The notes below the pieces were generated by a model. The model was given only the letters and a program-made list of their open reading frames with translations. It ran no database searches and had not been told where the DNA came from. A DNA stretch of 64,000 bases from Bifidobacterium gallicum DSM 20093 = LMG 11596 (GTDB lineage: Bacteria; Actinomycetota; Actinomycetes; Actinomycetales; Bifidobacteriaceae), in NCBI RefSeq assembly GCF_000741205.1, contig NZ_JGYW01000005.1:370818-434817 (forward strand), in the 5' to 3' direction. Made by a program: the position numbers and the translations under genes. Positions within the stretch are counted from its first letter, which is position 1; each line of letters starts with the position of its first letter. This document shows, one piece after another, positions 1 to 64,000 of this stretch.

Positions 1-1
1 T

Positions 2-1474
2 GCCCGTGAATTCCATCAGATTGCCGGGCGTGCAGGTCGTATGGGATTCGATACGGAGGGTCTGGTTATTGCCGAGGCTCCCGAGTTTGAGATTGAAAAC
101 GCTCGTGCGATCGCCAAAGCCGGGGATGATCCGAAGAAACTCAAGAAAATCAAGCGTAAGAAAGCGCCTGAAGGATTTGTGGCTTGGAATGAGTCCACGT
201 TCGACAAGCTCATTGATGCCGAACCGGAAACGCTTAAACCTCATTTGGAGATTACACATTCCTTGGTGCTCAACATGGTGCAGCAAGGTGGTGATACACG
301 CAAGCGCGTCAGCCGTCTTATTGACGATTCATCGCAGACACCGGAAGAAAAAGAGAAGCTGCATCAGCGGGCTGACGAGATTTTCCAGACGCTGTTTGAT
401 ACGAATGTCATTGAAGTCGAAACTGATGAGGATGGCCGACAGTTCTATTACTTGACTGTGGAGATGCCCGACAATCTGGCATTGGACCAACCGCTCTCCC
501 CGTTCCTGCTTGCGGCACTTGAACTGCTCGACCCTGAATCACCCACTTATGCGCTGGACGTGCTTTCCATGGTCGAAGCCACGTTGGAAGACCCGCGTCA
601 GATTCTCAAAGCGCAGCAACGCCAAGCGCGTGATAAGGCTATGAGTGAGATGAAGGCTGATGGCGTGGAATACGACGAGCGCATGGAACGCTTGCAAGAA
701 ATCACTTACCCGAAGCCTTTGGAAGAGCTGCTGGACGCCGCGTTCACACAGTATCGCCATGATGTGCCATGGGCCAATGATTACTGGCTCTCGCCCAAGT
801 CAGTGGTACGCGACATGGTGGAAACGGCATCCGACTTCACGGGATACATCGCCCGCTACAACATCGCACGCTCCGAAGGCACGTTGCTGCGTTACCTGTC
901 TGACGCTTACCGCGCACTGGCATACACGGTGCCTCCTGAGAAACGCAATGAACAGCTCAGCGACATCATTTCATGGCTGCGTCTTGTGGTGCGCTCGATT
1001 GATTCGAGCCTCGTTGATGAATGGGAACAAGCCGGTACCACCGATTCGGAAACGGCAGCCAATCTTGCCGCGCCTAGCGTTGACAAGAACGCCGTTGTTG
1101 AAGACCGTCGAGGCCTTACCGTGCTCGTACGCAACGCCATGTGGCGCCGCGTGCAATTTATGGACCTTGAAGATGCAGAAACTTTGGGCACACTCGATCG
1201 ACCCTGGGGATATGGCCCCCACGAGTGGAACGATGTGCTCGACGATTTCTACGACCAGCATGAGTACGTGGGCATTGATGCGGCCGCTCGCAGCGGCGAA
1301 TGGTTCATCCTCGACGTGCGCGGTGAACTGGAAAACCATACTTGGAAGGTGCGCCAAATCATCGACGACTCCGACGGCGATCACGACTGGGCCATCACCG
1401 GCACCATCGACCTCGACGCCACCCAAGAAACCGGCGAAGTCGTCTTCAAGGAATACTCCGTCGACACCATCTGA
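2..1474 (+). CDS. DEAD/DEAH-box helicase with DUF3516 C-terminal domain (5' end outside window)
   Basis: The reading frame is open from the first bases of the window, so the N-terminal half with Walker A and B is missing. The visible part begins REFHQIAGRAGRMGFDT, which is motif VI of superfamily 2 helicases (the arginine finger region). About 450 residues follow that match the DUF3516 domain found C-terminal in actinobacterial DEAD/DEAH helicases. The last third is rich in acidic and aromatic residues, as in that family. Role: ATP-dependent RNA or DNA unwinding; the substrate is not known from sequence. The internal ATG at position 41 is not the start, because the helicase motif lies upstream of it. 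A strong hairpin follows the stop. Confidence 0.85.
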   Translation, partial: AREFHQIAGRAGRMGFDTEGLVIAEAPEFEIENARAIAKAGDDPKKLKKIKRKKAPEGFVAWNESTFDKLIDAEPETLKPHLEITHSLVLNMVQQGGDTRKRVSRLIDDSSQTPEEKEKLHQRADEIFQTLFDTNVIEVETDEDGRQFYYLTVEMPDNLALDQPLSPFLLAALELLDPESPTYALDVLSMVEATLEDPRQILKAQQRQARDKAMSEMKADGVEYDERMERLQEITYPKPLEELLDAAFTQYRHDVPWANDYWLSPKSVVRDMVETASDFTGYIARYNIARSEGTLLRYLSDAYRALAYTVPPEKRNEQLSDIISWLRLVVRSIDSSLVDEWEQAGTTDSETAANLAAPSVDKNAVVEDRRGLTVLVRNAMWRRVQFMDLEDAETLGTLDRPWGYGPHEWNDVLDDFYDQHEYVGIDAAARSGEWFILDVRGELENHTWKVRQIIDDSDGDHDWAITGTIDLDATQETGEVVFKEYSVDTI

Positions 1475-1531
1475 TGCCACAACGCTCAATCGACATCTCC
1501 AATTCCCATAATTCAGTAAAATTGGCAGTCA

Positions 1532-1577
1532 AAAACAGGTGGTGCTGCATATGTAGATATGCAGACCACCTGTTTTG
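1532..1577 (+). terminator. Hairpin terminator after the helicase gene
   Basis: AACAGGTGGT pairs with ACCACCTGTT, and inside it CTGCATAT pairs with ATATGCAG around a GTAG loop, giving an almost unbroken stem of about 18 bp. It is followed by TTTTGC and preceded by AAAAA, so it could work in both directions. Confidence 0.75.
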
Positions 1578-1771
1578 CAATGAGGCAACAGTATTCAGTT
1601 TCTCGCACTCATGAGCAGTCAATACATCGCAAATATTCTAATATTTGCAATATATGTTCCCTCAGGAATAATGAATCCAACAATTAGCATTGTTTGTTCA
1701 TTGTGACATTAGAATTAACATTATAAAATATTTTGCATGAAATACACTTTCAACGATGAAAGATTAGACTT

Positions 1772-2041
1772 ATGCCAAAACTGATAATTGCTGTCATTGT
1801 TGCATTCCTTTCCATAGGAAGCCATTTTTACACACCACACATTTCAGAGACTGACGAGAGCCACCCACTTTCTCAACAATCAATCCATACTGTTGTATGG
1901 AGAAAGCCAATCGATTGGGGCGATCTGTTGCATGTCTACCGATCAAAGAACGAATGCTTCCGAGCAATAAAGTATGTTGAGCATAGATTCCCCAATACAC
2001 ATTGCCGCCCAATCCCGACGGTAATCGTACATGGTTATTAA
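1772..2041 (+). CDS. Small hypothetical protein with N-terminal signal or membrane segment
   Basis: An 89-residue ORF in an AT-rich islet between the helicase terminator and ppk2. It starts with a short basic end and a hydrophobic stretch (LIIAVIVAFLSIG), which suggests export or a membrane anchor. The rest is polar with two cysteines. I do not recognise the family. The ribosome-binding site is weak. The same frame stays open for 107 more codons after the TAA at 2039-2041, so this may be the first half of a gene broken by one stop codon. Base composition differs from the G+C-rich neighbours, which fits acquired or decaying DNA. Confidence 0.4.
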   Translation: MPKLIIAVIVAFLSIGSHFYTPHISETDESHPLSQQSIHTVVWRKPIDWGDLLHVYRSKNECFRAIKYVEHRFPNTHCRPIPTVIVHGY

Positions 2042-2164
2042 TGGGAGGCCATCTCGCCACCACACAAATCGAATACCGCAAGCATCCCAAAAGGCCACAC
2101 CAGGCAAGCATGGTCCCTGCGCGAAGCCTTACTGCAGCGCCTGGATGATCGAGAAGCTTTCCCC

Positions 2165-2362
2165 ATGGCACACGAATGTGTGGAGAGTTTGACATATCGG
2201 ATATTCCCCGAACCTCCTCGACCGACAATCTATGTGTTAGTTTGGGAGTTCATGAATTCCATGCAAAACATCGAGTATCGCATGCAATGCATCGAACAAG
2301 ATTCACCATTGCCAGATGGATTCTTTTCAATCACACAAGGGATTCAGGAGAATAATTATTAA
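2165..2362 (+). CDS. Small hypothetical ORF, possibly the second half of a broken gene
   Basis: 65 codons from the first ATG, in the same frame as the preceding ORF and separated from it only by the TAA at 2039-2041 plus 41 sense codons without an ATG. No Shine-Dalgarno precedes the ATG. Composition is AT-rich and there is no recognisable domain. It ends 1 bp before the stop of the convergent ppk2. It may be a remnant of a 197-codon gene, or noise. Confidence 0.25.
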   Translation: MAHECVESLTYRIFPEPPRPTIYVLVWEFMNSMQNIEYRMQCIEQDSPLPDGFFSITQGIQENNY

Positions 2363-2363
2363 T

Positions 2364-3392
2364 TCACCTTTCATTCAATTGATTGATAATCGATTCGCGG
2401 TCAACGTCCAGTGACGGCCATGTCATGTTGAAGTTCTTCATCGTGTTGCGCAGCAGTTCGGAGACGACCATGCGTGAGTACCAGCGCTGGTCACTTGGAA
2501 TCAAATACCAAGGAGCCCATGTGGTGCTGGTGCGTTCAAATACGTCTTGCCAGGCTGTCATGTAGTCGTTCCAGCGGTCACGAGCTTCCAAATCACTGGG
2601 GTCGAATTTCCAGAATTTGCGCGGGTCATCCAAACGACCTAAGAAATGCTGTTTCTGCGCTTCCTTGCTGGAGACCAAGTAGAACTTCAGTACGGCACAG
2701 CCTGAGGCAACGAGGTTATGTTCGAATTCATTGACTTCGTCATATCGCTGCATCCACTCATCTTCAGGCAATGTGCCATAGACATGGGGCATCACGATGT
2801 CTTCATATTGGGACCGATCGAAGATGGCAATCCAACCCGGGTTCGGCAGTTCCTTGCGAATACGCCACAGGTAATTGTGGTCCTTCTCCACAGCGGTTGG
2901 AGCTCCGAAGCCGTGATAATGGATGCCCATCGGATTGACCTGACTGAACACATGCTTGACGATGCCACCTTTGCCTGAAGCATCCATGCCCTGCAAGATA
3001 ATCAGCACCCTGCGCATGTCGCCACGAGTACCGTTCGCATACATGAGCTGCTGGTAGCGTTCAATTTCCAATGCGCTCAAATCAAGGAACCGTTGGCATT
3101 CCTCTTTGGTGCCATGGAACCCCGGCGTGGACCCCGCATCAATATCAGTCAGATGCGTTTCATTCTTACGGAACACCAACCGTTGGGCTGGCGGCTGCGT
3201 GAACACCGAACTGAGTTTCTCACTGGCTTTTGCCGCCGCAGTCATGCGTTCAACCACATCATCCATCGTGTTGATCTTGGCGATGCGCTTTTCAATCTTC
3301 TTGAGCTTCTTACCGATATCCGACCGCTTGGCGGTCTCTTTCTTGGTTTTCGACGCCTTTTTGGCTTGCTTCTTGCCTGTATCCGCTGCCAT
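2364..3392 (-). CDS. ppk2: PPK2-family polyphosphate kinase / polyphosphate:nucleotide phosphotransferase
   Basis: 342 residues. Transfers phosphate between inorganic polyphosphate and nucleotides in the cytosol. The PPK2 fold is clear: Walker A GMDASGKGG at about residues 135-143, the Walker B/lid motif DRSQYED at 192-198, and the conserved HYHGFGAPT and WAPWYLIPSD segments. The first 40 residues are lysine-rich and probably disordered, longer than in the minimal enzyme. Whether it acts on AMP, ADP or GDP cannot be decided by eye. No strong Shine-Dalgarno precedes the ATG. The gene is transcribed alone, with a long non-coding region upstream that contains the 53-bp palindrome array. Confidence 0.9.
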   Translation of the reverse strand: MAADTGKKQAKKASKTKKETAKRSDIGKKLKKIEKRIAKINTMDDVVERMTAAAKASEKLSSVFTQPPAQRLVFRKNETHLTDIDAGSTPGFHGTKEECQRFLDLSALEIERYQQLMYANGTRGDMRRVLIILQGMDASGKGGIVKHVFSQVNPMGIHYHGFGAPTAVEKDHNYLWRIRKELPNPGWIAIFDRSQYEDIVMPHVYGTLPEDEWMQRYDEVNEFEHNLVASGCAVLKFYLVSSKEAQKQHFLGRLDDPRKFWKFDPSDLEARDRWNDYMTAWQDVFERTSTTWAPWYLIPSDQRWYSRMVVSELLRNTMKNFNMTWPSLDVDRESIINQLNER

Positions 3393-3808
3393 GGAGCCGA
3401 TTGTGGCGCGTTATTCTGTGAATTCCATCAAAACCCGCCGATACCTCAAAACTAAGAAACCGGTGCTTTAGCCCGTCGTCCCCACATCAGTGCATGCGTA
3501 GCATACAGTCGTTTCATCTATCACTATCCGTAGCTAACTAAGGCCCTAACTACAGTTCATACGTATTACGAGGTTTATTATCATGTGCCACTGCAATATT
3601 CCAGCCACACAAACGTAAGAACATATATGGCACGTCTCTTCTGATAGGTACATCTCGCGCAGCAAATAGCAGAGAGGTTCCAACCTCTCCATTTCGCCAT
3701 CGCGGCCGAGAATGTTTACTCAGGAGAATCATCTTTGGAACTGGTCGATGTGCTAGACGAACACACTCTGTTGCTACAACATGCATAGTTGCTACACAGA
3801 ATGACAGC

Positions 3809-4175
3809 GCATGAAGGTGTGGTTTTGGTGTACCGGCCGGTACCGGAAAACTACGGATTCAAGGTTGGTTTGTGATCTTTGCTTATCGGGTCGGTAAGCA
3901 AAGACGCATTTTCTGGTATAGAAGTGCAGTTTTCCTGACCAGGCTGGTAAGGAAAGATGCGGTTTTGGAAGCAGAAATGTAATTATCCTGACCATGCTGG
4001 TCAGGAAAGATGCATTTTCAGGACCGGAATTGTAGTTTTGCTGACCATGCTGGTCAGGAAAGATGCACTTTGGGGGCTGAAAGTGCAGTTTTGCTGACCA
4101 AACTGGTTAGCAAAGATGCATGTTGGGGCACCTGCGCATGAGCTGAGCATGAAGGTGCGGCTCTGGTGATGCCAG
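3809..4175. repeat. Array of six palindromic units with exact 53-bp period
   Basis: Equivalent cores start at 3829, 3882, 3935, 3988, 4041 and 4094, each 53 bp apart. The best-preserved core is CTGACCATGCTGGTCAG in units 4 and 5; the others are diverged but stay palindromic (GTACCGGCCGGTAC in unit 1, CTGACCAAACTGGTTAG in unit 6). Most cores are followed by AAAGATGCA-like bases, and several units contain a second weaker inverted repeat such as GCACTTT with AAAGTGC in unit 5. A 22-bp imperfect direct repeat beginning GCATGAAGGTG flanks both sides, near 3809 and 4147. No matching protein-coding signal was found. Confidence 0.85.
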
Positions 4176-4368
4176 CAGGGATGAAACGACGCAGGTAGGA
4201 GCAGCAACGCGCGCGCGTCACTTCCCCATCCGCCGCAATTGGTGTTGGAGTGTCTATCCGTCATGGTTGTTGTGGCCGTTGGTTGGCCTTATTCGTCTGC
4301 GACGAAGGCCACGCACTCCGCAGCCAGAAGAGCAAGACCTACGCATCTGGGTTTGCCTACACAACGCA

Positions 4369-4407
4369 CCAGGTCCGGCTCCCCATTTTCAGGGGAACCG
4401 GACCTGG
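4369..4407 (-). terminator. Strong hairpin downstream of the glutamate transporter operon
   Basis: CCAGGTCCGGCTCCCC pairs with GGGGAACCGGACCTGG with one mismatch around a 7-nt loop. It lies about 90 bp past the stop of the last transporter gene on the minus strand. There is no T-run after it, so it may be a stability hairpin rather than a classic intrinsic terminator. Confidence 0.5.
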
Positions 4408-4500
4408 CATCTTCAATCAGCACACGTGCAAGCGGGTTGCCGTGGCAGCGCAGCGCAGCGCCAGCCACCTCGGCACCTCAGCATCTACACCGCATCAGCG

Positions 4501-5763
4501 CTAGAACGCGGGCTTCGTGTTGTCGTTGTCACGTCCTGTGCCACCGTTGCGGCGCCACGGATGCTTTTTCGGCTTCGACTTCGCCTTGGGCTTCAGCTCA
4601 TCATTCGCCTCAGCCGCACCGGCACCAGCACCGACGGTCCCAGGCAGCGGCCCATCCGGCGGTTGTACGAGTTGGAACTCGCCCGTGGGCTCAGGATATT
4701 CGCGATCGCGCGCAGCCGAGACCACATGCTGGCTTTCCGGATGCGTCTCATCAAAGCCCTGCTGGTAGCGCGTAGCGCGCCACTTGTGGATGCTCGCGTT
4801 GGTGCCACGGTGATGCACATGGTACAAACGCTGCATACCACCCAATGGCTGCTCTTCGTGTGCCACGGCGATCTGGTTCACGTTTGACGGATCCATGATG
4901 GCGATTGGAGCCAACGGTTCAGCTTCGGTCGGCGCCATCGTGCGCTCTTGCATGCGTGTGGGCAGCCATTCAGCCAGCTTCGACAACGCCGCGCAGACGA
5001 TGAAGTAGATGACGGCGGCCACCACGAGCGTTTGCAAAATGTTGAAGTACATCGAGCCCAAGCGACGCGACTCCTGCAGCAGATCCGTATACATGATGAT
5101 CGAGCCCAGAGCCGTATCCTTGAGCACCACGACGAGCTGCGTCACAGCGGCAGGCAGCATGGCGAAGATCGCCTGCGGCACTTCGACTTGCATCAGTGAC
5201 TGTGTGCGCGTCAGACCCAACGCCAATGAGGCTTCTCGTTGGCCATTGGGCAAGTTGCCCACGCCGGAACGCACGAGCTCAGCGATGACGGAGCCGTTAT
5301 AGAGCACCAGAGAAATAACCACAGCCCAATACGACGGGCTATCCCAGCCGATGAACGCGAACGCACGCCAGAAGAAAATCATCATGATCAGCACGGGCAC
5401 GGCTCGGCAGAACTCCACCACAATGCCGCACACGCCACGCAGCAGCACGTTCGGCAGCAAACGGCCGACGCCCAGAATCAAGCCAAACAGCACGGCCCCC
5501 ACCACGGCGAGCAGGGACGCGCGAATCGTGGCCCACAAACCCGGCAGATAGAAGTCGGACCAAGCCTCACCATCCAAAGCGGGCTTCCACAGCTCCCAGC
5601 TGAGCTGGTTCTCGCCATCCGGCGGATTGTGCAAGCGTAGAAGGATCAGCACGAGCACAATCACAAAAATGATGCCGGCCACCCAATTGGCAATACGGAT
5701 GCGCTTGAGGGCCTTGGGGCCCGGAGCGTCGAACAGAACGGATTCACCTGTTGCACTAGCCAT
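4501..5763 (-). CDS. gluD: Glutamate/amino-acid ABC transporter permease (GluD-type) with long C-terminal tail
   Basis: 420 residues. Membrane subunit of a polar amino acid importer of the His/Glu/Gln family. Transmembrane segments lie at about residues 25-45, 75-100, 110-140, 150-170 and 240-265. The EAA loop reads EASLALGLTRTQSLMQVEVPQA and contacts the ATPase. From about residue 275 on, roughly 145 residues are hydrophilic and rich in Pro, Lys and Glu, ending in a basic stretch; this tail is much longer than in a usual permease of about 270 residues. The start has a strong AGGAGG and lies 3 bp after the gluC stop. Last gene of the gluABCD operon. Confidence 0.88.
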   Translation of the reverse strand: MASATGESVLFDAPGPKALKRIRIANWVAGIIFVIVLVLILLRLHNPPDGENQLSWELWKPALDGEAWSDFYLPGLWATIRASLLAVVGAVLFGLILGVGRLLPNVLLRGVCGIVVEFCRAVPVLIMMIFFWRAFAFIGWDSPSYWAVVISLVLYNGSVIAELVRSGVGNLPNGQREASLALGLTRTQSLMQVEVPQAIFAMLPAAVTQLVVVLKDTALGSIIMYTDLLQESRRLGSMYFNILQTLVVAAVIYFIVCAALSKLAEWLPTRMQERTMAPTEAEPLAPIAIMDPSNVNQIAVAHEEQPLGGMQRLYHVHHRGTNASIHKWRATRYQQGFDETHPESQHVVSAARDREYPEPTGEFQLVQPPDGPLPGTVGAGAGAAEANDELKPKAKSKPKKHPWRRNGGTGRDNDNTKPAF

Positions 5764-5766
5764 GGT

Positions 5767-6444
5767 TCACCTCCTGACTGCAAGTTTGTTCGACAGGAAC
5801 GTGGTCAACACGCCAATCGGGATGATCAAAATCACGTAACCGATCGCGAAGATCAAGAAGATCTGGATAATCACGTCGGGGCGGAACTCGATCATCTCGC
5901 TCATCAGCGAGGACGTTTCGGTCGCCACTGACGCGGCCGCCGCCACTGTCGAGTTCTTCAGCAACGCGATCAGCGTGTTGCCCAGCGGCGCCACCGAACC
6001 GCGGAACGCCTGTGGCAAAATGATCAGCGTGGCTGACTGGAAGAAGTTCAATCCCAGCGCGCGCCCCGCTTCAGCCTGACCCAGCGGCACCGTGTTGATG
6101 CCCGAACGCAGCGATTCGCAGACGAACGCCGCCGTATACAAGCTCAAGCCGACCACTGCCAGCCAGAAGAAGTTCGTGTTGAAGTTGTCGGAGAAGCTCA
6201 CTTTGAGCTGTGCGAACACGCCGAGCACCATGAACACCATGATGATCGTCAACGGCATGTTCTTGAACAGCTCCACATACGCTCCTGCAACCTTGCGCAG
6301 CGAGGTGATCGGGCTGATGCGCATCATCACGAGGATCACACCGAGCACAGCCGAAATCAGCGCGGCCCACAACGTCAGTTCAATGTTGACGAGGAACGCG
6401 CCAAGAATGTCATACTTCTGGAAGAGTTCAACAAAAACCTGCAT
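5767..6444 (-). CDS. gluC: Glutamate/amino-acid ABC transporter permease (GluC-type)
   Basis: 225 residues from ATG 6444 (MQVFVELFQK), chosen because it sits just after the gluB stop at 6446; an upstream in-frame ATG would overlap gluB by about 100 bp. Inner-membrane permease of the HisM/GlnP family. It has transmembrane segments at about residues 18-45, 55-75, 90-115 and 190-220, and the EAA loop QAEAGRALGLNFFQSATLIILPQA. Probably forms a heterodimer with GluD, with GluA as ATPase and GluB as the binding lipoprotein. Length is normal. Confidence 0.9.
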   Translation of the reverse strand: MQVFVELFQKYDILGAFLVNIELTLWAALISAVLGVILVMMRISPITSLRKVAGAYVELFKNMPLTIIMVFMVLGVFAQLKVSFSDNFNTNFFWLAVVGLSLYTAAFVCESLRSGINTVPLGQAEAGRALGLNFFQSATLIILPQAFRGSVAPLGNTLIALLKNSTVAAAASVATETSSLMSEMIEFRPDVIIQIFLIFAIGYVILIIPIGVLTTFLSNKLAVRR

Positions 6445-6445
6445 G

Positions 6446-7291
6446 TCACTCCCCTTCCGTCGGGGTTGGCGGGTTGAACTTGGGATTCGGCGTGAATCCC
6501 GTACCTTTCGTGTTTGCATCCAGGGCACGCTGCCAACTGCCGTCCTCAATCATTTCGGTAATGGCCGCGTTGATTTTGGTTGCCAGTTCAGTGTCACCTT
6601 TCTTGATGCCCACACCGTAATACTCTTCCGTGAACGGTTGTCCGACCACTTTGAGCTTGCCGCGCGAGTTCGCCGCCAGGCCCGCGAGAATAATGTCGTC
6701 GGTCGTCACGGCGTCCACAATGCCCGAGAACAGTGCCGTCGCGCATTCCGCGTAGCTGGGCTGTTCCATGAGCTGCACTTCGCTGGCGAACTTTTCCTTG
6801 ACCGTCACGGCCGAGGTGGAGCCCGTCACCGAGCACAACCGCTTGCCGTTCAAATCTTGCGGCCCTTTGATTGAATCGTCGTCGGCACGCACCATCAGGT
6901 CCTGGCCGGCCACGAAGTACGGGCCTGCGAACGACACGGCCTGCTTACGCGCGTCCGTGATCGAGTAGGTGGCCAGGATCATGTCCACGTCACCGTTTTG
7001 CAGCATTGCTTCACGCTGTTTGGGCGGGGCTTCTTTCCACACGATATCCGCGTCGGAGTAGCCCAGGGAGTTGGCGATATAACGCGCCACATCCACGTCG
7101 AATCCTTCATAAGTGCCGGATTTTTTGAATCCCAGGCCCGGCTGGTCGAATTTGATACCGATGCGGATTTTGCCTTCCTCATTGGATTCGTTCGACCCGC
7201 ACGCCGCCACTGACACGACGCAGGCCACCGCGCATGCAGCCGCCGCGACGCGTCGCATGACGCGTGCCGTCAATGATTGTTGCTTCTTCAT
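6446..7291 (-). CDS. gluB: Glutamate/amino-acid ABC transporter substrate-binding lipoprotein (GluB-type)
   Basis: 281 residues from ATG 7291, which follows GGAAAG at good spacing; longer starts are possible but less supported. N-terminal lipoprotein signal: basic start, hydrophobic segment and lipobox VAAC, with the cysteine as the lipidated residue. The body matches solute-binding family 3: the YEGFDVDVARYIANSLGY segment, the SITDARKQAVSFAGPYF segment, and LNGKRLCSVTGSTSAVTV. Located on the outer face of the membrane, it delivers glutamate or a related amino acid to GluC/GluD. Lies between gluA and gluC. Confidence 0.92.
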   Translation of the reverse strand: MKKQQSLTARVMRRVAAAACAVACVVSVAACGSNESNEEGKIRIGIKFDQPGLGFKKSGTYEGFDVDVARYIANSLGYSDADIVWKEAPPKQREAMLQNGDVDMILATYSITDARKQAVSFAGPYFVAGQDLMVRADDDSIKGPQDLNGKRLCSVTGSTSAVTVKEKFASEVQLMEQPSYAECATALFSGIVDAVTTDDIILAGLAANSRGKLKVVGQPFTEEYYGVGIKKGDTELATKINAAITEMIEDGSWQRALDANTKGTGFTPNPKFNPPTPTEGE

Positions 7292-7339
7292 ACAGTCGCT
7301 TTCCATTTGGGTTGCGTTCGTTCGCGTGTGCACCCGCGC

Positions 7340-8137
7340 TCAGTGCGTGAGGATCTTCGACAGGAAGTCCTTGGCACGTTCCGTCTTGGGGTGTTCGAAG
7401 AATGCGTCGGGCGTATCTTGTTCAAGAATCTGGCCGTCCGCCATGAATACGATGCGGTCGGCTGCCTTGCGTGCGAAGCCCATCTCGTGTGTGACGCACA
7501 GCATCGTCATGCCTTCGTGCGCAAGTTCGACCATCACGTCGAGCACTTCGTTGACCATTTCCGGATCGAGTGCCGAGGTCGGCTCGTCGAACAGCATCAC
7601 TTTGGGATGCATGGCGAGCGCTCGGGCGATGGCCACGCGTTGCTGCTGGCCGCCAGAGAGTTGCGATGGCATTTTGTTGGCTTGGGATGCCACACCGACG
7701 CGGTCGAGCAAATCCATGGCCTCGCGTTCGGCTTCCACTTTGTTGCGTTTGCGCACTTTGATTGGTGCGAGCGTAACGTTGTCGAGGATTGTTTTGTTGG
7801 CGAACAGGTTGAATGACTGGAACACCATGCCGACTTCCGCGCGCAGCTGGGCCAGCGCCTTGCCTTCTTGCGGCAGCGATTGGCCGTCGATGCGGATGTC
7901 ACCTGAATCGATGGTTTCGAGTCGGTTGATGGTGCGGCACATCGTTGACTTGCCCGATCCGGACGGTCCGACGATGACGAGCACCTCACCTTTGTTGACT
8001 TTGAGATTGATATCTTTGAGTACGTGCAGCGCACCGAAATGCTTCTCCACGTGATCGAGTTCCACGAGCACGTGCGGCTTGTCCGCACCGCCCGCCACGG
8101 TCGCCTGAGGCGTGTCTACTACGTTCGTCTGTGTCAT
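7340..8137 (-). CDS. gluA: Glutamate/amino-acid ABC transporter ATP-binding protein (GluA-type)
   Basis: 265 residues. Energises amino acid import. Walker [11 protein letters not shown]-loop MVFQSFNLF, signature [15 protein letters not shown], Walker [14 protein letters not shown] and the switch His in [10 protein letters not shown] are all intact. The first 25 residues are a variable extension. First gene of the operon. There is no Shine-Dalgarno: the ATG follows AAACTACACGGTT, and a TATAAA at 8147-8152 on the minus strand lies about 10 bp upstream of the start codon. A leaderless or near-leaderless transcript is therefore likely. An inverted repeat TAACCGT / ACGGTTA (8137-8172) spans this promoter and could be an operator. 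Confidence 0.93.
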
Positions 8138-8172
8138 AACCGTGTAGTTTATAAAGATTTTGTAAACGGTTA
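8137..8172 (-). promoter_or_regulatory. Probable gluA promoter with inverted repeat
   Basis: TAACCGT at 8137-8143 and ACGGTTA at 8166-8172 form an inverted repeat around a minus-strand TATAAA (candidate -10). The position places transcription start within a few bases of the gluA ATG. No good -35 box was found. The rest of the 8173-8390 gap shows nothing else clear. Confidence 0.4.
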
Positions 8173-8391
8173 CTTCTGATTTGCTGCAAATAGGTCAGCC
8201 TCACCCCTCCCGCCTACGATCCGTACTGCGTTTGTTGTCGGCGGCCTTAGGTGGCATGCTGTGGTAAACGCTTGAAATCTGGCCGTTTGTCCGCTTCGGC
8301 GAATACGAGCGACAAAATATGTCACCCGGATTTGCGTAGTACGCTGCGTATTCTCTGGGAGCAAAATAACTGATGGCGCATGGCAGCAATC

Positions 8392-8419
8392 AAAAAGCCG
8401 GCTGCCGAATGACAGCCGG
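8392..8419 (-). terminator. Intrinsic terminator of the alpha/beta hydrolase gene
   Basis: On the minus strand CCGGCTG pairs with CAGCCGG around an 8-nt loop and is followed by CTTTTTG, 25 bp past the hydrolase stop. Classic rho-independent form. Confidence 0.85.
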
Positions 8420-8444
8420 TGGTGAGCGATCAGCTTTCGTACGT

Positions 8445-9248
8445 TTAGCGGGCGGTACGTTCGACGACGAGGAACTGGGTGATCTCGTCGAGTGCGAGCT
8501 CACGGTCGGAACCCGTGAACGTGTGTCCCAGGTTGTTGTAGAACGTGGCTGTGCAGTTGGGCATGACCTCGGCGTAATTCTTGGAAGCGTGCGGGCTGAC
8601 GACCTGATCGTCGTTACCTTGCACGCACAGTGCCGGGCCGTCGAAGCGGGCCGGAACCTCGTAGACGGGCATGATGCGGATGATGCGCGGGAAACGGCCG
8701 CTCATCTTGGCCTGATGGCTCGGAATGTCAATGGTTTGAGGAATGTGCATCGGGTCGAACGTACCGTCGAGCACATGGCCGTGCATCGCGTCGGATTTCG
8801 ACGTGGCAGCCGGGGCCATCAGTACGAGCGAGTGAATCACGTCGGCATACATGCCGGCTGTCATGCCGGCGACAACGCCGCCGAACGAATGGCCGAGCAG
8901 TGAAATTTTCTCAACGTCGTCAAGATTGCGCACGTAATCAAGCACAGCGATCGCATCCTCAATCTCGGTGTACGGGTCAAAACCGTTGGGCTCGCCACCC
9001 GACTTGCCACGGCCGTCAAAGTCGAACCGCACGGTCATGAACCCGGCCGCAACGAGCTTGTCGGAAAGCTCAGCGAACAAATCGGTGGGCTCGTATCCGA
9101 GCGTGCCGAACAGGCCGTGCATCATGATAACGGCAGGATAGCGCACGTCCAACGCGCCGTTGGAAGCCGGCCGCGTGATGCGCGTGTGCAGCTTGATGCC
9201 TTCACGTTCAATATCCAAATCCTCAACACGGAAATGCTGTTCAGCCAT
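8445..9248 (-). CDS. Alpha/beta hydrolase (serine esterase/lipase-like)
   Basis: 267 residues from ATG 9248, chosen for the perfect AGGAGG 5 bp upstream. Cytosolic alpha/beta-hydrolase fold: oxyanion region MMHGLFGT, strand FDFDGRGKSGG, nucleophile elbow GHSFGG (Ser at about residue 117), Asp in GNDDQVV and catalytic His in LGHTFTG. Closest to the BAAT/acyl-CoA-thioester-like esterases (hydrolase_4 group). The substrate cannot be read from the sequence. It may be a cinnamoyl-esterase-like enzyme, a function known in gut bifidobacteria and lactobacilli for this size class, but that is only inference. A single-gene unit with its own terminator. Confidence 0.85.
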   Translation of the reverse strand: MAEQHFRVEDLDIEREGIKLHTRITRPASNGALDVRYPAVIMMHGLFGTLGYEPTDLFAELSDKLVAAGFMTVRFDFDGRGKSGGEPNGFDPYTEIEDAIAVLDYVRNLDDVEKISLLGHSFGGVVAGMTAGMYADVIHSLVLMAPAATSKSDAMHGHVLDGTFDPMHIPQTIDIPSHQAKMSGRFPRIIRIMPVYEVPARFDGPALCVQGNDDQVVSPHASKNYAEVMPNCTATFYNNLGHTFTGSDRELALDEITQFLVVERTAR

Positions 9249-9426
9249 GAGTCCTCCTGTATGCTCCATATCCGCGCCGGCCGGCAACCCACAGTGGCCA
9301 ACGTGACGTAACTGGCGTCCAGCATACGAACCCATTCCTCAAAAACGCTGACAACCGTTGCATTTCAGCTGCCGGCGCGAAACCGTAGCGTGATGAGCAC
9401 ACCGTGCATGAACCGCCTGAACAACC

Positions 9427-9457
9427 AAAAACGACCGGCGGATTGAAGTCCGGCCGG
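9427..9457 (-). terminator. Second minus-strand terminator-like hairpin between aspS and the hydrolase
   Basis: CCGGCGGA pairs with TCCG-G-CCGG (one bulged base) around a 6-nt loop. On the minus strand it is followed by TCGTTTTTGG. It belongs to no recognised gene. It may be a back-up terminator for hisS-aspS or the end of a small RNA lying between 9460 and 9735. Confidence 0.6.
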
Positions 9458-9734
9458 GCGTTCCAAACAGCAGTTCAAGCGATGGAACCGGCTGCGACCA
9501 GTTCCCTGTGGCGGCGCATGGTGACCGTATCGAGCAGGAACGAAGAGGTACGGAAACATTACACTCACATATACATGACGCAAATGAAAGGAACTTACCC
9601 CCAGTATTGGGGAGCCAATATTGAAGCAATGTCCGCGTTACGAAGCGTCACGGAAATTGGCCCTTCTCACGATACGGCAATCAATCTGCGACTTCGTAAT
9701 ACTTAACGCGCCAACGCAAGGCACACATACAAAC

Positions 9735-9774
9735 GGCGCCCGGGACCACATCTCAGGATGTGGCCGCGGGCGCC
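9735..9774 (-). terminator. Terminator of the hisS-aspS operon
   Basis: GGCGCCCG pairs with CGGGCGCC, continued by CCACATC with GATGTGG around TCAG. Very stable stem 50 bp past the aspS stop; the T-run is poor. Confidence 0.7.
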
Positions 9775-9825
9775 GTAAGCGCATACACGGTCAGTTCAGC
9801 GATACATTACAGCTGGCGCTGAAAC

Positions 9826-11622
9826 TCACTCGTCGTCTTCCGGATCGTAATCCACGCCGGTTTCCGCGCGCTGCTCGTCGGAGATCGGAGCGGGAGCGCC
9901 CGTCAGCGGATCGCGGCCGCCACCGGCCTTCGGGAAGGCGATGACGTCGCGGATCGAATCGGAGCCGGACAGGATAGCTGCCGTACGATCCCAGCCCAGA
10001 GCGATGCCCGCGTGAGGCGGTGCGCCATACTTGAACGCTTCGAGCAGGAAGCCGAATTTGTCTTGCGCTTCAGCTTCGTCAATGCCGAGCACTTCGAGCA
10101 CACGGTCCTGAATGTCGTCGCGGTGGATACGCACCGAACCGCCGCCCATCTCGTTGCCGTTGCAGACGATGTCGTACGAATCGGACATGGCATGCTCGGG
10201 ATCCTGGTCGAACGTATCAAGCCAATCCTTCGACGGCATCGTGAACGGGTGATGCATGCTCGTCCACTTGGAATGACCCACAGCCACATCATCGTCATCA
10301 GGATCGTCAGCCTTCTTGAACAGCGGGAAGTCAACCACCCAGGTGAACGCGAAGTCGTCAGGCTTGAGCAAACCGGCACGGTCGGCCAGTTCCACACGCA
10401 CGGCGCCCAGCAGCATCTGCGAGGCTTCACGGGCACCGGCTGCGAAGAACACGGCGTCGCCGTCTTCAGCACCGACAGCGGCCTTCAAACCGTTACGTTC
10501 CTCTTCGGAGATGTTCTTGGCCACGGGTCCCTTGATTTCACCGTTCTCACCGAACACGATGTAAGCCAGGCCCTTCGCGCCACGCTGCTTGGCCCAATCC
10601 TGCCATGCGTCGAACTGGCGGCGTGGAGTGGCGGCGCCACCCTTGAACAGCACGGCACCCACATACGGCGCCTGGAACACGCGGAACGGCGTGTTCTTGA
10701 AGTAGTCGGTCAGTTCAACGAGCGGGTTGCCGAAACGCAGATCAGGCTTGTCGGAACCATACTTGTCCATCGCATCCTGCCAGGTGATGCGCGGCAACGG
10801 CAACTGCACGTCATGGCCGGCGGCCTTCCAGATGGCCTGAATCAGACGCTCGGTCATGGCCATCACGTCTTCCTGGTCCACGAACGCCATCTCCATGTCG
10901 AGCTGCGTGAACTCAGGCTGGCGGTCGGCGCGGAAGTCCTCATCACGGTAGCAGCGTGCGAACTGGTAGTAACGTTCCACACCGGCGACCATGAGCAGCT
11001 GCTTGAGCAACTGCGGCGACTGCGGCAACGCATACCAAGAGCCCGGCACCAGACGGGCCGGCACGACGAAATCGCGAGCGCCTTCCGGCGTGGACTTGAT
11101 CATCGTTGGTGTTTCCACCTCGGTGAAGCCCATCTCGTCAAGCACAGTGCGCGCGGCCTTCATCATGTCGGAACGCAGCTTGATGTTGCGTGCCATGGAT
11201 GGACGGCGCAAATCAAGATAGCGGTACTTGAGGCGCACATCCTCGCCTGGCAGCTTGCCTTCAGTTTCGTTGGCCAAAACCGTGGAAACCTGGAACGGCA
11301 ACGCGTCGGACTTGGCGAGCACGTCGAGCGATTCGACTTCCACCTCGACCTTGCCTGTACGCATATGCGGGTTTTCGTTGCCTTCCGGGCGCATGCGCAC
11401 GGTACCTTCAAGTTCGACGACGAATTCGCTGCGCAACGGACGTGCCATCTCTTCATCGTTGATCACGACCTGCACAACACCCGAGCTGTCGCGCAAATCG
11501 ATGAAGGCGACGCCACCGTGGTCACGACGGCGGTCAACCCAACCTGAAAGCTTGACACGCTGACCTACGAGGTCCTCGGTCACGTCGGTGGCATGATGTG
11601 TTCGATAAGCCGTCTGGCTCAT
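9826..11622 (-). CDS. aspS: Aspartyl-tRNA synthetase
   Basis: 598 residues from ATG 11622 ([21 protein letters not shown]), with GAGGAAGC just upstream. Class II synthetase of the bacterial type: N-terminal OB-fold anticodon-binding domain with the [15 protein letters not shown] motif, motif 2 region ([23 protein letters not shown]), the bacterial GAD insertion domain in the middle, and motif 3 ([13 protein letters not shown]) near the C-terminus. Charges tRNA-Asp in the cytosol. Bacteria that lack a separate AsnRS may use a non-discriminating form; this cannot be decided here. Lies 72 bp downstream of hisS and is probably co-transcribed with it, as in many actinobacteria. The acidic C-terminus ends YDPEDDE. 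Confidence 0.96.
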
Positions 11623-11694
11623 GCTTCCTCTATTCCTTGTTTCCTTGTTGTTGGTTGTTTCAAGTTGCATATGATGCGCAATCGCAGCCGGGGC

Positions 11695-13119
11695 TCACGC
11701 CTGAACGGTCACGCTCTGCGCGGCGATGGCCACGTCGGGTTCCCACGTGTCCGGATCGGCAGGCTGCTGGTCTCCAGTCACGATGTTCTTGACTTCGTTG
11801 TGCGTGGCCTGGTCGGCAGGGGTGCCGTCTGGTGCGGCTTGCACTTCCATCGCATCGGCCGGGAACCAGACATACGGGATGCCGAGTTTGTCGGCATACT
11901 TGATCTGCTTGCCGAGCTTGGCTGCCGTGGGCGCCACATCGGTTGGGATACCGCGTTCACGAAGGCGGCGGGCGATGTCGTCGGAAATCGCGCGGTCGTT
12001 TTCGTTCCATACGGCCACCATGACGACTGCCGGTGACACGCGCGTCGCTTCGGCGTGCGCGGTATGCAGCATGTACGACACGAGTCGTGACAAGCCGATG
12101 GACAGGCCGACGCCCGGATATTTCTTCGATCCTTGCGAAGCGAGGTTGTCGTATCGTCCGCCCGAGCAGATCGATCCGAGCGACTGCGCGCCGTCAAGGA
12201 ACGTTTCGTACACGGAACCCGTGTAGTAATCCAGTCCGCGGGCGATCTTGAGGTCCGCCACCACGGAGCCCGGACGGATACGCGCGGCCTGATCAATGAT
12301 GTTGGCCAACGTGTCGAGTCCCTGCTTGGCCAGCGCGTAAGCTTCCGGGTTCTCGTCAACGTGGTGCAGTTCGCACAGCGCGTTGAACCGTTCAGTCAGG
12401 TCGGTGCCGTTCGCGGCTGTCAAATCAGCCAGCTCCAGACAAGCGTCGGCTTGGTCGTCGTTGGCTCCACATTCACTGATGAGCAGCTTCTTGACCTCGT
12501 CGGCACCAATCTTGTCGAGTTTGTCGATTTCACGCAGCACACCCTCGATGTCGGTCAAGCCCAAACCGCGATAGAAGCCTTCCGACAGCTTGCGGTTATT
12601 CGCGTGCACAGTCGCTTTGGGCAACCCGAACGAACGCAGCTCTTCGAGTGCGCTGACCATGACGAGCGGCAGATCCACTTCATAATGTTCGGGCAAATCA
12701 CCATTGCCGACCACATCGATATCAGCCTGCACGAACTCGCGGAAACGTCCTTCCTGCGGACGTTCACCTCGCCACACCTTTTGGATTTGCCAACGTTTGA
12801 ACGGGAATGCCAATTGGCCTGAATGTTCCACCACATAACGGCTCAGTGGCACAGTCAGGTCAAAATGCAACCCCAGACGGTCTTCCACAGGAGTGTCTTG
12901 CTCATTGCCCACATCCTGCAGACGCGACAGCAAGTAGATTTCCTTGCTGGTCTCGCCTTTTTTCAGCAGGCTGGAGCCCTGTTCGACGGCACGCGTCTCT
13001 ATGCCGATGAATCCGTTGAGCTCGAAAATATGACGGAGCGTGTCAATGACACGCTGCTCCACTACGCGTTCAGAGGGGAGCCACTCTGGAAAACCTGAAA
13101 TAGATGAACCTTTAGCCAC
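11695..13119 (-). CDS. hisS: Histidyl-tRNA synthetase
   Basis: 474 residues. Class II synthetase charging tRNA-His. Visible motifs: SGFPEWLPSERVVEQRVIDTL at the N-terminus, motif 2 region WRGERPQEGRFREFVQADIDVVG, the HisRS-specific signature with LDYYTGSVYE, motif 3 GLSIGLSRL, and a C-terminal anticodon-binding domain from about residue 370. A C-terminal extension of about 30 residues beyond the domain is present. First gene of the hisS-aspS pair. Confidence 0.96.
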   Translation of the reverse strand: MAKGSSISGFPEWLPSERVVEQRVIDTLRHIFELNGFIGIETRAVEQGSSLLKKGETSKEIYLLSRLQDVGNEQDTPVEDRLGLHFDLTVPLSRYVVEHSGQLAFPFKRWQIQKVWRGERPQEGRFREFVQADIDVVGNGDLPEHYEVDLPLVMVSALEELRSFGLPKATVHANNRKLSEGFYRGLGLTDIEGVLREIDKLDKIGADEVKKLLISECGANDDQADACLELADLTAANGTDLTERFNALCELHHVDENPEAYALAKQGLDTLANIIDQAARIRPGSVVADLKIARGLDYYTGSVYETFLDGAQSLGSICSGGRYDNLASQGSKKYPGVGLSIGLSRLVSYMLHTAHAEATRVSPAVVMVAVWNENDRAISDDIARRLRERGIPTDVAPTAAKLGKQIKYADKLGIPYVWFPADAMEVQAAPDGTPADQATHNEVKNIVTGDQQPADPDTWEPDVAIAAQSVTVQA

Positions 13120-13474
13120 GGAACTCTAGTGTAAAAGGGTCGCGGAACAACATGGGCCAACACGTCCACATGGGCGCTCAACCGTGAGCAAATACCAGTC
13201 AACATTCACCGCAGAGGTGTGCAACCTCAACGCCATGCAATGTGGGCAATATCACCTCGCAATGTGTGCCACAACGCTCGCAAACCGGCATTTTTGAGCT
13301 ATTTTCCGCACCAATTTGCGAACACCATGTGAAAGGTGCGGCACAAGAGCCTTTGACATTGCTACACTGAGCTGTTGGAAGAGGTCACGCGTCACGACGG
13401 GGCACCCCCGGTTGGGGCACCTTGCCTATGGTGCGCGGCATCTTCACCGTCACGACAAGCTTAAGGAGCTGAGC
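13120..13474. other. Divergent promoter region between hisS and the DUF349 gene
   Basis: 355 bp between two divergent genes, so it must hold both promoters. For the plus-strand gene, TTGACA at about 13354-13359 is a candidate -35, followed by TACACT only 4 bp later, so the boxes are not a clean pair. A GC-rich repeat with GGGGCACC motifs lies at 13399-13425. No gene was found. Confidence 0.45.
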
Positions 13475-14863
13475 ATGGCCGACAATACCGTCACCCCGAA
13501 TGAATCCAACGAGACTGCAGCAGCTGCAGCCACCCCGAAGCCGCACGCACCGTCGCCTGCGGCATTTGCCAAGACCTCGCATACCGCTGCCACCCCTGCC
13601 ACCACCGCATCCGGCAATGCCGACGCGGCCCTCAAAAATGAGGAGCAGTTCGGTCGTGTCAGCGACGATGGCACCGTGTTCGTCAAGGATGGCGAAGGGG
13701 AACGTGAAGTCGGCCAGTATCCGAACGCCACAAAGCAAGAAGCGCTGGCGCTCTACGCACGCCGCTATTTGGACCTCAAGGCCAAGCTCGATTTGTTCGC
13801 CAACCGCCTCAAGTCCAATTCGATCAAGCCGCGTGAAATCGACGAGACCGTCGCCACGTTGAAGCAGGAAGTGGCTGAACCGGCCGTAGTCGGTGATTTG
13901 GCCGCACTGCGTGCGCAGTTCGCTGATTTGCAGAAAGCCGCTGAGACGCGCAAAGCCCAGATTGCCGAACATCGCAAGAAGGCCATGGCCAAGGCCGTGG
14001 CTGAGCGTACGGCCATTGTTGAGCAGGCCGAAGCGTTGGCCTCCAACCTTTCCGACAACACGAATTGGCGTTCCACGGCAGACAAGTTCCGTGCGCTGTT
14101 CGACCAGTGGCAGGAGCATCAGCGCTCCTCGGTGCGCATTGACAAAGCTGACGCCGATGCGCTGTGGAAGCGTTTCTCAACGTCGCGTACCGCGTTCAAC
14201 CAGGCTCGCCGCAAGTGGGCCCAGGCTCGCGACAATGAACGCGCCCAGGCCCGTTCGGTCAAGGAAGCAATCATTGCTGAAGCCAATGAACTCAAGGACT
14301 CCACAGCATGGGCTGAGACTTCGCGCAAGTTCAACGACCTGATGGCCCGTTGGAAGCAGGCGGGACGCGCCGGTCGCAATGAGGACGATGCGCTGTGGGC
14401 CAAGTTCCGCGAAGCCGCCGACACGTTCTTCAATGCACGTCAGGCTGATCGCGATCAGACGCATAGTGCGGAAACCGAAAATCTGGCCAAGAAGGAAGAG
14501 CTGCTCAAGAAGGCAGAAGCCTTGCTGCCCGTAACGACTGAAGCCCAAGCCAAGCAAGCACGTCAGGCGTTGGCCGGCATCCAGGAAGAATGGGATCAGA
14601 TTGGCTATGTGCCGCGCGACGACATGCATCGCATCGAGAGCCGTCTTGACGCTGTGGACAAGCAGATCAAGGCCGTGGAAGATGCCGCATGGAAGCAGAC
14701 CGACCCTGAGGCTGATGCCCGCAAGTCGAGCTTTGGCGAGCAGCTCAAGGCCCAGCTGGCCGAACTTGACGAGCAGATCGCCAAGACGACCGATGCCAAG
14801 AAGAAGGCCAAGCTTGAAGCCGAAAAGGCTACGAAGGAGCAGTGGCTCAACGCCATCCAGTGA
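13475..14863 (+). CDS. DUF349 domain protein (coiled-coil repeats)
   Basis: 462 residues from ATG 13475, preceded by AAGGAG at 7 bp. The first 55 residues are Ala/Thr/Pro-rich and probably disordered. From about residue 110 on the protein is almost entirely charged helix with at least three DUF349 repeats, recognisable by the W-K...W-K-x-x-G pattern (NDLMARWKQAGRAGRNEDDALWAKF and the similar LFDQWQEHQ and IQEEWDQIGYVPRDD segments). DUF349 proteins are common in actinobacteria and their biochemical role is not established; a nucleic-acid-binding role has been suggested for distant relatives. Single gene with its own strong terminator. Confidence 0.85.
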   Translation: MADNTVTPNESNETAAAAATPKPHAPSPAAFAKTSHTAATPATTASGNADAALKNEEQFGRVSDDGTVFVKDGEGEREVGQYPNATKQEALALYARRYLDLKAKLDLFANRLKSNSIKPREIDETVATLKQEVAEPAVVGDLAALRAQFADLQKAAETRKAQIAEHRKKAMAKAVAERTAIVEQAEALASNLSDNTNWRSTADKFRALFDQWQEHQRSSVRIDKADADALWKRFSTSRTAFNQARRKWAQARDNERAQARSVKEAIIAEANELKDSTAWAETSRKFNDLMARWKQAGRAGRNEDDALWAKFREAADTFFNARQADRDQTHSAETENLAKKEELLKKAEALLPVTTEAQAKQARQALAGIQEEWDQIGYVPRDDMHRIESRLDAVDKQIKAVEDAAWKQTDPEADARKSSFGEQLKAQLAELDEQIAKTTDAKKKAKLEAEKATKEQWLNAIQ

Positions 14864-14913
14864 TGATGGTGGCACTGTGCCGGATGCGCTAAACATCCAC
14901 GCATAGGCAACGT

Positions 14914-14953
14914 AACGCCGGTATCCATGCCATACGCATGGATACCGGCGTTA
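14914..14953 (+). terminator. Terminator of the DUF349 gene
   Basis: AACGCCGGTATCCATGC pairs perfectly with GCATGGATACCGGCGTT around a 5-nt loop, 50 bp past the stop, followed by ATTC. A 17-bp perfect stem. Confidence 0.85.
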
Positions 14954-15042
14954 TTCATATAGCCACGCCACACCAGTATGCGGGGCGTGGACTGCGAGCG
15001 GTGGCCAGCCAGTGAGGGTTGGCAGAAATAATAATGCACAAC

Positions 15043-15091
15043 AAAAAAAACGCAAGTGGAGTGACCAGATGGCCACCCCACTTGCGTTTGG
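15043..15091 (-). terminator. Terminator of the 208-residue protein gene
   Basis: On the minus strand AAACGCAAGTGG pairs with CCACTTGCGTTT (with an inner GGTGGCCATCTGGTCACT loop) and is followed by a run of eight T. Lies 125 bp past the stop. Confidence 0.85.
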
Positions 15092-15216
15092 TTGAACCTG
15101 CGTGAGCGGTTCCTTATGGTTCGCGCTCCCCCAACAATCACTATCCCCGAGTGGCCCGAGTACGAACCTCACACGAATCAGTCACGTATCAACAAACCCG
15201 TGGGTACGAATGAATA

Positions 15217-15843
15217 TCACTCGAACAGCATCATGTTCGGATCTTGCAGCGGATCGGCGTACTTGGTGCCGTCATAGACGAGGAAACCGCCGTCCTGCAC
15301 ATGCTTGCCGCTGAGGTGCTCGATGTTCATCTCGTCAATGGTGTTGACGATGTCAGCGATCTGATCGCCTTCCGGCAGATACGCGGCCGTGTTCAGCGCG
15401 GCTTCTTCATCATCATTGGCCGGCGCGAACGCGGCTTCCATATACGCCTTGAACAGCGTGGCGATAGCGGCCTTCGTGGGATCGGCGGCAACACTTTCTG
15501 CCTGCTCAAGGTCAACGAACTGGAACGTGATCCAGTCAGACACAATGTAACGTGCGATGGCCAGCAGCGGACGACGATACGAGGCAATCTTCAGAGCCTC
15601 ACGCATGTTGGCGACCACGTCATCGGACGAATCGCGAGCGAAGTCCACACTCTCGCCGTCAGCCACTTGGCTGCGGATCTGCTCGGCAGCCAACTTGACA
15701 AAGTCAGCACCCAGCAGGCCCACGCCACGGGTGTCGGGGAAATAGCCACCGTAGTTCGAGGCGACGCGCTCAGTGTAGGCATCAACAAGAGTTTGCGGTT
15801 CGAGCATGGTGGTGGCGTCAACAGCGCCGATTTCGATTGCCAT
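15217..15843 (-). CDS. Hypothetical protein, 208 residues
   Basis: Start ATG 15843 is chosen for the AAGGAAG upstream; a longer in-frame ATG at 15870 lacks a ribosome-binding site. No family is recognised. The protein is acidic, without signal peptide or membrane segment, and mostly helical in appearance (IASYRRPLLAIARYIVSDWITFQFVDLEQAE). It ends in an asparagine/methionine-containing tail (DPNMMLFE). Well-formed codon use and its own terminator argue that it is expressed. It is a single-gene unit downstream of the region upstream of clpC's 3' end; the context gives no clear function. Confidence 0.7.
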   Translation of the reverse strand: MAIEIGAVDATTMLEPQTLVDAYTERVASNYGGYFPDTRGVGLLGADFVKLAAEQIRSQVADGESVDFARDSSDDVVANMREALKIASYRRPLLAIARYIVSDWITFQFVDLEQAESVAADPTKAAIATLFKAYMEAAFAPANDDEEAALNTAAYLPEGDQIADIVNTIDEMNIEHLSGKHVQDGGFLVYDGTKYADPLQDPNMMLFE

Positions 15844-16230
15844 GAGAGGCTTCCTTTCTTGCAACTGCAAGCTGGCGGCAGTCTTATACGCGAACGCGTC
15901 GGGCTCTGGGCAGGTTTATGCTGCCTCAGGCGCTGCCGGCCAGTCGCAACCTTGGTCACAACGTGTCCTGACAAAAGGCATCATAAAGTTGGCAGTCTGA
16001 AAGTTCCATGAATATGCGCACAGGCAAACGCGTGACAGTTATCCCCTCTTCGTATGGCTCACACACCACGCGACGCTGGCAGCGAATGAGGAGCCAATAT
16101 TGTGCGAATGCCCAGCTTCATGCACCAGTCAAGCGCGACTTCCATGCGTGAGCAGCGTCACGCAGCGTCACGCAGAGAAGTTGCACCTCGTAACCCGCTC
16201 TCCTAGCCTCAACACAATCCAGCAATACGA
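15844..16230. other. Intergenic region between clpC and the 208-residue protein gene
   Basis: About 390 bp. It should contain the minus-strand promoter of the 208-residue protein gene. A direct repeat of AGCGTCACGC occurs near 16154-16170. Otherwise I see no RNA gene, no coding signal and no clear operator. Confidence 0.4.
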
Positions 16231-16267
16231 AAAAGGCTCCGCGCGGGGAATCTTCCCTGGCGCGGAG
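16231..16267 (-). terminator. Terminator of clpC
   Basis: On the minus strand CTCCGCGC pairs with GCGCGGAG; the loop adds GGGAA with TTCCC. It is followed by CCTTTTTCG, 20 bp past the clpC stop. Confidence 0.85.
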
Positions 16268-16286
16268 TCTTTCATGCACACTGTGC

Positions 16287-18857
<2,571 letters not shown>

Positions 18858-19148
18858 GCTTGTCCTTCCATTTGTAATAACTCCACCACACTCTACAAAT
18901 TCGGAATGACGTTTGTTCCCGAAATGTAAAACAATTTTCCTTGGGGTTGCGCGAGTCCACCCGCTATGCTGGGAACTATTCGGGTGATACCTTGTTCACG
19001 GGTCCCGGCCGGGCTTGCAAGGCTTCGATGGCTTAGTGCCATACAGGCGTGGGGGCCGCGTGGGGTGTGCCCGCCTGTCATTGATCACGGCATGATCGCC
19101 ACACCAGCTGCGGCGCATCGTTGTCTTGGCCCGATTCGAGGAGGTTTC

Positions 19149-20144
19149 ATGGCCGATTCCACACCTATTGCATCCAGCGTCACCGTCCCGTCGTTGGACG
19201 CCGACATTGTTGTTGGCGTTGACGGCAGTGACGAATCGTTCGCCGCATTGCGTTGGGCGTTGCGCCAAGCGGAAATCACCGGGCAATGCGTGAATGCCGT
19301 ATATGGCTGGTCGTATTCGTGGGACATGGGTCCCGAACCGGAGTCCGAGGAGGATTTGCGTCGTATTCGTCTGCAGATTGCTGAGAAACTGCATGATTGG
19401 GTTGCGCAGGCCAGTGAAGACATGGATGTGTCTGATGAGCAGATCAAGCTCACGTCATTCCGCAGTTCAGGTTCGGCAGCGCTGTTGGAGATTGGGCATA
19501 ACGCGCAGCAAATTGTGGTGGGGCGCCGTACGATGGGCCGTTTGGCGCGCTGGTTTGCGGGTTCACTGTCCGCTTCGTTGATTGAGGAAGCGCAGGTGCC
19601 CGTCACGGTGATTCGCACCCATGAGGATGAGGATTTCACGGTACAAGACCAGATTGCCAATTCGCTCACGCCCGGTGAGCAGACTGTGCATTATGAGACG
19701 CCCACGTCCAATGTGCCGCGCACATCACGTCCGATTGTCGCTGGCGTCGATGGTTCCGAGGTTTCGCGTGATGCGCTTGAGTTCGCCGCCCAGCTGGCCG
19801 CAATCCATCATGCTCCATTGCATGTCATGTTCTGTTGGCAGCTCAAGGATTTGGGAGCTGTGAAGGGTTATGAGACTACTGTGCCGCCTATGGATGTGGC
19901 TCAGCAGGCCGCCCAACAACGCGTGCAAGAGTTCACGGACAGCGTGGAATTACCCGTGGGCGTGCAGGTGACGACGAACGCGTTCCATATTCTGCCGGGT
20001 AAGGGTCTGGTCAGTGCGTCGCGTTATGCCCGCCATCTGGTGGTCGGCAGTCGCGGCCTGAATCGCATTGACGCCCATTTCCTTGGCTCTGTTTCCCGTC
20101 AGGTGCTCAATTCAGCCGAATGTAACATCACGATTGTGCACTGA
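19149..20144 (+). CDS. Tandem universal stress protein (UspA family)
   Basis: 331 residues from ATG 19149, preceded by GAGGAGG. Two Usp domains in tandem: residues about 18-160 (IVVGVDGSDESFAALRWALRQA ... IVVGRRTMGRLARWFAGSLS) and 195-331 (IVAGVDGSEVSRDALEFAAQLA ... LVVGSRGLNRIDAHFLGSVS). The second domain keeps the ATP-binding G-x2-G-x9-G-S pattern in its C-terminal part; the first has GRRTMGR and also ends GSLS. Cytosolic; likely nucleotide-binding stress protein. Single gene with its own terminator, divergent from clpC; the 290 bp between them hold both promoters. Confidence 0.9.
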   Translation: MADSTPIASSVTVPSLDADIVVGVDGSDESFAALRWALRQAEITGQCVNAVYGWSYSWDMGPEPESEEDLRRIRLQIAEKLHDWVAQASEDMDVSDEQIKLTSFRSSGSAALLEIGHNAQQIVVGRRTMGRLARWFAGSLSASLIEEAQVPVTVIRTHEDEDFTVQDQIANSLTPGEQTVHYETPTSNVPRTSRPIVAGVDGSEVSRDALEFAAQLAAIHHAPLHVMFCWQLKDLGAVKGYETTVPPMDVAQQAAQQRVQEFTDSVELPVGVQVTTNAFHILPGKGLVSASRYARHLVVGSRGLNRIDAHFLGSVSRQVLNSAECNITIVH

Positions 20145-20152
20145 GACGATAT

Positions 20153-20185
20153 AAGGCCCGCAAACTCAACAGGTTTGCGGGCCTT
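20153..20185 (+). terminator. Terminator of the UspA gene
   Basis: AAGGCCCGCAAAC pairs with GTTTGCGGGCCTT around a 7-nt loop, 8 bp past the stop. It also faces the convergent DUF3027 gene and can serve both. Confidence 0.88.
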
Positions 20186-20233
20186 AGTTATGTCACCGTA
20201 ATTTGGCGATACCGGTTCGGCAACGCCACCCCG

Positions 20234-21661
20234 TTACGCTTGGCTTGGCTCCGTCTCTGCCGATTCAGCGTCTTGCGTTGGCGCAGTCTGCTGATTCTGT
20301 ACAGCGTCGTCGATGCTGTGCTCGGCATCTGGCTCAACAGTTTGCTCAGCATCCGTCTGTGTCGGCTCAGCGTCTTCTTGTTCAGCTGGCTCGGCCTGTT
20401 CGGTTGGTTCAGCGTCTTGTGCGGCCTGTTCAGAGCCCTGCTCAGCCGGCTCACCATTGTTCTCGATTTGCGGCTCAGCTTGCTCGGCTTCCTGATTACC
20501 CTGCTCGCCGTTGTCCGTCAAGTTGTCATGCTGCGCTTGTTCAGATGCAACCTTTTGAGGTTGCTCATCGGGCTGATCGCTGTGGGCTTGCGCTTCAATC
20601 TGTTCGGCCAGAGCCACCGCTTGCTGCGCTTCCGCAGCGGCTCGATCGGCGGCATCCTGCGCTTCCTGCAGCACAATGTCGAGCTGCTGTTGGGCCTCAA
20701 CCTGCTCGCTTTCGCGCTGTTCAGCCTGTCCCAACACCACAGCTTCCGCGGTGGCGTTCAGGTTGGCTTCATCTTGCGCCACGGCTTCTTCATCTGATTT
20801 CTGCATATCGACATCAGCCTGCGCTGCTTCCTGAACCTCATCCTCGGCTAAACGCTCCATGAGTTCCACGTCGCCACGTTCTTCGCGTGGGTTTTGCGCA
20901 ATAATATCAATATGCAAATCGTCCAACGCCGGCTTGGTCTGCACCCACAGACGGCTGGGCTCTGGCGGTTCGATTTGTGAATGCTCACCGCACCCATGGT
21001 CCAACGACACTACACGGCCGTCGTCGGGACTCCACCGGTTCGCGCATACGCCAAACATCGTGTTGAGGTCACCCTGCAATTGCAGGAAGAACCCGCAGGT
21101 GGAACACACGTGGCCGTCCGCCGTCTTGGTAGACAACGATTTGGGTCCATGCGGGCCTTCATACCAACGTTTGGCTGTTTGCGCGCGTCCCAGTTCGCTG
21201 AGCACGCGGCGGCGTGACAAATCGAATGCCTCCACCGCTTCCTCAACGTCTTGGGTTGAGTCGCCTTCGTGCTCGTCGGCCTGTTCTTCGCTCTTGGTCA
21301 CCCCAGGTTCAAGACGTTCGTCATCCGGTTCCGTGCCGATTGCATCAGTGACGGACAGGTCGGATGGTTCAAGACGGTCTTTCCACGGCACCCACTTCGG
21401 CGGCAGCAATGCTTGCTGCGTAGGAACCATCGTCGATTCATCAACGGTCCACGTGTCGAGTTCCTCGTCATGGAACATCGTCACGGACCATTGCCATCCC
21501 TCATAACCTGGCATCAGCGAAACGAATCGGAAGTCGGTCACACCGTCTTCATCACGCGAGGTGACAAAGTCGCCGACATACGACGGATCCTGGGCTGCCT
21601 CGATGGCCATGGTTTTGGCCAGTGCCTGTGGGTCAAGATCGGAGTTGGCCATCACACTCAT
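20234..21661 (-). CDS. DUF3027 domain protein with long low-complexity tail
   Basis: 475 residues. Residues about 1-270 match the actinobacterial DUF3027 family: SYVGDFVTSRDEDGVTDFRF, the GYEGWQWSVTM segment, the WVPWKDRL motif and a Cys-rich part (CSTCGFFLQLQGDLNTMFGVCANRWSPDDGRVV) that looks zinc-binding. From about residue 275 on nearly 200 residues are Gln/Glu/Ala low complexity, probably coiled or disordered. Function unknown. The ATG overlaps the stop of the upstream cold-shock gene by 4 bp (ATGA), so the two are translationally coupled; this pairing is conserved in actinobacteria. Confidence 0.88.
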   Translation of the reverse strand: MSVMANSDLDPQALAKTMAIEAAQDPSYVGDFVTSRDEDGVTDFRFVSLMPGYEGWQWSVTMFHDEELDTWTVDESTMVPTQQALLPPKWVPWKDRLEPSDLSVTDAIGTEPDDERLEPGVTKSEEQADEHEGDSTQDVEEAVEAFDLSRRRVLSELGRAQTAKRWYEGPHGPKSLSTKTADGHVCSTCGFFLQLQGDLNTMFGVCANRWSPDDGRVVSLDHGCGEHSQIEPPEPSRLWVQTKPALDDLHIDIIAQNPREERGDVELMERLAEDEVQEAAQADVDMQKSDEEAVAQDEANLNATAEAVVLGQAEQRESEQVEAQQQLDIVLQEAQDAADRAAAEAQQAVALAEQIEAQAHSDQPDEQPQKVASEQAQHDNLTDNGEQGNQEAEQAEPQIENNGEPAEQGSEQAAQDAEPTEQAEPAEQEDAEPTQTDAEQTVEPDAEHSIDDAVQNQQTAPTQDAESAETEPSQA

Positions 21662-22047
21662 TCCTGTACGTCAAAATTGTCGGCCACAGCGCGCAGCAAT
21701 GTGGCCAGCTTCCTGCTGTCAGCGGCTGAAGGATAATGGTGCCTCCTCAAGCCGTTGCCAGCCGTATCCAACAGCTTAATCAAATCCTCAACAATGGCGG
21801 CCATGTCATCCGGCTTCGGCCTGGTCGCCTTGACCAACGACGGCGCCGAAGCGATGACTTCCAATCCCATGGCCTGCGGACCTTTGCGACCATCAATGAC
21901 TGAATATTCGACCTTGGTGCCTTTGCGCAACGTGGTCACACCGGCCGGCAACGCCATGGCGGGCAGGAACACGTCCTTGCCTTCCTCATTCTCAATGAAT
22001 CCGTATCCTTTATTGGCGTCGTACCAACGGATCTTTCCACTGGGCAT
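21658..22047 (-). CDS. Cold-shock domain protein with C-terminal extension
   Basis: 129 residues from ATG 22047; GGAGG lies 6 bp upstream of it and directly abuts an earlier ATG, which is therefore less likely. Residues 1-67 are a cold-shock OB fold: GKIRWYDANKGYGFIENEEG with RNP1 (KGYGFI) intact and RNP2 changed to DVFLP where VFVH is usual. The extra 60 residues (DDMAAIVEDLIKLLDTAGNGLRRH) are helical and characteristic of the actinobacterial CspB type that pairs with DUF3027. Likely single-stranded RNA/DNA binding. First gene of a two-gene operon. Confidence 0.88.
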   Translation of the reverse strand: MPSGKIRWYDANKGYGFIENEEGKDVFLPAMALPAGVTTLRKGTKVEYSVIDGRKGPQAMGLEVIASAPSLVKATRPKPDDMAAIVEDLIKLLDTAGNGLRRHHYPSAADSRKLATLLRAVADNFDVQE

Positions 22048-22293
22048 AGTCATCCTCCACACAACATCACATCCGTTGCGATAGCCTTCCATCACAACGA
22101 CGGCGGCCTTCATGGCCGCCGCAATTCATCTGGTTGTTACTCTACACTCAACCAATCCGAAGACTGATTCATTCCACATGCCGCACTACGGTTGGCTTGC
22201 GTTTCAGCGGTGGTGCGCAGGATATGCGACCACCCGGATATGTGGGATGAATAATGCCCTGTGGGTTGGTCAGGAATCAAGAAAATATTCTGG

Positions 22294-24279
22294 TCAAAAT
22301 AGCAGGTCGTCGGAACTGTCTTCGCGGAAATCCTGGGAGACGGGCAGCACAATCAGGAACGTAAGGCCCCCTCCGGGAGTGGTCGTGGCCGTAATGAAGC
22401 CGGAATGGGCCTGCACTACCGAATAGGCGATGGCCATACCCAAACCGGTGCCGCCTTTCTGGCGCGCACGCGACGGATCCGCCGTATAGAAGCGCTCAAA
22501 AATCTTGGCCTGCGACTCTTCGGGCACGCCGGGACCGTGGTCGGCAATGCGGATGAACGCGTACGGCACACCCAACTTGTCTTCCCGATACTGGGAAGCG
22601 GCGAACAAGATGCGTTCCAATGAAGCGGGTTCGCTCGGCAACGCATGCAAATCCTTAGGACTGATATCCAAACCAATCGTGCCGGCGGCAATCTCGACCG
22701 GCGAATCGGAAGGCGTGTAGCGGTGAATGTTGCCCACAATATTCGTGATCACCTGGCGCAACTTGTTTGGGTCGCCCGTAATCGTCAGGTCCGGCAGCGG
22801 CTCGGGCTGTTCTTTCAATGCAGGAGGTTGCCCGTTGTACAAATCCGGACCCAACGTCAACACACCCGTGGAAACCTTGCGTTCGGGATCCAACGCATGC
22901 AAATCGTCGAGCGAATCACGCAACACGCTACACAGTTTGACCGTTTGATCAACCGAAATGCCACGCCCCTCGTCAAGCCGGGCCAACGACAGCAGGTCCT
23001 CGACGAGCAGTGTCATACGCGACGACGACGCTTCAATATGTTCAATCGACACGTCGGCACGTTCCAACGCTCCGGGCATGTCACGCTGCATCTTGTACAG
23101 CTCGGCATAACCATGAATCGCGGCAAGTGGCGTGCGCAACTCGTGACTCGCGTCGGACACGAAACGTTTCATCTTGTCGGTCGTCGCCTGCTGCTGGCGG
23201 AACGAACGTTCCACTTTCATCAACATGATGTTCAGCGAACGTGCCAACGAACCAACTTCCGTGTTGACGGGAGCAGTATCGATACGCTGGGTCAAATCGC
23301 CGCCGGCAATCAGCGCGGCTTTCTTTTCAATGCGTTTGAGCGGCTCGAGCGTATGCTGTACGGCCACGGCGCTGATCACGCCGCCCAACAGCACCACGGC
23401 GATGCCCACAAGCACACAGAACTTCGTCAACGTGTCGACCATGTCAATCTGCGAGTTGAGTGACAAGCCGATGTAGACGATGCCGAGATCCTGCATCGAT
23501 CCCGAGTTGGTCTTGTTCATCCACCGCATGGCGACCACACGCCAAGGTGCCTCAGCCATCTTGAGTGTGGCATAGTCGGGCACAGTGGCCGGATCTTCGA
23601 GCGTGACGCGGGATGGAGCCGTCCAGGGAACGCCGAGCTTATGACCGTCCAACGAGCCGTCATCGGGAAGGTCGGGGCTTGAAATCACACCATTTTTGAA
23701 CACGGGTTGCAACAGCGTGGCCGAATGGTCGTCCAGCTTGTTGTAAGCCTTGACGTAATACGTGGTCAGACCGTTGCTCGAGTTGAGGTTGTTGTTCAAA
23801 ATGTCGGTGTTTTTGAATACGAGTTCCGCCTGCTGCACGAGCTGCGAATCGGTTTTGTCCATCAGATAGTTGCTCAGTAGCTGGCGCAATGAAATCGTGA
23901 TGCCCACGGTGCCGACGGTCAGCAGCACAATGATGATTGATACCAGTTTGGTGCTCAACGAAAAACCGTCGACATATTTCGCGTTGAGTTTTTTGACTCC
24001 AGTCGCCAGCGGATTGTTTTGGCCTGTGTGCGCATTGTTGGTATCGTCTCGTGGCGCAGAGTTGGTGGGGGCGGTGGGGCTGTCGGCCTTGGTGGGATTC
24101 GCAGGCGCGCTACTGGCCGAGCTGGCGGAACTGGCGGTCACGCTTGGAACGGGGTCGCTCGTGGCGCTGTTGGCGGCGTGGTTGGACGCGGCCTGCGGTG
24201 TGGTGGAACGTTGCTTGGGGCTACCCTGCTGTGCGGAGCCGCGGGATGGGGAGGGACCGTTGTCGAGAACACTGACCAT
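22294..24279 (-). CDS. Sensor histidine kinase of a two-component system
   Basis: About 661 residues from ATG 24279 (MVSVLDNG); an AAGGAG lies 13 bp upstream, so the exact start is uncertain. Ser/Pro/Ala-rich cytoplasmic leader of about 110 residues, transmembrane helix near 110-135, a roughly 150-residue extracytoplasmic sensor, second helix near 300-325, HAMP, HisKA with HELRTPLAAIHGY (phosphorylated His), and HATPase with NIVGNIHRY, DHGPGV and GGTGLGM boxes intact. Resembles the TcrY/TrcS-type actinobacterial kinases. Lies downstream of its response regulator, with a large hairpin in between. Confidence 0.9.
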   Translation of the reverse strand: MVSVLDNGPSPSRGSAQQGSPKQRSTTPQAASNHAANSATSDPVPSVTASSASSASSAPANPTKADSPTAPTNSAPRDDTNNAHTGQNNPLATGVKKLNAKYVDGFSLSTKLVSIIIVLLTVGTVGITISLRQLLSNYLMDKTDSQLVQQAELVFKNTDILNNNLNSSNGLTTYYVKAYNKLDDHSATLLQPVFKNGVISSPDLPDDGSLDGHKLGVPWTAPSRVTLEDPATVPDYATLKMAEAPWRVVAMRWMNKTNSGSMQDLGIVYIGLSLNSQIDMVDTLTKFCVLVGIAVVLLGGVISAVAVQHTLEPLKRIEKKAALIAGGDLTQRIDTAPVNTEVGSLARSLNIMLMKVERSFRQQQATTDKMKRFVSDASHELRTPLAAIHGYAELYKMQRDMPGALERADVSIEHIEASSSRMTLLVEDLLSLARLDEGRGISVDQTVKLCSVLRDSLDDLHALDPERKVSTGVLTLGPDLYNGQPPALKEQPEPLPDLTITGDPNKLRQVITNIVGNIHRYTPSDSPVEIAAGTIGLDISPKDLHALPSEPASLERILFAASQYREDKLGVPYAFIRIADHGPGVPEESQAKIFERFYTADPSRARQKGGTGLGMAIAYSVVQAHSGFITATTTPGGGLTFLIVLPVSQDFREDSSDDLLF

Positions 24280-24345
24280 GCGCCTGTTCAATCTCCTTGA
24301 TGTCAAGCCCGCATCCGGGTTCCATTTGTTCCATATGTATGGTTG

Positions 24346-24399
24346 TGCCGTCTGTTTGCAGGGGGTATCCACCAAACCACCTTGCGCAAGCAGACGGCA
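24346..24399 (-). promoter_or_regulatory. Large hairpin between response regulator and histidine kinase
   Basis: TGCCGTCTGTTTGC pairs with GCAAGCAGACGGCA over 14 positions with one G-T wobble; the loop has a further GGTGG/CCACC pairing option. It lies in the 180-bp gap inside the operon and has no T-run, so it may set the relative expression of the two genes or stabilise the upstream mRNA. Confidence 0.5.
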
Positions 24400-24460
24400 T
24401 GCCAACTGGTTATCGCGTGATGGTGCGGAACCTCGTGGGGTCCGGCTCCGTCACGGCTGT

Positions 24461-25192
24461 TCAGTTCTTGGGCGCGCGAATCATGTAGCCGATGCCGCGT
24501 TTGGTTTCAATCAGCGGCTGCACTTTATGCGTGGTGCCGTCCTCGTCTTCCACCGTGATGTCATCAACCTTCTTACGCAGATAGGAGATGTAGGATTCCA
24601 CGATGGCGGCGTCGCCGCCCCAATCATATTGCCAGACATGATCAAGGATTTGCGCTTTGGACAGCACACGACCCTCATTGTCCATCAGATAGCACAGCAG
24701 CTTGTATTCGGTGGGGCTCAAATCGATGGGCTTTCCGGCGCGCGTGACGTCATGCGAATCCTCGTTGATTTCCAGATCGCCCACACGAATGATCGGGTCG
24801 TCTTCAACCTGCTCACGTGTACGGCGCAAAATCGCACGGATACGGGCCACAACCTCTTCCAAGCTAAACGGCTTGGTGACGTAATCGTCGCCGCCTACGG
24901 TCAGGCCCATGACCTTGTCTTGCGTGTCATCGCGGGCGGTGAGGAATAGCACGGGGGCGTCGATACCTTCTTGGCGGATGCGACGCGTGACTGTGAAACC
25001 GTCAATATCAGGCAGCATCACATCGAGGATAATCAGATCGGGTTGTGTGCGTTCGATGACCTCGATGGCCTCGGAGCCCGAGCCTGCCGTCTCGACCTCA
25101 TAGCCTGCGAAGTGCAGCGATGCGACCAGCAGTTCACGGATCGAGGGTTCGTCATCGACGACGACGATGGTTGCTTCAATTGGTTTGCTCAT
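24461..25192 (-). CDS. OmpR/PhoB-family response regulator
   Basis: 243 residues. Receiver domain (about 8-120) with acidic pair DDEP, phospho-acceptor Asp in LIILDVMLPD, Thr in LFLTARD and Lys in VTKPFS, followed by a winged-helix Trans_reg_C domain (about 140-240; DLSPTEYKLLCYLMDNEGRVLSKAQILDHVW ... ESYISYLRKKVD ... RGIGY). DNA-binding transcription factor activated by the kinase encoded downstream. TcrX/TrcR-like; target genes unknown. Confidence 0.93.
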   Translation of the reverse strand: MSKPIEATIVVVDDEPSIRELLVASLHFAGYEVETAGSGSEAIEVIERTQPDLIILDVMLPDIDGFTVTRRIRQEGIDAPVLFLTARDDTQDKVMGLTVGGDDYVTKPFSLEEVVARIRAILRRTREQVEDDPIIRVGDLEINEDSHDVTRAGKPIDLSPTEYKLLCYLMDNEGRVLSKAQILDHVWQYDWGGDAAIVESYISYLRKKVDDITVEDEDGTTHKVQPLIETKRGIGYMIRAPKN

Positions 25193-25285
25193 GGTTCCCA
25201 GTGTTCTCCCCTACTCTGAACGTTTCCTGAATGCCTACTGGATTCGCAAGGTCATGCGTTGAGCAACGGACGCAACTATTCGCCG

Positions 25286-26338
25286 TCATTCGCCACCGCC
25301 TGAGGCAGTGGTGCTGGCGCAGAATGTATCCGAGGGGTCCACAGGCTCGGCAGGGCTCGTGTCTTGCGCCGATTGTCCGGTTCGGCTTGACTCGGATTCC
25401 TCAAGTTCCTCGGGGTCCTTGGATTCCTTGGATTCCTTAGATTTCTTGGATTCTTTGGCTTCTTTGGCTTCGCGATGGCGGCGGTGGGCGTGAGCCTTTT
25501 GCCGTGATTCGGCAATGCTTTCATACCAGCGCTCTTCGGCGGCACGGCGTGAATGGCGGCTCTTGCGGCGCGGCTTGTGCGTCTTGCGCCACCAAATCAT
25601 GACAATGGCCAGAACCAACAGCAGCACAATAATCACGATCAGTACCACAATGCCGGCCGACACTGAGGAATGCGCTGTGGAGGTGTCTTTGGCCGTCTTG
25701 ATCGCTGCCATCAGCGACAAGGCCGATTGCGCCCAATCAGGGCCATTGCCCGAGTTCGCATCCACAATGGGTTTGATGGCCGCATCCGACAAATCATCCA
25801 CCGTGCTTTGCTTGCGCAACCATTCATCGGAATTCGGTGATACCACCACCACGAGGTTGCCGTCATTGGCCGCTACGGCCAGCATCACAGTGTTGGGAGC
25901 CGGGTTAAGGCTGGCCAGCAGAGACGAAGCCCATTGTTCCGCGCTTTCGGTCGTATTGAACGAATCCAGATACAGCAGGCGCACTGTCACACCGGTTTCC
26001 TGTTTCGTGGCTGCGATGGCATCGGACACTTCAGACAGATGGTCGCCCAGCAAATTCGGCGTATCAGTGATATAGCTTTCGGAGTTCTGGGCTTGGGCGG
26101 AAGCCGAGTCAACGGGTTCCGCGGTGGAATCGCTTGAGGATGATGGAGATGCTGCATCAGGAGACTGGTTGGGCTGCGAGGTTTGTGCCGGCTGCGGATC
26201 ATCAGCCCACGCTGTGGACGGCTGTATCACGGCTGTACTGGGTAGCCACAGCATGCAGAGCGCCAATGTCACCGTGAGTGCCGCAGCGGCAGCATGACTG
26301 ATTCGCGTTGTCAAGCGCGATCGTAAATGTGGATGCAT
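25286..26338 (-). CDS. TPM-domain membrane protein
   Basis: 350 residues from ATG 26338 with GGAGA upstream; an earlier ATG at 26392 has no ribosome-binding site. Signal peptide (residues 1-43, ending near STAWA-DD), a Ser/Pro/Gln-rich linker, a TPM (DUF477, YgcG-like) domain at about 75-225 (ITDTPNLLGDHLSEVSDAIAATKQETGVTVRLLYLDSF), one transmembrane helix near 235-260 (IVVLIVIIVLLLVLAIVMIW), then a highly charged Lys/Arg/Glu/Ser-rich cytoplasmic tail. Extracytoplasmic TPM domains are linked with membrane or photosystem repair in other organisms; the role here is unknown. Confidence 0.8.
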   Translation of the reverse strand: MHPHLRSRLTTRISHAAAAALTVTLALCMLWLPSTAVIQPSTAWADDPQPAQTSQPNQSPDAASPSSSSDSTAEPVDSASAQAQNSESYITDTPNLLGDHLSEVSDAIAATKQETGVTVRLLYLDSFNTTESAEQWASSLLASLNPAPNTVMLAVAANDGNLVVVVSPNSDEWLRKQSTVDDLSDAAIKPIVDANSGNGPDWAQSALSLMAAIKTAKDTSTAHSSVSAGIVVLIVIIVLLLVLAIVMIWWRKTHKPRRKSRHSRRAAEERWYESIAESRQKAHAHRRHREAKEAKESKKSKESKESKDPEELEESESSRTGQSAQDTSPAEPVDPSDTFCASTTASGGGE

Positions 26339-26547
26339 CGCTTCGTTCTCCACAACATCTGTCTGGGCTGGTTTGTGTGCAAAAAATGCCATAAGTTCAG
26401 AGTAGTGGACGGTCCGGGACTTCGCCGGCCGCCACAACACAGTCATTTCGTGACACATGTGCGCAACAGCATGGTAAGGCATGAGTCGCCATGCGCGAAG
26501 CTCGGCTCCATGCATGCTCACGTGTCTCGATCGGAAGGGAGGCCACC

Positions 26548-26838
26548 ATGGCACAGTATCAAGTGGATTCGGAGCGCATCCAATCCTCAAGCTCGGCCGT
26601 ATGCTCGTCGGTCAGCCAAATCCGGCAGGCAGTGCAAGGCATGGTCACGAATCTCAACGGTCTGCAAGAAGTGTGGCATGGTTCCGCATCATCGCAGTTC
26701 GCTTCGGTCATCGCGCAGTGGAGGGCCGCGCAACAGCAAATGGAACAGTCATTGGAATCAATCCAGCGCGCCATGGCACAAGCCTCCACGCTCTATGCCG
26801 ACGCCGAAAGCCAAGCGACGCGACTGTTCGCTTCGTAA
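26548..26838 (+). CDS. WXG100-family (ESAT-6-like) protein
   Basis: 96 residues from ATG 26548 with GGAGG 8 bp upstream. Two helices separated by a W-H-G turn (VWHGSASSQF at about residues 44-53), which is the WXG100 signature. The first helix (SERIQSSSSAVCSSVSQIRQAVQG) and the second (IAQWRAAQQQMEQSLESIQRAM) have the usual heptad pattern. Such proteins are secreted as dimers by type VII (ESX) systems or act as chaperones for larger effectors. The C-terminus lacks a clear YxxxD/E signal, though LYADAE fits loosely. It stands alone between TPM and groEL. No secretion ATPase is in the window. Confidence 0.85.
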   Translation: MAQYQVDSERIQSSSSAVCSSVSQIRQAVQGMVTNLNGLQEVWHGSASSQFASVIAQWRAAQQQMEQSLESIQRAMAQASTLYADAESQATRLFAS

Positions 26839-26962
26839 ACCCTGTCGCATCATGAACAAGACAACGGCCCCGTCATGCACAGTTGCATGGCATTCGGGGC
26901 ATATGATGCGCATCAGGCTGCCCTGCATGCGCATAGTACTGATTGCTGTATGTTGATGAACC

Positions 26963-27008
26963 ATACGAAATCGCCCCCACCTGTTGCCAAGTGGGGGCGA
27001 TCTCGTAT
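26963..27008. terminator. Bidirectional terminator between the WXG100 gene and groEL
   Basis: ATACGAAATCGCCCCCAC pairs with GTGGGGGCGATCTCGTAT (one mismatch) around a 10-nt loop. About 125 bp past the WXG100 stop and 95 bp past the groEL stop, so it probably serves both convergent genes. Confidence 0.85.
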
Positions 27009-27101
27009 GGATAGTCATACACCGCGTGGCATGTGAACCCAAGTGTCACACAACTGTGACCGACACCTGCAGTTCAGCGCCACACGCGGTTTACGCGTCT
27101 A

Positions 27102-28772
<1,671 letters not shown>

Positions 28773-28783
28773 TCAGCTGCCGG

Positions 28784-28810
28784 TTATCACTCTCACGCCT
28801 CGAGTGCTAA
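28784..28810 (-). promoter_or_regulatory. CIRCE operator 1 (HrcA)
   Basis: TTATCACTC, 9-bp spacer, GAGTGCTAA: one mismatch to the consensus TTAGCACTC-N9-GAGTGCTAA. Located about 75 bp upstream of the groEL start. Confidence 0.9.
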
Positions 28811-28819
28811 TTCGGCAGA

Positions 28820-28846
28820 TTAGCACTCTCCTTGGTCGAGTGCCAA
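28820..28846 (-). promoter_or_regulatory. CIRCE operator 2 (HrcA)
   Basis: TTAGCACTC, 9-bp spacer, GAGTGCCAA: one mismatch to consensus. It is 36 bp from the first operator, centre to centre. Confidence 0.92.
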
Positions 28847-29153
28847 CCCATCGCAGCGCGTTGCTGATGAGACCATCTTGCGTATGGGACACACCCTGTG
28901 GTGCCCCATACACCCTTCATGGCCGTATGAGCTTGAAACGCTGCGGTTTGTCGAATCTGCGTGCATCGTAAGCAGCCGGCCTGAAAGTTCGCTGTCAATA
29001 TGCCCAATAACGCCCTATGCAAAATGCCTTGCGTTGTTCACGCAAGGCATTGTCACAATCATTGGCTCTGATATTGGCCCTGGTTTGCTCACGCTGCGCA
29101 AAGCCAGGGACTCACTAGCAGCAAGAGGCGGTTTGCCAGCTCCGGCTGAGCGC
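28847..29153. other. Upstream region of groEL
   Basis: The groEL promoter must lie at or just upstream of the CIRCE pair. The remainder up to the neighbouring LytR_C gene contains that gene's terminator and nothing else that I can support. Confidence 0.4.
29020..29051 (-). terminator. Terminator of the LytR_C gene
   Basis: On the minus strand AATGCCTTGCG pairs with CGCAAGGCATT around a 7-nt loop and is followed by TTGC, about 100 bp past the stop. Perfect 11-bp stem. Confidence 0.75.
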
Positions 29154-29837
29154 TTATTGTATCAACATCACTACCACTGGCGAGCCTAGGCCTTCGACCT
29201 GGGTGACCGTGGCGATGCCCAACGTGGCGGCGACCTGTTCAGCCGTGGCGCGGTCGGCCTCGGTCTGGTATTGCACTTCCGACTGGGCCGGCATGATGGC
29301 GCCGTTCGGATTCGACGGCGTTACGCTCGTGAATCCTGCAGTGTTGAGCTTCGATGTTTCTTGCGCCGCATAACCCGAGATGCCTGTGCCGTTGATCACG
29401 GTGACACCCGTGTTGTAGTTCACCACATCAGTTGGCGACTCGGAGGGCGACTCGGACGGGGATTCAGACGGCGACTCGGAGGGCGATGCCGATTGCGCTG
29501 GGGTGGCCGATTCGCTCGGCGTCGCCGACTCGGATTCGCTTGGCGTTGCCGACGATGACGCATCCGTGGCGGCTGCGTCCGCAGGCGTGGTCTGCGCGGT
29601 CTGTGTGCTTGTGGCCGCATGGTCGGAACGGCCATTAAAGATTTTCGCGGCTTCTCCCGAATAAATACTCCAGAACAGGATGGCCGCCACGGCAGCCAAA
29701 ATAAGGACGATGATCAGGGGCGTGTAACGGGCTCCGAATGACCGGTTGCCACGATGCACACCCATGGGTCCTGCAGGAGGGTTGTCGAACTCATCCTGCG
29801 CATACGAATCGTACGTACCCTTGTCGCTGTGTGCCAT
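29154..29837 (-). CDS. Membrane-anchored LytR C-terminal domain protein
   Basis: 227 residues. Cytoplasmic N-terminus of 38 residues, one transmembrane helix (LIIVLILAAVAAILFW, about 41-57), then an extracellular Ser/Thr/Pro/Glu-rich spacer with several PSES repeats (about 95-135), and a LytR_C domain at about 140-227 (VTVINGTGISGYAAQETSKLNTAGF ... VVVMLIQ). The domain is usually found behind LytR-CpsA-Psr ligases; here it stands alone, without the catalytic LCP domain. A role in the cell envelope is likely, but the activity is unknown. Confidence 0.82.
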   Translation of the reverse strand: MAHSDKGTYDSYAQDEFDNPPAGPMGVHRGNRSFGARYTPLIIVLILAAVAAILFWSIYSGEAAKIFNGRSDHAATSTQTAQTTPADAAATDASSSATPSESESATPSESATPAQSASPSESPSESPSESPSESPTDVVNYNTGVTVINGTGISGYAAQETSKLNTAGFTSVTPSNPNGAIMPAQSEVQYQTEADRATAEQVAATLGIATVTQVEGLGSPVVVMLIQ

Positions 29838-30000
29838 ATCTCGCCTTCCATTGAAGCAATTCCACGTCGAGTGTACCTTGGGCAGCCGTCAGAGTCGAAC
29901 TTCGTCACCGTGGACACTAGCGCGCATTGCCGCTTCAGCTTGAAGAACCAGCATGCGCCACGGCTTTGCATGGACAAGGCTCAGGCCGTGTGAACGTCAC

Positions 30001-30028
30001 TTGCCATGCCGGTCAAGTACAGTACTGT
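30001..30028 (+). promoter_or_regulatory. Probable leaderless promoter of ung
   Basis: TTGCCA (-35), 16-bp spacer and TACTGT (-10), with the ATG 4 bp after the -10 box. Transcription would begin within the first codon or so, and no Shine-Dalgarno is present. The -10 region is part of a short palindrome TACAGTACTGTA. Confidence 0.5.
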
Positions 30029-30032
30029 AACC

Positions 30033-30815
30033 ATGAGCACACCAGCAATCAAACCGTTGCATGAACTGATGGATCCCGGCTGGGCTCAAGCGCTGGCCCC
30101 AGTGGAACCGCAAATCCACCATATGGGTGATTTTTTGCGCGACCAAGTGGCCCAAGGCCATCATTTCCTCCCTGCAGCCCCCAATATTTTGCGCGCGTTC
30201 CGCATCCCGTTCAACTCGGTCAAGGTGCTGATTGTGGGCCAAGATCCGTATCCGACGCCCGGTCACCCCGTGGGGTTGAGTTTCTCCACGGCGCCCGACG
30301 TGCATCCGCTGCCCAAGAGCCTGATCAACATTTATAAGGAACTGCAGTCCGACCTCGGCATCGAACCGGCACCCACCGGCGATCTGACACCGTGGACCAA
30401 GCAAGGCGTGATGTTGCTCAACCGCTGTTTGACGGTTGAGGCCGGCAAACCCAACAGTCATCAGGGCAAAGGTTGGGAGCCGGTCACTGAGGCTGCGATC
30501 CGCGCGTTGAACAACCGTACCGATGAGCATGGCAATCTGCTCCCGCTCGTCGCCATTCTCTGGGGGCGTAACGCGCAGTCGTTGGCACCATTGCTGACGA
30601 ACGCCACCATTATCGCCTCCCCGCACCCTTCCCCGTTGTCCGCTTCACGCGGTTTCTTCGGCTCGCGCCCGTTTTCCCGGGCCAACGAAGCACTCAAGAA
30701 TGCTGGCGCCACGCCCGTTGACTGGCGCTTGCAGCCCACGTCCCATCCCCAACCGCTACAATCATGTGACGGTACGTCCGGTCATGTGCGCCACGGGTCC
30801 AGTAGTAACTCTTAA
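30033..30815 (+). CDS. ung: Uracil-DNA glycosylase (family 1)
   Basis: 260 residues from ATG 30033. Removes uracil from DNA in base excision repair. Active-site motif GQDPYPTPG (Asp as the water-activating residue), the [22 protein letters not shown] segment and the C-terminal [18 protein letters not shown] motif (catalytic His) are intact. GQDPYP where many enzymes have GQDPYH is a common variant. The last 30 residues after the domain are hydrophilic and variable. No ribosome-binding site; see the promoter entry. About 105 bp ahead of the moxR operon. Confidence 0.94.
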
Positions 30816-30920
30816 GACGCCTGCAGCCGCACCTTTCCGTAGACACCGCTTGATAGCAAAGGGGATGCGCATGGTTTTTGGCATGTGCACACCCGCAATT
30901 TGAATCCGAGGATGATTTCC

Positions 30921-32087
30921 ATGGCATTGTTCCCTCCGACCACTCCCCCGAGCCCGTCCGGCGACCCGCGTTCCACACCGCGCGCCACTGCATCGCCCAT
31001 GCCGTCATCCATTCCTGATATTTCCGCGGCCCCACAGCCAGGCGTCCCGGCCCCCACGAATCCGCGCGTCACGAGCACGCCCGGTGCATCGGACGCGTTG
31101 ACCCAGCATGATGTGGCACGCGCACACCAGTTGACCGACCATATTCGTCGTAGGTTCTCCAAAGCATTGATCGGCCAGGAGGAATTGCGTGAATCGTTGA
31201 TCACCACGATGGTGGCCGGCGGCCATATCCTGATTGAGTCGGTGCCGGGCCTGGCCAAGACCACAGCCGCGCAAACGTTGGCCACAAGCGTGTCGGGATC
31301 GTTCCGCCGCGTGCAGTGCACACCGGATTTAATGCCGTCGGACCTGGTCGGCACGCAGGTTTTTGATTTCTCGACACAACGCTTCACCACGCAAATCGGT
31401 CCGATTCACGCCAATTTCGTGTTGCTCGACGAAATCAACCGTGCCAATGCCAAGACACAGTCGGCCATGCTGGAAGCCATGGCCGAAGGGTCCACGACGA
31501 TTGGCGGCGAACGCATCATGTTGCCGCGTCCGTTCATGGTCATCGCCACCCAGAATCCGATTGAGGAAGAGGGCACGTTCAATTTGCCCGAAGCCCAGAT
31601 GGACCGTTTCATGATGAAGGCCGTGATGAGCTATCCGACCGCCGATCAGGAAGTGGCGATGTTGCAGATGCTGGCCCGTCGCGGTTCGGATGTGGTTGAT
31701 CCGAAGATGGATCGAGAAGATGTCATTTCGATTCAGGATGTGGACTTCTTGTGCCGTGCGGCCAAGCGTGTGCATGTGTCGGATGCAATCATGCAGTATG
31801 CCGTTGATTTGGTCGAAACGTCGCGTGGCGCCGGCCCCAAGCCGATTCACGGGTTGTCGGCGCGTGTGCGTTTGGGCGCTTCGCCGCGTGCATCGATCGC
31901 GTTTATCCGTATCGGTCAGGCGGCGGCGTTGATGGCCGGCCGCGATTATGTGATTCCCGAGGACATCAAGCGTTTCGCCCATGAGGTGCTGCGTCATCGT
32001 ATCCTGTTGACGTTTGAAGCGTTGGCGGATGGTATTGAAGCTGATCAGATCATTGATTCGATTGTGCAGGTGGTGCCGGTTCCATGA
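30921..32087 (+). CDS. MoxR-family AAA+ ATPase
   Basis: 388 residues from ATG 30921 (GAGG 9 bp upstream). About 60 Pro/Ser/Thr-rich residues precede the AAA+ core. Walker A ESVPGLAKTTAA, Walker B VLLDEINRANAKTQ, sensor 1 VIATQNPIEEEGTFNLPEAQ and the arginine-containing PTADQEVAML and SARVRLGASPRAS segments are clear. MoxR ATPases act as chaperones that mature partner proteins with von Willebrand A domains by inserting metal or remodelling complexes. It opens a six-gene operon that contains two such partners. Confidence 0.92.
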   Translation: MALFPPTTPPSPSGDPRSTPRATASPMPSSIPDISAAPQPGVPAPTNPRVTSTPGASDALTQHDVARAHQLTDHIRRRFSKALIGQEELRESLITTMVAGGHILIESVPGLAKTTAAQTLATSVSGSFRRVQCTPDLMPSDLVGTQVFDFSTQRFTTQIGPIHANFVLLDEINRANAKTQSAMLEAMAEGSTTIGGERIMLPRPFMVIATQNPIEEEGTFNLPEAQMDRFMMKAVMSYPTADQEVAMLQMLARRGSDVVDPKMDREDVISIQDVDFLCRAAKRVHVSDAIMQYAVDLVETSRGAGPKPIHGLSARVRLGASPRASIAFIRIGQAAALMAGRDYVIPEDIKRFAHEVLRHRILLTFEALADGIEADQIIDSIVQVVPVP

Positions 32088-33154
32088 TCAAGGCCGCATC
32101 AACCGGGCATGGCGCGCGCGCCCAGGCTCATAGCGCCGAGGATGCCGGGGCGCAAGCATCCCGTATCGTGCGCCGGCGTATTGACGCGTTGGCGTCTTCG
32201 CTGACGTTGCCCACCGTGCGTAAGGCGTTGGGTGTCATTGAAGGTGAACATGTGTCGCAGCGTCGCGGGGGCACTGATGATCTGATGGATGTGCGCGCGT
32301 ATGAGGCGGGTGATGAGGCGCGTGCCATTGATTGGAAAATCAGTGCACGTCATGGCCGGCCGATGCTTGTGCAACGTGAACGCAATGCGAGCAGCCGTGT
32401 GGTCATGCTCATGGATATCGGCGCCCCCATGAATGCGACGTGTCCTTCAGGCGAGCGCGCCTGGCAGGTCGCTGCAAACGCGTTGTGTATGGTTGCCGCT
32501 TTGTCATTGCGCCGTTCCGATGAGGTCTCGTTGGTGTTTGGTGATGCGAAGTCGATTACGCGCATGCCGTTCCATGGGGGCCTGCCCCAGTTTGAGCGTG
32601 TGCTTGATGACGCGTTGGACCGCGATTGGCACGAGTCGCGCAATATCGATGCGTTGCTTGATTTCGCTTCGCATGTGCGCGACCGTCACTGTCTGCTGGT
32701 GTTGGCCACGGATGACCATGCGTTGACGCATGAGCAACATGTCAATCTGCGTCGGATTGCGCGCACGCATCCGCTGATGATTATTGATGTGGGCACGATC
32801 AATCCGTTTGACGCCCAGCCGGTAGCGTCCAAACCGTCAGTCCCGATTGTGGACGGTCGTTCGGGCCGTCGAATCCCTGCGTTCCTGCGTTCCGCCGCCA
32901 ATGCCAAAGAAGTGGCGACGCACCGCTCATTCCTGATACATGAACTCAAACAACAGCTCACGGCTGTAGGTGCCACCTTGGTGCATGCGGCATCGAGTGA
33001 TGCGATGTTCCATGCGCTCGTCAAAATCATTGCGAGCGCCCAGCCGCATCATGTTGGGGGCGTTTCATTACTGCCTGGCGCATCCGCTGTCCGCAGTCAT
33101 GCACAATCCGGCGCCAGCGCACGCACGGTGAAGGAAGGGGCGCGGTTGTCATGA
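32084..33154 (+). CDS. DUF58 domain protein
   Basis: 356 residues. Start overlaps the moxR stop by 4 bp (ATGA), so translation is coupled. The DUF58 signature DLMDVRAYEAGDEARAIDWKISARHGRP lies at about residues 65-95, followed by a degenerate von Willebrand A-like fold (VVMLMDIGAPM, lacking the DxSxS metal site). Constant companion of MoxR ATPases. No membrane segment is seen, so probably cytosolic. Last 50 residues are Ser/Ala/His-rich. Molecular role unknown. Confidence 0.9.
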   Translation: MIKAASTGHGARAQAHSAEDAGAQASRIVRRRIDALASSLTLPTVRKALGVIEGEHVSQRRGGTDDLMDVRAYEAGDEARAIDWKISARHGRPMLVQRERNASSRVVMLMDIGAPMNATCPSGERAWQVAANALCMVAALSLRRSDEVSLVFGDAKSITRMPFHGGLPQFERVLDDALDRDWHESRNIDALLDFASHVRDRHCLLVLATDDHALTHEQHVNLRRIARTHPLMIIDVGTINPFDAQPVASKPSVPIVDGRSGRRIPAFLRSAANAKEVATHRSFLIHELKQQLTAVGATLVHAASSDAMFHALVKIIASAQPHHVGGVSLLPGASAVRSHAQSGASARTVKEGARLS

Positions 33155-33657
33155 GGGCACAAGGGTATGCGCTTGACGTTGACCAGCTCGTACCGTTGGG
33201 TCCGTTGCAGGCCACGTCGTTGGTCACGGTGGCGGTTGTGGCGCTCGTGGTGATGGCGGTGTTGATTGTGGTGGTGGTGCGCTTGTGGCGTCCACGTCGC
33301 GTGCGTAAGGCCGTCCCGTCGGGTGCGCATGCGACCGGTTCGCAGCATGAATGGTTGCGTCGCATTGATGCGGTTACGAAACGCTATGAGCAAGGCGAGT
33401 TGAGTCGGGATGAAGCGTTTGTCAAGCTCAGTGAGATTGCGCGCGCGTATGCGTCGGCCGCGTCCGGCAGGCCTGTTTCTTCACAGACGTTGGCTGATTT
33501 GACGGCTGCGAAATATGCGGACGACTCGACGAACTGGGAGTTGTTGCGTCAGACTATTGCCGGCATCTATCCGCCCGAGTTCGCGTCCGCCTCGGATGAT
33601 GTGAGCGTTGAGGATGCGGCGGCTTGGGTGGCCCGTCTTGTGGAAAGGTGGCGTTGA
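33151..33657 (+). CDS. Small membrane protein of the MoxR operon
   Basis: 168 residues, ATGA overlap with the DUF58 gene. One transmembrane helix at about residues 20-45 (ATSLVTVAVVALVVMAVLIVVVV), followed by a basic stretch and a soluble helical domain (HEWLRRIDAVTKRYEQGELSRDEAFVKLSEIARAYA). In Bacteroidetes-type Bat operons a DUF4381-like protein occupies this place, and this may be its counterpart. Function unknown. Confidence 0.75.
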   Translation: MRAQGYALDVDQLVPLGPLQATSLVTVAVVALVVMAVLIVVVVRLWRPRRVRKAVPSGAHATGSQHEWLRRIDAVTKRYEQGELSRDEAFVKLSEIARAYASAASGRPVSSQTLADLTAAKYADDSTNWELLRQTIAGIYPPEFASASDDVSVEDAAAWVARLVERWR

Positions 33658-33658
33658 C

Positions 33659-34714
33659 ATGTTGAGTTGGCGTTGGCCTTTGGCCATTGCTATTGCCGCC
33701 CTTGTAATCGTGGCTGCATTGATTGTGGCATGGCTCGTCACACGGCGGCATGAGGTCTCCCCCGAAGCGGCAGCGGTCTACGATTTGCATGAGGATTTGG
33801 CGGGCGAACATGCGTCGGCCGCCATGCGCCGCTGGCGCGTGTGGAACCGTGTCGGCGCCCTGTTGCTGGCGTTCGTCGTGATTGCGGCTTGCGTGTTGGT
33901 GGGCCGTCCTGGCACTGTGGATTCGCAAACCGAACGGCAAGGCAACCGTGACATTGTGTTGTGTTTGGATGTGTCGGGTTCCACGTTGCCTTATGACCAT
34001 GAGGTCATTGACACGTATCGTGAACTTGTCAAGCATTTTCAGGGTGAGCGCATCGGGTTGAGCATTTTCAATTCCACGTCGCGCACCGTGTTTCCGTTGA
34101 CTGATGATTATGAACTTGTGTCGCAACAGTTGACTCATGCCAGTGACGTGTTGAAAGGTGTGGAGTCGCAGCAGACGATTGATGATATGTCGGACCAGCA
34201 GTATCAGGACGTGTCCGACTGGTTGGATGGCACACAGAACATCCCTAACGCCACCAGTTTGATTGGTGACGGGCTCGTGTCATGCGCGGCCATGTTGCCC
34301 GGATTCACCTATTCGACCACTGCACAGGAGCGTGCGCGGCGTGAAGCGTCGATCGTGTTGGCCACCGACAATGTGGTGTCGGGCAAGGAAACGTATTCGC
34401 TTGCGCAAGCGTTGGATTTGACGTCAAAAGCCAACATTGCCGTGGAAGGGTTGTATTCAGGGCCGCAATCGAGTGAGAAAGACGCCACCACGGTGGATAT
34501 GGAACGGCTGATTGAATCGCATGGTGGCACGTTCTTGCGCCAGTCCGATGCCACATCGGTCGATGCGCTTGTACGCCAGATCAATGAGCAGCAGGTGCAT
34601 GAGGTCGAGTTGCGCAACAAGGCGGCCGTGGTGGATGCGCCTGGCTGGTGGACGTTGGCGCTGATCGTGCTGGTGGCCGGTTGGATGCTCGTGGCATGGA
34701 GGTTGAGGCGATGA
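33659..34714 (+). CDS. von Willebrand factor A domain membrane protein (BatA-like)
   Basis: 351 residues from ATG 33659, 1 bp after the preceding stop. TM helices at about 7-26 (LAIAIAALVIVAALIVAWLV), 83-100 and a last one near 330-350 bracket a vWA domain whose MIDAS metal site DVSGS (DxSxS) is complete. The extracytoplasmic or peripheral vWA domain between two membrane anchors is the usual Bat layout. Ends ATGA-overlapped with the next vWA gene. Likely substrate or partner of the MoxR ATPase. Confidence 0.88.
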   Translation: MLSWRWPLAIAIAALVIVAALIVAWLVTRRHEVSPEAAAVYDLHEDLAGEHASAAMRRWRVWNRVGALLLAFVVIAACVLVGRPGTVDSQTERQGNRDIVLCLDVSGSTLPYDHEVIDTYRELVKHFQGERIGLSIFNSTSRTVFPLTDDYELVSQQLTHASDVLKGVESQQTIDDMSDQQYQDVSDWLDGTQNIPNATSLIGDGLVSCAAMLPGFTYSTTAQERARREASIVLATDNVVSGKETYSLAQALDLTSKANIAVEGLYSGPQSSEKDATTVDMERLIESHGGTFLRQSDATSVDALVRQINEQQVHEVELRNKAAVVDAPGWWTLALIVLVAGWMLVAWRLRR

Positions 34715-35721
34715 GTTCGTTCACGTTTGCCCCGGCATTGGGCTGGCCTGTCGGCATCATACTGGCAGCTGTCATGGTCGCGTTCGCGATAGCGGCCATC
34801 GTGGTGCATGCGCGCCGGCGTACCACGAGTGATGAAACCCTCGTGGCGTGCGTGCGCCGTGTGCTCATCTGCGTGGTGTTGGCGATTTGTGCGCTGACCC
34901 CGGCCATCGCCACACCTACCGTGTCGCGTGCGATCAGCGCCACGGATGTGGTCATTGCCACCGACATTACGGGTTCCATGGGCGTGCACGACGCTCAGTA
35001 TGGTTCGTCGCAAACGGTGAGCCGTCTTGAAGCCGCACAATCAGCCATTGCCGACATCACGAAGTTGTATCCGAATTCAAGTTTCGCCGCCGTGAGTTTT
35101 GGTGCGACGGGCACGTTGGATTTGCCATTGACGCCTGATACACGTGCCGTGGACCAGTGGGCGCGTTCATTGCATACGGAAAGCACGTCCAGTTCGTCGG
35201 GTTCTTCGATGGACGCCGCGCTCGACCGATTGTTGGTGACACTGAAATCCATTCATGATGAACACCCGGATGACCGGCTGCTGCTGTACGTGATTACGGA
35301 CGGCGAGCAGACGACACCCACCACGCGACGCACGTTTTCCTCGTTACGGCAGTTTGTTGACGACGCGTGCGTGATCGGCGTGGGATCCGATGAAGGCGGC
35401 ACTATTCCCCAATCGCAACCCGCTGCGGACGGCGAGTGGGTGATCGACCCGTCCACGGGAGAGCCGGGCATTTCCAAACTTGACCGTACCCAAATTGACA
35501 ATCTGGCTGATGAGCTGAGCGGCAAAGCTGTGTTCCTTGACGCGAACACGACAGCGGCCGACTCGCAGATTGCGGCCCAATCAAACCAGTGGCGCGTGGA
35601 GGAAACGCAACGTGCCCACACGCGTATCACACCGTTGGTATGGCCGTTCTCGATCGCGCTCGTCGCGCTGCTCGCCTGGGAAGCCGCCGCATGGTTGGCC
35701 ACCTCAAGGAGGATGCTATGA
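34711..35721 (+). CDS. von Willebrand factor A domain membrane protein (BatB-like)
   Basis: 336 residues, start coupled by ATGA overlap. TM helices near 10-30 and 47-66 and one at the C-terminus (about 308-330). MIDAS reads DITGS, i.e. Thr where the usual DxSxS has Ser; Thr is tolerated as a metal ligand, so the site may still bind metal. The Asp of the third MIDAS loop is in VITDGEQTT. Contains a Ser-rich loop ([13 protein letters not shown]). Second vWA partner of the operon. Confidence 0.87.
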   Translation: MSSFTFAPALGWPVGIILAAVMVAFAIAAIVVHARRRTTSDETLVACVRRVLICVVLAICALTPAIATPTVSRAISATDVVIATDITGSMGVHDAQYGSSQTVSRLEAAQSAIADITKLYPNSSFAAVSFGATGTLDLPLTPDTRAVDQWARSLHTESTSSSSGSSMDAALDRLLVTLKSIHDEHPDDRLLLYVITDGEQTTPTTRRTFSSLRQFVDDACVIGVGSDEGGTIPQSQPAADGEWVIDPSTGEPGISKLDRTQIDNLADELSGKAVFLDANTTAADSQIAAQSNQWRVEETQRAHTRITPLVWPFSIALVALLAWEAAAWLATSRRML

Positions 35722-36323
35722 GCCGCAACACAAAGCCACAGCGCCATACCAGCACAACAACAGACTCGACAACAGACCTGTTTACAGACACCCCACCAAT
35801 GGTGACGCGACGTACGCCATTGGCCGTGCGCCTCCTGATGATAGTTTTGGCTGTGGCATGCGCCGTACTCGCCGCGCTCGCATTGGTCAATGTGACGGCC
35901 GTATACACCTACAATCAGGCCACGGCATCGTTGGAACGCAATCTGAAGGACGCGGCTGATCCGGCGGCGAATCTCAACACGCTCAAAGTGCGTCAGCAAC
36001 AAACCGATGACCAGTTCGCCACAGCGCACCATATGAACGCGCTGTTGACTCCCCCGGTCGCCACGGCTGTGGACACGAACGCCAAGCTGTCACAGGAACT
36101 GACCAAACGCATTAACGAGGCGCTGGCCCAGCAGGACGCCGCAAACAACAACACGTCGAACAATGCCGACGGAGCCACGTCGTCACAACCATCGTTGAGT
36201 GAGGAGCAACGCCAGCAAATCGAGCAGCTGCTGCAGCAAAACGGCCAGCAGGACCAGCCCAAGGGCGACAGCACTCCGTCGACGAACCAGACGGGATCGG
36301 ACAGCCAAGTCAAGCCGTGGTGA
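35718..36323 (+). CDS. Membrane-anchored coiled protein, last gene of the MoxR operon
   Basis: 201 residues; ATGA overlap with the vWA gene, AAGGAGG 7 bp upstream. One TM helix (about residues 40-65; LLMIVLAVACAVLAALALV), a helical extracytoplasmic region, then a Gln/Asn/Ser-rich tail ending KPW. I do not recognise a named domain. The IS200/IS605 element starts one base after the TGA, so any terminator or further genes of the operon have been displaced. Confidence 0.75.
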   Translation: MSRNTKPQRHTSTTTDSTTDLFTDTPPMVTRRTPLAVRLLMIVLAVACAVLAALALVNVTAVYTYNQATASLERNLKDAADPAANLNTLKVRQQQTDDQFATAHHMNALLTPPVATAVDTNAKLSQELTKRINEALAQQDAANNNTSNNADGATSSQPSLSEEQRQQIEQLLQQNGQQDQPKGDSTPSTNQTGSDSQVKPW

Positions 36324-36480
36324 TTGACTTCCTCTCCGGCGTGAGCGCCGGAGATTCCTACCACGCTGTCCTTAATGAAGGACAACGGTTCGGTGGGTTC
36401 CCGCTTCCATTGGGGTGTTTCCGGCAAGATTGGCTTGTGCCAGTCTCCGGTTCACGGCCCCTCCACGGGCGTTTAGGCTC
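36324..36480 (-). ncRNA. Candidate omega RNA (TnpB guide RNA scaffold)
   Basis: The 3' end of tnpB and the element's end with its hairpin have the position of known TnpB omega RNAs, which run off the element so that flanking host DNA becomes the guide. The scaffold would end GAGGAAGTCAA on the minus strand and the guide begin TCACCACGGC, i.e. the 3' end of the adjacent MoxR-operon gene. 5' limit is a guess. Confidence 0.4.
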
Positions 36481-37673
36481 TCCGCAAGCCCTGCGGCGAG
36501 CATGATGTTGACAGCGGCGTTCGCATCCCGGTCGAGGTGCGCGCCGCATGTGGGGCAGTCCCATTCGCGTACCGCCAATGGTTTCCTGCCGTCGCGCGTG
36601 TGGCATACACAGCAGGTCTGGCTGGTTGCCGCCCACCTGCCGATTTTGCGGATGTCGCGACCTTTCTCCATGCCCATCTGTTCGATAAGTCGTACAAGGG
36701 TGCCCCATCCGGCATCGAGGATGGAGCGGTTGAGCCCCGCCTTGGCCTTGCGTCGGTTGGGCGACCATTGGCCGGGCCTGTCTGGACCGGGTTTCGGATT
36801 GGCGCGTCTGACCATGTTCTTGACGCTCAACGTTTCAAGGGCGACCGCTTGGTTTTCGTCGGTCACTTGCTTGGCGGTCTTGGTCAACAGGTCAAGGCGC
36901 TTGTCCCGCATGTGCTGATGGGTCCTGGCGATGGCGTGTCGGGTTTTTCTGTACCGGTTCGAACCTTTCTTCTGGCGGGAAAGTTTGCGCTGCAATCTGG
37001 AGAGCTTGCGCTGTGCATGTCGCATGAGCCGGGGATGCTCCACGGTGTAGCCGGTACCGTCCGACGCGCGCACCACCGCCAAGGATGCTACCCCGAGGTC
37101 GATGCCGCACGCCTCGTGGGCCGGTTGCGGCGCGGGGAGGATGGGCGCTTCCACGGGGAAGCTCACATGGTAGTCGCCGTTGGGGCGTTTGAGAACGGTC
37201 ACGCTCTTGGGGACGCTGGGCAGGTCACGGCTCCAACGGAACTTGAGCCGTCCGACTTTCGGCAACGTCAGGTATGCCCATTTCGCGCCCTTTTGGTGCT
37301 GTATCTTGAAGCGGGCGCTTTTGGTGTACTCGGCGGATTGCGTGCCGTGTTTCGACTTGAACCGCGGATAGCCGACGTTGCGGCCGGTTTCACAACCGCG
37401 GAAGAAATTCCTGTACGCCGCGTCAGCATGCCGTATCGCCTGCTGCAACGGCACGACGCTCACGTCCGCCAGCCAACGCCGGTCAGGCGTGGTCTTGAGT
37501 TCGGTGAGTTCCTTGGCGAACTGCACTGCGGTCAGGTTCACGCCGCCGTGCCGGTACCTGTAGGAACGTTCCTTGATGAATGCGTTGTACACGAACCGGC
37601 AGCAGCCGAACTGGCGCGCCAGCGCATCGGCCTGCTTGCCGGTGGGACAGGCGCGGTAGTCGTACCGTTTCAT
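36372..37673 (-). CDS. tnpB: TnpB-type RNA-guided nuclease of IS200/IS605 element
   Basis: 433 residues from ATG 37673 (MKRYDYRACPTGKQ). RuvC-like nuclease with the three acidic residues in CGIDLGVASLAVV (D), VALETLSVKNM (E) and DRDANAAVNI (D), and a zinc ribbon CVCHTRDG...CPTCG between the last two. N-terminal OrfB_IS605 helix-turn-helix-like region (RFVYNAFIKERSYRYR). No frameshift or missing motif, so it looks active. Divergent from tnpA. Such proteins cut DNA at sites specified by an element-encoded omega RNA and help keep the element in the genome. Confidence 0.93.
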   Translation of the reverse strand: MKRYDYRACPTGKQADALARQFGCCRFVYNAFIKERSYRYRHGGVNLTAVQFAKELTELKTTPDRRWLADVSVVPLQQAIRHADAAYRNFFRGCETGRNVGYPRFKSKHGTQSAEYTKSARFKIQHQKGAKWAYLTLPKVGRLKFRWSRDLPSVPKSVTVLKRPNGDYHVSFPVEAPILPAPQPAHEACGIDLGVASLAVVRASDGTGYTVEHPRLMRHAQRKLSRLQRKLSRQKKGSNRYRKTRHAIARTHQHMRDKRLDLLTKTAKQVTDENQAVALETLSVKNMVRRANPKPGPDRPGQWSPNRRKAKAGLNRSILDAGWGTLVRLIEQMGMEKGRDIRKIGRWAATSQTCCVCHTRDGRKPLAVREWDCPTCGAHLDRDANAAVNIMLAAGLAESLNARGGAVNRRLAQANLAGNTPMEAGTHRTVVLH

Positions 37674-37719
37674 GGTCGTGCCCATGGTTCCCATCATACC
37701 ACATGGTAGAATTGGTTGC

Positions 37720-38136
37720 ATGAGTAACGACAGTGAAATACGCAAGGGACGACACTGTGTCTTTGACATGCACGTTCATTTGGTTTTCGTCACGAAATAC
37801 CGGCACAAGGTCTTCACCGACCAGCACCTGCGCGCGCTCGAACGCATCTTCCATGACGTATGCGACGACTTCGGATGCCGTCTGGAGGAGTTCAACGGAG
37901 AAACCGACCACGTGCATCTGCTCGTCAACCTCACCCCGACCACGCAGGTCAGCAAGCTCGTCAACAGCCTCAAGGGAGTATCAAGCCGCTACATGAGACG
38001 AGACTACCCCGAACTCGCCAAGCATTACTGGCGCGCCCAACGCCTCTGGTCCGGCAGCTACTACGCCGGAACCGCAGGGGGCGCTCCTCTGGCAACGCTC
38101 AGGAAGTACATCGAACACCAGAACAGACCGGACTAA
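37720..38136 (+). CDS. tnpA: IS200/IS605 single-strand transposase TnpA (Y1 HUH)
   Basis: 138 residues from ATG 37720. Y1 HUH transposase: HUH motif DHVHLLV (His-hydrophobic-His) and catalytic Tyr in the C-terminal helix (TLRKYIEHQNRP). N-terminal RHCVFDMHVHLVFVTKYRHKV is the typical family start. Cuts and joins single-stranded DNA at the hairpin ends of the element. Full length and apparently intact. Confidence 0.94.
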   Translation: MSNDSEIRKGRHCVFDMHVHLVFVTKYRHKVFTDQHLRALERIFHDVCDDFGCRLEEFNGETDHVHLLVNLTPTTQVSKLVNSLKGVSSRYMRRDYPELAKHYWRAQRLWSGSYYAGTAGGAPLATLRKYIEHQNRPD

Positions 38137-38399
38137 GCGCGTTTCCCCGCCGCCCTGAAGGACGGCGTACCCACGCACAGTCCGAGGGCGCAACCATAAC
38201 AGGCGTCACGCTAACCGGCACCAGCCCAACCGGCACAACGAGCAGCGGCTGAAGCGGCGAAACACGGCATGTCCAGTCCGCAAGCCGGATTGCAGATTGT
38301 CGAACGCATAGTGTGCATGCGACATGTGTTTATGCACATAGCCGTGCCCGGCGACTTGGTTTTCCACATGACCCGGCGTGACTGGATTTTCAATGCGGC
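38137..38399. other. Non-coding gap after the insertion element
   Basis: Holds the right-end hairpin of the element and about 220 bp of flanking DNA. A stretch reading GVTLTGTSPTGTTSSG in one frame just past the element looks coding-like but cannot be tied to a gene. The promoter of the following WXG100/hydrolase pair is expected here; no clear boxes were found. Confidence 0.4.
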
Positions 38400-38759
38400 A
38401 TGGCGTGCAATGGAACCATGGTCAATGCATGGTTTCCTCAACACACACTTGCCGATACAGTCAAGCAACAGCCCAGTGAGACTGCATCCACGAGCAGCGG
38501 ATTAACATCCGCTGGCGACGGTGCTTGCGTATGCCACAGCGAAGTGGCACGCGTGCGTCAAGCCGCCAACGGCACGTTCGCTGCAGTGCAACAGGCTATG
38601 GAAGCGGTAGTGCAAGCCACCGCATCGAACACGATGCCGCAATGGAGTGGCACCGCGGCCAGTCTGTTTCACGAACGCTGTATCACATTGAAGCAACACG
38701 CACATGAGGCGATGACCCACATTGAAGACGTGCGTCGCCGTTGTTTCTACGGGGGGTGA
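38400..38759 (+). CDS. WXG100-like protein paired with a hydrolase
   Basis: 119 residues from the first ATG after an in-frame stop; no Shine-Dalgarno, so the true start may be a little further in. Residues about 48-115 form two helices around QWSGTAASLF, the W-x-G turn. Helix 1 is SEVARVRQAANGTFAAVQQAMEAV. Four cysteines occur, unusual for the family. It ends one base before the start of a 579-residue hydrolase, so the two form a cognate pair as in type VII secretion loci, where the small protein escorts the larger one. Confidence 0.65.
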   Translation: MACNGTMVNAWFPQHTLADTVKQQPSETASTSSGLTSAGDGACVCHSEVARVRQAANGTFAAVQQAMEAVVQATASNTMPQWSGTAASLFHERCITLKQHAHEAMTHIEDVRRRCFYGG

Positions 38760-38760
38760 C

Positions 38761-40500
38761 ATGGCACAGGTGGCTCAACAAGGCGTGCGCGTGGTCTCAC
38801 GCGTGTATGGCGGCATGGTCAGTGTGGATGATGAACAGCGCGCGCAACGCGTGGTGGCGTTACTCGATCAGGCGCGTGCCGCATTGGCACGTTCCTCCAC
38901 GCAATGTAGTCAACTGGCGTTTACGGCGACGGGCGCGCAATCACGCATGGCATGGTGTGCGGCGAACAACACGAGCGCCCTGGGTGCGCCGACAACGGTT
39001 AGCAGCGCTAGCGGTGTTGGCGCGGCAAGCGCAGACACAGGACTGGGTGGCGCGTTCAATGGCGCCGTAGGAGCATTGTCGGCCCTGAACGCCTCGATGG
39101 CGGCCTCTGCCGGCTCGCAGCATGCCACGTTGCCGGCAGACATTGCCGGGCAGGCGTCCGCAGTGTCCACCAACTTGGCTTCGTTGGCACAGGAATGTGA
39201 AACATTGGCCTCCCTTTTGTCGCGCGCGTACAGCCTGTATGCACAAGCCGAGTCGTCGGCACGCCGTTTGGGCACGCAGGCCGCGCAACAGATCACCGCC
39301 GCCACACCATGGCAGATTGGCGCCAGCACACTATTGAGCGCGGGTGGCGGACTGCTGTATGGCCTCGTCAAGGAAGGCCATGTCAACGCGTTCCATGCGC
39401 TCAATGGCACCACATGGATGCAGGAAGGCACGCTCAATGGTCTGTCTGGTTGGGTCAATATGTTGGCCGGGGCAACGGGTATGAGCGCTGTGGGGACAAA
39501 TGCCGGCGTCGACCAGCGCATTGGCGGTGCGCAAGCGCGCAAATCGACCGCTGTCGCCAATGCTGCCGCGAACCTGTCGCAATTCTTGCAGCCATGGCAC
39601 AACTACGCGCAAGGCACTGATTTGACCGTCACGCAAGTGGGTCGGCATGCGCAGGTGGTTGGCGCCACAACTTCGGTTAGCGGAGCGTTGTCTAATTTGC
39701 GCCGGCTCGGCGAGAATCGCAGCGAATCGGGATTGACGACCAGTGATGACACTGCATTGAGCTACGGCACGATCGCCATTTCGCAATATGTGCGCGATGA
39801 CGGCACGAACGCATGGCTCGTGTCGATCCCCGGCACTGATGGCAAAGACGATTCGCCGTTCGGATGGCCACAAAACGTGGAGCTCATGAGTTCGAACAGC
39901 GAACAACGCATGAATGCCGAAAGTGCACGCATGGTCGTGGAAGCCATGAGGCAAGCCGGCATCAAATCCGACGAACCCGTGGCGATGGTCGGCCACTCGC
40001 AAGGTGGTATTGTGGCGGCGGCCATCGCGTCGGATTGCGCGGATGAATTCACGATCGACCATATTGTGACAGCGGGCTCGCCCATCGCCAACCATCCGAT
40101 CGCGTCGTCCACGTGGGTAACGGCCATTGAAATGGATGATGAACTGGTGGCCGCGTTGGATGGCAAGGCGAATCCGAGCACCGACACTTGGTTGACTGTG
40201 CGCGGTTCGTTGGATGAGGGGGCGCTCGATCAGGCGAATGCGCTGAACTCAGGTACTGGCGTGGAGCGCGACCCCAACCGTTATGAGATCACACATTGGC
40301 TCAAATACCACGAGTCGGCGTATGAGGATGCCAGCGCGTTGGGCTCACCTGCCGTGCAAACGCATGAACAGCATTTCGCCAATACGATCGACGGCACCTA
40401 CCAGGGCACCACGTATTGGCAGGGCCGCGTGACGAAGGATCATGCGGATTCAGTGTTCACAGCCATAGTTCCTCAACCTCGTGCGGCATTGGCTCGTTAG
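38761..40500 (+). CDS. Large alpha/beta-hydrolase with WXG-type N-terminus (putative type VII substrate)
   Basis: 579 residues. The first 190 residues are helical and Ala/Ser-rich with a LXG/WXG-like look (DDEQRAQRVVALLDQARAALA ... LLSRAYSLYAQAESSARRL). The C-terminal half is an alpha/beta hydrolase: strand WLVSIPGTDG, nucleophile GHSQGG (Ser near residue 413), AGSPIANHPI and a His in THWLKYHES. No signal peptide. This modular plan with an adjacent WXG100 partner suggests an exported lipase/esterase or toxin of a type VII system. No immunity gene or EccC-like ATPase is nearby, so that reading is inference. Confidence 0.75.
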   Translation: MAQVAQQGVRVVSRVYGGMVSVDDEQRAQRVVALLDQARAALARSSTQCSQLAFTATGAQSRMAWCAANNTSALGAPTTVSSASGVGAASADTGLGGAFNGAVGALSALNASMAASAGSQHATLPADIAGQASAVSTNLASLAQECETLASLLSRAYSLYAQAESSARRLGTQAAQQITAATPWQIGASTLLSAGGGLLYGLVKEGHVNAFHALNGTTWMQEGTLNGLSGWVNMLAGATGMSAVGTNAGVDQRIGGAQARKSTAVANAAANLSQFLQPWHNYAQGTDLTVTQVGRHAQVVGATTSVSGALSNLRRLGENRSESGLTTSDDTALSYGTIAISQYVRDDGTNAWLVSIPGTDGKDDSPFGWPQNVELMSSNSEQRMNAESARMVVEAMRQAGIKSDEPVAMVGHSQGGIVAAAIASDCADEFTIDHIVTAGSPIANHPIASSTWVTAIEMDDELVAALDGKANPSTDTWLTVRGSLDEGALDQANALNSGTGVERDPNRYEITHWLKYHESAYEDASALGSPAVQTHEQHFANTIDGTYQGTTYWQGRVTKDHADSVFTAIVPQPRAALAR

Positions 40501-40657
40501 CGGTTGATCCTTTTGAGACCATATTGATGCTTCATCGATGTTCAACCGATGCCATTGACCAAGGTCATGCTGTATTGGCCTGCGTCCTGTCCGATCGGCC
40601 CGTAGCCGGTCACGCTACGGACGCCTTCCCATAACCTGAGACAAACGCAGCTTCAAG

Positions 40658-40692
40658 GCCCCACCCGTTGGCGGTTTCCAGTAGGGTGGGGC
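40658..40692 (+). promoter_or_regulatory. Hairpin over the purB ribosome-binding site
   Basis: GCCCCACCC pairs perfectly with GGGTGGGGC, which contains the only purine-rich stretch before the purB ATG and ends 2 nt from it. It could block translation initiation unless opened. Confidence 0.5.
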
Positions 40693-40694
40693 AC

Positions 40695-42137
40695 ATGAGG
40701 CTTACCGATATTTCCCCTACTCCCGCATTGACTCCACTCGACGGCCGCTATCGCAAGCAGACGGCCCCCCTCGTTGAATATTTGAGCGAACCCGCACTCA
40801 ACCGCGAGCGCATGCGCGTGGAAGTGGAATGGATGATTCTGCTGGCCAACGGTTTCGAAGGCAATGGTTATGAGCCGATTGTGCAAGGTGTCAAGCCGTT
40901 GACCGATGAGGAACAAGCCTATTTGCGCGCGATTCCTGAAACTTTTGATGATGAGGGCATTGAACGCCATGCCGCTCATGAGGCCATCACGCATCATGAT
41001 GTGAAGGCTGTGGAATATTACATTGATGATGAATTGGATTGCGCGGCCGAAGTGCTGGGCCATCCCACGCAGCTGACCGAGTTGAAGACGCTCGTGCATT
41101 TTGCTTGTACGAGTGAAGATATCAACAACCTGTCGTATGCGCGTTGTGTCAAGAACGCGATGGAACAGGTGTGGTTGCCGTCCGCCAAGGCCATCACGGC
41201 CCATCTGATGGGCAAGGCCGAGGAGTTCGCTGAACTGCCGATGCTGTCGTTGACGCATGGCCAGCCGGCCACTCCTACCACGTTGGGCAAGGAACTGGCG
41301 GTGTATGTCTACCGTATCAACCGTCAGATCCGTCATATTGAATCCCAGGAGTATTTGGGCAAGATCAATGGTGCCACGGGCACGTTCGGCGCCCATTTGG
41401 CCGCTTATCCCGATGTGGATTGGGTGGCTGTGTCGCGCGAGTTCGTGACGAACCGCATGGGTTTGACGTGGAATCCTCTGACCACGCAGATTGAATCGCA
41501 TGACTGGCAGGCCGAACTCTATGGCACGGTCAGCCATGCCAACCGCATCATGCACAACCTGTGCGTGGATGTGTGGATGTATATTTCGCGTGGCGTGTTC
41601 GCCCAGGTGCCGGTCAAGGGTGCCACGGGTTCGTCGACGATGCCACACAAGGTCAATCCGATCCGTTTTGAGAACGCTGAAGCGAACTTTGAGCTTTCCT
41701 GCGCACTGCTCGACACATTGTCGGCCACGCTTGTGGAATCCCGTTGGCAGCGTGATTTGACTGATTCGACGACGCAACGCAACATTGGTTCCGCGTTGGG
41801 TTATTCGCTGCTCGCGCTCGACAACCTGTTGGGCGGCTTACAGTCGATTCATCCCGACCAAGCCACGATGCAAGCCGAGTTGGATGCGAATTGGGAAGTG
41901 CTGGGCGAGCCTATTCAAACAGCGATGCGCGCTTGTGAATTGGCAGGTCTGCCAGGCATGGAACGTCCGTATGAGAAAGTCAAGGAGCTCATGCGCGGCC
42001 ATCGTATCAACCAGGATGATGTGCAGCGTTTCATTGATTCGTTGCAGTTCGATGAGCAAACGGCTGCACGTCTCAAAGCGTTGACTCCTGCCTCGTATGT
42101 GGGTGTGGCTGCGGATTTGATTTCGTTCGCTGAATGA
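40695..42137 (+). CDS. purB: Adenylosuccinate lyase
   Basis: 480 residues from ATG 40695. Catalyses two steps of purine synthesis (SAICAR to AICAR, adenylosuccinate to AMP). Fumarase/aspartase superfamily signature GSSTMPHKVNP at about residue 315, with the TSEDINN and THGQPATPTT segments intact. Matches the longer E. coli-like PurB type. Cytosolic homotetramer in the family. Single gene after the hydrolase; its leader can fold over the ribosome-binding site. Confidence 0.95.
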   Translation: MRLTDISPTPALTPLDGRYRKQTAPLVEYLSEPALNRERMRVEVEWMILLANGFEGNGYEPIVQGVKPLTDEEQAYLRAIPETFDDEGIERHAAHEAITHHDVKAVEYYIDDELDCAAEVLGHPTQLTELKTLVHFACTSEDINNLSYARCVKNAMEQVWLPSAKAITAHLMGKAEEFAELPMLSLTHGQPATPTTLGKELAVYVYRINRQIRHIESQEYLGKINGATGTFGAHLAAYPDVDWVAVSREFVTNRMGLTWNPLTTQIESHDWQAELYGTVSHANRIMHNLCVDVWMYISRGVFAQVPVKGATGSSTMPHKVNPIRFENAEANFELSCALLDTLSATLVESRWQRDLTDSTTQRNIGSALGYSLLALDNLLGGLQSIHPDQATMQAELDANWEVLGEPIQTAMRACELAGLPGMERPYEKVKELMRGHRINQDDVQRFIDSLQFDEQTAARLKALTPASYVGVAADLISFAE

Positions 42138-42312
42138 TGCTGTGCCTCATGCAGGCCGCCTAGTACACTTAAAACGCCCACTTCGGTGGGCGTTTGTGCT
42201 CTTCACAGCAAGAATGGCCGCAGGTAAATACCGATGAGATGAACGGCTTCCCGCACCATCGCACACTGTGATGGGCACATCACGATGACCCCAAGCAACG
42301 GATGAGGTGTGG

Positions 42313-44868
42313 ATGAGCAGCAAGCAATCACCGCAAAATCACGCAGCCCGCACGGAGCCGCCGCAATCCGGTTCGGATTCTGCGTCAGCGGCACCATTGG
42401 CCTCACCCACCATGCTTGACGATGACGATACGATGAACAATGTCGTTATTGACGATATCCCTCCCCAGCGCACACATGTGTTTGGCGACCTTGTCAACGC
42501 TGTCCTTGATTTGATCATTGCCGTATTGCTGCTGTTGTTCGCCGTGTATTTGCGCGGCGTGACCACAGGTGTGGCGTATGACGCGCAAAACGTGGGTAAG
42601 AACGTGGACTGGATTCTCGACGTGCCCGCGTCATTGTTGCAACAACTTGTGGTCATTTATGTGGTCGTCAGCGTGCTGATCCAAATCATGACGCGTAAAG
42701 AATGGTTGCAAGCCGCCCTGTCTGTTGGCGCGCTACTGCTTGGGTTCGGCGCCGCATGGGGCACGTCGTTGGCGTTGAGCACGTGGGGCAATTCGATTCT
42801 TGTGGGTACGCTGATGTCTGCGGGCACGAGCTTGGGCACCGCGTTGTTGCCTGATTTTTTTGCCGCGTTGTCCGCGTTCCTGACGATGGCGGGTCCGCGT
42901 CGCACGCGGTCCACCGTCAAATGGGGCTGGAACATTCTCATTGCCGCCGGCGTCATCTTCGTCATCACATCGTGGAGTTCAGTCACGGGCATTATGCTGT
43001 CGTTGCTGCTTGGTCGCGTCATTGGGCTCGTGCTGCGGTTCGCCATCGGTTCGATCAACACGGGGGCCTGGGGCCGTCAAATCATTTCAGCCGTGCGCAC
43101 CATCGGGCTCAATCCTGTGCAATTGACACGTCGCACCAGTTTGAATACCGAACCCGGCGTGCTCGTCACATCATTGGATGATGATCTGGTCGAAAACTCG
43201 CGCATTTACGATATGCGCGACCAGGATGGTCGCCATTACACCGTGTCCGTGCTCGACAACCAACTGCGGTTCGCCGGCTATTTGAATCAGATGTGGCAAC
43301 TGGTCAAATTGAAAAGTGTGGCTGTGCGCAAGGACCGTTCCGCCATCAGCGCGCAGCATCATCACGCTTCAATGCTGTTGGGATTGCGCTCGCTGGGATT
43401 GCCCACGATCAAACCGTATGGCGTCGCCGATTACAGTGAATCCTCGATGCTCGTGCTCAACCCCTGCGCCGTGCTGGACGAATGTGACGCCGCGACGCTG
43501 ACTGACGACGAGCTCGTGGAATTGCTGCAGTATCTTGACCGCGCGCACCAACGCGGCTACACGCATCGGCGTATCACACTCAACACGCTCGGGCGCATCA
43601 AGGAACTCGGCACTCCCGAACAACAACCGGCACACATGTTCATTGCCGGCTGGCAAAACGGCGATGTGGCCAGCAGCATCACGAACGTGGAACTCGACAA
43701 CGTGCAAATGCTCGCGCTGTATGCGGCGCTCTACGGCGTGGATCGCACAATCCGCGTGGCCAAGCGCGTGTGGGACACGGAAACGCTGATCAATCTCATT
43801 CCGTTTGTGCAGCGGGCTGCCGTCCCACCGTCCACACGCCAGTTGGATGGTTGGAACAAACATCTGCTCGAAGACTTGCGCAAGGCGATGAGCGCGCTCG
43901 CGCCTCCGGAGGCCGCTGAAAATCTTGAGCAGGTCACGCTTTCGCGGTTCTCGATCCGTTCGTTCGTCGGCATGGCGCTGCTCGTGATTGCCGTTGCTGT
44001 GATTTTCACGCAACTCAAGCCCGAGGAGATGATCAAGGCCGTCACGAACGCCAACTTGTGGTTCGCGTTGTTGTGCGTGGGTTTCGGGTTCCTCGCATGG
44101 GTGGGTTCAGCCGTCACGTTGGGCGGTTTCATGAACCGTGGGCCCGTCAATCCATTCGGATTGTTGTGTTCACAAATGGCTGCGGGCTTCACGGCCGTGT
44201 CGATGCCCGCCGGCATCGGCCCTGCGTTTGTCAATTTGCAGTTCCTGCGTAAGAACGGATATCGCAATACCGTGGCCACAGCCATCATGAGCGCCGTGTG
44301 GGGCGTGCAAGCCGTCACCACCGTCATCTTGTTGATAGTCATTGGCATTTTCACGGGCCGCAACACGCTGTCGGGCATGGTGCCGACGAACACGTTGATC
44401 ATGGTGATCGCTATTGTCGCGCTCGTCGTGTGCTTGGCGATGGCCATCACGCCAATTCGTCGTAAAGTCACGCAAAAATACCTGCCACTGCTCAAATCGT
44501 ATGCGCGCAGCCTGTTGGAGACGCTCACGCAGCCCCGTGAGCTGATCATCGGCATTGTGGGTGCGTTAGTGCTCAATCTGGCCACCGGTTTCGGATTCTG
44601 GGCGGCTTTGCACGCGTTCGGGTTCTCGATGAATCCGATTGAGACGACATTCATCTTCCTGCTGGCCAATACGTTGGGTTCCGCCGTGCCCACGCCCGGC
44701 GGCTTGGGTGCTGTGGAAGCCGCGTTGTCGGTCGCGTTTACTGCCGTGGGCGTGCCCTCCCCGATCGCGTTGTCGGCCACGATCGTCTACCGTCTCGCGT
44801 TCTACTGGTTGCGCATCCCCGTTGGCGCCTTGGCCATGAAGTGGCTTGACCGTCACGACATGATCTGA
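42313..44868 (+). CDS. Membrane protein: transmembrane region, degenerate kinase-like domain and UPF0104/LPG-flippase-like domain
   Basis: 851 residues from ATG 42313 (GAGG 6 bp upstream; GTG 42307 is an alternative). N-terminal block of about 6 TM helices (residues 60-260), then a soluble stretch of about 300 residues that resembles a protein/aminoglycoside kinase fold (LDRAHQRGYTHRRITLNTL where HRD would be, IAGWQNGD where DFG would be) but lacks both aspartates. The C-terminal 280 residues are the lysylphosphatidylglycerol synthase TM/UPF0104 region with GGFMNRG, SMPAGIGPA and TPGGLGAVEAAL. No aminoacyl-transferase domain. Probably lipid transport or envelope function. Confidence 0.8.
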   Translation: MSSKQSPQNHAARTEPPQSGSDSASAAPLASPTMLDDDDTMNNVVIDDIPPQRTHVFGDLVNAVLDLIIAVLLLLFAVYLRGVTTGVAYDAQNVGKNVDWILDVPASLLQQLVVIYVVVSVLIQIMTRKEWLQAALSVGALLLGFGAAWGTSLALSTWGNSILVGTLMSAGTSLGTALLPDFFAALSAFLTMAGPRRTRSTVKWGWNILIAAGVIFVITSWSSVTGIMLSLLLGRVIGLVLRFAIGSINTGAWGRQIISAVRTIGLNPVQLTRRTSLNTEPGVLVTSLDDDLVENSRIYDMRDQDGRHYTVSVLDNQLRFAGYLNQMWQLVKLKSVAVRKDRSAISAQHHHASMLLGLRSLGLPTIKPYGVADYSESSMLVLNPCAVLDECDAATLTDDELVELLQYLDRAHQRGYTHRRITLNTLGRIKELGTPEQQPAHMFIAGWQNGDVASSITNVELDNVQMLALYAALYGVDRTIRVAKRVWDTETLINLIPFVQRAAVPPSTRQLDGWNKHLLEDLRKAMSALAPPEAAENLEQVTLSRFSIRSFVGMALLVIAVAVIFTQLKPEEMIKAVTNANLWFALLCVGFGFLAWVGSAVTLGGFMNRGPVNPFGLLCSQMAAGFTAVSMPAGIGPAFVNLQFLRKNGYRNTVATAIMSAVWGVQAVTTVILLIVIGIFTGRNTLSGMVPTNTLIMVIAIVALVVCLAMAITPIRRKVTQKYLPLLKSYARSLLETLTQPRELIIGIVGALVLNLATGFGFWAALHAFGFSMNPIETTFIFLLANTLGSAVPTPGGLGAVEAALSVAFTAVGVPSPIALSATIVYRLAFYWLRIPVGALAMKWLDRHDMI

Positions 44869-45222
44869 TAAAAGCCCCTCACTAGTTTGCGTTCCACCGT
44901 TGCCGTCGCTGCATGTTCAGTACGTTCCGCAGCGCCGGCACTACTTACGACATTGTTCACGTTTCCTGTTTTTTGATATTTCTATTGCAGCGACAACGCC
45001 CCTTTCCCCTCGAAAACTGTTGAAACCATACTAAATATGCCACTTTTGCATAAAGTGGACGGAATACTTATGCGACAGTCGCCACGCAAATCATCACAAA
45101 ACTGAGAAGAGTCATGAAAATCGTTGCAAATTAGCCTATTTCGGTAGATTATGCGCTATGATATCCAATGAAACAAGGACGTACCGCTCCAAGGATCGTC
45201 CCCTAACCAAGAAGGATGCTTT
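44869..45222. other. AT-rich upstream region of the HU gene
   Basis: 354 bp, clearly richer in A+T than its surroundings. A TATGAT at 45157-45162 is a candidate -10 box; no good -35 lies at 17 bp. No coding signal. The length suggests several regulatory inputs or a long leader, as expected for a highly expressed nucleoid protein. Confidence 0.45.
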
Positions 45223-45504
45223 ATGGCATACAACAAGTCTGATCTCGTCTCGAAGATCGCCCAGAAGTCGAACCTCACCAAGGCTCAGGCTGAAGCAGCT
45301 GTCAACGCATTCCAGGACGTCTTCGTTGAGGCCATGAAGTCCGGCGAGGGTCTCAAGCTCACCGGTCTGTTCTCCGCCGAGCGCGTGCCTCGCGCCGCTC
45401 GCACGGGCCGCAACCCGCGTACGGGCGAAACCATCGAGATTCCTGCCACCTACGGTGTGCGTATCTCCGCTGGCTCGCTGCTGAAGAAGGCTGTCACCGA
45501 GTGA
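45223..45504 (+). CDS. hup: HU-family DNA-binding protein
   Basis: 93 residues. Nucleoid-associated protein that bends DNA as a dimer. HU fold: SDLVSKIAQKSNLTKAQAEAAVNAF, the GLFSAERVPRAARTGRNPRTGE stretch with the signature for DNA arms, and the short C-terminal helix. Lacks the long Lys/Ala-rich tail of mycobacterial HupB. Preceded by an AT-rich promoter region; own terminator. Confidence 0.95.
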   Translation: MAYNKSDLVSKIAQKSNLTKAQAEAAVNAFQDVFVEAMKSGEGLKLTGLFSAERVPRAARTGRNPRTGETIEIPATYGVRISAGSLLKKAVTE

Positions 45505-45527
45505 TAACGGCCTCGGCCGTATGAAAG

Positions 45528-45557
45528 AATCCCGACCAATGATGGCCGGGATTTTTT
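45528..45557 (+). terminator. Terminator of the HU gene
   Basis: AATCCCGACCA pairs with TGGCCGGGATT (one mismatch) around ATGA, followed by TTTTTC. It ends 20 bp before the pafA stop. Confidence 0.88.
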
Positions 45558-45577
45558 CATATCTACGCACCACGCGG

Positions 45578-47104
45578 TCAACGCGTCTCATGCAACGCGA
45601 TGCGGGCTTCCAACTGGTCGAAGATGGCGGACAATTGCGCATCAGGCTGGTCCTCGAACGGGTCAAGCAACGATACCGTCGTCTTATGCGGCTCGAGCAG
45701 TTCAAGCGTCGTCCAATCACACGCATGACGCACATGAGCCTCGGCAGCCAACTGCACAAACCGACCGCGCAACACGGCACGAGTGCCTGCTGGAGGCGTG
45801 TGACGCGCCTCATCCGCTTGTTGAGCTGATACTTCCTCAATCATGCGGCCATGACGCACGAGCGCATCGAATACGGCGCCATTGGCAATGTCATGATAGT
45901 CAAAATCCAATTGGGCCAATTGCAACGCAAGTGCCGGCGGCAGCGCGCCCGGCTGGCGCAGCAATGCACGCGCCTGATCCACGTCGCAACCCAACCGCCG
46001 TGCGACCAGCTGGCTGAACAAGTGCAATTTCGCAGCCCAATCCACACGCGTGGCCAAGCTGGCAATATCATCACGTTCCAACTCGTCAAGCACCACGCGC
46101 CATTCGTCAAGAATTTGCAATGCGGCACCCGGCTGGCCCAATGAAGCGTCCACAGCGTGCGCATGAGCATCGAGGAACGTCGCACACGCCTGCCAATACC
46201 GGCGTTGCATCTGCAGCGCGCTCACATGATCTCCAGAAGCCAACTGCAACTGCGCTTGTACCCCATGCTCGTCCACGGCATGGTTGGCGTCCACGGGATC
46301 AGCCAACGCCATGAGCGACAAGGCGCTGGACTCCTGATGTCGCGCATGGTATTCAATCACGCACAGCACCAGATGCGTGATTGCCAGCTTCATGCGAGTC
46401 GCCCACTGGGAACGGTTCGAGTCGCCTATGATCACATGCAAACGTCGAAACTCTTCCGGATTCGCATGCGGTTCATCACGCGTATTGACCATTGGACGAC
46501 TGCGCGTCGTGGCTGACGACACCGTTTCGTCCACAAACAATGCGCGTTGCGTGATGCTGAACCGGCCATCGGCAAACCGTCCGGCACCTGTGATGATCTG
46601 ACGGCTGATCAACAATGGCAGCAATTGGTCGGTAATGTCTGTCAGCCCCACAAAACGGCGCACCAAATAATTCTCATGGCATCCAAACGAGTGGCCGGCT
46701 GAATCGGCATTGTTCTTGAACAAATGGATACGCGCGGCCGATCCCACGGCGTCGCGCAACTGTTCCTGGGCGTTCAACGCCATTGAACGCATGATGCGCT
46801 CCCCCGCCGCATCGGCCAGTAATGCGTCACTCGGCATGCGCGCCTCTGCCGTGGCATATTCGGGATGGGCTCCCACATCGAGATACAGTCGTGAACCATT
46901 GGCCAGATACGTGTTCGTGGAACGCGTATGCTCCACGATGGGCCGGAACATGGCCACAGCCGCGTTGGCGGCTTGCACTGCATGGTCCGCTCCCGTCACG
47001 CTCACACCGTATTCGGTTTCCAAACCGAAGATGCGGTCAAAACCGTGTTCATGCGCGTTTGGTTCCCCTTGGGCACGACTCGTCGAATCATGCAGTTGCG
47101 GCAT
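45578..47104 (-). CDS. pafA: Pup-protein ligase PafA
   Basis: 508 residues; ATG 3 bp after the pup stop. Attaches Pup through its C-terminal Glu to lysines of target proteins, with ATP. Glutamine-synthetase-like fold: FGLETEYGVSVTG at the start, LYLDVGAHPEYATAE (Asp/His/Glu of the active site), NADSAGHSFGCHENYLVRR. Distinguished from Dop by lack of the Dop loop after the first motif. Last gene of the pup operon. Ends convergent with hup. Confidence 0.93.
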   Translation of the reverse strand: MPQLHDSTSRAQGEPNAHEHGFDRIFGLETEYGVSVTGADHAVQAANAAVAMFRPIVEHTRSTNTYLANGSRLYLDVGAHPEYATAEARMPSDALLADAAGERIMRSMALNAQEQLRDAVGSAARIHLFKNNADSAGHSFGCHENYLVRRFVGLTDITDQLLPLLISRQIITGAGRFADGRFSITQRALFVDETVSSATTRSRPMVNTRDEPHANPEEFRRLHVIIGDSNRSQWATRMKLAITHLVLCVIEYHARHQESSALSLMALADPVDANHAVDEHGVQAQLQLASGDHVSALQMQRRYWQACATFLDAHAHAVDASLGQPGAALQILDEWRVVLDELERDDIASLATRVDWAAKLHLFSQLVARRLGCDVDQARALLRQPGALPPALALQLAQLDFDYHDIANGAVFDALVRHGRMIEEVSAQQADEARHTPPAGTRAVLRGRFVQLAAEAHVRHACDWTTLELLEPHKTTVSLLDPFEDQPDAQLSAIFDQLEARIALHETR

Positions 47105-47107
47105 CGC

Positions 47108-47299
47108 TCACTGGCCGCCCTTCTGCACGAAGCTGTCCACGTATTCTTGCGCATTCGTTTCGAGCACAGTGGAAATATCATCGAGAATCGAGTCGAGCAC
47201 GTCCATGCTCGCTTCCGCTTCCACATTGAGACGAACCTGTTCGTCGTTCACGGCTTGCGTGTGCTCGCTTGCCTTGCGGTTCACTTGTTCCTGTGGCAT
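47108..47299 (-). CDS. pup: Prokaryotic ubiquitin-like protein Pup
   Basis: 63 residues, AAGGAAG upstream of the ATG. Disordered N-terminal half (MPQEQVNRKASEHTQAVND), helix-forming second half (LNVEAEASMDVLDSILDDISTVLE) and the diagnostic C-terminus FVQKGGQ. The last residue is Gln, so it must be deamidated by Dop to Glu before PafA can attach it. Coupled to pafA by a 3-bp gap. Confidence 0.95.
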   Translation of the reverse strand: MPQEQVNRKASEHTQAVNDEQVRLNVEAEASMDVLDSILDDISTVLETNAQEYVDSFVQKGGQ

Positions 47300-47356
47300 C
47301 GTTCTTCCTTGATTGGTTCTGGTTGTCGCATCTTGGCTGAACGCAGCCGCGGCCTG

Positions 47357-48196
47357 TCAGTGCTCAAGCAAAATCGGGCGCAATTCATCATTGATGATGC
47401 CGTTGGTGGCCACCACGTCGTTTTCACTACGCCAATGAATCAGGTCACCGGCCCAGTTCGCAATGCGACCTTGTGACTCCCAGATTACGATAGCTCCGGC
47501 AGACACGGCAGGAACATCCCATTCATGCAAATTCGGTTCAAAATAGGCGTCATACGTGCCGTCAGCCACTTTGCACAAATCCAGCGACGCAGGGCCGATA
47601 CGCTTGATATCAGCCGGACGCCCGGACAATGCCGCCACCACATCCAACGCGCGTTTGGATTCCTCGGATTTATGCGACATGCCAAAACTGACGACGGAAC
47701 CGTCCAGATGGGCTGTCGTCGAAGGCACAGTTTTCTCACGTTTCTCACCCATTGGGGTTTTGCGGATGCGAATGGCGCCCGACCGTCGCGCAGCCACATA
47801 CGTGAGGTTCAATGCGGGCGCATGTACCACGCCAATAATCGGTTGGGCGCTCAGATGCTCATTGAACTCAAACAGTGAAATCGTCACGGTCCATTCAGCC
47901 ATCGACCGTGAATAGTTGATCACGCCATCAATGCCGCCCGGACACCAGAACCGGTCGCCCGGATGCAGTTCGGCGGGACGTTCATTCCACAAGCCGCTGA
48001 ACGGATTGATCTCATTGAGGCGAACAGCCATATACCGTTCCAGACGTTGCTCAACTTCAAGGCCTTCGTCATAATCATGGTGGTCGGGATCCACAACCAT
48101 GAGACTACGTGGTGTCACCTGGTCCGCCAGTGCATGCCGGCCCGCATCCTGTGCGACCTGGGCGGCCTGCATCGCCAGATTCCTCAGTTCGGTCAT
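47357..48196 (-). CDS. Inositol-monophosphatase-like protein with altered active site
   Basis: 279 residues, strong GAGGAG upstream. IMPase/FIG superfamily by layout. The metal-binding motif DPxDGT is present as GGIDGV (residues 87-92), so its first Asp and the Pro are lost; the second Asp remains. The third motif WDxAAG is WDVPAVSAG and keeps its Asp. The first motif (usually GEE) is WNE. One of the usual metal ligands is thus missing. In the operon it stands between dop (168 bp away) and pup (57 bp). Either a HisN/IMPase with relaxed catalysis or a non-enzymatic member of the pupylation operon. Confidence 0.75.
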   Translation of the reverse strand: MTELRNLAMQAAQVAQDAGRHALADQVTPRSLMVVDPDHHDYDEGLEVEQRLERYMAVRLNEINPFSGLWNERPAELHPGDRFWCPGGIDGVINYSRSMAEWTVTISLFEFNEHLSAQPIIGVVHAPALNLTYVAARRSGAIRIRKTPMGEKREKTVPSTTAHLDGSVVSFGMSHKSEESKRALDVVAALSGRPADIKRIGPASLDLCKVADGTYDAYFEPNLHEWDVPAVSAGAIVIWESQGRIANWAGDLIHWRSENDVVATNGIINDELRPILLEH

Positions 48197-48364
48197 GGTT
48201 GTTCAATCTCCTCGCAAAACATTCAGGGGAAAACGCCACCGCCATGCGGTTGCCTGTGCATCAGAATAATAGCCGTTCCTAACGCAACGGTCATTTGCAT
48301 AGGAATGGTCTAGCCAACATTGGCTTGTGATCCGTACTACCAGTCAACCCCCTAGAGGAGACAT

Positions 48365-49984
48365 TTACCGTTCTGCCGACTGCAAATAGTTGAGTCGCTC
48401 CACAATTGCCAGCGCTGACGTCTCGGACTTGAATACCGGCTCCGATTCGCCCTGGGCGAACGAACGGGGGTTGGTCATGTCCACAGTATGAAGTGCGCAG
48501 GACTTGGGATCGCGCACAGTCAACTGCGTCCACGAGGCGGCCACCACATCCTCAGCATACTGATTGATGAATGCCGCACGAGTCCACGCACGCGTGGTGG
48601 GCGGCGCATACCGGGCCGCATCATGCACCTCCTGCGCCGAACAGACATGTTCAATCAGGCCACGCTGATCAAGCGCATGCACGAGCGACGTGTACGGATC
48701 CAACACGGACCACCGCAAATCAAGCGCCTGAATGCGTGCATCCGCCCATGCCGATTGCCCCAACGTGCCAGTCGTATCGATGCGCCGACGCAACCGTTCA
48801 AGCATCTGCCATTTGAGCAGCCATTCCACACGCGACGCCTCATCGCTCATGCTCAGGCGTGCATCATCATCGGCATGCATAATCGCACCACAATCCAGCA
48901 ACGCCTGTTTCCACATGGCCACCAGCGAGCGCGTAGGCTTGTCCGGCCACAACGGCTCCCCCAGTGAATCAGCGCCATAGACCATGGCCGCCACTTCGTA
49001 GACCAGCGAATACAAGCGTACCTGGATGTTCCAGGCGCTCTGGCGCTCACCATTGGTCAACGCCAACACGCTGCGCAATGTCAAATCATGCGACACTTCA
49101 TGCATCGCCTGCACAGGGTCGGCCAGCACAAAGTCCTGCAACTGTTCGACGATGCCGGCATCAGGGTTGGCATACGCGGTTTCCAACACCCATAGCAACA
49201 TGCTCGTGGTGCCAAGTTTGAGCGTTTGCGGCACTGGCATGCGGTTCGCATCGCCCACAATCACATGCAACCGGCGTTGGTCGGCCGGAGCATGGGGTTC
49301 GTCACGCGTGTTGATGATCGGACGGTCGAATGTGGTTTGCAACGCTTCAATCATATGGATGTAATCGGCACGTTGGCTCAGCTGGTATCCGGCTTGTTCG
49401 CTGCGCTCGCCGAGTCCCACTCGTCCTGACCCCGCATAGATTTGGCGTGTCACAAAATGGGTGGCGCATAGGGACGCGACTGCGTGGAACGGCACCGCCC
49501 GATCCATCATGTAGTTTTCGTGTGTGCCCCAGCTGGCGCCTTTGCCATCCACGTTCGTACGCATGAGCGCAATGGTTTTACCCGTCTGCTGTGAAGCCTG
49601 TTGTGCCGCTTCCTGCATCAGCAGGTCGCCCGCATAGTCGTAAGCCGTGGCCATGAACGGGTCGGTGGTTTCCGGCGCGGAGTATTCAGGATGCGCATGG
49701 TCCACATACATGCGTCCCCCATTCGGGGCGATTATGTTGATGACCGTGGTCTGCGGTTCGTCAGTCAGCAAATCGGGGTGTGCGGCCGCACGCTCCAAGC
49801 GTGTGCCACGCGCATCGTTGACGGGATCTTCTCGCCGATAATCCCAACGGATGCGCCGACGTGCGTCATCGCGTGCCGCGGCGTCGATCACGGCGAACGA
49901 AAGCTCCACGGGGTTGTAGCGTGCCGCATGCGCTTCGTGGACGCCATATTCGGTTTCCGTTCCCATAATGCGCTGCACACTCAT
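48365..49984 (-). CDS. dop: Pup deamidase/depupylase Dop
   Basis: 539 residues, AGGAGG upstream. Converts the terminal Gln of Pup to Glu and can remove Pup from substrates. GTETEYGVHEAHAA at the start, the Dop-specific insertion (ARRRIRWDYRREDPVNDARG region), MYVDHAHPEYSAPE with the catalytic Asp, and NVDGKGASWGTHENYMM are present. Start is 12 bp after the arc stop. Paralogue of PafA in the same operon. Confidence 0.93.
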   Translation of the reverse strand: MSVQRIMGTETEYGVHEAHAARYNPVELSFAVIDAAARDDARRRIRWDYRREDPVNDARGTRLERAAAHPDLLTDEPQTTVINIIAPNGGRMYVDHAHPEYSAPETTDPFMATAYDYAGDLLMQEAAQQASQQTGKTIALMRTNVDGKGASWGTHENYMMDRAVPFHAVASLCATHFVTRQIYAGSGRVGLGERSEQAGYQLSQRADYIHMIEALQTTFDRPIINTRDEPHAPADQRRLHVIVGDANRMPVPQTLKLGTTSMLLWVLETAYANPDAGIVEQLQDFVLADPVQAMHEVSHDLTLRSVLALTNGERQSAWNIQVRLYSLVYEVAAMVYGADSLGEPLWPDKPTRSLVAMWKQALLDCGAIMHADDDARLSMSDEASRVEWLLKWQMLERLRRRIDTTGTLGQSAWADARIQALDLRWSVLDPYTSLVHALDQRGLIEHVCSAQEVHDAARYAPPTTRAWTRAAFINQYAEDVVAASWTQLTVRDPKSCALHTVDMTNPRSFAQGESEPVFKSETSALAIVERLNYLQSAER

Positions 49985-49995
49985 GCGTCAGCCTC

Positions 49996-51579
49996 CTATC
50001 GCGTGCGGATCCGTGTCACCTCGCCCACACCAATGCCATTGGTTCGGGCCCATTGGGCCGCATCCACGTCGGCGAGGGTGTGTGCCAAATCATGGCATTC
50101 CTCATCGACGGCTTCAACCAGCATAGCCGGCGTCAAGCTGACCGGCGCCTGAGCGTCGATGGCATGCTTGACGGCTTTCATCTTGGCGCGGTCCACAATG
50201 TTTTTCAGGCTCGCACCCGATGTGACATCGGCCATCGTCAGTGGCATCCAAGTACCACGCTCGTCCATGTAACTCCCAATACGGCGCCGCTCATCGGCCG
50301 TGTAAATCTGTTCTACGAGTGTTTGGGCCATGCCGGCGGCGCTTTGCCCTGCGGCCAACGGCAAATCGTCGGTCAAATAGTGGCGCACAATCGAGCGCGC
50401 CGCCTCCTTGTCGGGCCGGTCGATACGGATTTTCACATCAAGGCGTCCTGGACGCAACACCGCTGGATCGATCATGTCGATGCGGTTGGAAGCGCCAATG
50501 ACCATCACGTTTTCCAAGCTTTCCACGCCGTCAAGTTCCGTCAGGAACTGCGGCACGATTGTGGTTTCCACGTCGGATGACACACCTGAACCACGGGTGC
50601 GCAGCAACGAGTCCATTTCATCGATGAACACGATCACAGGGCTGCCTGCCGCGGCGCGTTCGCGGGCACGGTCGAAAATCATGCGGATCATGCGTTCCGA
50701 TTCGCCCACATACTTGTTGAGCAGTTCCGGGCCTTTGACTGACAGGAATACGCCAGGACGGTCCGACCGCGTGGACAACGCGCGCGCCACGGCTTTGGCG
50801 ATCAACGTTTTGCCATTGCCTGGAGGTCCATACAGCAGCACACCTTTGGGTGGCGCCAAATGCACGGACGCGAACAGTTCACGATGCACATACGGCAATT
50901 CCACGGCGTCGCGGATACGGCTGATTTGCTCGGTTAACCCGCCAATGTCGTCAAATGTCACATCAGGCACTTCTTCCAGCACCAGATCGGCTTGTTCACC
51001 GCGCGGCACGATTTGCAACGCCATACGTTGGGAAGCGTCCAACATGACGGCATCATCAGGTTTAATGTGGGCGCGGATCAAGTCGCCCGCACGTTCCACC
51101 ACCATGGTCGACCCGGAAGCGTCGGCGACCAGCAGACGGCCATCGGGCAACACCTCGTTGACGGTGCGCACTTGCCCATGCAAGGGAACCGTACGGTGCC
51201 CCACGATCAGCATCGTCTCGTTAAGCACCACTGTTGATCCCATGCGCAAACGGCTGGCTTGCACGTTGGGCGCCACAGCCACAACCATCGCGCGGCCGCC
51301 ATGCATGATTTCAGCTGTGGCATGCTGCACGCCGAACCGGTCGGTCGTGTCACTGACAACGCGCACCATCGTGGCATAGGTCAATGGCGGTTGTGCGAAC
51401 ACATCCATTTGCGCTTTGGCTTTAGACAGTTCCTGGCCGGCACGGGTCAACGCTTGCGCAAGCGCATGGTTGCGTTGACGCAACGCATCGTTTTGCGCCG
51501 CCAATTGTTCAGGCGTCGACACCTGAGGGTCATCAAATTCAATCAGTTCGCGATCCTGCGCTGAGCTCACCGGCACCAC
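49996..51579 (-). CDS. arc: AAA+ ATPase ARC (Mpa homologue)
   Basis: 527 residues; GTG start, possibly the GTG 9 bp further in. N-terminal coiled coil (about 25-60), OB-fold double domain (about 70-210), AAA domain with Walker A GPPGNGKT, Walker B VIVFIDEMDSLL and the SRH (IGASNRIDMIDPAVLRPGRLD). Binds pupylated proteins and unfolds them. The C-terminus ends VTRIRTR, not the GQYL/HbYX tail by which Mpa opens the proteasome gate. Overlaps the DedA gene by 41 bp, so it is co-transcribed with it. Confidence 0.93.
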   Translation of the reverse strand: MVPVSSAQDRELIEFDDPQVSTPEQLAAQNDALRQRNHALAQALTRAGQELSKAKAQMDVFAQPPLTYATMVRVVSDTTDRFGVQHATAEIMHGGRAMVVAVAPNVQASRLRMGSTVVLNETMLIVGHRTVPLHGQVRTVNEVLPDGRLLVADASGSTMVVERAGDLIRAHIKPDDAVMLDASQRMALQIVPRGEQADLVLEEVPDVTFDDIGGLTEQISRIRDAVELPYVHRELFASVHLAPPKGVLLYGPPGNGKTLIAKAVARALSTRSDRPGVFLSVKGPELLNKYVGESERMIRMIFDRARERAAAGSPVIVFIDEMDSLLRTRGSGVSSDVETTIVPQFLTELDGVESLENVMVIGASNRIDMIDPAVLRPGRLDVKIRIDRPDKEAARSIVRHYLTDDLPLAAGQSAAGMAQTLVEQIYTADERRRIGSYMDERGTWMPLTMADVTSGASLKNIVDRAKMKAVKHAIDAQAPVSLTPAMLVEAVDEECHDLAHTLADVDAAQWARTNGIGVGEVTRIRTR

Positions 51580-52327
51580 GCTCCTCAGTCGTATCCATCA
51601 TCAAGGTGGACTCATGCATCATGTCGTCGTCATCGTCGGACTGTTTCCTCTTATGTTCCGCTGACACGCGTTTCACCCAGCGTACCGCAGCGAACACGAG
51701 CACGCCGATGAACACAACGATAATGACATCTTCAAACACGTTGAGCACGCCAAGAATCGAACACCATTCATCGCCCAACAGGTATCCGGCACCAACAAGC
51801 ACCGTGTTCCATACGAGTGAACCGAGAAACGTGAATATCGAGAACGTGGCGAAGTTCATGCGGTTGAATCCAGCAGGAATTGAAATCAACGAGCGCACCA
51901 CGGGAATCACGCGGCCAATCATGACCGACCATTTGCCATATTTGGTGAACCATGCGTTGGCTTGGTGCACATCTTTGCGTGAGACTCCGGGCATACGGTC
52001 GGCCGCGTTCAAAATGCGGTGCAACCCGACCCAGCGCGCAATGCCATAGAGCGTCCACGCGCCAAGCAACGAACCAAGCGTGGCCCATATGATCGCGGCG
52101 AACAACGACAAATCACCATGGGCCGCTGTGAAACCGGCCAATGGCAGCACGATTTCACTCGGGATTGGCGGGAACACGGATTCCAGCATGATCGCGAGCG
52201 CCACGCCGACCGCTCCCACATGTTCCATCATCGAGACCAGCCACATGGTCATCGATCCAATCAGACCTTCGGACCCCGTGGAACATTGCACAGGGTTCGC
52301 TTCGGCAAGAATCATTGCAATAGGCAT
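51539..52327 (-). CDS. DedA-family membrane protein
   Basis: About 262 residues from ATG 52327; 52315 is an alternative and neither has a good ribosome-binding site. SNARE-associated/DedA fold: LESVFPPIPSEIVLPLAGFTA, then GRVIPVVRSLISIPAGFNRM, which is the conserved DedA motif with its Arg, and four to five TM helices. DedA proteins carry lipids across or along the membrane (undecaprenyl-phosphate recycling has been shown for some). Long charged C-terminal tail. First gene of the arc-dop-pup-pafA operon; divergent from serB with only 38 bp between starts. Confidence 0.88.
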   Translation of the reverse strand: MPIAMILAEANPVQCSTGSEGLIGSMTMWLVSMMEHVGAVGVALAIMLESVFPPIPSEIVLPLAGFTAAHGDLSLFAAIIWATLGSLLGAWTLYGIARWVGLHRILNAADRMPGVSRKDVHQANAWFTKYGKWSVMIGRVIPVVRSLISIPAGFNRMNFATFSIFTFLGSLVWNTVLVGAGYLLGDEWCSILGVLNVFEDVIIVVFIGVLVFAAVRWVKRVSAEHKRKQSDDDDDMMHESTLMMDTTEERGAGELSAGSRTD

Positions 52328-52365
52328 GATTATGATTGTCCCAACGTTTTTCGACAATCGGAACC

Positions 52366-53070
52366 ATGTGCACCGAAACTTTGCAAGGTTCCAACATATC
52401 GCGCCCCAATTCGCCGTCACCTGCATCGCGTCCCACGTTGAGCAAACCCGGATTGCTCGTGATGGATGTGGATTCCACGCTGATTGATCAGGAAGTCATT
52501 GACGAATTGGGTGCGGCCGCCGGTGTTGGTGAGCATATCGCTTCGGTAACAGCCAAGGCGATGAACGGTGAGCTTGATTTTGAACAAGCCTTGCGTGAGC
52601 GTGTGGCGTTGCTCAAAGGATTGGATGCTTCAATTTTCCAGACGGTGCATGAGCGCGTGCAGCTGACCCATGGTGCCCATCAATTGATTGACACGTTGCA
52701 TGCGCACGGTTGGAAAGTTGGTGTGGTGTCGGGCGGGTTCCATGAGGTCGTGGATTTGCTGGCCCAAGATGCGAACCTTGATTTCACGCTGGCCAACCGT
52801 TTAGGCCAGGACGATGGCATGCTCACGGGTCAAACCGTGGGACCGGTTGTCACCAAAGATGTCAAACTCGCGTCGATGCGCCAATGGGCTCAAGACATGG
52901 GCATTGATATGAGCCAGACCGTGGCCATGGGTGATGGCGCCAACGATTTGCCAATGATTCACGCGGCAGGTCTTGGTGTGGCGTTCTGCGCCAAGCCCAC
53001 GGTGCGCGCACAAGCGCCGTACTGCATCAATGAGCGCAATTTGGCGCTGCTCCTTGATTTGTTGGATTAA
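52366..53070 (+). CDS. serB: Phosphoserine phosphatase
   Basis: 234 residues from ATG 52366. HAD superfamily: catalytic DVDSTLI (first Asp nucleophile), motif II SGGFHEV (Ser), Lys near VTKDVK and motif III GDGANDLPM. Last step of serine synthesis. The N-terminal ACT-like domain of longer SerB proteins is absent. The ribosome-binding site is weak, which fits a short shared promoter with the divergent DedA gene. Confidence 0.9.
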   Translation: MCTETLQGSNISRPNSPSPASRPTLSKPGLLVMDVDSTLIDQEVIDELGAAAGVGEHIASVTAKAMNGELDFEQALRERVALLKGLDASIFQTVHERVQLTHGAHQLIDTLHAHGWKVGVVSGGFHEVVDLLAQDANLDFTLANRLGQDDGMLTGQTVGPVVTKDVKLASMRQWAQDMGIDMSQTVAMGDGANDLPMIHAAGLGVAFCAKPTVRAQAPYCINERNLALLLDLLD

Positions 53071-53128
53071 GCAATATGCCCATGCAGTGTCTACTGCATG
53101 GGCATCGTCTGCCGCATGGGCATATTGC
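53071..53128. terminator. Terminator region between serB and fmt with two alternative stems
   Basis: ATGCCCATGCAG pairs with CTGCATGGGCAT (53076-53105). The segment GCAATATGCCCATGC can alternatively pair perfectly over 15 bp with GCATGGGCATATTGC at 53114-53128. Both stems share one arm, so they exclude each other. Between convergent genes; no T-run. Confidence 0.65.
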
Positions 53129-53191
53129 ATCGCCTGATACGAGCGCCAAGTGCCCCAAACGCATCAGGCGATGACAGGTGATAACAGATTC

Positions 53192-54193
53192 TCAGTCCAG
53201 ATACGCCGTTTCGTCGAGATGCGCACCTCGCGCCCAGTCGGCGGCGGCCATGGCTTTTTTGCCTTGGGGCTTGACTGCGAGCAGTTCGAGCGGGCTCGTC
53301 AACGTGCCAACCCACACATGTTTTTTGGTGACCACAAGTTTGCCAGGTTCCAGATCGTCTGGCACCTGCATGTCTTCCGTATCGGCCGGCACCGCTTTAA
53401 GAATATGCAAGACCGTGGCGGCTGGCGCTTCCTTGCCTTCCACAGCGTCCGCGTCTTCAGCCACGGCGTTGGCATGCAGATGGGCCCACGCGCCCGGAGC
53501 CGGCGTGCAGGCGCGAATCTGACGGTCCACGGCGAATACGGGAGCCTTGAACCGTACGGCGGCGTCCTCGGTCGTGATCTTGCGTGCCACTTCAAACGAA
53601 CCTTGTGGTTGCGGCACGGGTGAAATACGGCCTTCAGCCAACGCTTCAAGCGCGGCGGCCAGCAGATGTGAACCGTCTTGCGCCAAACGTTCCAACAACT
53701 CGCCCGACGTGTCATGCGCGCGAATTTCCATGGTGGACTGCGCCAGTACCGGACCTTCATCCATACCACGCGTCAACTGGAACACCGTGGTGCCCGTCAC
53801 CGAGTCACCAGCCCAAATGGCACGTTGCACCGGGGCCGCGCCACGCCATTCCGGCAACAGTGAGAAATGCAGGTTCACCCATCCCATCGGCAGCGCGTCA
53901 AGCACATGCTGGCGCAAAATGTTGCCATACGCCACAACCACGCCGATTTGGGCGCCTGTTGCGGCAAGCTCGTCCACGAACGTTTCCTCTTTCGGATCGG
54001 ATTCAATCACGGGCAAGCCCAATTCCAATGCCGCTTGCTTGACAGCGCTTGGCTGCAGTTTCCGACCGCGTCCCGTAGGCGCGTCAGGACGCGTCAGCAC
54101 GGCCACAATCTCAAAATGGTCGGTATCGTGCGCCAACTTGCGCAACGAAGGAACAGCCGTTTCCGGCGTTCCGGCGAACAGGACCTTGAGCAT
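53192..54193 (-). CDS. fmt: Methionyl-tRNA formyltransferase
   Basis: 333 residues, GAAGG upstream. Formylates initiator Met-tRNA using 10-formyl-THF. N-terminal Rossmann-type formyl transferase with NLHFSLLPEWRGAAPVQRAI (catalytic Asn, His) and the Asp in the GDSVTGTTVFQLTRGMDEGPVL segment, then a C-terminal OB-like domain (from about 205). Conserved actinobacterial neighbour of priA, which lies 204 bp upstream. Confidence 0.95.
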   Translation of the reverse strand: MLKVLFAGTPETAVPSLRKLAHDTDHFEIVAVLTRPDAPTGRGRKLQPSAVKQAALELGLPVIESDPKEETFVDELAATGAQIGVVVAYGNILRQHVLDALPMGWVNLHFSLLPEWRGAAPVQRAIWAGDSVTGTTVFQLTRGMDEGPVLAQSTMEIRAHDTSGELLERLAQDGSHLLAAALEALAEGRISPVPQPQGSFEVARKITTEDAAVRFKAPVFAVDRQIRACTPAPGAWAHLHANAVAEDADAVEGKEAPAATVLHILKAVPADTEDMQVPDDLEPGKLVVTKKHVWVGTLTSPLELLAVKPQGKKAMAAADWARGAHLDETAYLD

Positions 54194-54396
54194 GCACTCA
54201 CCTTCGATTCACGGTATGTGGTTCACTGCCGACGCCAATGTGCGCTGCGCCAGCATGCGTAATGTCGTTTCCATCATAAAGGCGAGGAACGAATCAGCCC
54301 GAGCGCGCATGCAACATTTCCGATGTCAATGACCAGCATGCGCCAACATCAGCCAACGCTACGGGCCACAGCTGCAGCCATTACACTCACATACAC

Positions 54397-56977
54397 TCAC
54401 ACCAAATCCTTCGGATCGAGTTGGAAGCGCAACTCTCCCGGTTCACGCATGGCCATATGCCGTGCCGATTCCTGACGTAACCGCAACGCCAGTTCAGCCC
54501 GTCGCTCATGCGGCACACGCACCACGGCTTTGACACGGTCACCCATGTTTTCCAACTCACGCGCATCCACCGTGGCCTGCGCGGGAATGCCCACAGGCCC
54601 CAACACGGCAGGCACAGCACCATCGGGACCTGCCACTTGAGCCCAATCGCCCGACAGCACGCCAATGGTACGCAGACAGGTTTGCACAGCATCACGCCTG
54701 CCCCATACGCAAGCGGCGCTGACAGCCGGTGGCAACACGGCTTCACTGCGCTCTTCACACTCACGTGCCGCCAACATCCGCGAATCCCACAACATCAATG
54801 ACTGCGCGACCACCGCGTCACTCTGCCCAATCACAAGCATCGTGCCGCCGCGCACGGCCGGAGCCGTCATCGAAGCCACACGCATCCATTGGCCCAACAC
54901 GTCAATGCGCGCATCAATACCCGGACGATACAAACTCGTCCAAGCGTCAAGCACCGCTGACGCCGCATACATGCCGGCATTGTGTCCGTCGCCACGCACC
55001 ATCGGTTCGGAGCCTTCAGTGGCCACAATGATCGCAGGCTCATCCTCCACCCATACCAGAGGTCCACCAGGCAACCGCGCATTCGACACGAGCAAGGGCA
55101 CACCACGGAACAATCCTTGCAGTTCCTCAATCGTGCCGGCCGCCCCAACGCGGATCGTCCGCAACCGTGTGCCCTGGCATTGCGCACACTGCCAATCCGT
55201 GGCAGGAGCCCCGCACCAACGGCAGCGTGGCGCCTCATGCGGGCGCGATTCCAACGGACCTTGGCAACGCCGACATCGCGCTTGCGTCAAACAACTGGCA
55301 CAACTCAACGTATCAGCCAAACCATCATGCGGAATTGACAACAGCACAGGCCCCGTTTCCAAGGCTTTACGCAATAAGGTCACGGCCGTATGCGGCATGC
55401 GCGCGCCCACACTCGCATCCCCCAGGCGCAACAGTTCCTCACGGCTCAACCATCGCACAACCGGCAGCAATGATTGCACGCAATCCTTGGTCGGATGCAC
55501 ACTCGTCGCCGGTCCGCTCACCGTAGCGGCCACCGTGCATGACGGTTCGCACTCATACTGGCTCAACACGCTACGCGCCATCGCCATCGCGACGAACACA
55601 CCACCATGCATCATGCTGCGCACATGCATCACACCACGCGCATTCGCATACGGCATGAACCCGTCAGCGTTCTGATAGGCCGCATCATCAACAATCACAA
55701 ACAACGCGTCATCAGCCACAGGCGCATACATCGTGGCCCGCGTACCAATCGCAATGCGCACAAGGCCCGAAGCCACAGCCAAATAGGAGGCGTATCGTTG
55801 CGCCGGAGACAATGCCGTCGTCAACATCGCCACATCCCCCAGCTCCTCCAGACGCTGCCGCAACGTGCCTTCTGACTCCCCCTCATGTTCCCCGGAACCC
55901 TGTTGCATAGCAGCATCATCGGCAGTCAGATCATCAGGCGAAAACGCACGCAACCCGTATTGCGTCAACGCGTGCATCAAGTCGAACGTTTCGCGTTGCG
56001 TCGGCAGCACCACCGCGACCGACCGTCCCGCCATCCACGCTTGTATGACCATACAAGCCAAGTCTCGCGCCCACATGAACGCGCCCGGCGCCGCATCCAC
56101 CACAAACGAGCGGCACCGTCCCACGCCTTCCCCCAGATTGTTGTCCGGCGCCACCATCATGCCCGGCACCACGCTCTTGCCCGGCATCCGATACTGCATC
56201 ACTTCCCGCGGCACGCCCCTCACCAGCACTCGCATCACCGCCGCCATGCTCATCGACCGGTTGCCGATGCCGCAACGCATCAAGCAGCGCGCGGCCCTCG
56301 TCATAGGCGAGCGCATACCGCGCACATTCGCGCTGCAACAATGCTTGCGCATGCGTGAGGCGGTCGGCGGGCAACGTTGCGGCACCCAGGGCGTTATCAG
56401 GGAAATCAACAGCATCAGCCGAACCTGTGGCCACCGAACCGGCAGCTAGCGAACCTCTAGCCGGCGAACCTGCAGACACAGCCGCAGCCGAGCCGGAGCC
56501 CATGGCCGCCGATTCGAGTGCGTCAACGCGCTCAATCAGCGGTCCCAGCCGCTGCTCCACCCAGGCCACGCGCGGCGCGACGGCCACCCGCACAATGTTG
56601 GCGCGTGTGCCGCCATACGCGTCGGCAATAGCCGTGATATCACGACGCATCTGGCGCGGCACGAGCACAGCGTCACTGAGCACACGCTCCACGTAGCGCA
56701 ACGCCGTGGCGTCCGTGTCGCTCGTCGCGCGGCGCTCCCAGACAATAGCGTCCACAAGTTTGCCGCCGAACCGCACGCGCACGAGCGTGCCGGGCCGAGC
56801 AGCATCGGAAAACCGTTCCTCAACCAAGTAATCAAACAACTGTCCCAGCTGCGTAGCCTGCACGTCCAACACAACGCGAGCGATGGGCAGCAACGCGGCC
56901 GGCTGCTTAACACGCGCACGGCTCTTACGTTTGCGCGGAGCCAATCCCGGCAACGCGAGTTGTTCAGCGTCAGTCAT
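54397..56977 (-). pseudogene. priA: Primosomal protein N' (PriA), frameshifted
   Basis: Two overlapping frames together give one PriA-like protein. The 5' frame from ATG 56977 carries the 3'-end-of-fork binding domain (RVVLDVQATQLGQLFDYLVEERF ... GTLVRVRFGGKLVDAIVWER). The 3' frame carries the rest: WARDLACMVIQAWMAGRSVAVVLPTQRE, the Cys-rich zinc part with about nine cysteines (CASCLTQARCRRCQG ... CQCAQCQ-like) and the C-terminal domain ending LDPKDLV. The switch is about 56255, in GGCGGCGGTGATG. As in other actinobacteria there is no Walker A GxGKT. A +1 shift is needed. May be a real mutation, a sequencing error in a G-rich run, or programmed. Confidence 0.8.
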
Positions 56978-57219
56978 CGCAGCCCCTTCCCGCATCAGCA
57001 CATCCCGTCAACGCAACAGTGCTGAACAGTGTAATGCGCACCGCTCTCCAACCGCGTTCCCACCGCTCGTTCCCGCGCCACGCACACCCGCACAACGTTG
57101 ACATACCACTTGTGCAGCGCTTGTGTAGTGTTGGTTATGAACCCGTGCAAAAGTCCCCTCGTGCACGTACAGTGGGGAGTTCGGAAACAGTCAGACTTTA
57201 GTGATTGGGAGACTCAACC

Positions 57220-57504
57220 ATGGCATTCGGTACCGAGCCGACTCCGACCGGTCTTGCGGATCCGCCGATCGACGACCTCATGGAGCATGCAGACTCCAAG
57301 TACGCACTCGCGATTTTCGCCGCCAAGCGCGCCCGCCAGATCAACTCGTATTTCACGCAGCTTAACGAAGGCCTGCTGCAGAACGTCGGCCCGCTCGTGG
57401 AATACCAGAATCAGGAGAAGCCGCTGTCCATCGCCTTCCGTGAGATCAACGAAGGCTTCGTTGAGGAAACCCTCGGCGAGGACGACCTCAACGAAGGCAA
57501 CTGA
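57220..57504 (+). CDS. rpoZ: RNA polymerase omega subunit
   Basis: 94 residues from ATG 57220 with GGGAG 8 bp upstream. [31 protein letters not shown] matches the omega domain (assembly of beta' into the polymerase). The C-terminal part with [16 protein letters not shown] is the usual actinobacterial extension. A TTGACA at 57098 is a candidate -35; the -10 is weak. In actinobacteria rpoZ usually follows gmk; here it lies between priA and metK. Confidence 0.93.
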
Positions 57505-57549
57505 TTATCACTGCTTACGCACCGTTGTTGACGGTACGTAAAACACGCT

Positions 57550-57630
57550 TGAGCCCCGGACCTGAAACGGAGAGCTGCGTTGGGATGTTCGTCCCGGCTT
57601 GCCCACCCCCGTTCAGCACCGGGGCTTTGT
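57550..57630 (+). promoter_or_regulatory. Long structured leader upstream of metK
   Basis: AGCCCCGG (57552-57559) pairs with CCGGGGCT (57619-57626), CTGAAACGG (57562-57570) with CCGTTCAG (one bulge), and GGGA (57582-57585) with TCCC. Alternatively CCCCG at 57608 can close a short hairpin with CGGGG followed by CTTTGTTGT. The two foldings exclude each other. It starts 45 bp after the rpoZ stop and lies 130 bp before metK. It may be a riboswitch, an attenuator or simply the rpoZ terminator. Confidence 0.45.
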
Positions 57631-57762
57631 TGTGCCACTGTTGTTTGGATTATTTCCGCACGTGCAGCACATGGCGTGTCCACCGCCCCAATCCTTGCCC
57701 ATAGCAATCTTTGCCCATACCAACCGACCAGAAAGACCCAGCGACCAGAAAGGCGCCTAGCC

Positions 57763-59004
57763 ATGAACGAACGCACACTCATCTCGGCAGAATCCGTGAC
57801 CGAAGGCCATCCCGACAAGGTTTGTGACCAAATTTCCGACGCCATTCTTGACGACCTGCTTGCCCAGGACCCGCATTCGCATGTGGCGGTAGAAACAGCG
57901 GCCACGAAGGGCCAGTTCTTCATTTTCGGTGAGGTGACGAGTGAAGGCTACTCGGATATCCAGTCGATTGTGCGCAACGTCGTGCGTTCGATCGGCTACA
58001 CGAGCTCCGACATCGGTCTCGATGCTGATTCGTGCGGTGTGGTCGTGTCGTTGAGCGAGCAAAGCCCTGAAATCAACCAAGGTGTCTCACGCCTGTCGGC
58101 CGACGCGGAAAGCGCGGCATCGCGTGAAGAACGCTATGAGGCGCAAGGCGCGGGCGATCAGGGTGTGATGTTCGGGTATGCGAGCGACGAGACCGACGCG
58201 TACATGCCGCTACCTGTGCATCTGGCCCACCGTCTGGCCGCACGACTGGCGCAGGTGCGTCATGAAGGCATCGTGCCACATCTGCGCCCGGACGGCAAAA
58301 CGCAGGTCACGATTGAATACGACGAGGCCGGCAACGCCGTGCGCCTCGACACAGTGCTCGTATCCACGCAGCATGATCCCGGTATCAGCCAGGAGTGGTT
58401 GCGTGACGAACTTGACCAGCATGTGGTGCGCCCCACGCTGGCCGACGTGCTGCCAGCCAGCGTGGACGTGTCGGATTACCGGTTGCTGACCAACCCTACG
58501 GGTTCGTTTGTGCTCGGTGGTCCGGCCGCTGACGCTGGTCTGACAGGGCGCAAGATCATTGTGGACACCTATGGTGGCGCGGCGCATCATGGTGGCGGCG
58601 CGTTCTCAGGCAAGGATCCGAGCAAGGTGGACCGTTCCGCCGCCTATGCGGCGCGTTGGGTCGCGAAGAACATTGTGGCGGCCGGTTTGGCCAAGCGCGT
58701 TGAAGTGCAAGTGGCATACGCGATCGGTGTGGCCGATCCCGTCAGCATCAACGTGGACACCTATGGCACCGAAGCGCCCGGCGTGACACGCGAACAGATC
58801 CAGGCGGCCGTACGTGAAGTGTTCGACCTGCGTCCGGCGGCCATTGTGGACGAACTCAACCTGCTGCGCCCGATTTATGCAACAACGGCGGCGTACGGCC
58901 ATTTTGGTCGCGACATTCCCGAACTGACGTGGGAGCACACGGACCGCGTCGACGCGTTGCAACATGCAGTGCAACAACTGCGTGAAAACCCTTCCACCAT
59001 GTGA
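57763..59004 (+). CDS. metK: S-adenosylmethionine synthetase
   Basis: 413 residues from ATG 57763 ([22 protein letters not shown]), with AAAGG upstream. Makes SAM from methionine and ATP. Motifs [16 protein letters not shown], the flexible [12 protein letters not shown] loop, and [23 protein letters not shown] are intact; three repeated domains. Length is normal. Leader structure upstream; ilvD follows 45 bp after. Confidence 0.96.
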
Positions 59005-59049
59005 CATTTCCCCTTAGGGGGCACGGGTTGTTCGCTTGAATGGTGAGTT

Positions 59050-60909
59050 ATGAAAATGCGATCAGCGACAATCATGAACGGCCGTATTTTTGCCGGCGCC
59101 CGTGCCCTGTACCGCGCTGCCGGCGTGGACGGCAAGGATTTTGGCAAACCGATCATCGCCATCGCGAACTCGTTTGACGAGTTCGTGCCGGGCCACGTGC
59201 ACCTGAACAAGGTGGGCCGTCTCGTTTCCGAGGCTGTCAAGCAGGCCGGCGGCATTCCGCGCGAGTTCAACACGATGGCCGTGGACGACGGCATCGCCAT
59301 GGGACACACGGGCATGCTCTATTCGCTGCCCAGCCGTGAAATCATCGCCGACACCGTCGAATACCAGGTCAATGCGCATTGTGCGGATGCGCTGATCTGC
59401 ATCTCGAACTGCGACAAGATCACTCCGGGTATGCTCATGGCCGCTTTGCGCCTGAACATTCCCACCGTGTTCGTTTCCGGTGGCCCGATGGAAGCCGGTA
59501 CGACGGTGCTCACTGACGGCACTGTCAAGAAGAACACCGATCTGATCGACGTCATGTACGCGTCCGCCGATGACAACATGAGCGATGAAGACCTGCTCGC
59601 CTATGAGAAGACCGTGTGTCCGACCTGCGGTTCGTGCGCCGGCATGTTCACAGCCAACTCGATGAACTGCTTGAACGAAGCGATTGGTTTGGCGTTGCCG
59701 GGCAACGGCACGATCCTGGCGTCGCATGAAGACCGCAAGGCACTGTTCGAACGCGCCGCGAAGACCGTGGTCGACATCGCGAACCGTTATTACCAGCAGG
59801 ATGACGAGTCTGTGCTGCCGCGTTCAATCGCCACGAAGGAAGCGTTTGAAAACGCGATGACAATGGATGTGGCTATGGGCGGTTCCACAAACACCGTGCT
59901 GCACATCCTGGCCATGGCTCAAAGCGCCGACGTGGACTTCACGCTCGACGACATTGAACGCATCTCGCATACGGTGCCCTGCATTTGCAAGGCGTCCCCT
60001 TCGGGTGAATGGGAGATTTCCGACGTGCACCGCGCCGGTGGCATCACGGGCATCCTCGGTGAGCTCGACCGTGCCGGCAAACTGCACCGCAACGTGCACT
60101 CCGTCGATTACCCGAGCTTGGAAGCCAAGCTCGCCGACTGGGATATCATGCGCGACACTTGCACGCAGGAAGCCAAAGACATGTTCTTGGACGCTCCCGG
60201 CGGCATCGTCTCGCCTGATCCGTGGACGCACAACACGAAGTTTGAGTCGCTCGACACGGACCGCGTCAACGGCGCAATCCACGACATTGAGCATCCTGCC
60301 GTGACCGAAGGCGGTTTGGCTGTGTTGCGTGGCAACATCGCGCCCGACGGCTGCGTCGTCAAGACGGCTGGCGTGCCAAAGGAGATTTGGAAGTTCCATG
60401 GTCCGGCTCTCGTCGTCGAATCCCAGGAGCAGGCCATCGAAGTCATCCTCAACGACACACTCAAGCCCGGTCAGGCGCTGATCATCCGCTACGAGGGCCC
60501 CAAGGGCGGTCCGGGCATGCAGGAAATGCTCTACCCCACTTCGTTCGTCAAGGGCAAGGGCATCGGCAAGGAAGTCGCGTTGATTACTGACGGCCGCTAT
60601 TCGGGCGGTTCTTCGGGCCTGTCCATTGGCCATGTGGCTCCCGAAGCCGCGTCGGGTGGTCCGATTGCGTTGATCAAGGATGGCGACATCATTGACATCG
60701 ACATTCCGAACCGCACAATCAACGTGGAATTGACCGAGGAAGAACTCGCCGCACGTCGTGCCGAACTTGAGGCCGGCGACGGTTACGTACCGCACCGCGA
60801 CCGTGTGGTCAGCCAGGCGCTCAAAGCGTTCGCCGCGTTCGCCCGTTCGGCCGACAAGGGTGCCACGCGTGATCCCGAGCTGATCAACCGTTTGTCGGGC
60901 CACGCCTGA
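59050..60909 (+). CDS. ilvD: Dihydroxy-acid dehydratase
   Basis: 619 residues. Third step of valine/isoleucine/leucine biosynthesis. Aligns by eye with the E. coli-type enzyme over its whole length. Fe-S cluster cysteines are in [10 protein letters not shown] and [19 protein letters not shown]; the C-terminal half has [16 protein letters not shown] and [22 protein letters not shown]. Start ATG 59050; the ribosome-binding site is GTGAG-like. Lies between metK and gmk, a place usually not held by ilvD in actinobacteria, so it may have been inserted into the conserved gmk-rpoZ-metK group. Confidence 0.96.
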
Positions 60910-60931
60910 TATTCAGCCCATTGCAAAGCAT

Positions 60932-60970
60932 GAGGGGCTCGCCATCCGTTACTGCGGTGGCGAGCCCCTC
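60932..60970. terminator. Bidirectional terminator between ilvD and gmk
   Basis: GAGGGGCTCGCCA pairs with TGGCGAGCCCCTC around a 13-nt loop, a perfect 13-bp stem, between convergent genes. Followed by ACTTAC rather than a T-run. Confidence 0.75.
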
Positions 60971-61078
60971 ACTTACATTCACTTACATTTACATCAAGGT
61001 GTGCTTGACTGACAGCGTGCCAGCCATGTGGCATGACTGGCATGATGGCCTATTGCGCTGCCGTTCACTCAGTCTTGT

Positions 61079-61669
61079 TCAGTTGTCCAACCCGTATTCG
61101 TCGGCAATCAGCTGCCACAGCTCAGCTGCAGCCTGCTCCACCGTGGTATTGACAATCGTCACGTCGAATTCGGATTCGCAAGCCAGTTCCACTTTGGCCG
61201 TTTCCAAACGTCGCGCCTGCTGTTCGGGTGTTTCGGTGCCGCGACCAATCAGGCGGTGTTTGAGTTCTTCAAAACTGGGTGGCGCAAGGAACACATAGAG
61301 CACATCCAAACCGAGTTCCTGCGCACGTTCCTTGACACGGCGCGCTCCCTGCAAGTCAATCTCAAGAATCGTCGGCACCCCTTGGGCCAGGTGCTCTTCC
61401 ACGGGTTTCAGTGGCGTGCCGTAGTGCGCCATGCCGTGCACGACGGCGGTTTCCAGAAACTCACCTTGCGCTTGCATCTCCAGAAATTCAGCGTCATCCA
61501 TGAACCAGTAGGTCACGCCGTTTTGTTCGCCTGGGCGTGGCGCGCGCGTTGTGGCTGAGACCGACACCCATACTTGCGGATGTGCGGCACGCAGCGCCGC
61601 TTCCACGGTCCCCTTGCCTACGGCCGTGGGACCTGAGAGCACCATGAGCCGTCCCTGCTGTGCTGCCAT
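61079..61669 (-). CDS. gmk: Guanylate kinase
   Basis: 196 residues from ATG 61669 with AAGGAA upstream; ATG 61693 is a less likely alternative. Phosphorylates GMP to GDP. P-loop [15 protein letters not shown]-binding [21 protein letters not shown] with the Tyr, and [13 protein letters not shown]-terminal helix normal. Downstream of pyrF on the same strand, 135 bp apart; the usual actinobacterial integration host factor gene between them is missing. Confidence 0.95.
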
Positions 61670-61804
61670 GTGTTGCGTTCCTTCTTTCATCACTACTTCT
61701 GCACTGCCGGCACATGGGCATCATCCACACGCCAGTCACTACGATACATAGTAAAGGGGGTGCTCGATGCGTCAGCATCAGCGGTATGCCAGGCAAGCCA
61801 TCAA

Positions 61805-62776
61805 TCAGCTGCGCGGGCGCACTGTCTTGACGTGTTTGGCCAAGCGGCTCGTGACGGGTGCTTCACGTTCATCTTCGTTCATCGCTTCCATCAGCGCGCT
61901 GCGCACATCCAACGCCACGACTTCCGTGGCATGCGTCAGCTCGCCAATGTCAGGACCACGTTTGGCGATCTCACGCGACACCGTCACGAGCACATTACCT
62001 TGGGTGCCACGGAACACGGATTTCAAATCGGCGGCGCCGGCACCTTGCCAGCCATAGCCTGGCGAGAGGATGGGGCCGGTAAAACTCGATGGAGAAAAAC
62101 CTGAATCCTGCACCCACTGGCCAATGGTCGCGCCAATGATCAGGCCCACAGAACCCAAACCTTTAATCTCGTTATTGTATTTCTGCGCCGTGCGTGCGAT
62201 GCCGTACGCCACAGTATGCCCCTTGAACTCGCCTGATTGGCGGATGGCCGTTTGCAAACTGGCGCCTTCCGGATTCGACGTCAGTGACGCGATGAACACA
62301 CCACGACCATTGTTCAGTGCGTCCTCAATAATGCCACCCAGAGATCGCGCACCATAGTACGGCATGAATGTCGCCGCATCACACAACAGTGGCGCACCCG
62401 GATTGAAATACGCGTCCGCCAAAGCCGACACCGTCGTGGTCAATCCCCCTTGCAGACCGTCCACAATCGTAATCAAGCCAAGCTGACGTGCGGCGAACAG
62501 CACGCGTTCCAAAGCCGCGATGCCTTTGGAACCGTAGCGTTCAAACATTGACAACTGGAATTTGACGGCCGCCGCACGTGACGTGGCGGCTTGGATCATG
62601 CGCATCGAAAATATTTCCGCGCCGTCGGCGTTCACGTTGTAGCCCCATTCCTGCAACAGCTTGCGATGTGGGTCAATGCCGATGCAGAGCGGACCGTATT
62701 GTTTCATGGAGTTGCTCAAGCGCAGGCCAAAATCGCTGCGCAACGCTTTGAGTTCTTCATCGGTCGGTCTGGTCAT
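61805..62776 (-). CDS. pyrF: Orotidine 5'-phosphate decarboxylase-like protein (type 2 PyrF) with lost catalytic motif
   Basis: 323 residues. Clear type 2 OMP decarboxylase by sequence plan: CIGIDPHRKLLQEWG (residues 31-45), AVKFQLSMFERYGSKG with the first catalytic-region Lys (72), TSNPEGASLQTA and the phosphate loop LSPGYGWQG (239-245). The central DxKxxD motif, normally DAKRGD, is DGLQGG (106-111): the catalytic Lys and second Asp are gone. Position next to gmk is the actinobacterial pyrF place. It may be a changed or inactive enzyme. A TnpB element sits 140 bp upstream. Confidence 0.8.
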   Translation of the reverse strand: MTRPTDEELKALRSDFGLRLSNSMKQYGPLCIGIDPHRKLLQEWGYNVNADGAEIFSMRMIQAATSRAAAVKFQLSMFERYGSKGIAALERVLFAARQLGLITIVDGLQGGLTTTVSALADAYFNPGAPLLCDAATFMPYYGARSLGGIIEDALNNGRGVFIASLTSNPEGASLQTAIRQSGEFKGHTVAYGIARTAQKYNNEIKGLGSVGLIIGATIGQWVQDSGFSPSSFTGPILSPGYGWQGAGAADLKSVFRGTQGNVLVTVSREIAKRGPDIGELTHATEVVALDVRSALMEAMNEDEREAPVTSRLAKHVKTVRPRS

Positions 62777-62916
62777 GATTGCCTTATCCTTCCGTGACCT
62801 TCAGACATCGCTGTAATGTGCATGCCATCTTGGACTGCTGCGCCTTGCGGCCGTGGTTGACGGTCCGACAGGAAGAATGCCCAAGGTGCATATGCAAAAA
62901 TCCTTATATCAATACC

Positions 62917-63070
62917 TTGACATCCTCCCCCGCTTGTAGAGGCGGGGGATTCCTTGGCCTCGCGGCCTAGGGTTTCTGTTTCACAGACTACGCTTCGCAC
63001 TACAACGTGGTTAGTTGTTGTGGTGTTTGCGTCCGTCTCCGCAGACGTTCACCGCAAGCCCTGCGGCGAG
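62917..63070 (-). ncRNA. Candidate omega RNA of the second TnpB
   Basis: tnpB 3' end plus element end on the minus strand: GGAATC, hairpin of 7 G-C-rich pairs, then GAGGATGTCAA as the scaffold end. The first element has GGAATC, hairpin, GAGGAAGTCAA. The guide would begin GGTATTGATATAAGG in the pyrF upstream DNA. 5' limit is a guess. Confidence 0.4.
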
Positions 63071-64000
63071 GATGTTTTTCGCGGCGTTCACGTCCCTGTC
63101 ATGGGTTGTGTGGCACGCGGGGCACGTCCATGCCCTGACGTTCAACGGTTTTTTGCCATCATGGCGTCCGCAGGCGCAGCAGATCTGGCTGCTCGGGTAC
63201 CAGCGGTCGATGACCACGATGTCGCGTCCGTACCATGCGGCCTTGTATTCAAGCATGGTGCGGAACATGCGCCAGCCCGCGTCCGTGATACCGCGGTTGA
63301 GGGCGCGTTTGGCCGTCTGGCCGTTGCGTTTCCACCGTCCCGGGTGTTGCGGGTCGGCGACGGGTTCGCAGGTGCGGCTCATGGCCCGCACGTTCAAGTC
63401 CTCCAGCACGACCGTTTGGTTTTCACGGATGATGCGGGTGGACAGCTTGTGCAGGAAATCACGCCGCCGGTCGGCGGTACGCGCCTCGATCCTGGCGACT
63501 TTCAACGCGGCCTTGCGATGGTTCCTGCTTCCTTGCTGCTTGCGCGCCAGATCGCGTTGCGCTTTCCCCAGGCGCTTGGCGTTCCTCTTGCGCAGCCCCG
63601 GGTTGTCGATTTTCTCGCCGGTGGAGAGCGTGGCGAAGGATTCCACGCCCATGTCGACGCCGACCTCGCCTTCGGCTTTTGGCAACGCGGTGACGTGTTC
63701 CTCCACGAGGATGCTCACATGCCAGCGGCCAGCCGAATCCAAGGATATGGTCACGTTGACCGGGTATGCGCCGTCCGGCAACGGACGGCTCCAATGGATG
63801 TCGAGCGGCTTGTCCATCTTGGCGAGCCTGAGAGTGCGGCCGTCCCATGTGAACGCGCTACGAACGAACGTGGCGGCTCCGCCACGGGACTTCTTCTTGA
63901 ACCTCGGATAATCCGCAGTACCGTCGAAGAAATTGGAGAACGCCGCTTGCAAGTGGCGCAACGACTGCTGAAGCGCAACTGAAGACACTTCCCTGAGGAA
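63011..64000 (-). CDS. tnpB: TnpB-type RNA-guided nuclease (5' end outside window)
   Basis: At least 330 residues; the frame continues through the window end, and the GTG at 63988 is internal (FLREVSSVALQQSLRHLQAAFSNFF is the typical TnpB helix). RuvC acids in VGVDMGVESFATL (D), VVLEDLNVRAM (E) and DRDVNAAKNI (D), and a zinc ribbon CCACGRHDG...CPACH. Related to, but distinct from, the first TnpB in the window. No visible damage in the part seen. Confidence 0.9.
   Translation of the reverse strand, partial: FLREVSSVALQQSLRHLQAAFSNFFDGTADYPRFKKKSRGGAATFVRSAFTWDGRTLRLAKMDKPLDIHWSRPLPDGAYPVNVTISLDSAGRWHVSILVEEHVTALPKAEGEVGVDMGVESFATLSTGEKIDNPGLRKRNAKRLGKAQRDLARKQQGSRNHRKAALKVARIEARTADRRRDFLHKLSTRIIRENQTVVLEDLNVRAMSRTCEPVADPQHPGRWKRNGQTAKRALNRGITDAGWRMFRTMLEYKAAWYGRDIVVIDRWYPSSQICCACGRHDGKKPLNVRAWTCPACHTTHDRDVNAAKNILAAGLAVNVCGDGRKHHNN

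Follow-up and report, generated by a model that had tools for sequence, protein, structure and literature searches.

The 64,000-nt stretch of Bifidobacterium gallicum DNA analysed here (the window) carries a gene for polyphosphate kinase 2 (PPK2; 2364-3392, minus strand; PF03976, E 6.5e-62) and a gene for an ABC-transporter permease (4501-5763, minus strand; PF00528, E 2.3e-19). Our codon-usage gene caller found no gene between the two and the open reading frames listed there were unsupported, in agreement with an earlier note on this DNA, which had described six palindromes spaced by 53 bp in gene-free surroundings. Direct reading confirmed six units at a spacing of exactly 53 bp within 3816-4133 (no strand assigned to the array as a whole), with core starts at 3829, 3882, 3935, 3988, 4041 and 4094, where that note had placed them. 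Tandem Repeats Finder scored the period of 53 at 230 and the doubled period of 106 at 267. With the units in register, 5, 12, 10, 10, 10 and 10 of the 13 positions about the centres of units 1 to 6 were complementary, giving a total of 57/78 compared with a maximum of 41/78 in 1000 dinucleotide shuffles of the array, each of which was allowed the best of 33 phases.

All six units are given on the plus strand. Unit 1 (3816-3868; core GTGTACCGGCCGGTACCG), placed by the 53-bp register and direct reading, is diverged: its stretch GTACCGGCCGGTAC is a perfect short palindrome, it matches the family poorly beyond that stretch, and its best profile placement (3815) scored -17.6, which leaves it outside the 247 recognised units described below. 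A unit resembling it was read directly in the array on contig C2. Unit 2 (3869-3921; core CTTATCGGGTCGGTAAG) was assigned by register and by its 12 complementary positions, and is one of the few units in the window that show symmetric differences. Units 3 (3922-3974; core CTGACCAGGCTGGTAAG; 70.4 bits with our covariance model R1), 4 (3975-4027) and 5 (4028-4080), the latter two both with core CTGACCATGCTGGTCAG, and 6 (4081-4133; core CTGACCAAACTGGTTAG) were assigned by R1 and the register. The second inverted repeat that had been noticed within several units, GCACTTT/AAAGTGC, is real (TGCACTTT...AAAGTGCA, 4064-4087, no strand assigned), but it spans a linker and is made of two outer arms, the right one of a unit and the left one of its successor. 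Past the array, a degenerate piece of repeat family D2 (4147-4168, plus strand) is 86% like 3809-3830 and lies off the 53-bp register.

Description as a single array proved too narrow, and a search of the same genome for the 53-bp unit, as had been proposed, recognised many dispersed arrays. BLASTN with the unit gave dispersed matches in this genome and none in 98 other genomes, 60 of them from the same genus; R1 gave at least 181 matches, with 150 of 1083 candidates scored; and a profile walked along the fetched loci recognised 247 units, grouped into 32 arrays that each contain 3 to 23 such units. A 16-base core pattern matched the whole genome 133 times forward and 128 times in reverse, compared with 4 and 4 for the backwards pattern, and because 133/133 forward and 125/128 reverse matches fell within the fetched loci, the census is near complete for well-matching units. 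Contigs C1 and C12 begin inside 53-bp arrays (loci L023, 1-224, and L103, 1-165), and these starts may be opposite ends of a single array that was broken in assembly, in which case the true count would be 31. By a simple codon-usage script, which is other than a standard gene finder, the arrays are intergenic save one that overlaps a doubtful 70-codon ORF. Flanking genes were convergent at 10, tandem at 14 and divergent at 3 of the 27 arrays with both neighbours known (five arrays with one neighbour undefined were left out of this count), the background in the window being 7, 21 and 7 of 35, respectively. Ten flanking proteins that we scanned were unrelated to each other, and included PPK2, the ABC permease, a pilin-like protein, kinases, a glycosidase, an ion channel and TrmD. 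The main clue to the arrays is their distribution around the chromosome, which is invisible in the window alone.

The consensus of the 53-bp unit, AACTGCAGTTTTCCTGACCAGGCTGGTCAGGAGAGATGCGGTTTGGGGCCGGA, consists of two near-identical 21-bp arms, inverted around a central base, and a linker of about 10 bp; the half-site in this species is approximately AACTGCA-n2-TTTCCTGACCAG, about 20 bp in length. Conservation is mirror-symmetric, with G5/C39, C14/G30 and A17-C19/G25-T27 at 94-100%, and information in the linker is low (0.1-0.6 bit per position over 247 units). Neighbouring units are 73% identical, and neighbouring linkers are merely 50% identical while their length stays constant: of 204 neighbouring pairs, 174 were spaced by 53, 13 by 52, 12 by 54, 4 by 51 and 1 by 56. 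Arrays L085 and L086 (C1, 62.4 and 80.9-81.6 kb) show flips of the slight unit polarity at a centre spacing that is still 53; these flips may be noise, since 50/247 units score nearly equally on both strands.

The proposal that symmetry is kept while sequence drifts, with compensatory changes between units as its check, failed over the whole set. In 47 high-scoring 53-bp units, 83.0% of cells paired compared with 83.4% after shuffling, and 5 pairs had changed on both sides compared with 7.4 in shuffles. Across all 247 units, pairing of the arms was near the shuffled expectation, with a top z of 3.6 at the outermost pair and several pairs below expectation, down to -5.1. Likewise, 198 units of a related 51-bp type from ten other genomes gave a sum over 21 pairs of 12.08 compared with 12.15 in shuffles, single pairs ranging from a z of 4.0 (a core pair, A-T in 131 and G-C in 11) to -3.9. 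This absence of overall covariation indicated that, by and large, the two arms are conserved independently of each other, as expected of dimer half-sites, and it counts against a structured RNA.

Under strict filters, the 53-bp type was found in only one of 112 genus genomes and is therefore not, in this form, a site that the genus as a whole requires. R1 recognised one array in genus member G004 (E 9e-4 for that genome, weak over 112 genomes), and reading this array revealed a 51-bp unit with a similar outer arm and a different core. A pattern built on the outer arm matched 42/112 genus genomes, mostly with 1-3 chance-like matches as in the backwards control, and was strong, with a control of 0, in G137, G138, G048, G058 and G055. 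Tightening this pattern left 19, 27, 16, 26 and 26 places in these five genomes, respectively, and 5, 4, 2, 1 and 1 in G015, G004, G029, G139 and G002, again with a control of 0. Arrays were confirmed by direct reading in G050, G004 and G058 among others, and neighbouring 51-bp units were 51 bp apart in 114/153 cases. The strict 51-bp arm pattern matched the B. gallicum genome once, no better than its control. A third type, built of arm TTGCATTTGTGACG around a 16-bp centre and repeated every 61-62 bp, was matched in 10/112 genus genomes: 35 matches in G025, 18 in G138 (which carries both the 51- and the 61-62-bp type), 4 each in G137 and G142, 3 in G144, 2 each in G050 and G058, and single matches in G048, G118 and G016 that may be due to chance, the control giving singles in five other genomes. 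By these patterns, which register well-matching units only, most of the 112 genus genomes are without an array. The earlier note had reckoned with relatives whose copies lack conserved symmetry; symmetric 51-bp arrays, and some of 61-62 bp, exist in relatives.

The three types share the half-site look TGCA-TTT-GAC and differ in core and geometry. When the 53- and 51-bp half-site profiles were aligned, 5 of 2000 column shuffles aligned as well, and the likeness was modest (4.9 for the reverse-complement control compared with 6.0); judged from these profiles, common descent of the two half-sites is plausible rather than proved. Distances from GAC to GTC, measured by hand on the consensuses of the 53-, 51- and 61-62-bp types, were 10, 9 and 21 bp within units and about 43, 42 and 41 bp between units, or approximately 1, 1 and 2 helical turns inside units and 4 between them. 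The outer TGCA motif of the 61-62-bp type fits helical turns worse (38 and about 24 bp), and phasing of half-sites across the three types is suggestive only. Outside the genus, genome contigs of named organisms, a set probably without genus records, gave no match to the 53-bp core and one lone Clostridiales match to the 51-bp core. Viral contigs gave no match in either of two scans, plasmids gave none, and a phage collection gave one weak match (E 0.5) and, in tblastn with the PPK2 protein, 16 weak and uninformative records. Among the titles and abstracts of the literature searched, there was no report of such arrays in bifidobacteria.

We then compared the fetched loci of G055 and G058, leaving out one unfetched G058 place. 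Eleven of 16 arrays or single units in G055 have a nearby gene in common with one of 14 in G058, and 8/16 lie in exactly the same gap, with differing unit numbers (e.g., 3 and 9); between these two species, arrays are thus inherited at the same loci. In the eight same-gap arrays, starting from G055 (22/23 units aligned), high-information positions were 90% identical (394 positions) compared with 70% for low-information and linker positions (276; Fisher p 1e-10), and starting from G058, where 19/40 units were alignable, the values were 88% and 67% (p 6e-9). The half-sites are therefore under purifying selection between these two species, a measurement made on the 51-bp type in one species pair, the type in the window being that of 53 bp. 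At another locus, 3' of one nitroreductase gene, the 51-bp type is present in six species (G058, G137, G048, G015, G004 and G139), its first unit centred 37-41 bp past the stop codon in 5/6. The same locus carries the 61-62-bp type in G025 and, by position, in G138 and G050. No 51-bp unit was found at the nitroreductase stretches of G055, G029, G034, G002, G109 and G099; in G055, G029 and G034 the right gene end was missed and the whole stretch was scanned instead. By direct reading, the B. gallicum array at this locus lies one gene further, between a short gene and an apparent 5S rRNA end. This offset weakened the case for strict positional homology between the B. gallicum arrays and those of its sisters, as did the finding of only about three neighbourhoods in common with G055 and G058, a number that could arise by chance; such homology was set aside.

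The position of dnaA, established in nine genomes, served to place the arrays on the chromosome. Counted by quarter, starting at the origin and ending at the terminus, the 63 places of the 51-bp type in eight genomes numbered 34, 18, 10 and 1 (KS p 6e-8), although these places are not independent, since loci are common to sister species and the effective number is smaller. Mean distance from the origin was below one half in 8/8 genomes with 51-bp arrays, and single-genome bias was below p 0.06 in five of the eight but not in G055, G004 and G029. For the 61-62-bp type, 18 places in four genomes with known dnaA gave quarters of 8, 8, 2 and 0 (p 6e-4), and in G025, whose dnaA position was not located, one stretch amounting to 51% of the circle was without such arrays (p 0.003). 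In B. gallicum, dnaA lies on C1, and C1 and C3 (433 kb) together hold 17 arrays compared with one on C5 (435 kb; p 7e-5), the contig that carries the window, making the window array an outlier on an array-poor contig. The end of C5 maps to 0.83 of the origin-terminus path in G055, whereas in sisters the counterparts of five C3 genes lie at 0.10-0.18; of two C1 genes, one maps at 0.03 and the other, near the array at 61.5 kb, at 0.52 in G055. Unplaced contigs C2, C4, C7, C8, C9 and C12 carry 1, 5, 1, 5, 1 and 1 arrays, so that, with C5, the contigs whose nearness to the origin was not established account for 15/32 arrays. The 51- and 61-62-bp types are thus dispersed and depleted at the terminus, a statement that extends to the 53-bp type through a few placed contigs only. 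The bias towards the origin could be an insertion preference.

The observed arrays combine symmetric conservation of half-sites without overall covariation, stable spacing and a bias towards the origin. Judged from sequence and placement, the best reading, to which we give somewhat less than even chances, is that they are clusters of dimer-binding sites for a protein of the chromosome-organising or nucleoid-occlusion type; we infer the protein binding, the dimeric state and the organising role. Each unit would be a double site, two inverted half-sites of about 20 bp for a putative dimeric, sequence-specific DNA-binding protein, and in an array such sites would recur every five helical turns or so, which would leave all bound dimers facing in one direction. 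B. gallicum has about 32 such intergenic clusters. In sister species, and in B. gallicum as far as contigs are placed, the clusters are densest near oriC and scarce towards the terminus, and so could mark the origin-proximal chromosome. Their likeliest job would be to nucleate a complex of protein and DNA by which the origin half is organised; alternatively within the same scheme, the complex might restrain cell division until segregation of the origin half is complete, in the manner of Noc and SlmA sites. Of the operator, centromere-like array or repeated RNA suggested earlier, this retains an array of dimer sites with constrained spacing and abandons the argument from compensating changes, while it disfavours the structured RNA and the local operator. 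A bolder version, possible but on balance doubtful, is that bifidobacteria have a chromosome-marking system unrelated to Noc, SlmA and ParB-parS, in which a fast-evolving putative binder acts on origin-half arrays that are rewritten in each lineage (53, 51 or 61-62 bp) as specificity and geometry change, like the turnover of centromere satellites. If true, bacteria would offer a case in which tandem arrays of binding sites change their sequence from lineage to lineage but keep their anatomy and chromosomal placement. Titles and abstracts on nucleoid occlusion and ParB/parS gave no account of how bifidobacteria mark the origin half or place the septum, and the arrays offer a testable handle, as bait DNA for the protein and through a predicted phenotype on their removal or relocation.

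Nucleoid occlusion, in which Noc (ParB family) or SlmA (TetR family) binds its sites and acts on division, would be the closest functional parallel by analogy. The Noc sites (NBS) measure 16 bp according to one abstract. As described in two papers (PMC4331003, PMC4726725), Bacillus subtilis has about 70 NBS, which are absent from the terminus, with Noc acting as a timing device, and Escherichia coli has 24-52 SlmA-binding sites (SBS) of similar distribution. Like these, the sites here are palindromic, scattered round the chromosome and sparse near the terminus, and their sequences are conserved as half-sites; unlike those dispersed sites, they number in the hundreds, stand in tandem at fixed spacing and have longer half-sites, the comparison being one of sites alone. 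REPs, as described in PMC3733652, are palindromes of 20-40 bp with an unpaired GTAG or CGTC at one end, RAYT being proposed for the GTAG kind; REPs and BIMEs are short palindromes outside genes, present in many copies and at times clustered. Our arrays are likewise high-copy extragenic palindromes, but they differ in their independent arms (overall pairing no higher than in shuffles for sets of 47, 247 and 198 units, as opposed to a kept hairpin), exact tandem period, origin-biased places and lack of a RAYT-type gene in sisters. They carry no terminal unpaired GTAG or CGTC tag: both motifs are missing from the 53-bp consensus, and in the 51-bp type CGTC is an internal part of the arm and GTAG occupies the centre. 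The main text of PMC3733652 contains neither 'bifidobact' nor 'actinobact'. CRISPR arrays have near-identical repeats and unique long spacers, whereas repeats here are 63-73% alike with linkers of about 10 bp, and the window has no match to a known structured RNA family in Rfam at gathering scores. Clusters of parS and the sopC region of plasmids are inverted-repeat sites that serve a partition protein, those of sopC being arranged in tandem, and in this they resemble our arrays; they occupy one or few loci, whereas 32 arrays on nine contigs do not form a single-locus centromere.

Among rival explanations, the weightiest, since the B. gallicum lineage has many arrays at loci of its own, is a selfish non-autonomous repeat, in which palindromes were copied into gaps and multiplied in tandem by a transposase or by replication slippage, the half-sites being needed by the enzyme. 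The gaps that hold arrays tolerate insertion (the 10 convergent, 14 tandem and 3 divergent placements), the 32 B. gallicum arrays have few neighbourhoods in common with those of G055 and G058, and different species carry different repeat types at the nitroreductase locus. However, a Y1 (RAYT-type) transposase was found in none of 13 other genomes, among them eight with 51-bp arrays and G025, in a search that left out G050, G139, G142 and G144. B. gallicum itself has three Y1 genes, none of whose loci contains an array unit, and the two that were read both lie beside a TnpB-like ORF as in IS200/IS605; an origin of the REP/RAYT kind was rejected on these grounds. Arm pairing is also too little for a hairpin-reading transposase, and the half-sites of the 8/16 G055 arrays that share a gap with G058 are under constraint, so that we regard a selfish repeat as rather unlikely. 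In the window, an IS200/IS605 TnpA gene lies at 37756-38121 with a TnpB-like ORF on the opposite strand, its best plasmid match being to Bifidobacterium longum (78.5%).

RNA hairpins serving termination or mRNA stability would account for the strong predicted folding of the transcript (z -10.6), for seven terminator-like sites over 3300-4600, some within the array, compared with 1.2 in shuffles, for the steady distance of 37-41 bp between stop codon and first recognised unit in five sisters, and for the first palindromes at the nitroreductase locus, whose two sides, on direct reading, have both changed between G137 and G139. But palindromes fold by construction, the unit consensus lacks a long T run, Rfam gave no match in the window, and two independent sets were free of overall compensatory change; RNA or cruciform structure was rejected for this missing covariation despite the strong single-strand folding, and we consider terminators improbable. 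Operators for local gene regulation are improbable to the same degree: they would share the dimer-site anatomy, and a downstream promoter is possible at the 14 tandem and the 3 divergent among 27 placements, but 10/27 arrays lie between convergent genes, the origin bias would be left unexplained, and arrays at 32 scattered sites stand beside genes whose ten scanned products are of unrelated kinds, which makes the local operator suggested earlier unlikely. Least probable of all, and barely credible in our view, is neutral tandem duplication or an assembly artefact. Starts of C1 and C12 inside arrays are indeed expected at short-read assembly breaks, but the units are diverged (73% identical to neighbours) with sharply uneven conservation, similar arrays occur in single-contig assemblies of other species, and half-sites change more slowly than linkers in such single-contig sisters. 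Clustered dimer sites organising the origin half remain the reading we prefer.

Two other palindromic repeats were observed near these loci. In G129, four copies of a 46-base repeat with long palindromes lie 3' of the nitroreductase gene (L127, 2361-2938), one of them with a perfect 21-bp stem, AACGGACATACAGCCGATTCG, followed by a T run; these are perhaps true terminators, in another lineage with palindromic repeats at this locus. In B. gallicum, a second kind of palindrome array, TTACGGCCGTAA in three copies at 36-37 bp, directly precedes a 53-bp array (L025, 4850-4934; C8, about 76.35-76.43 kb).
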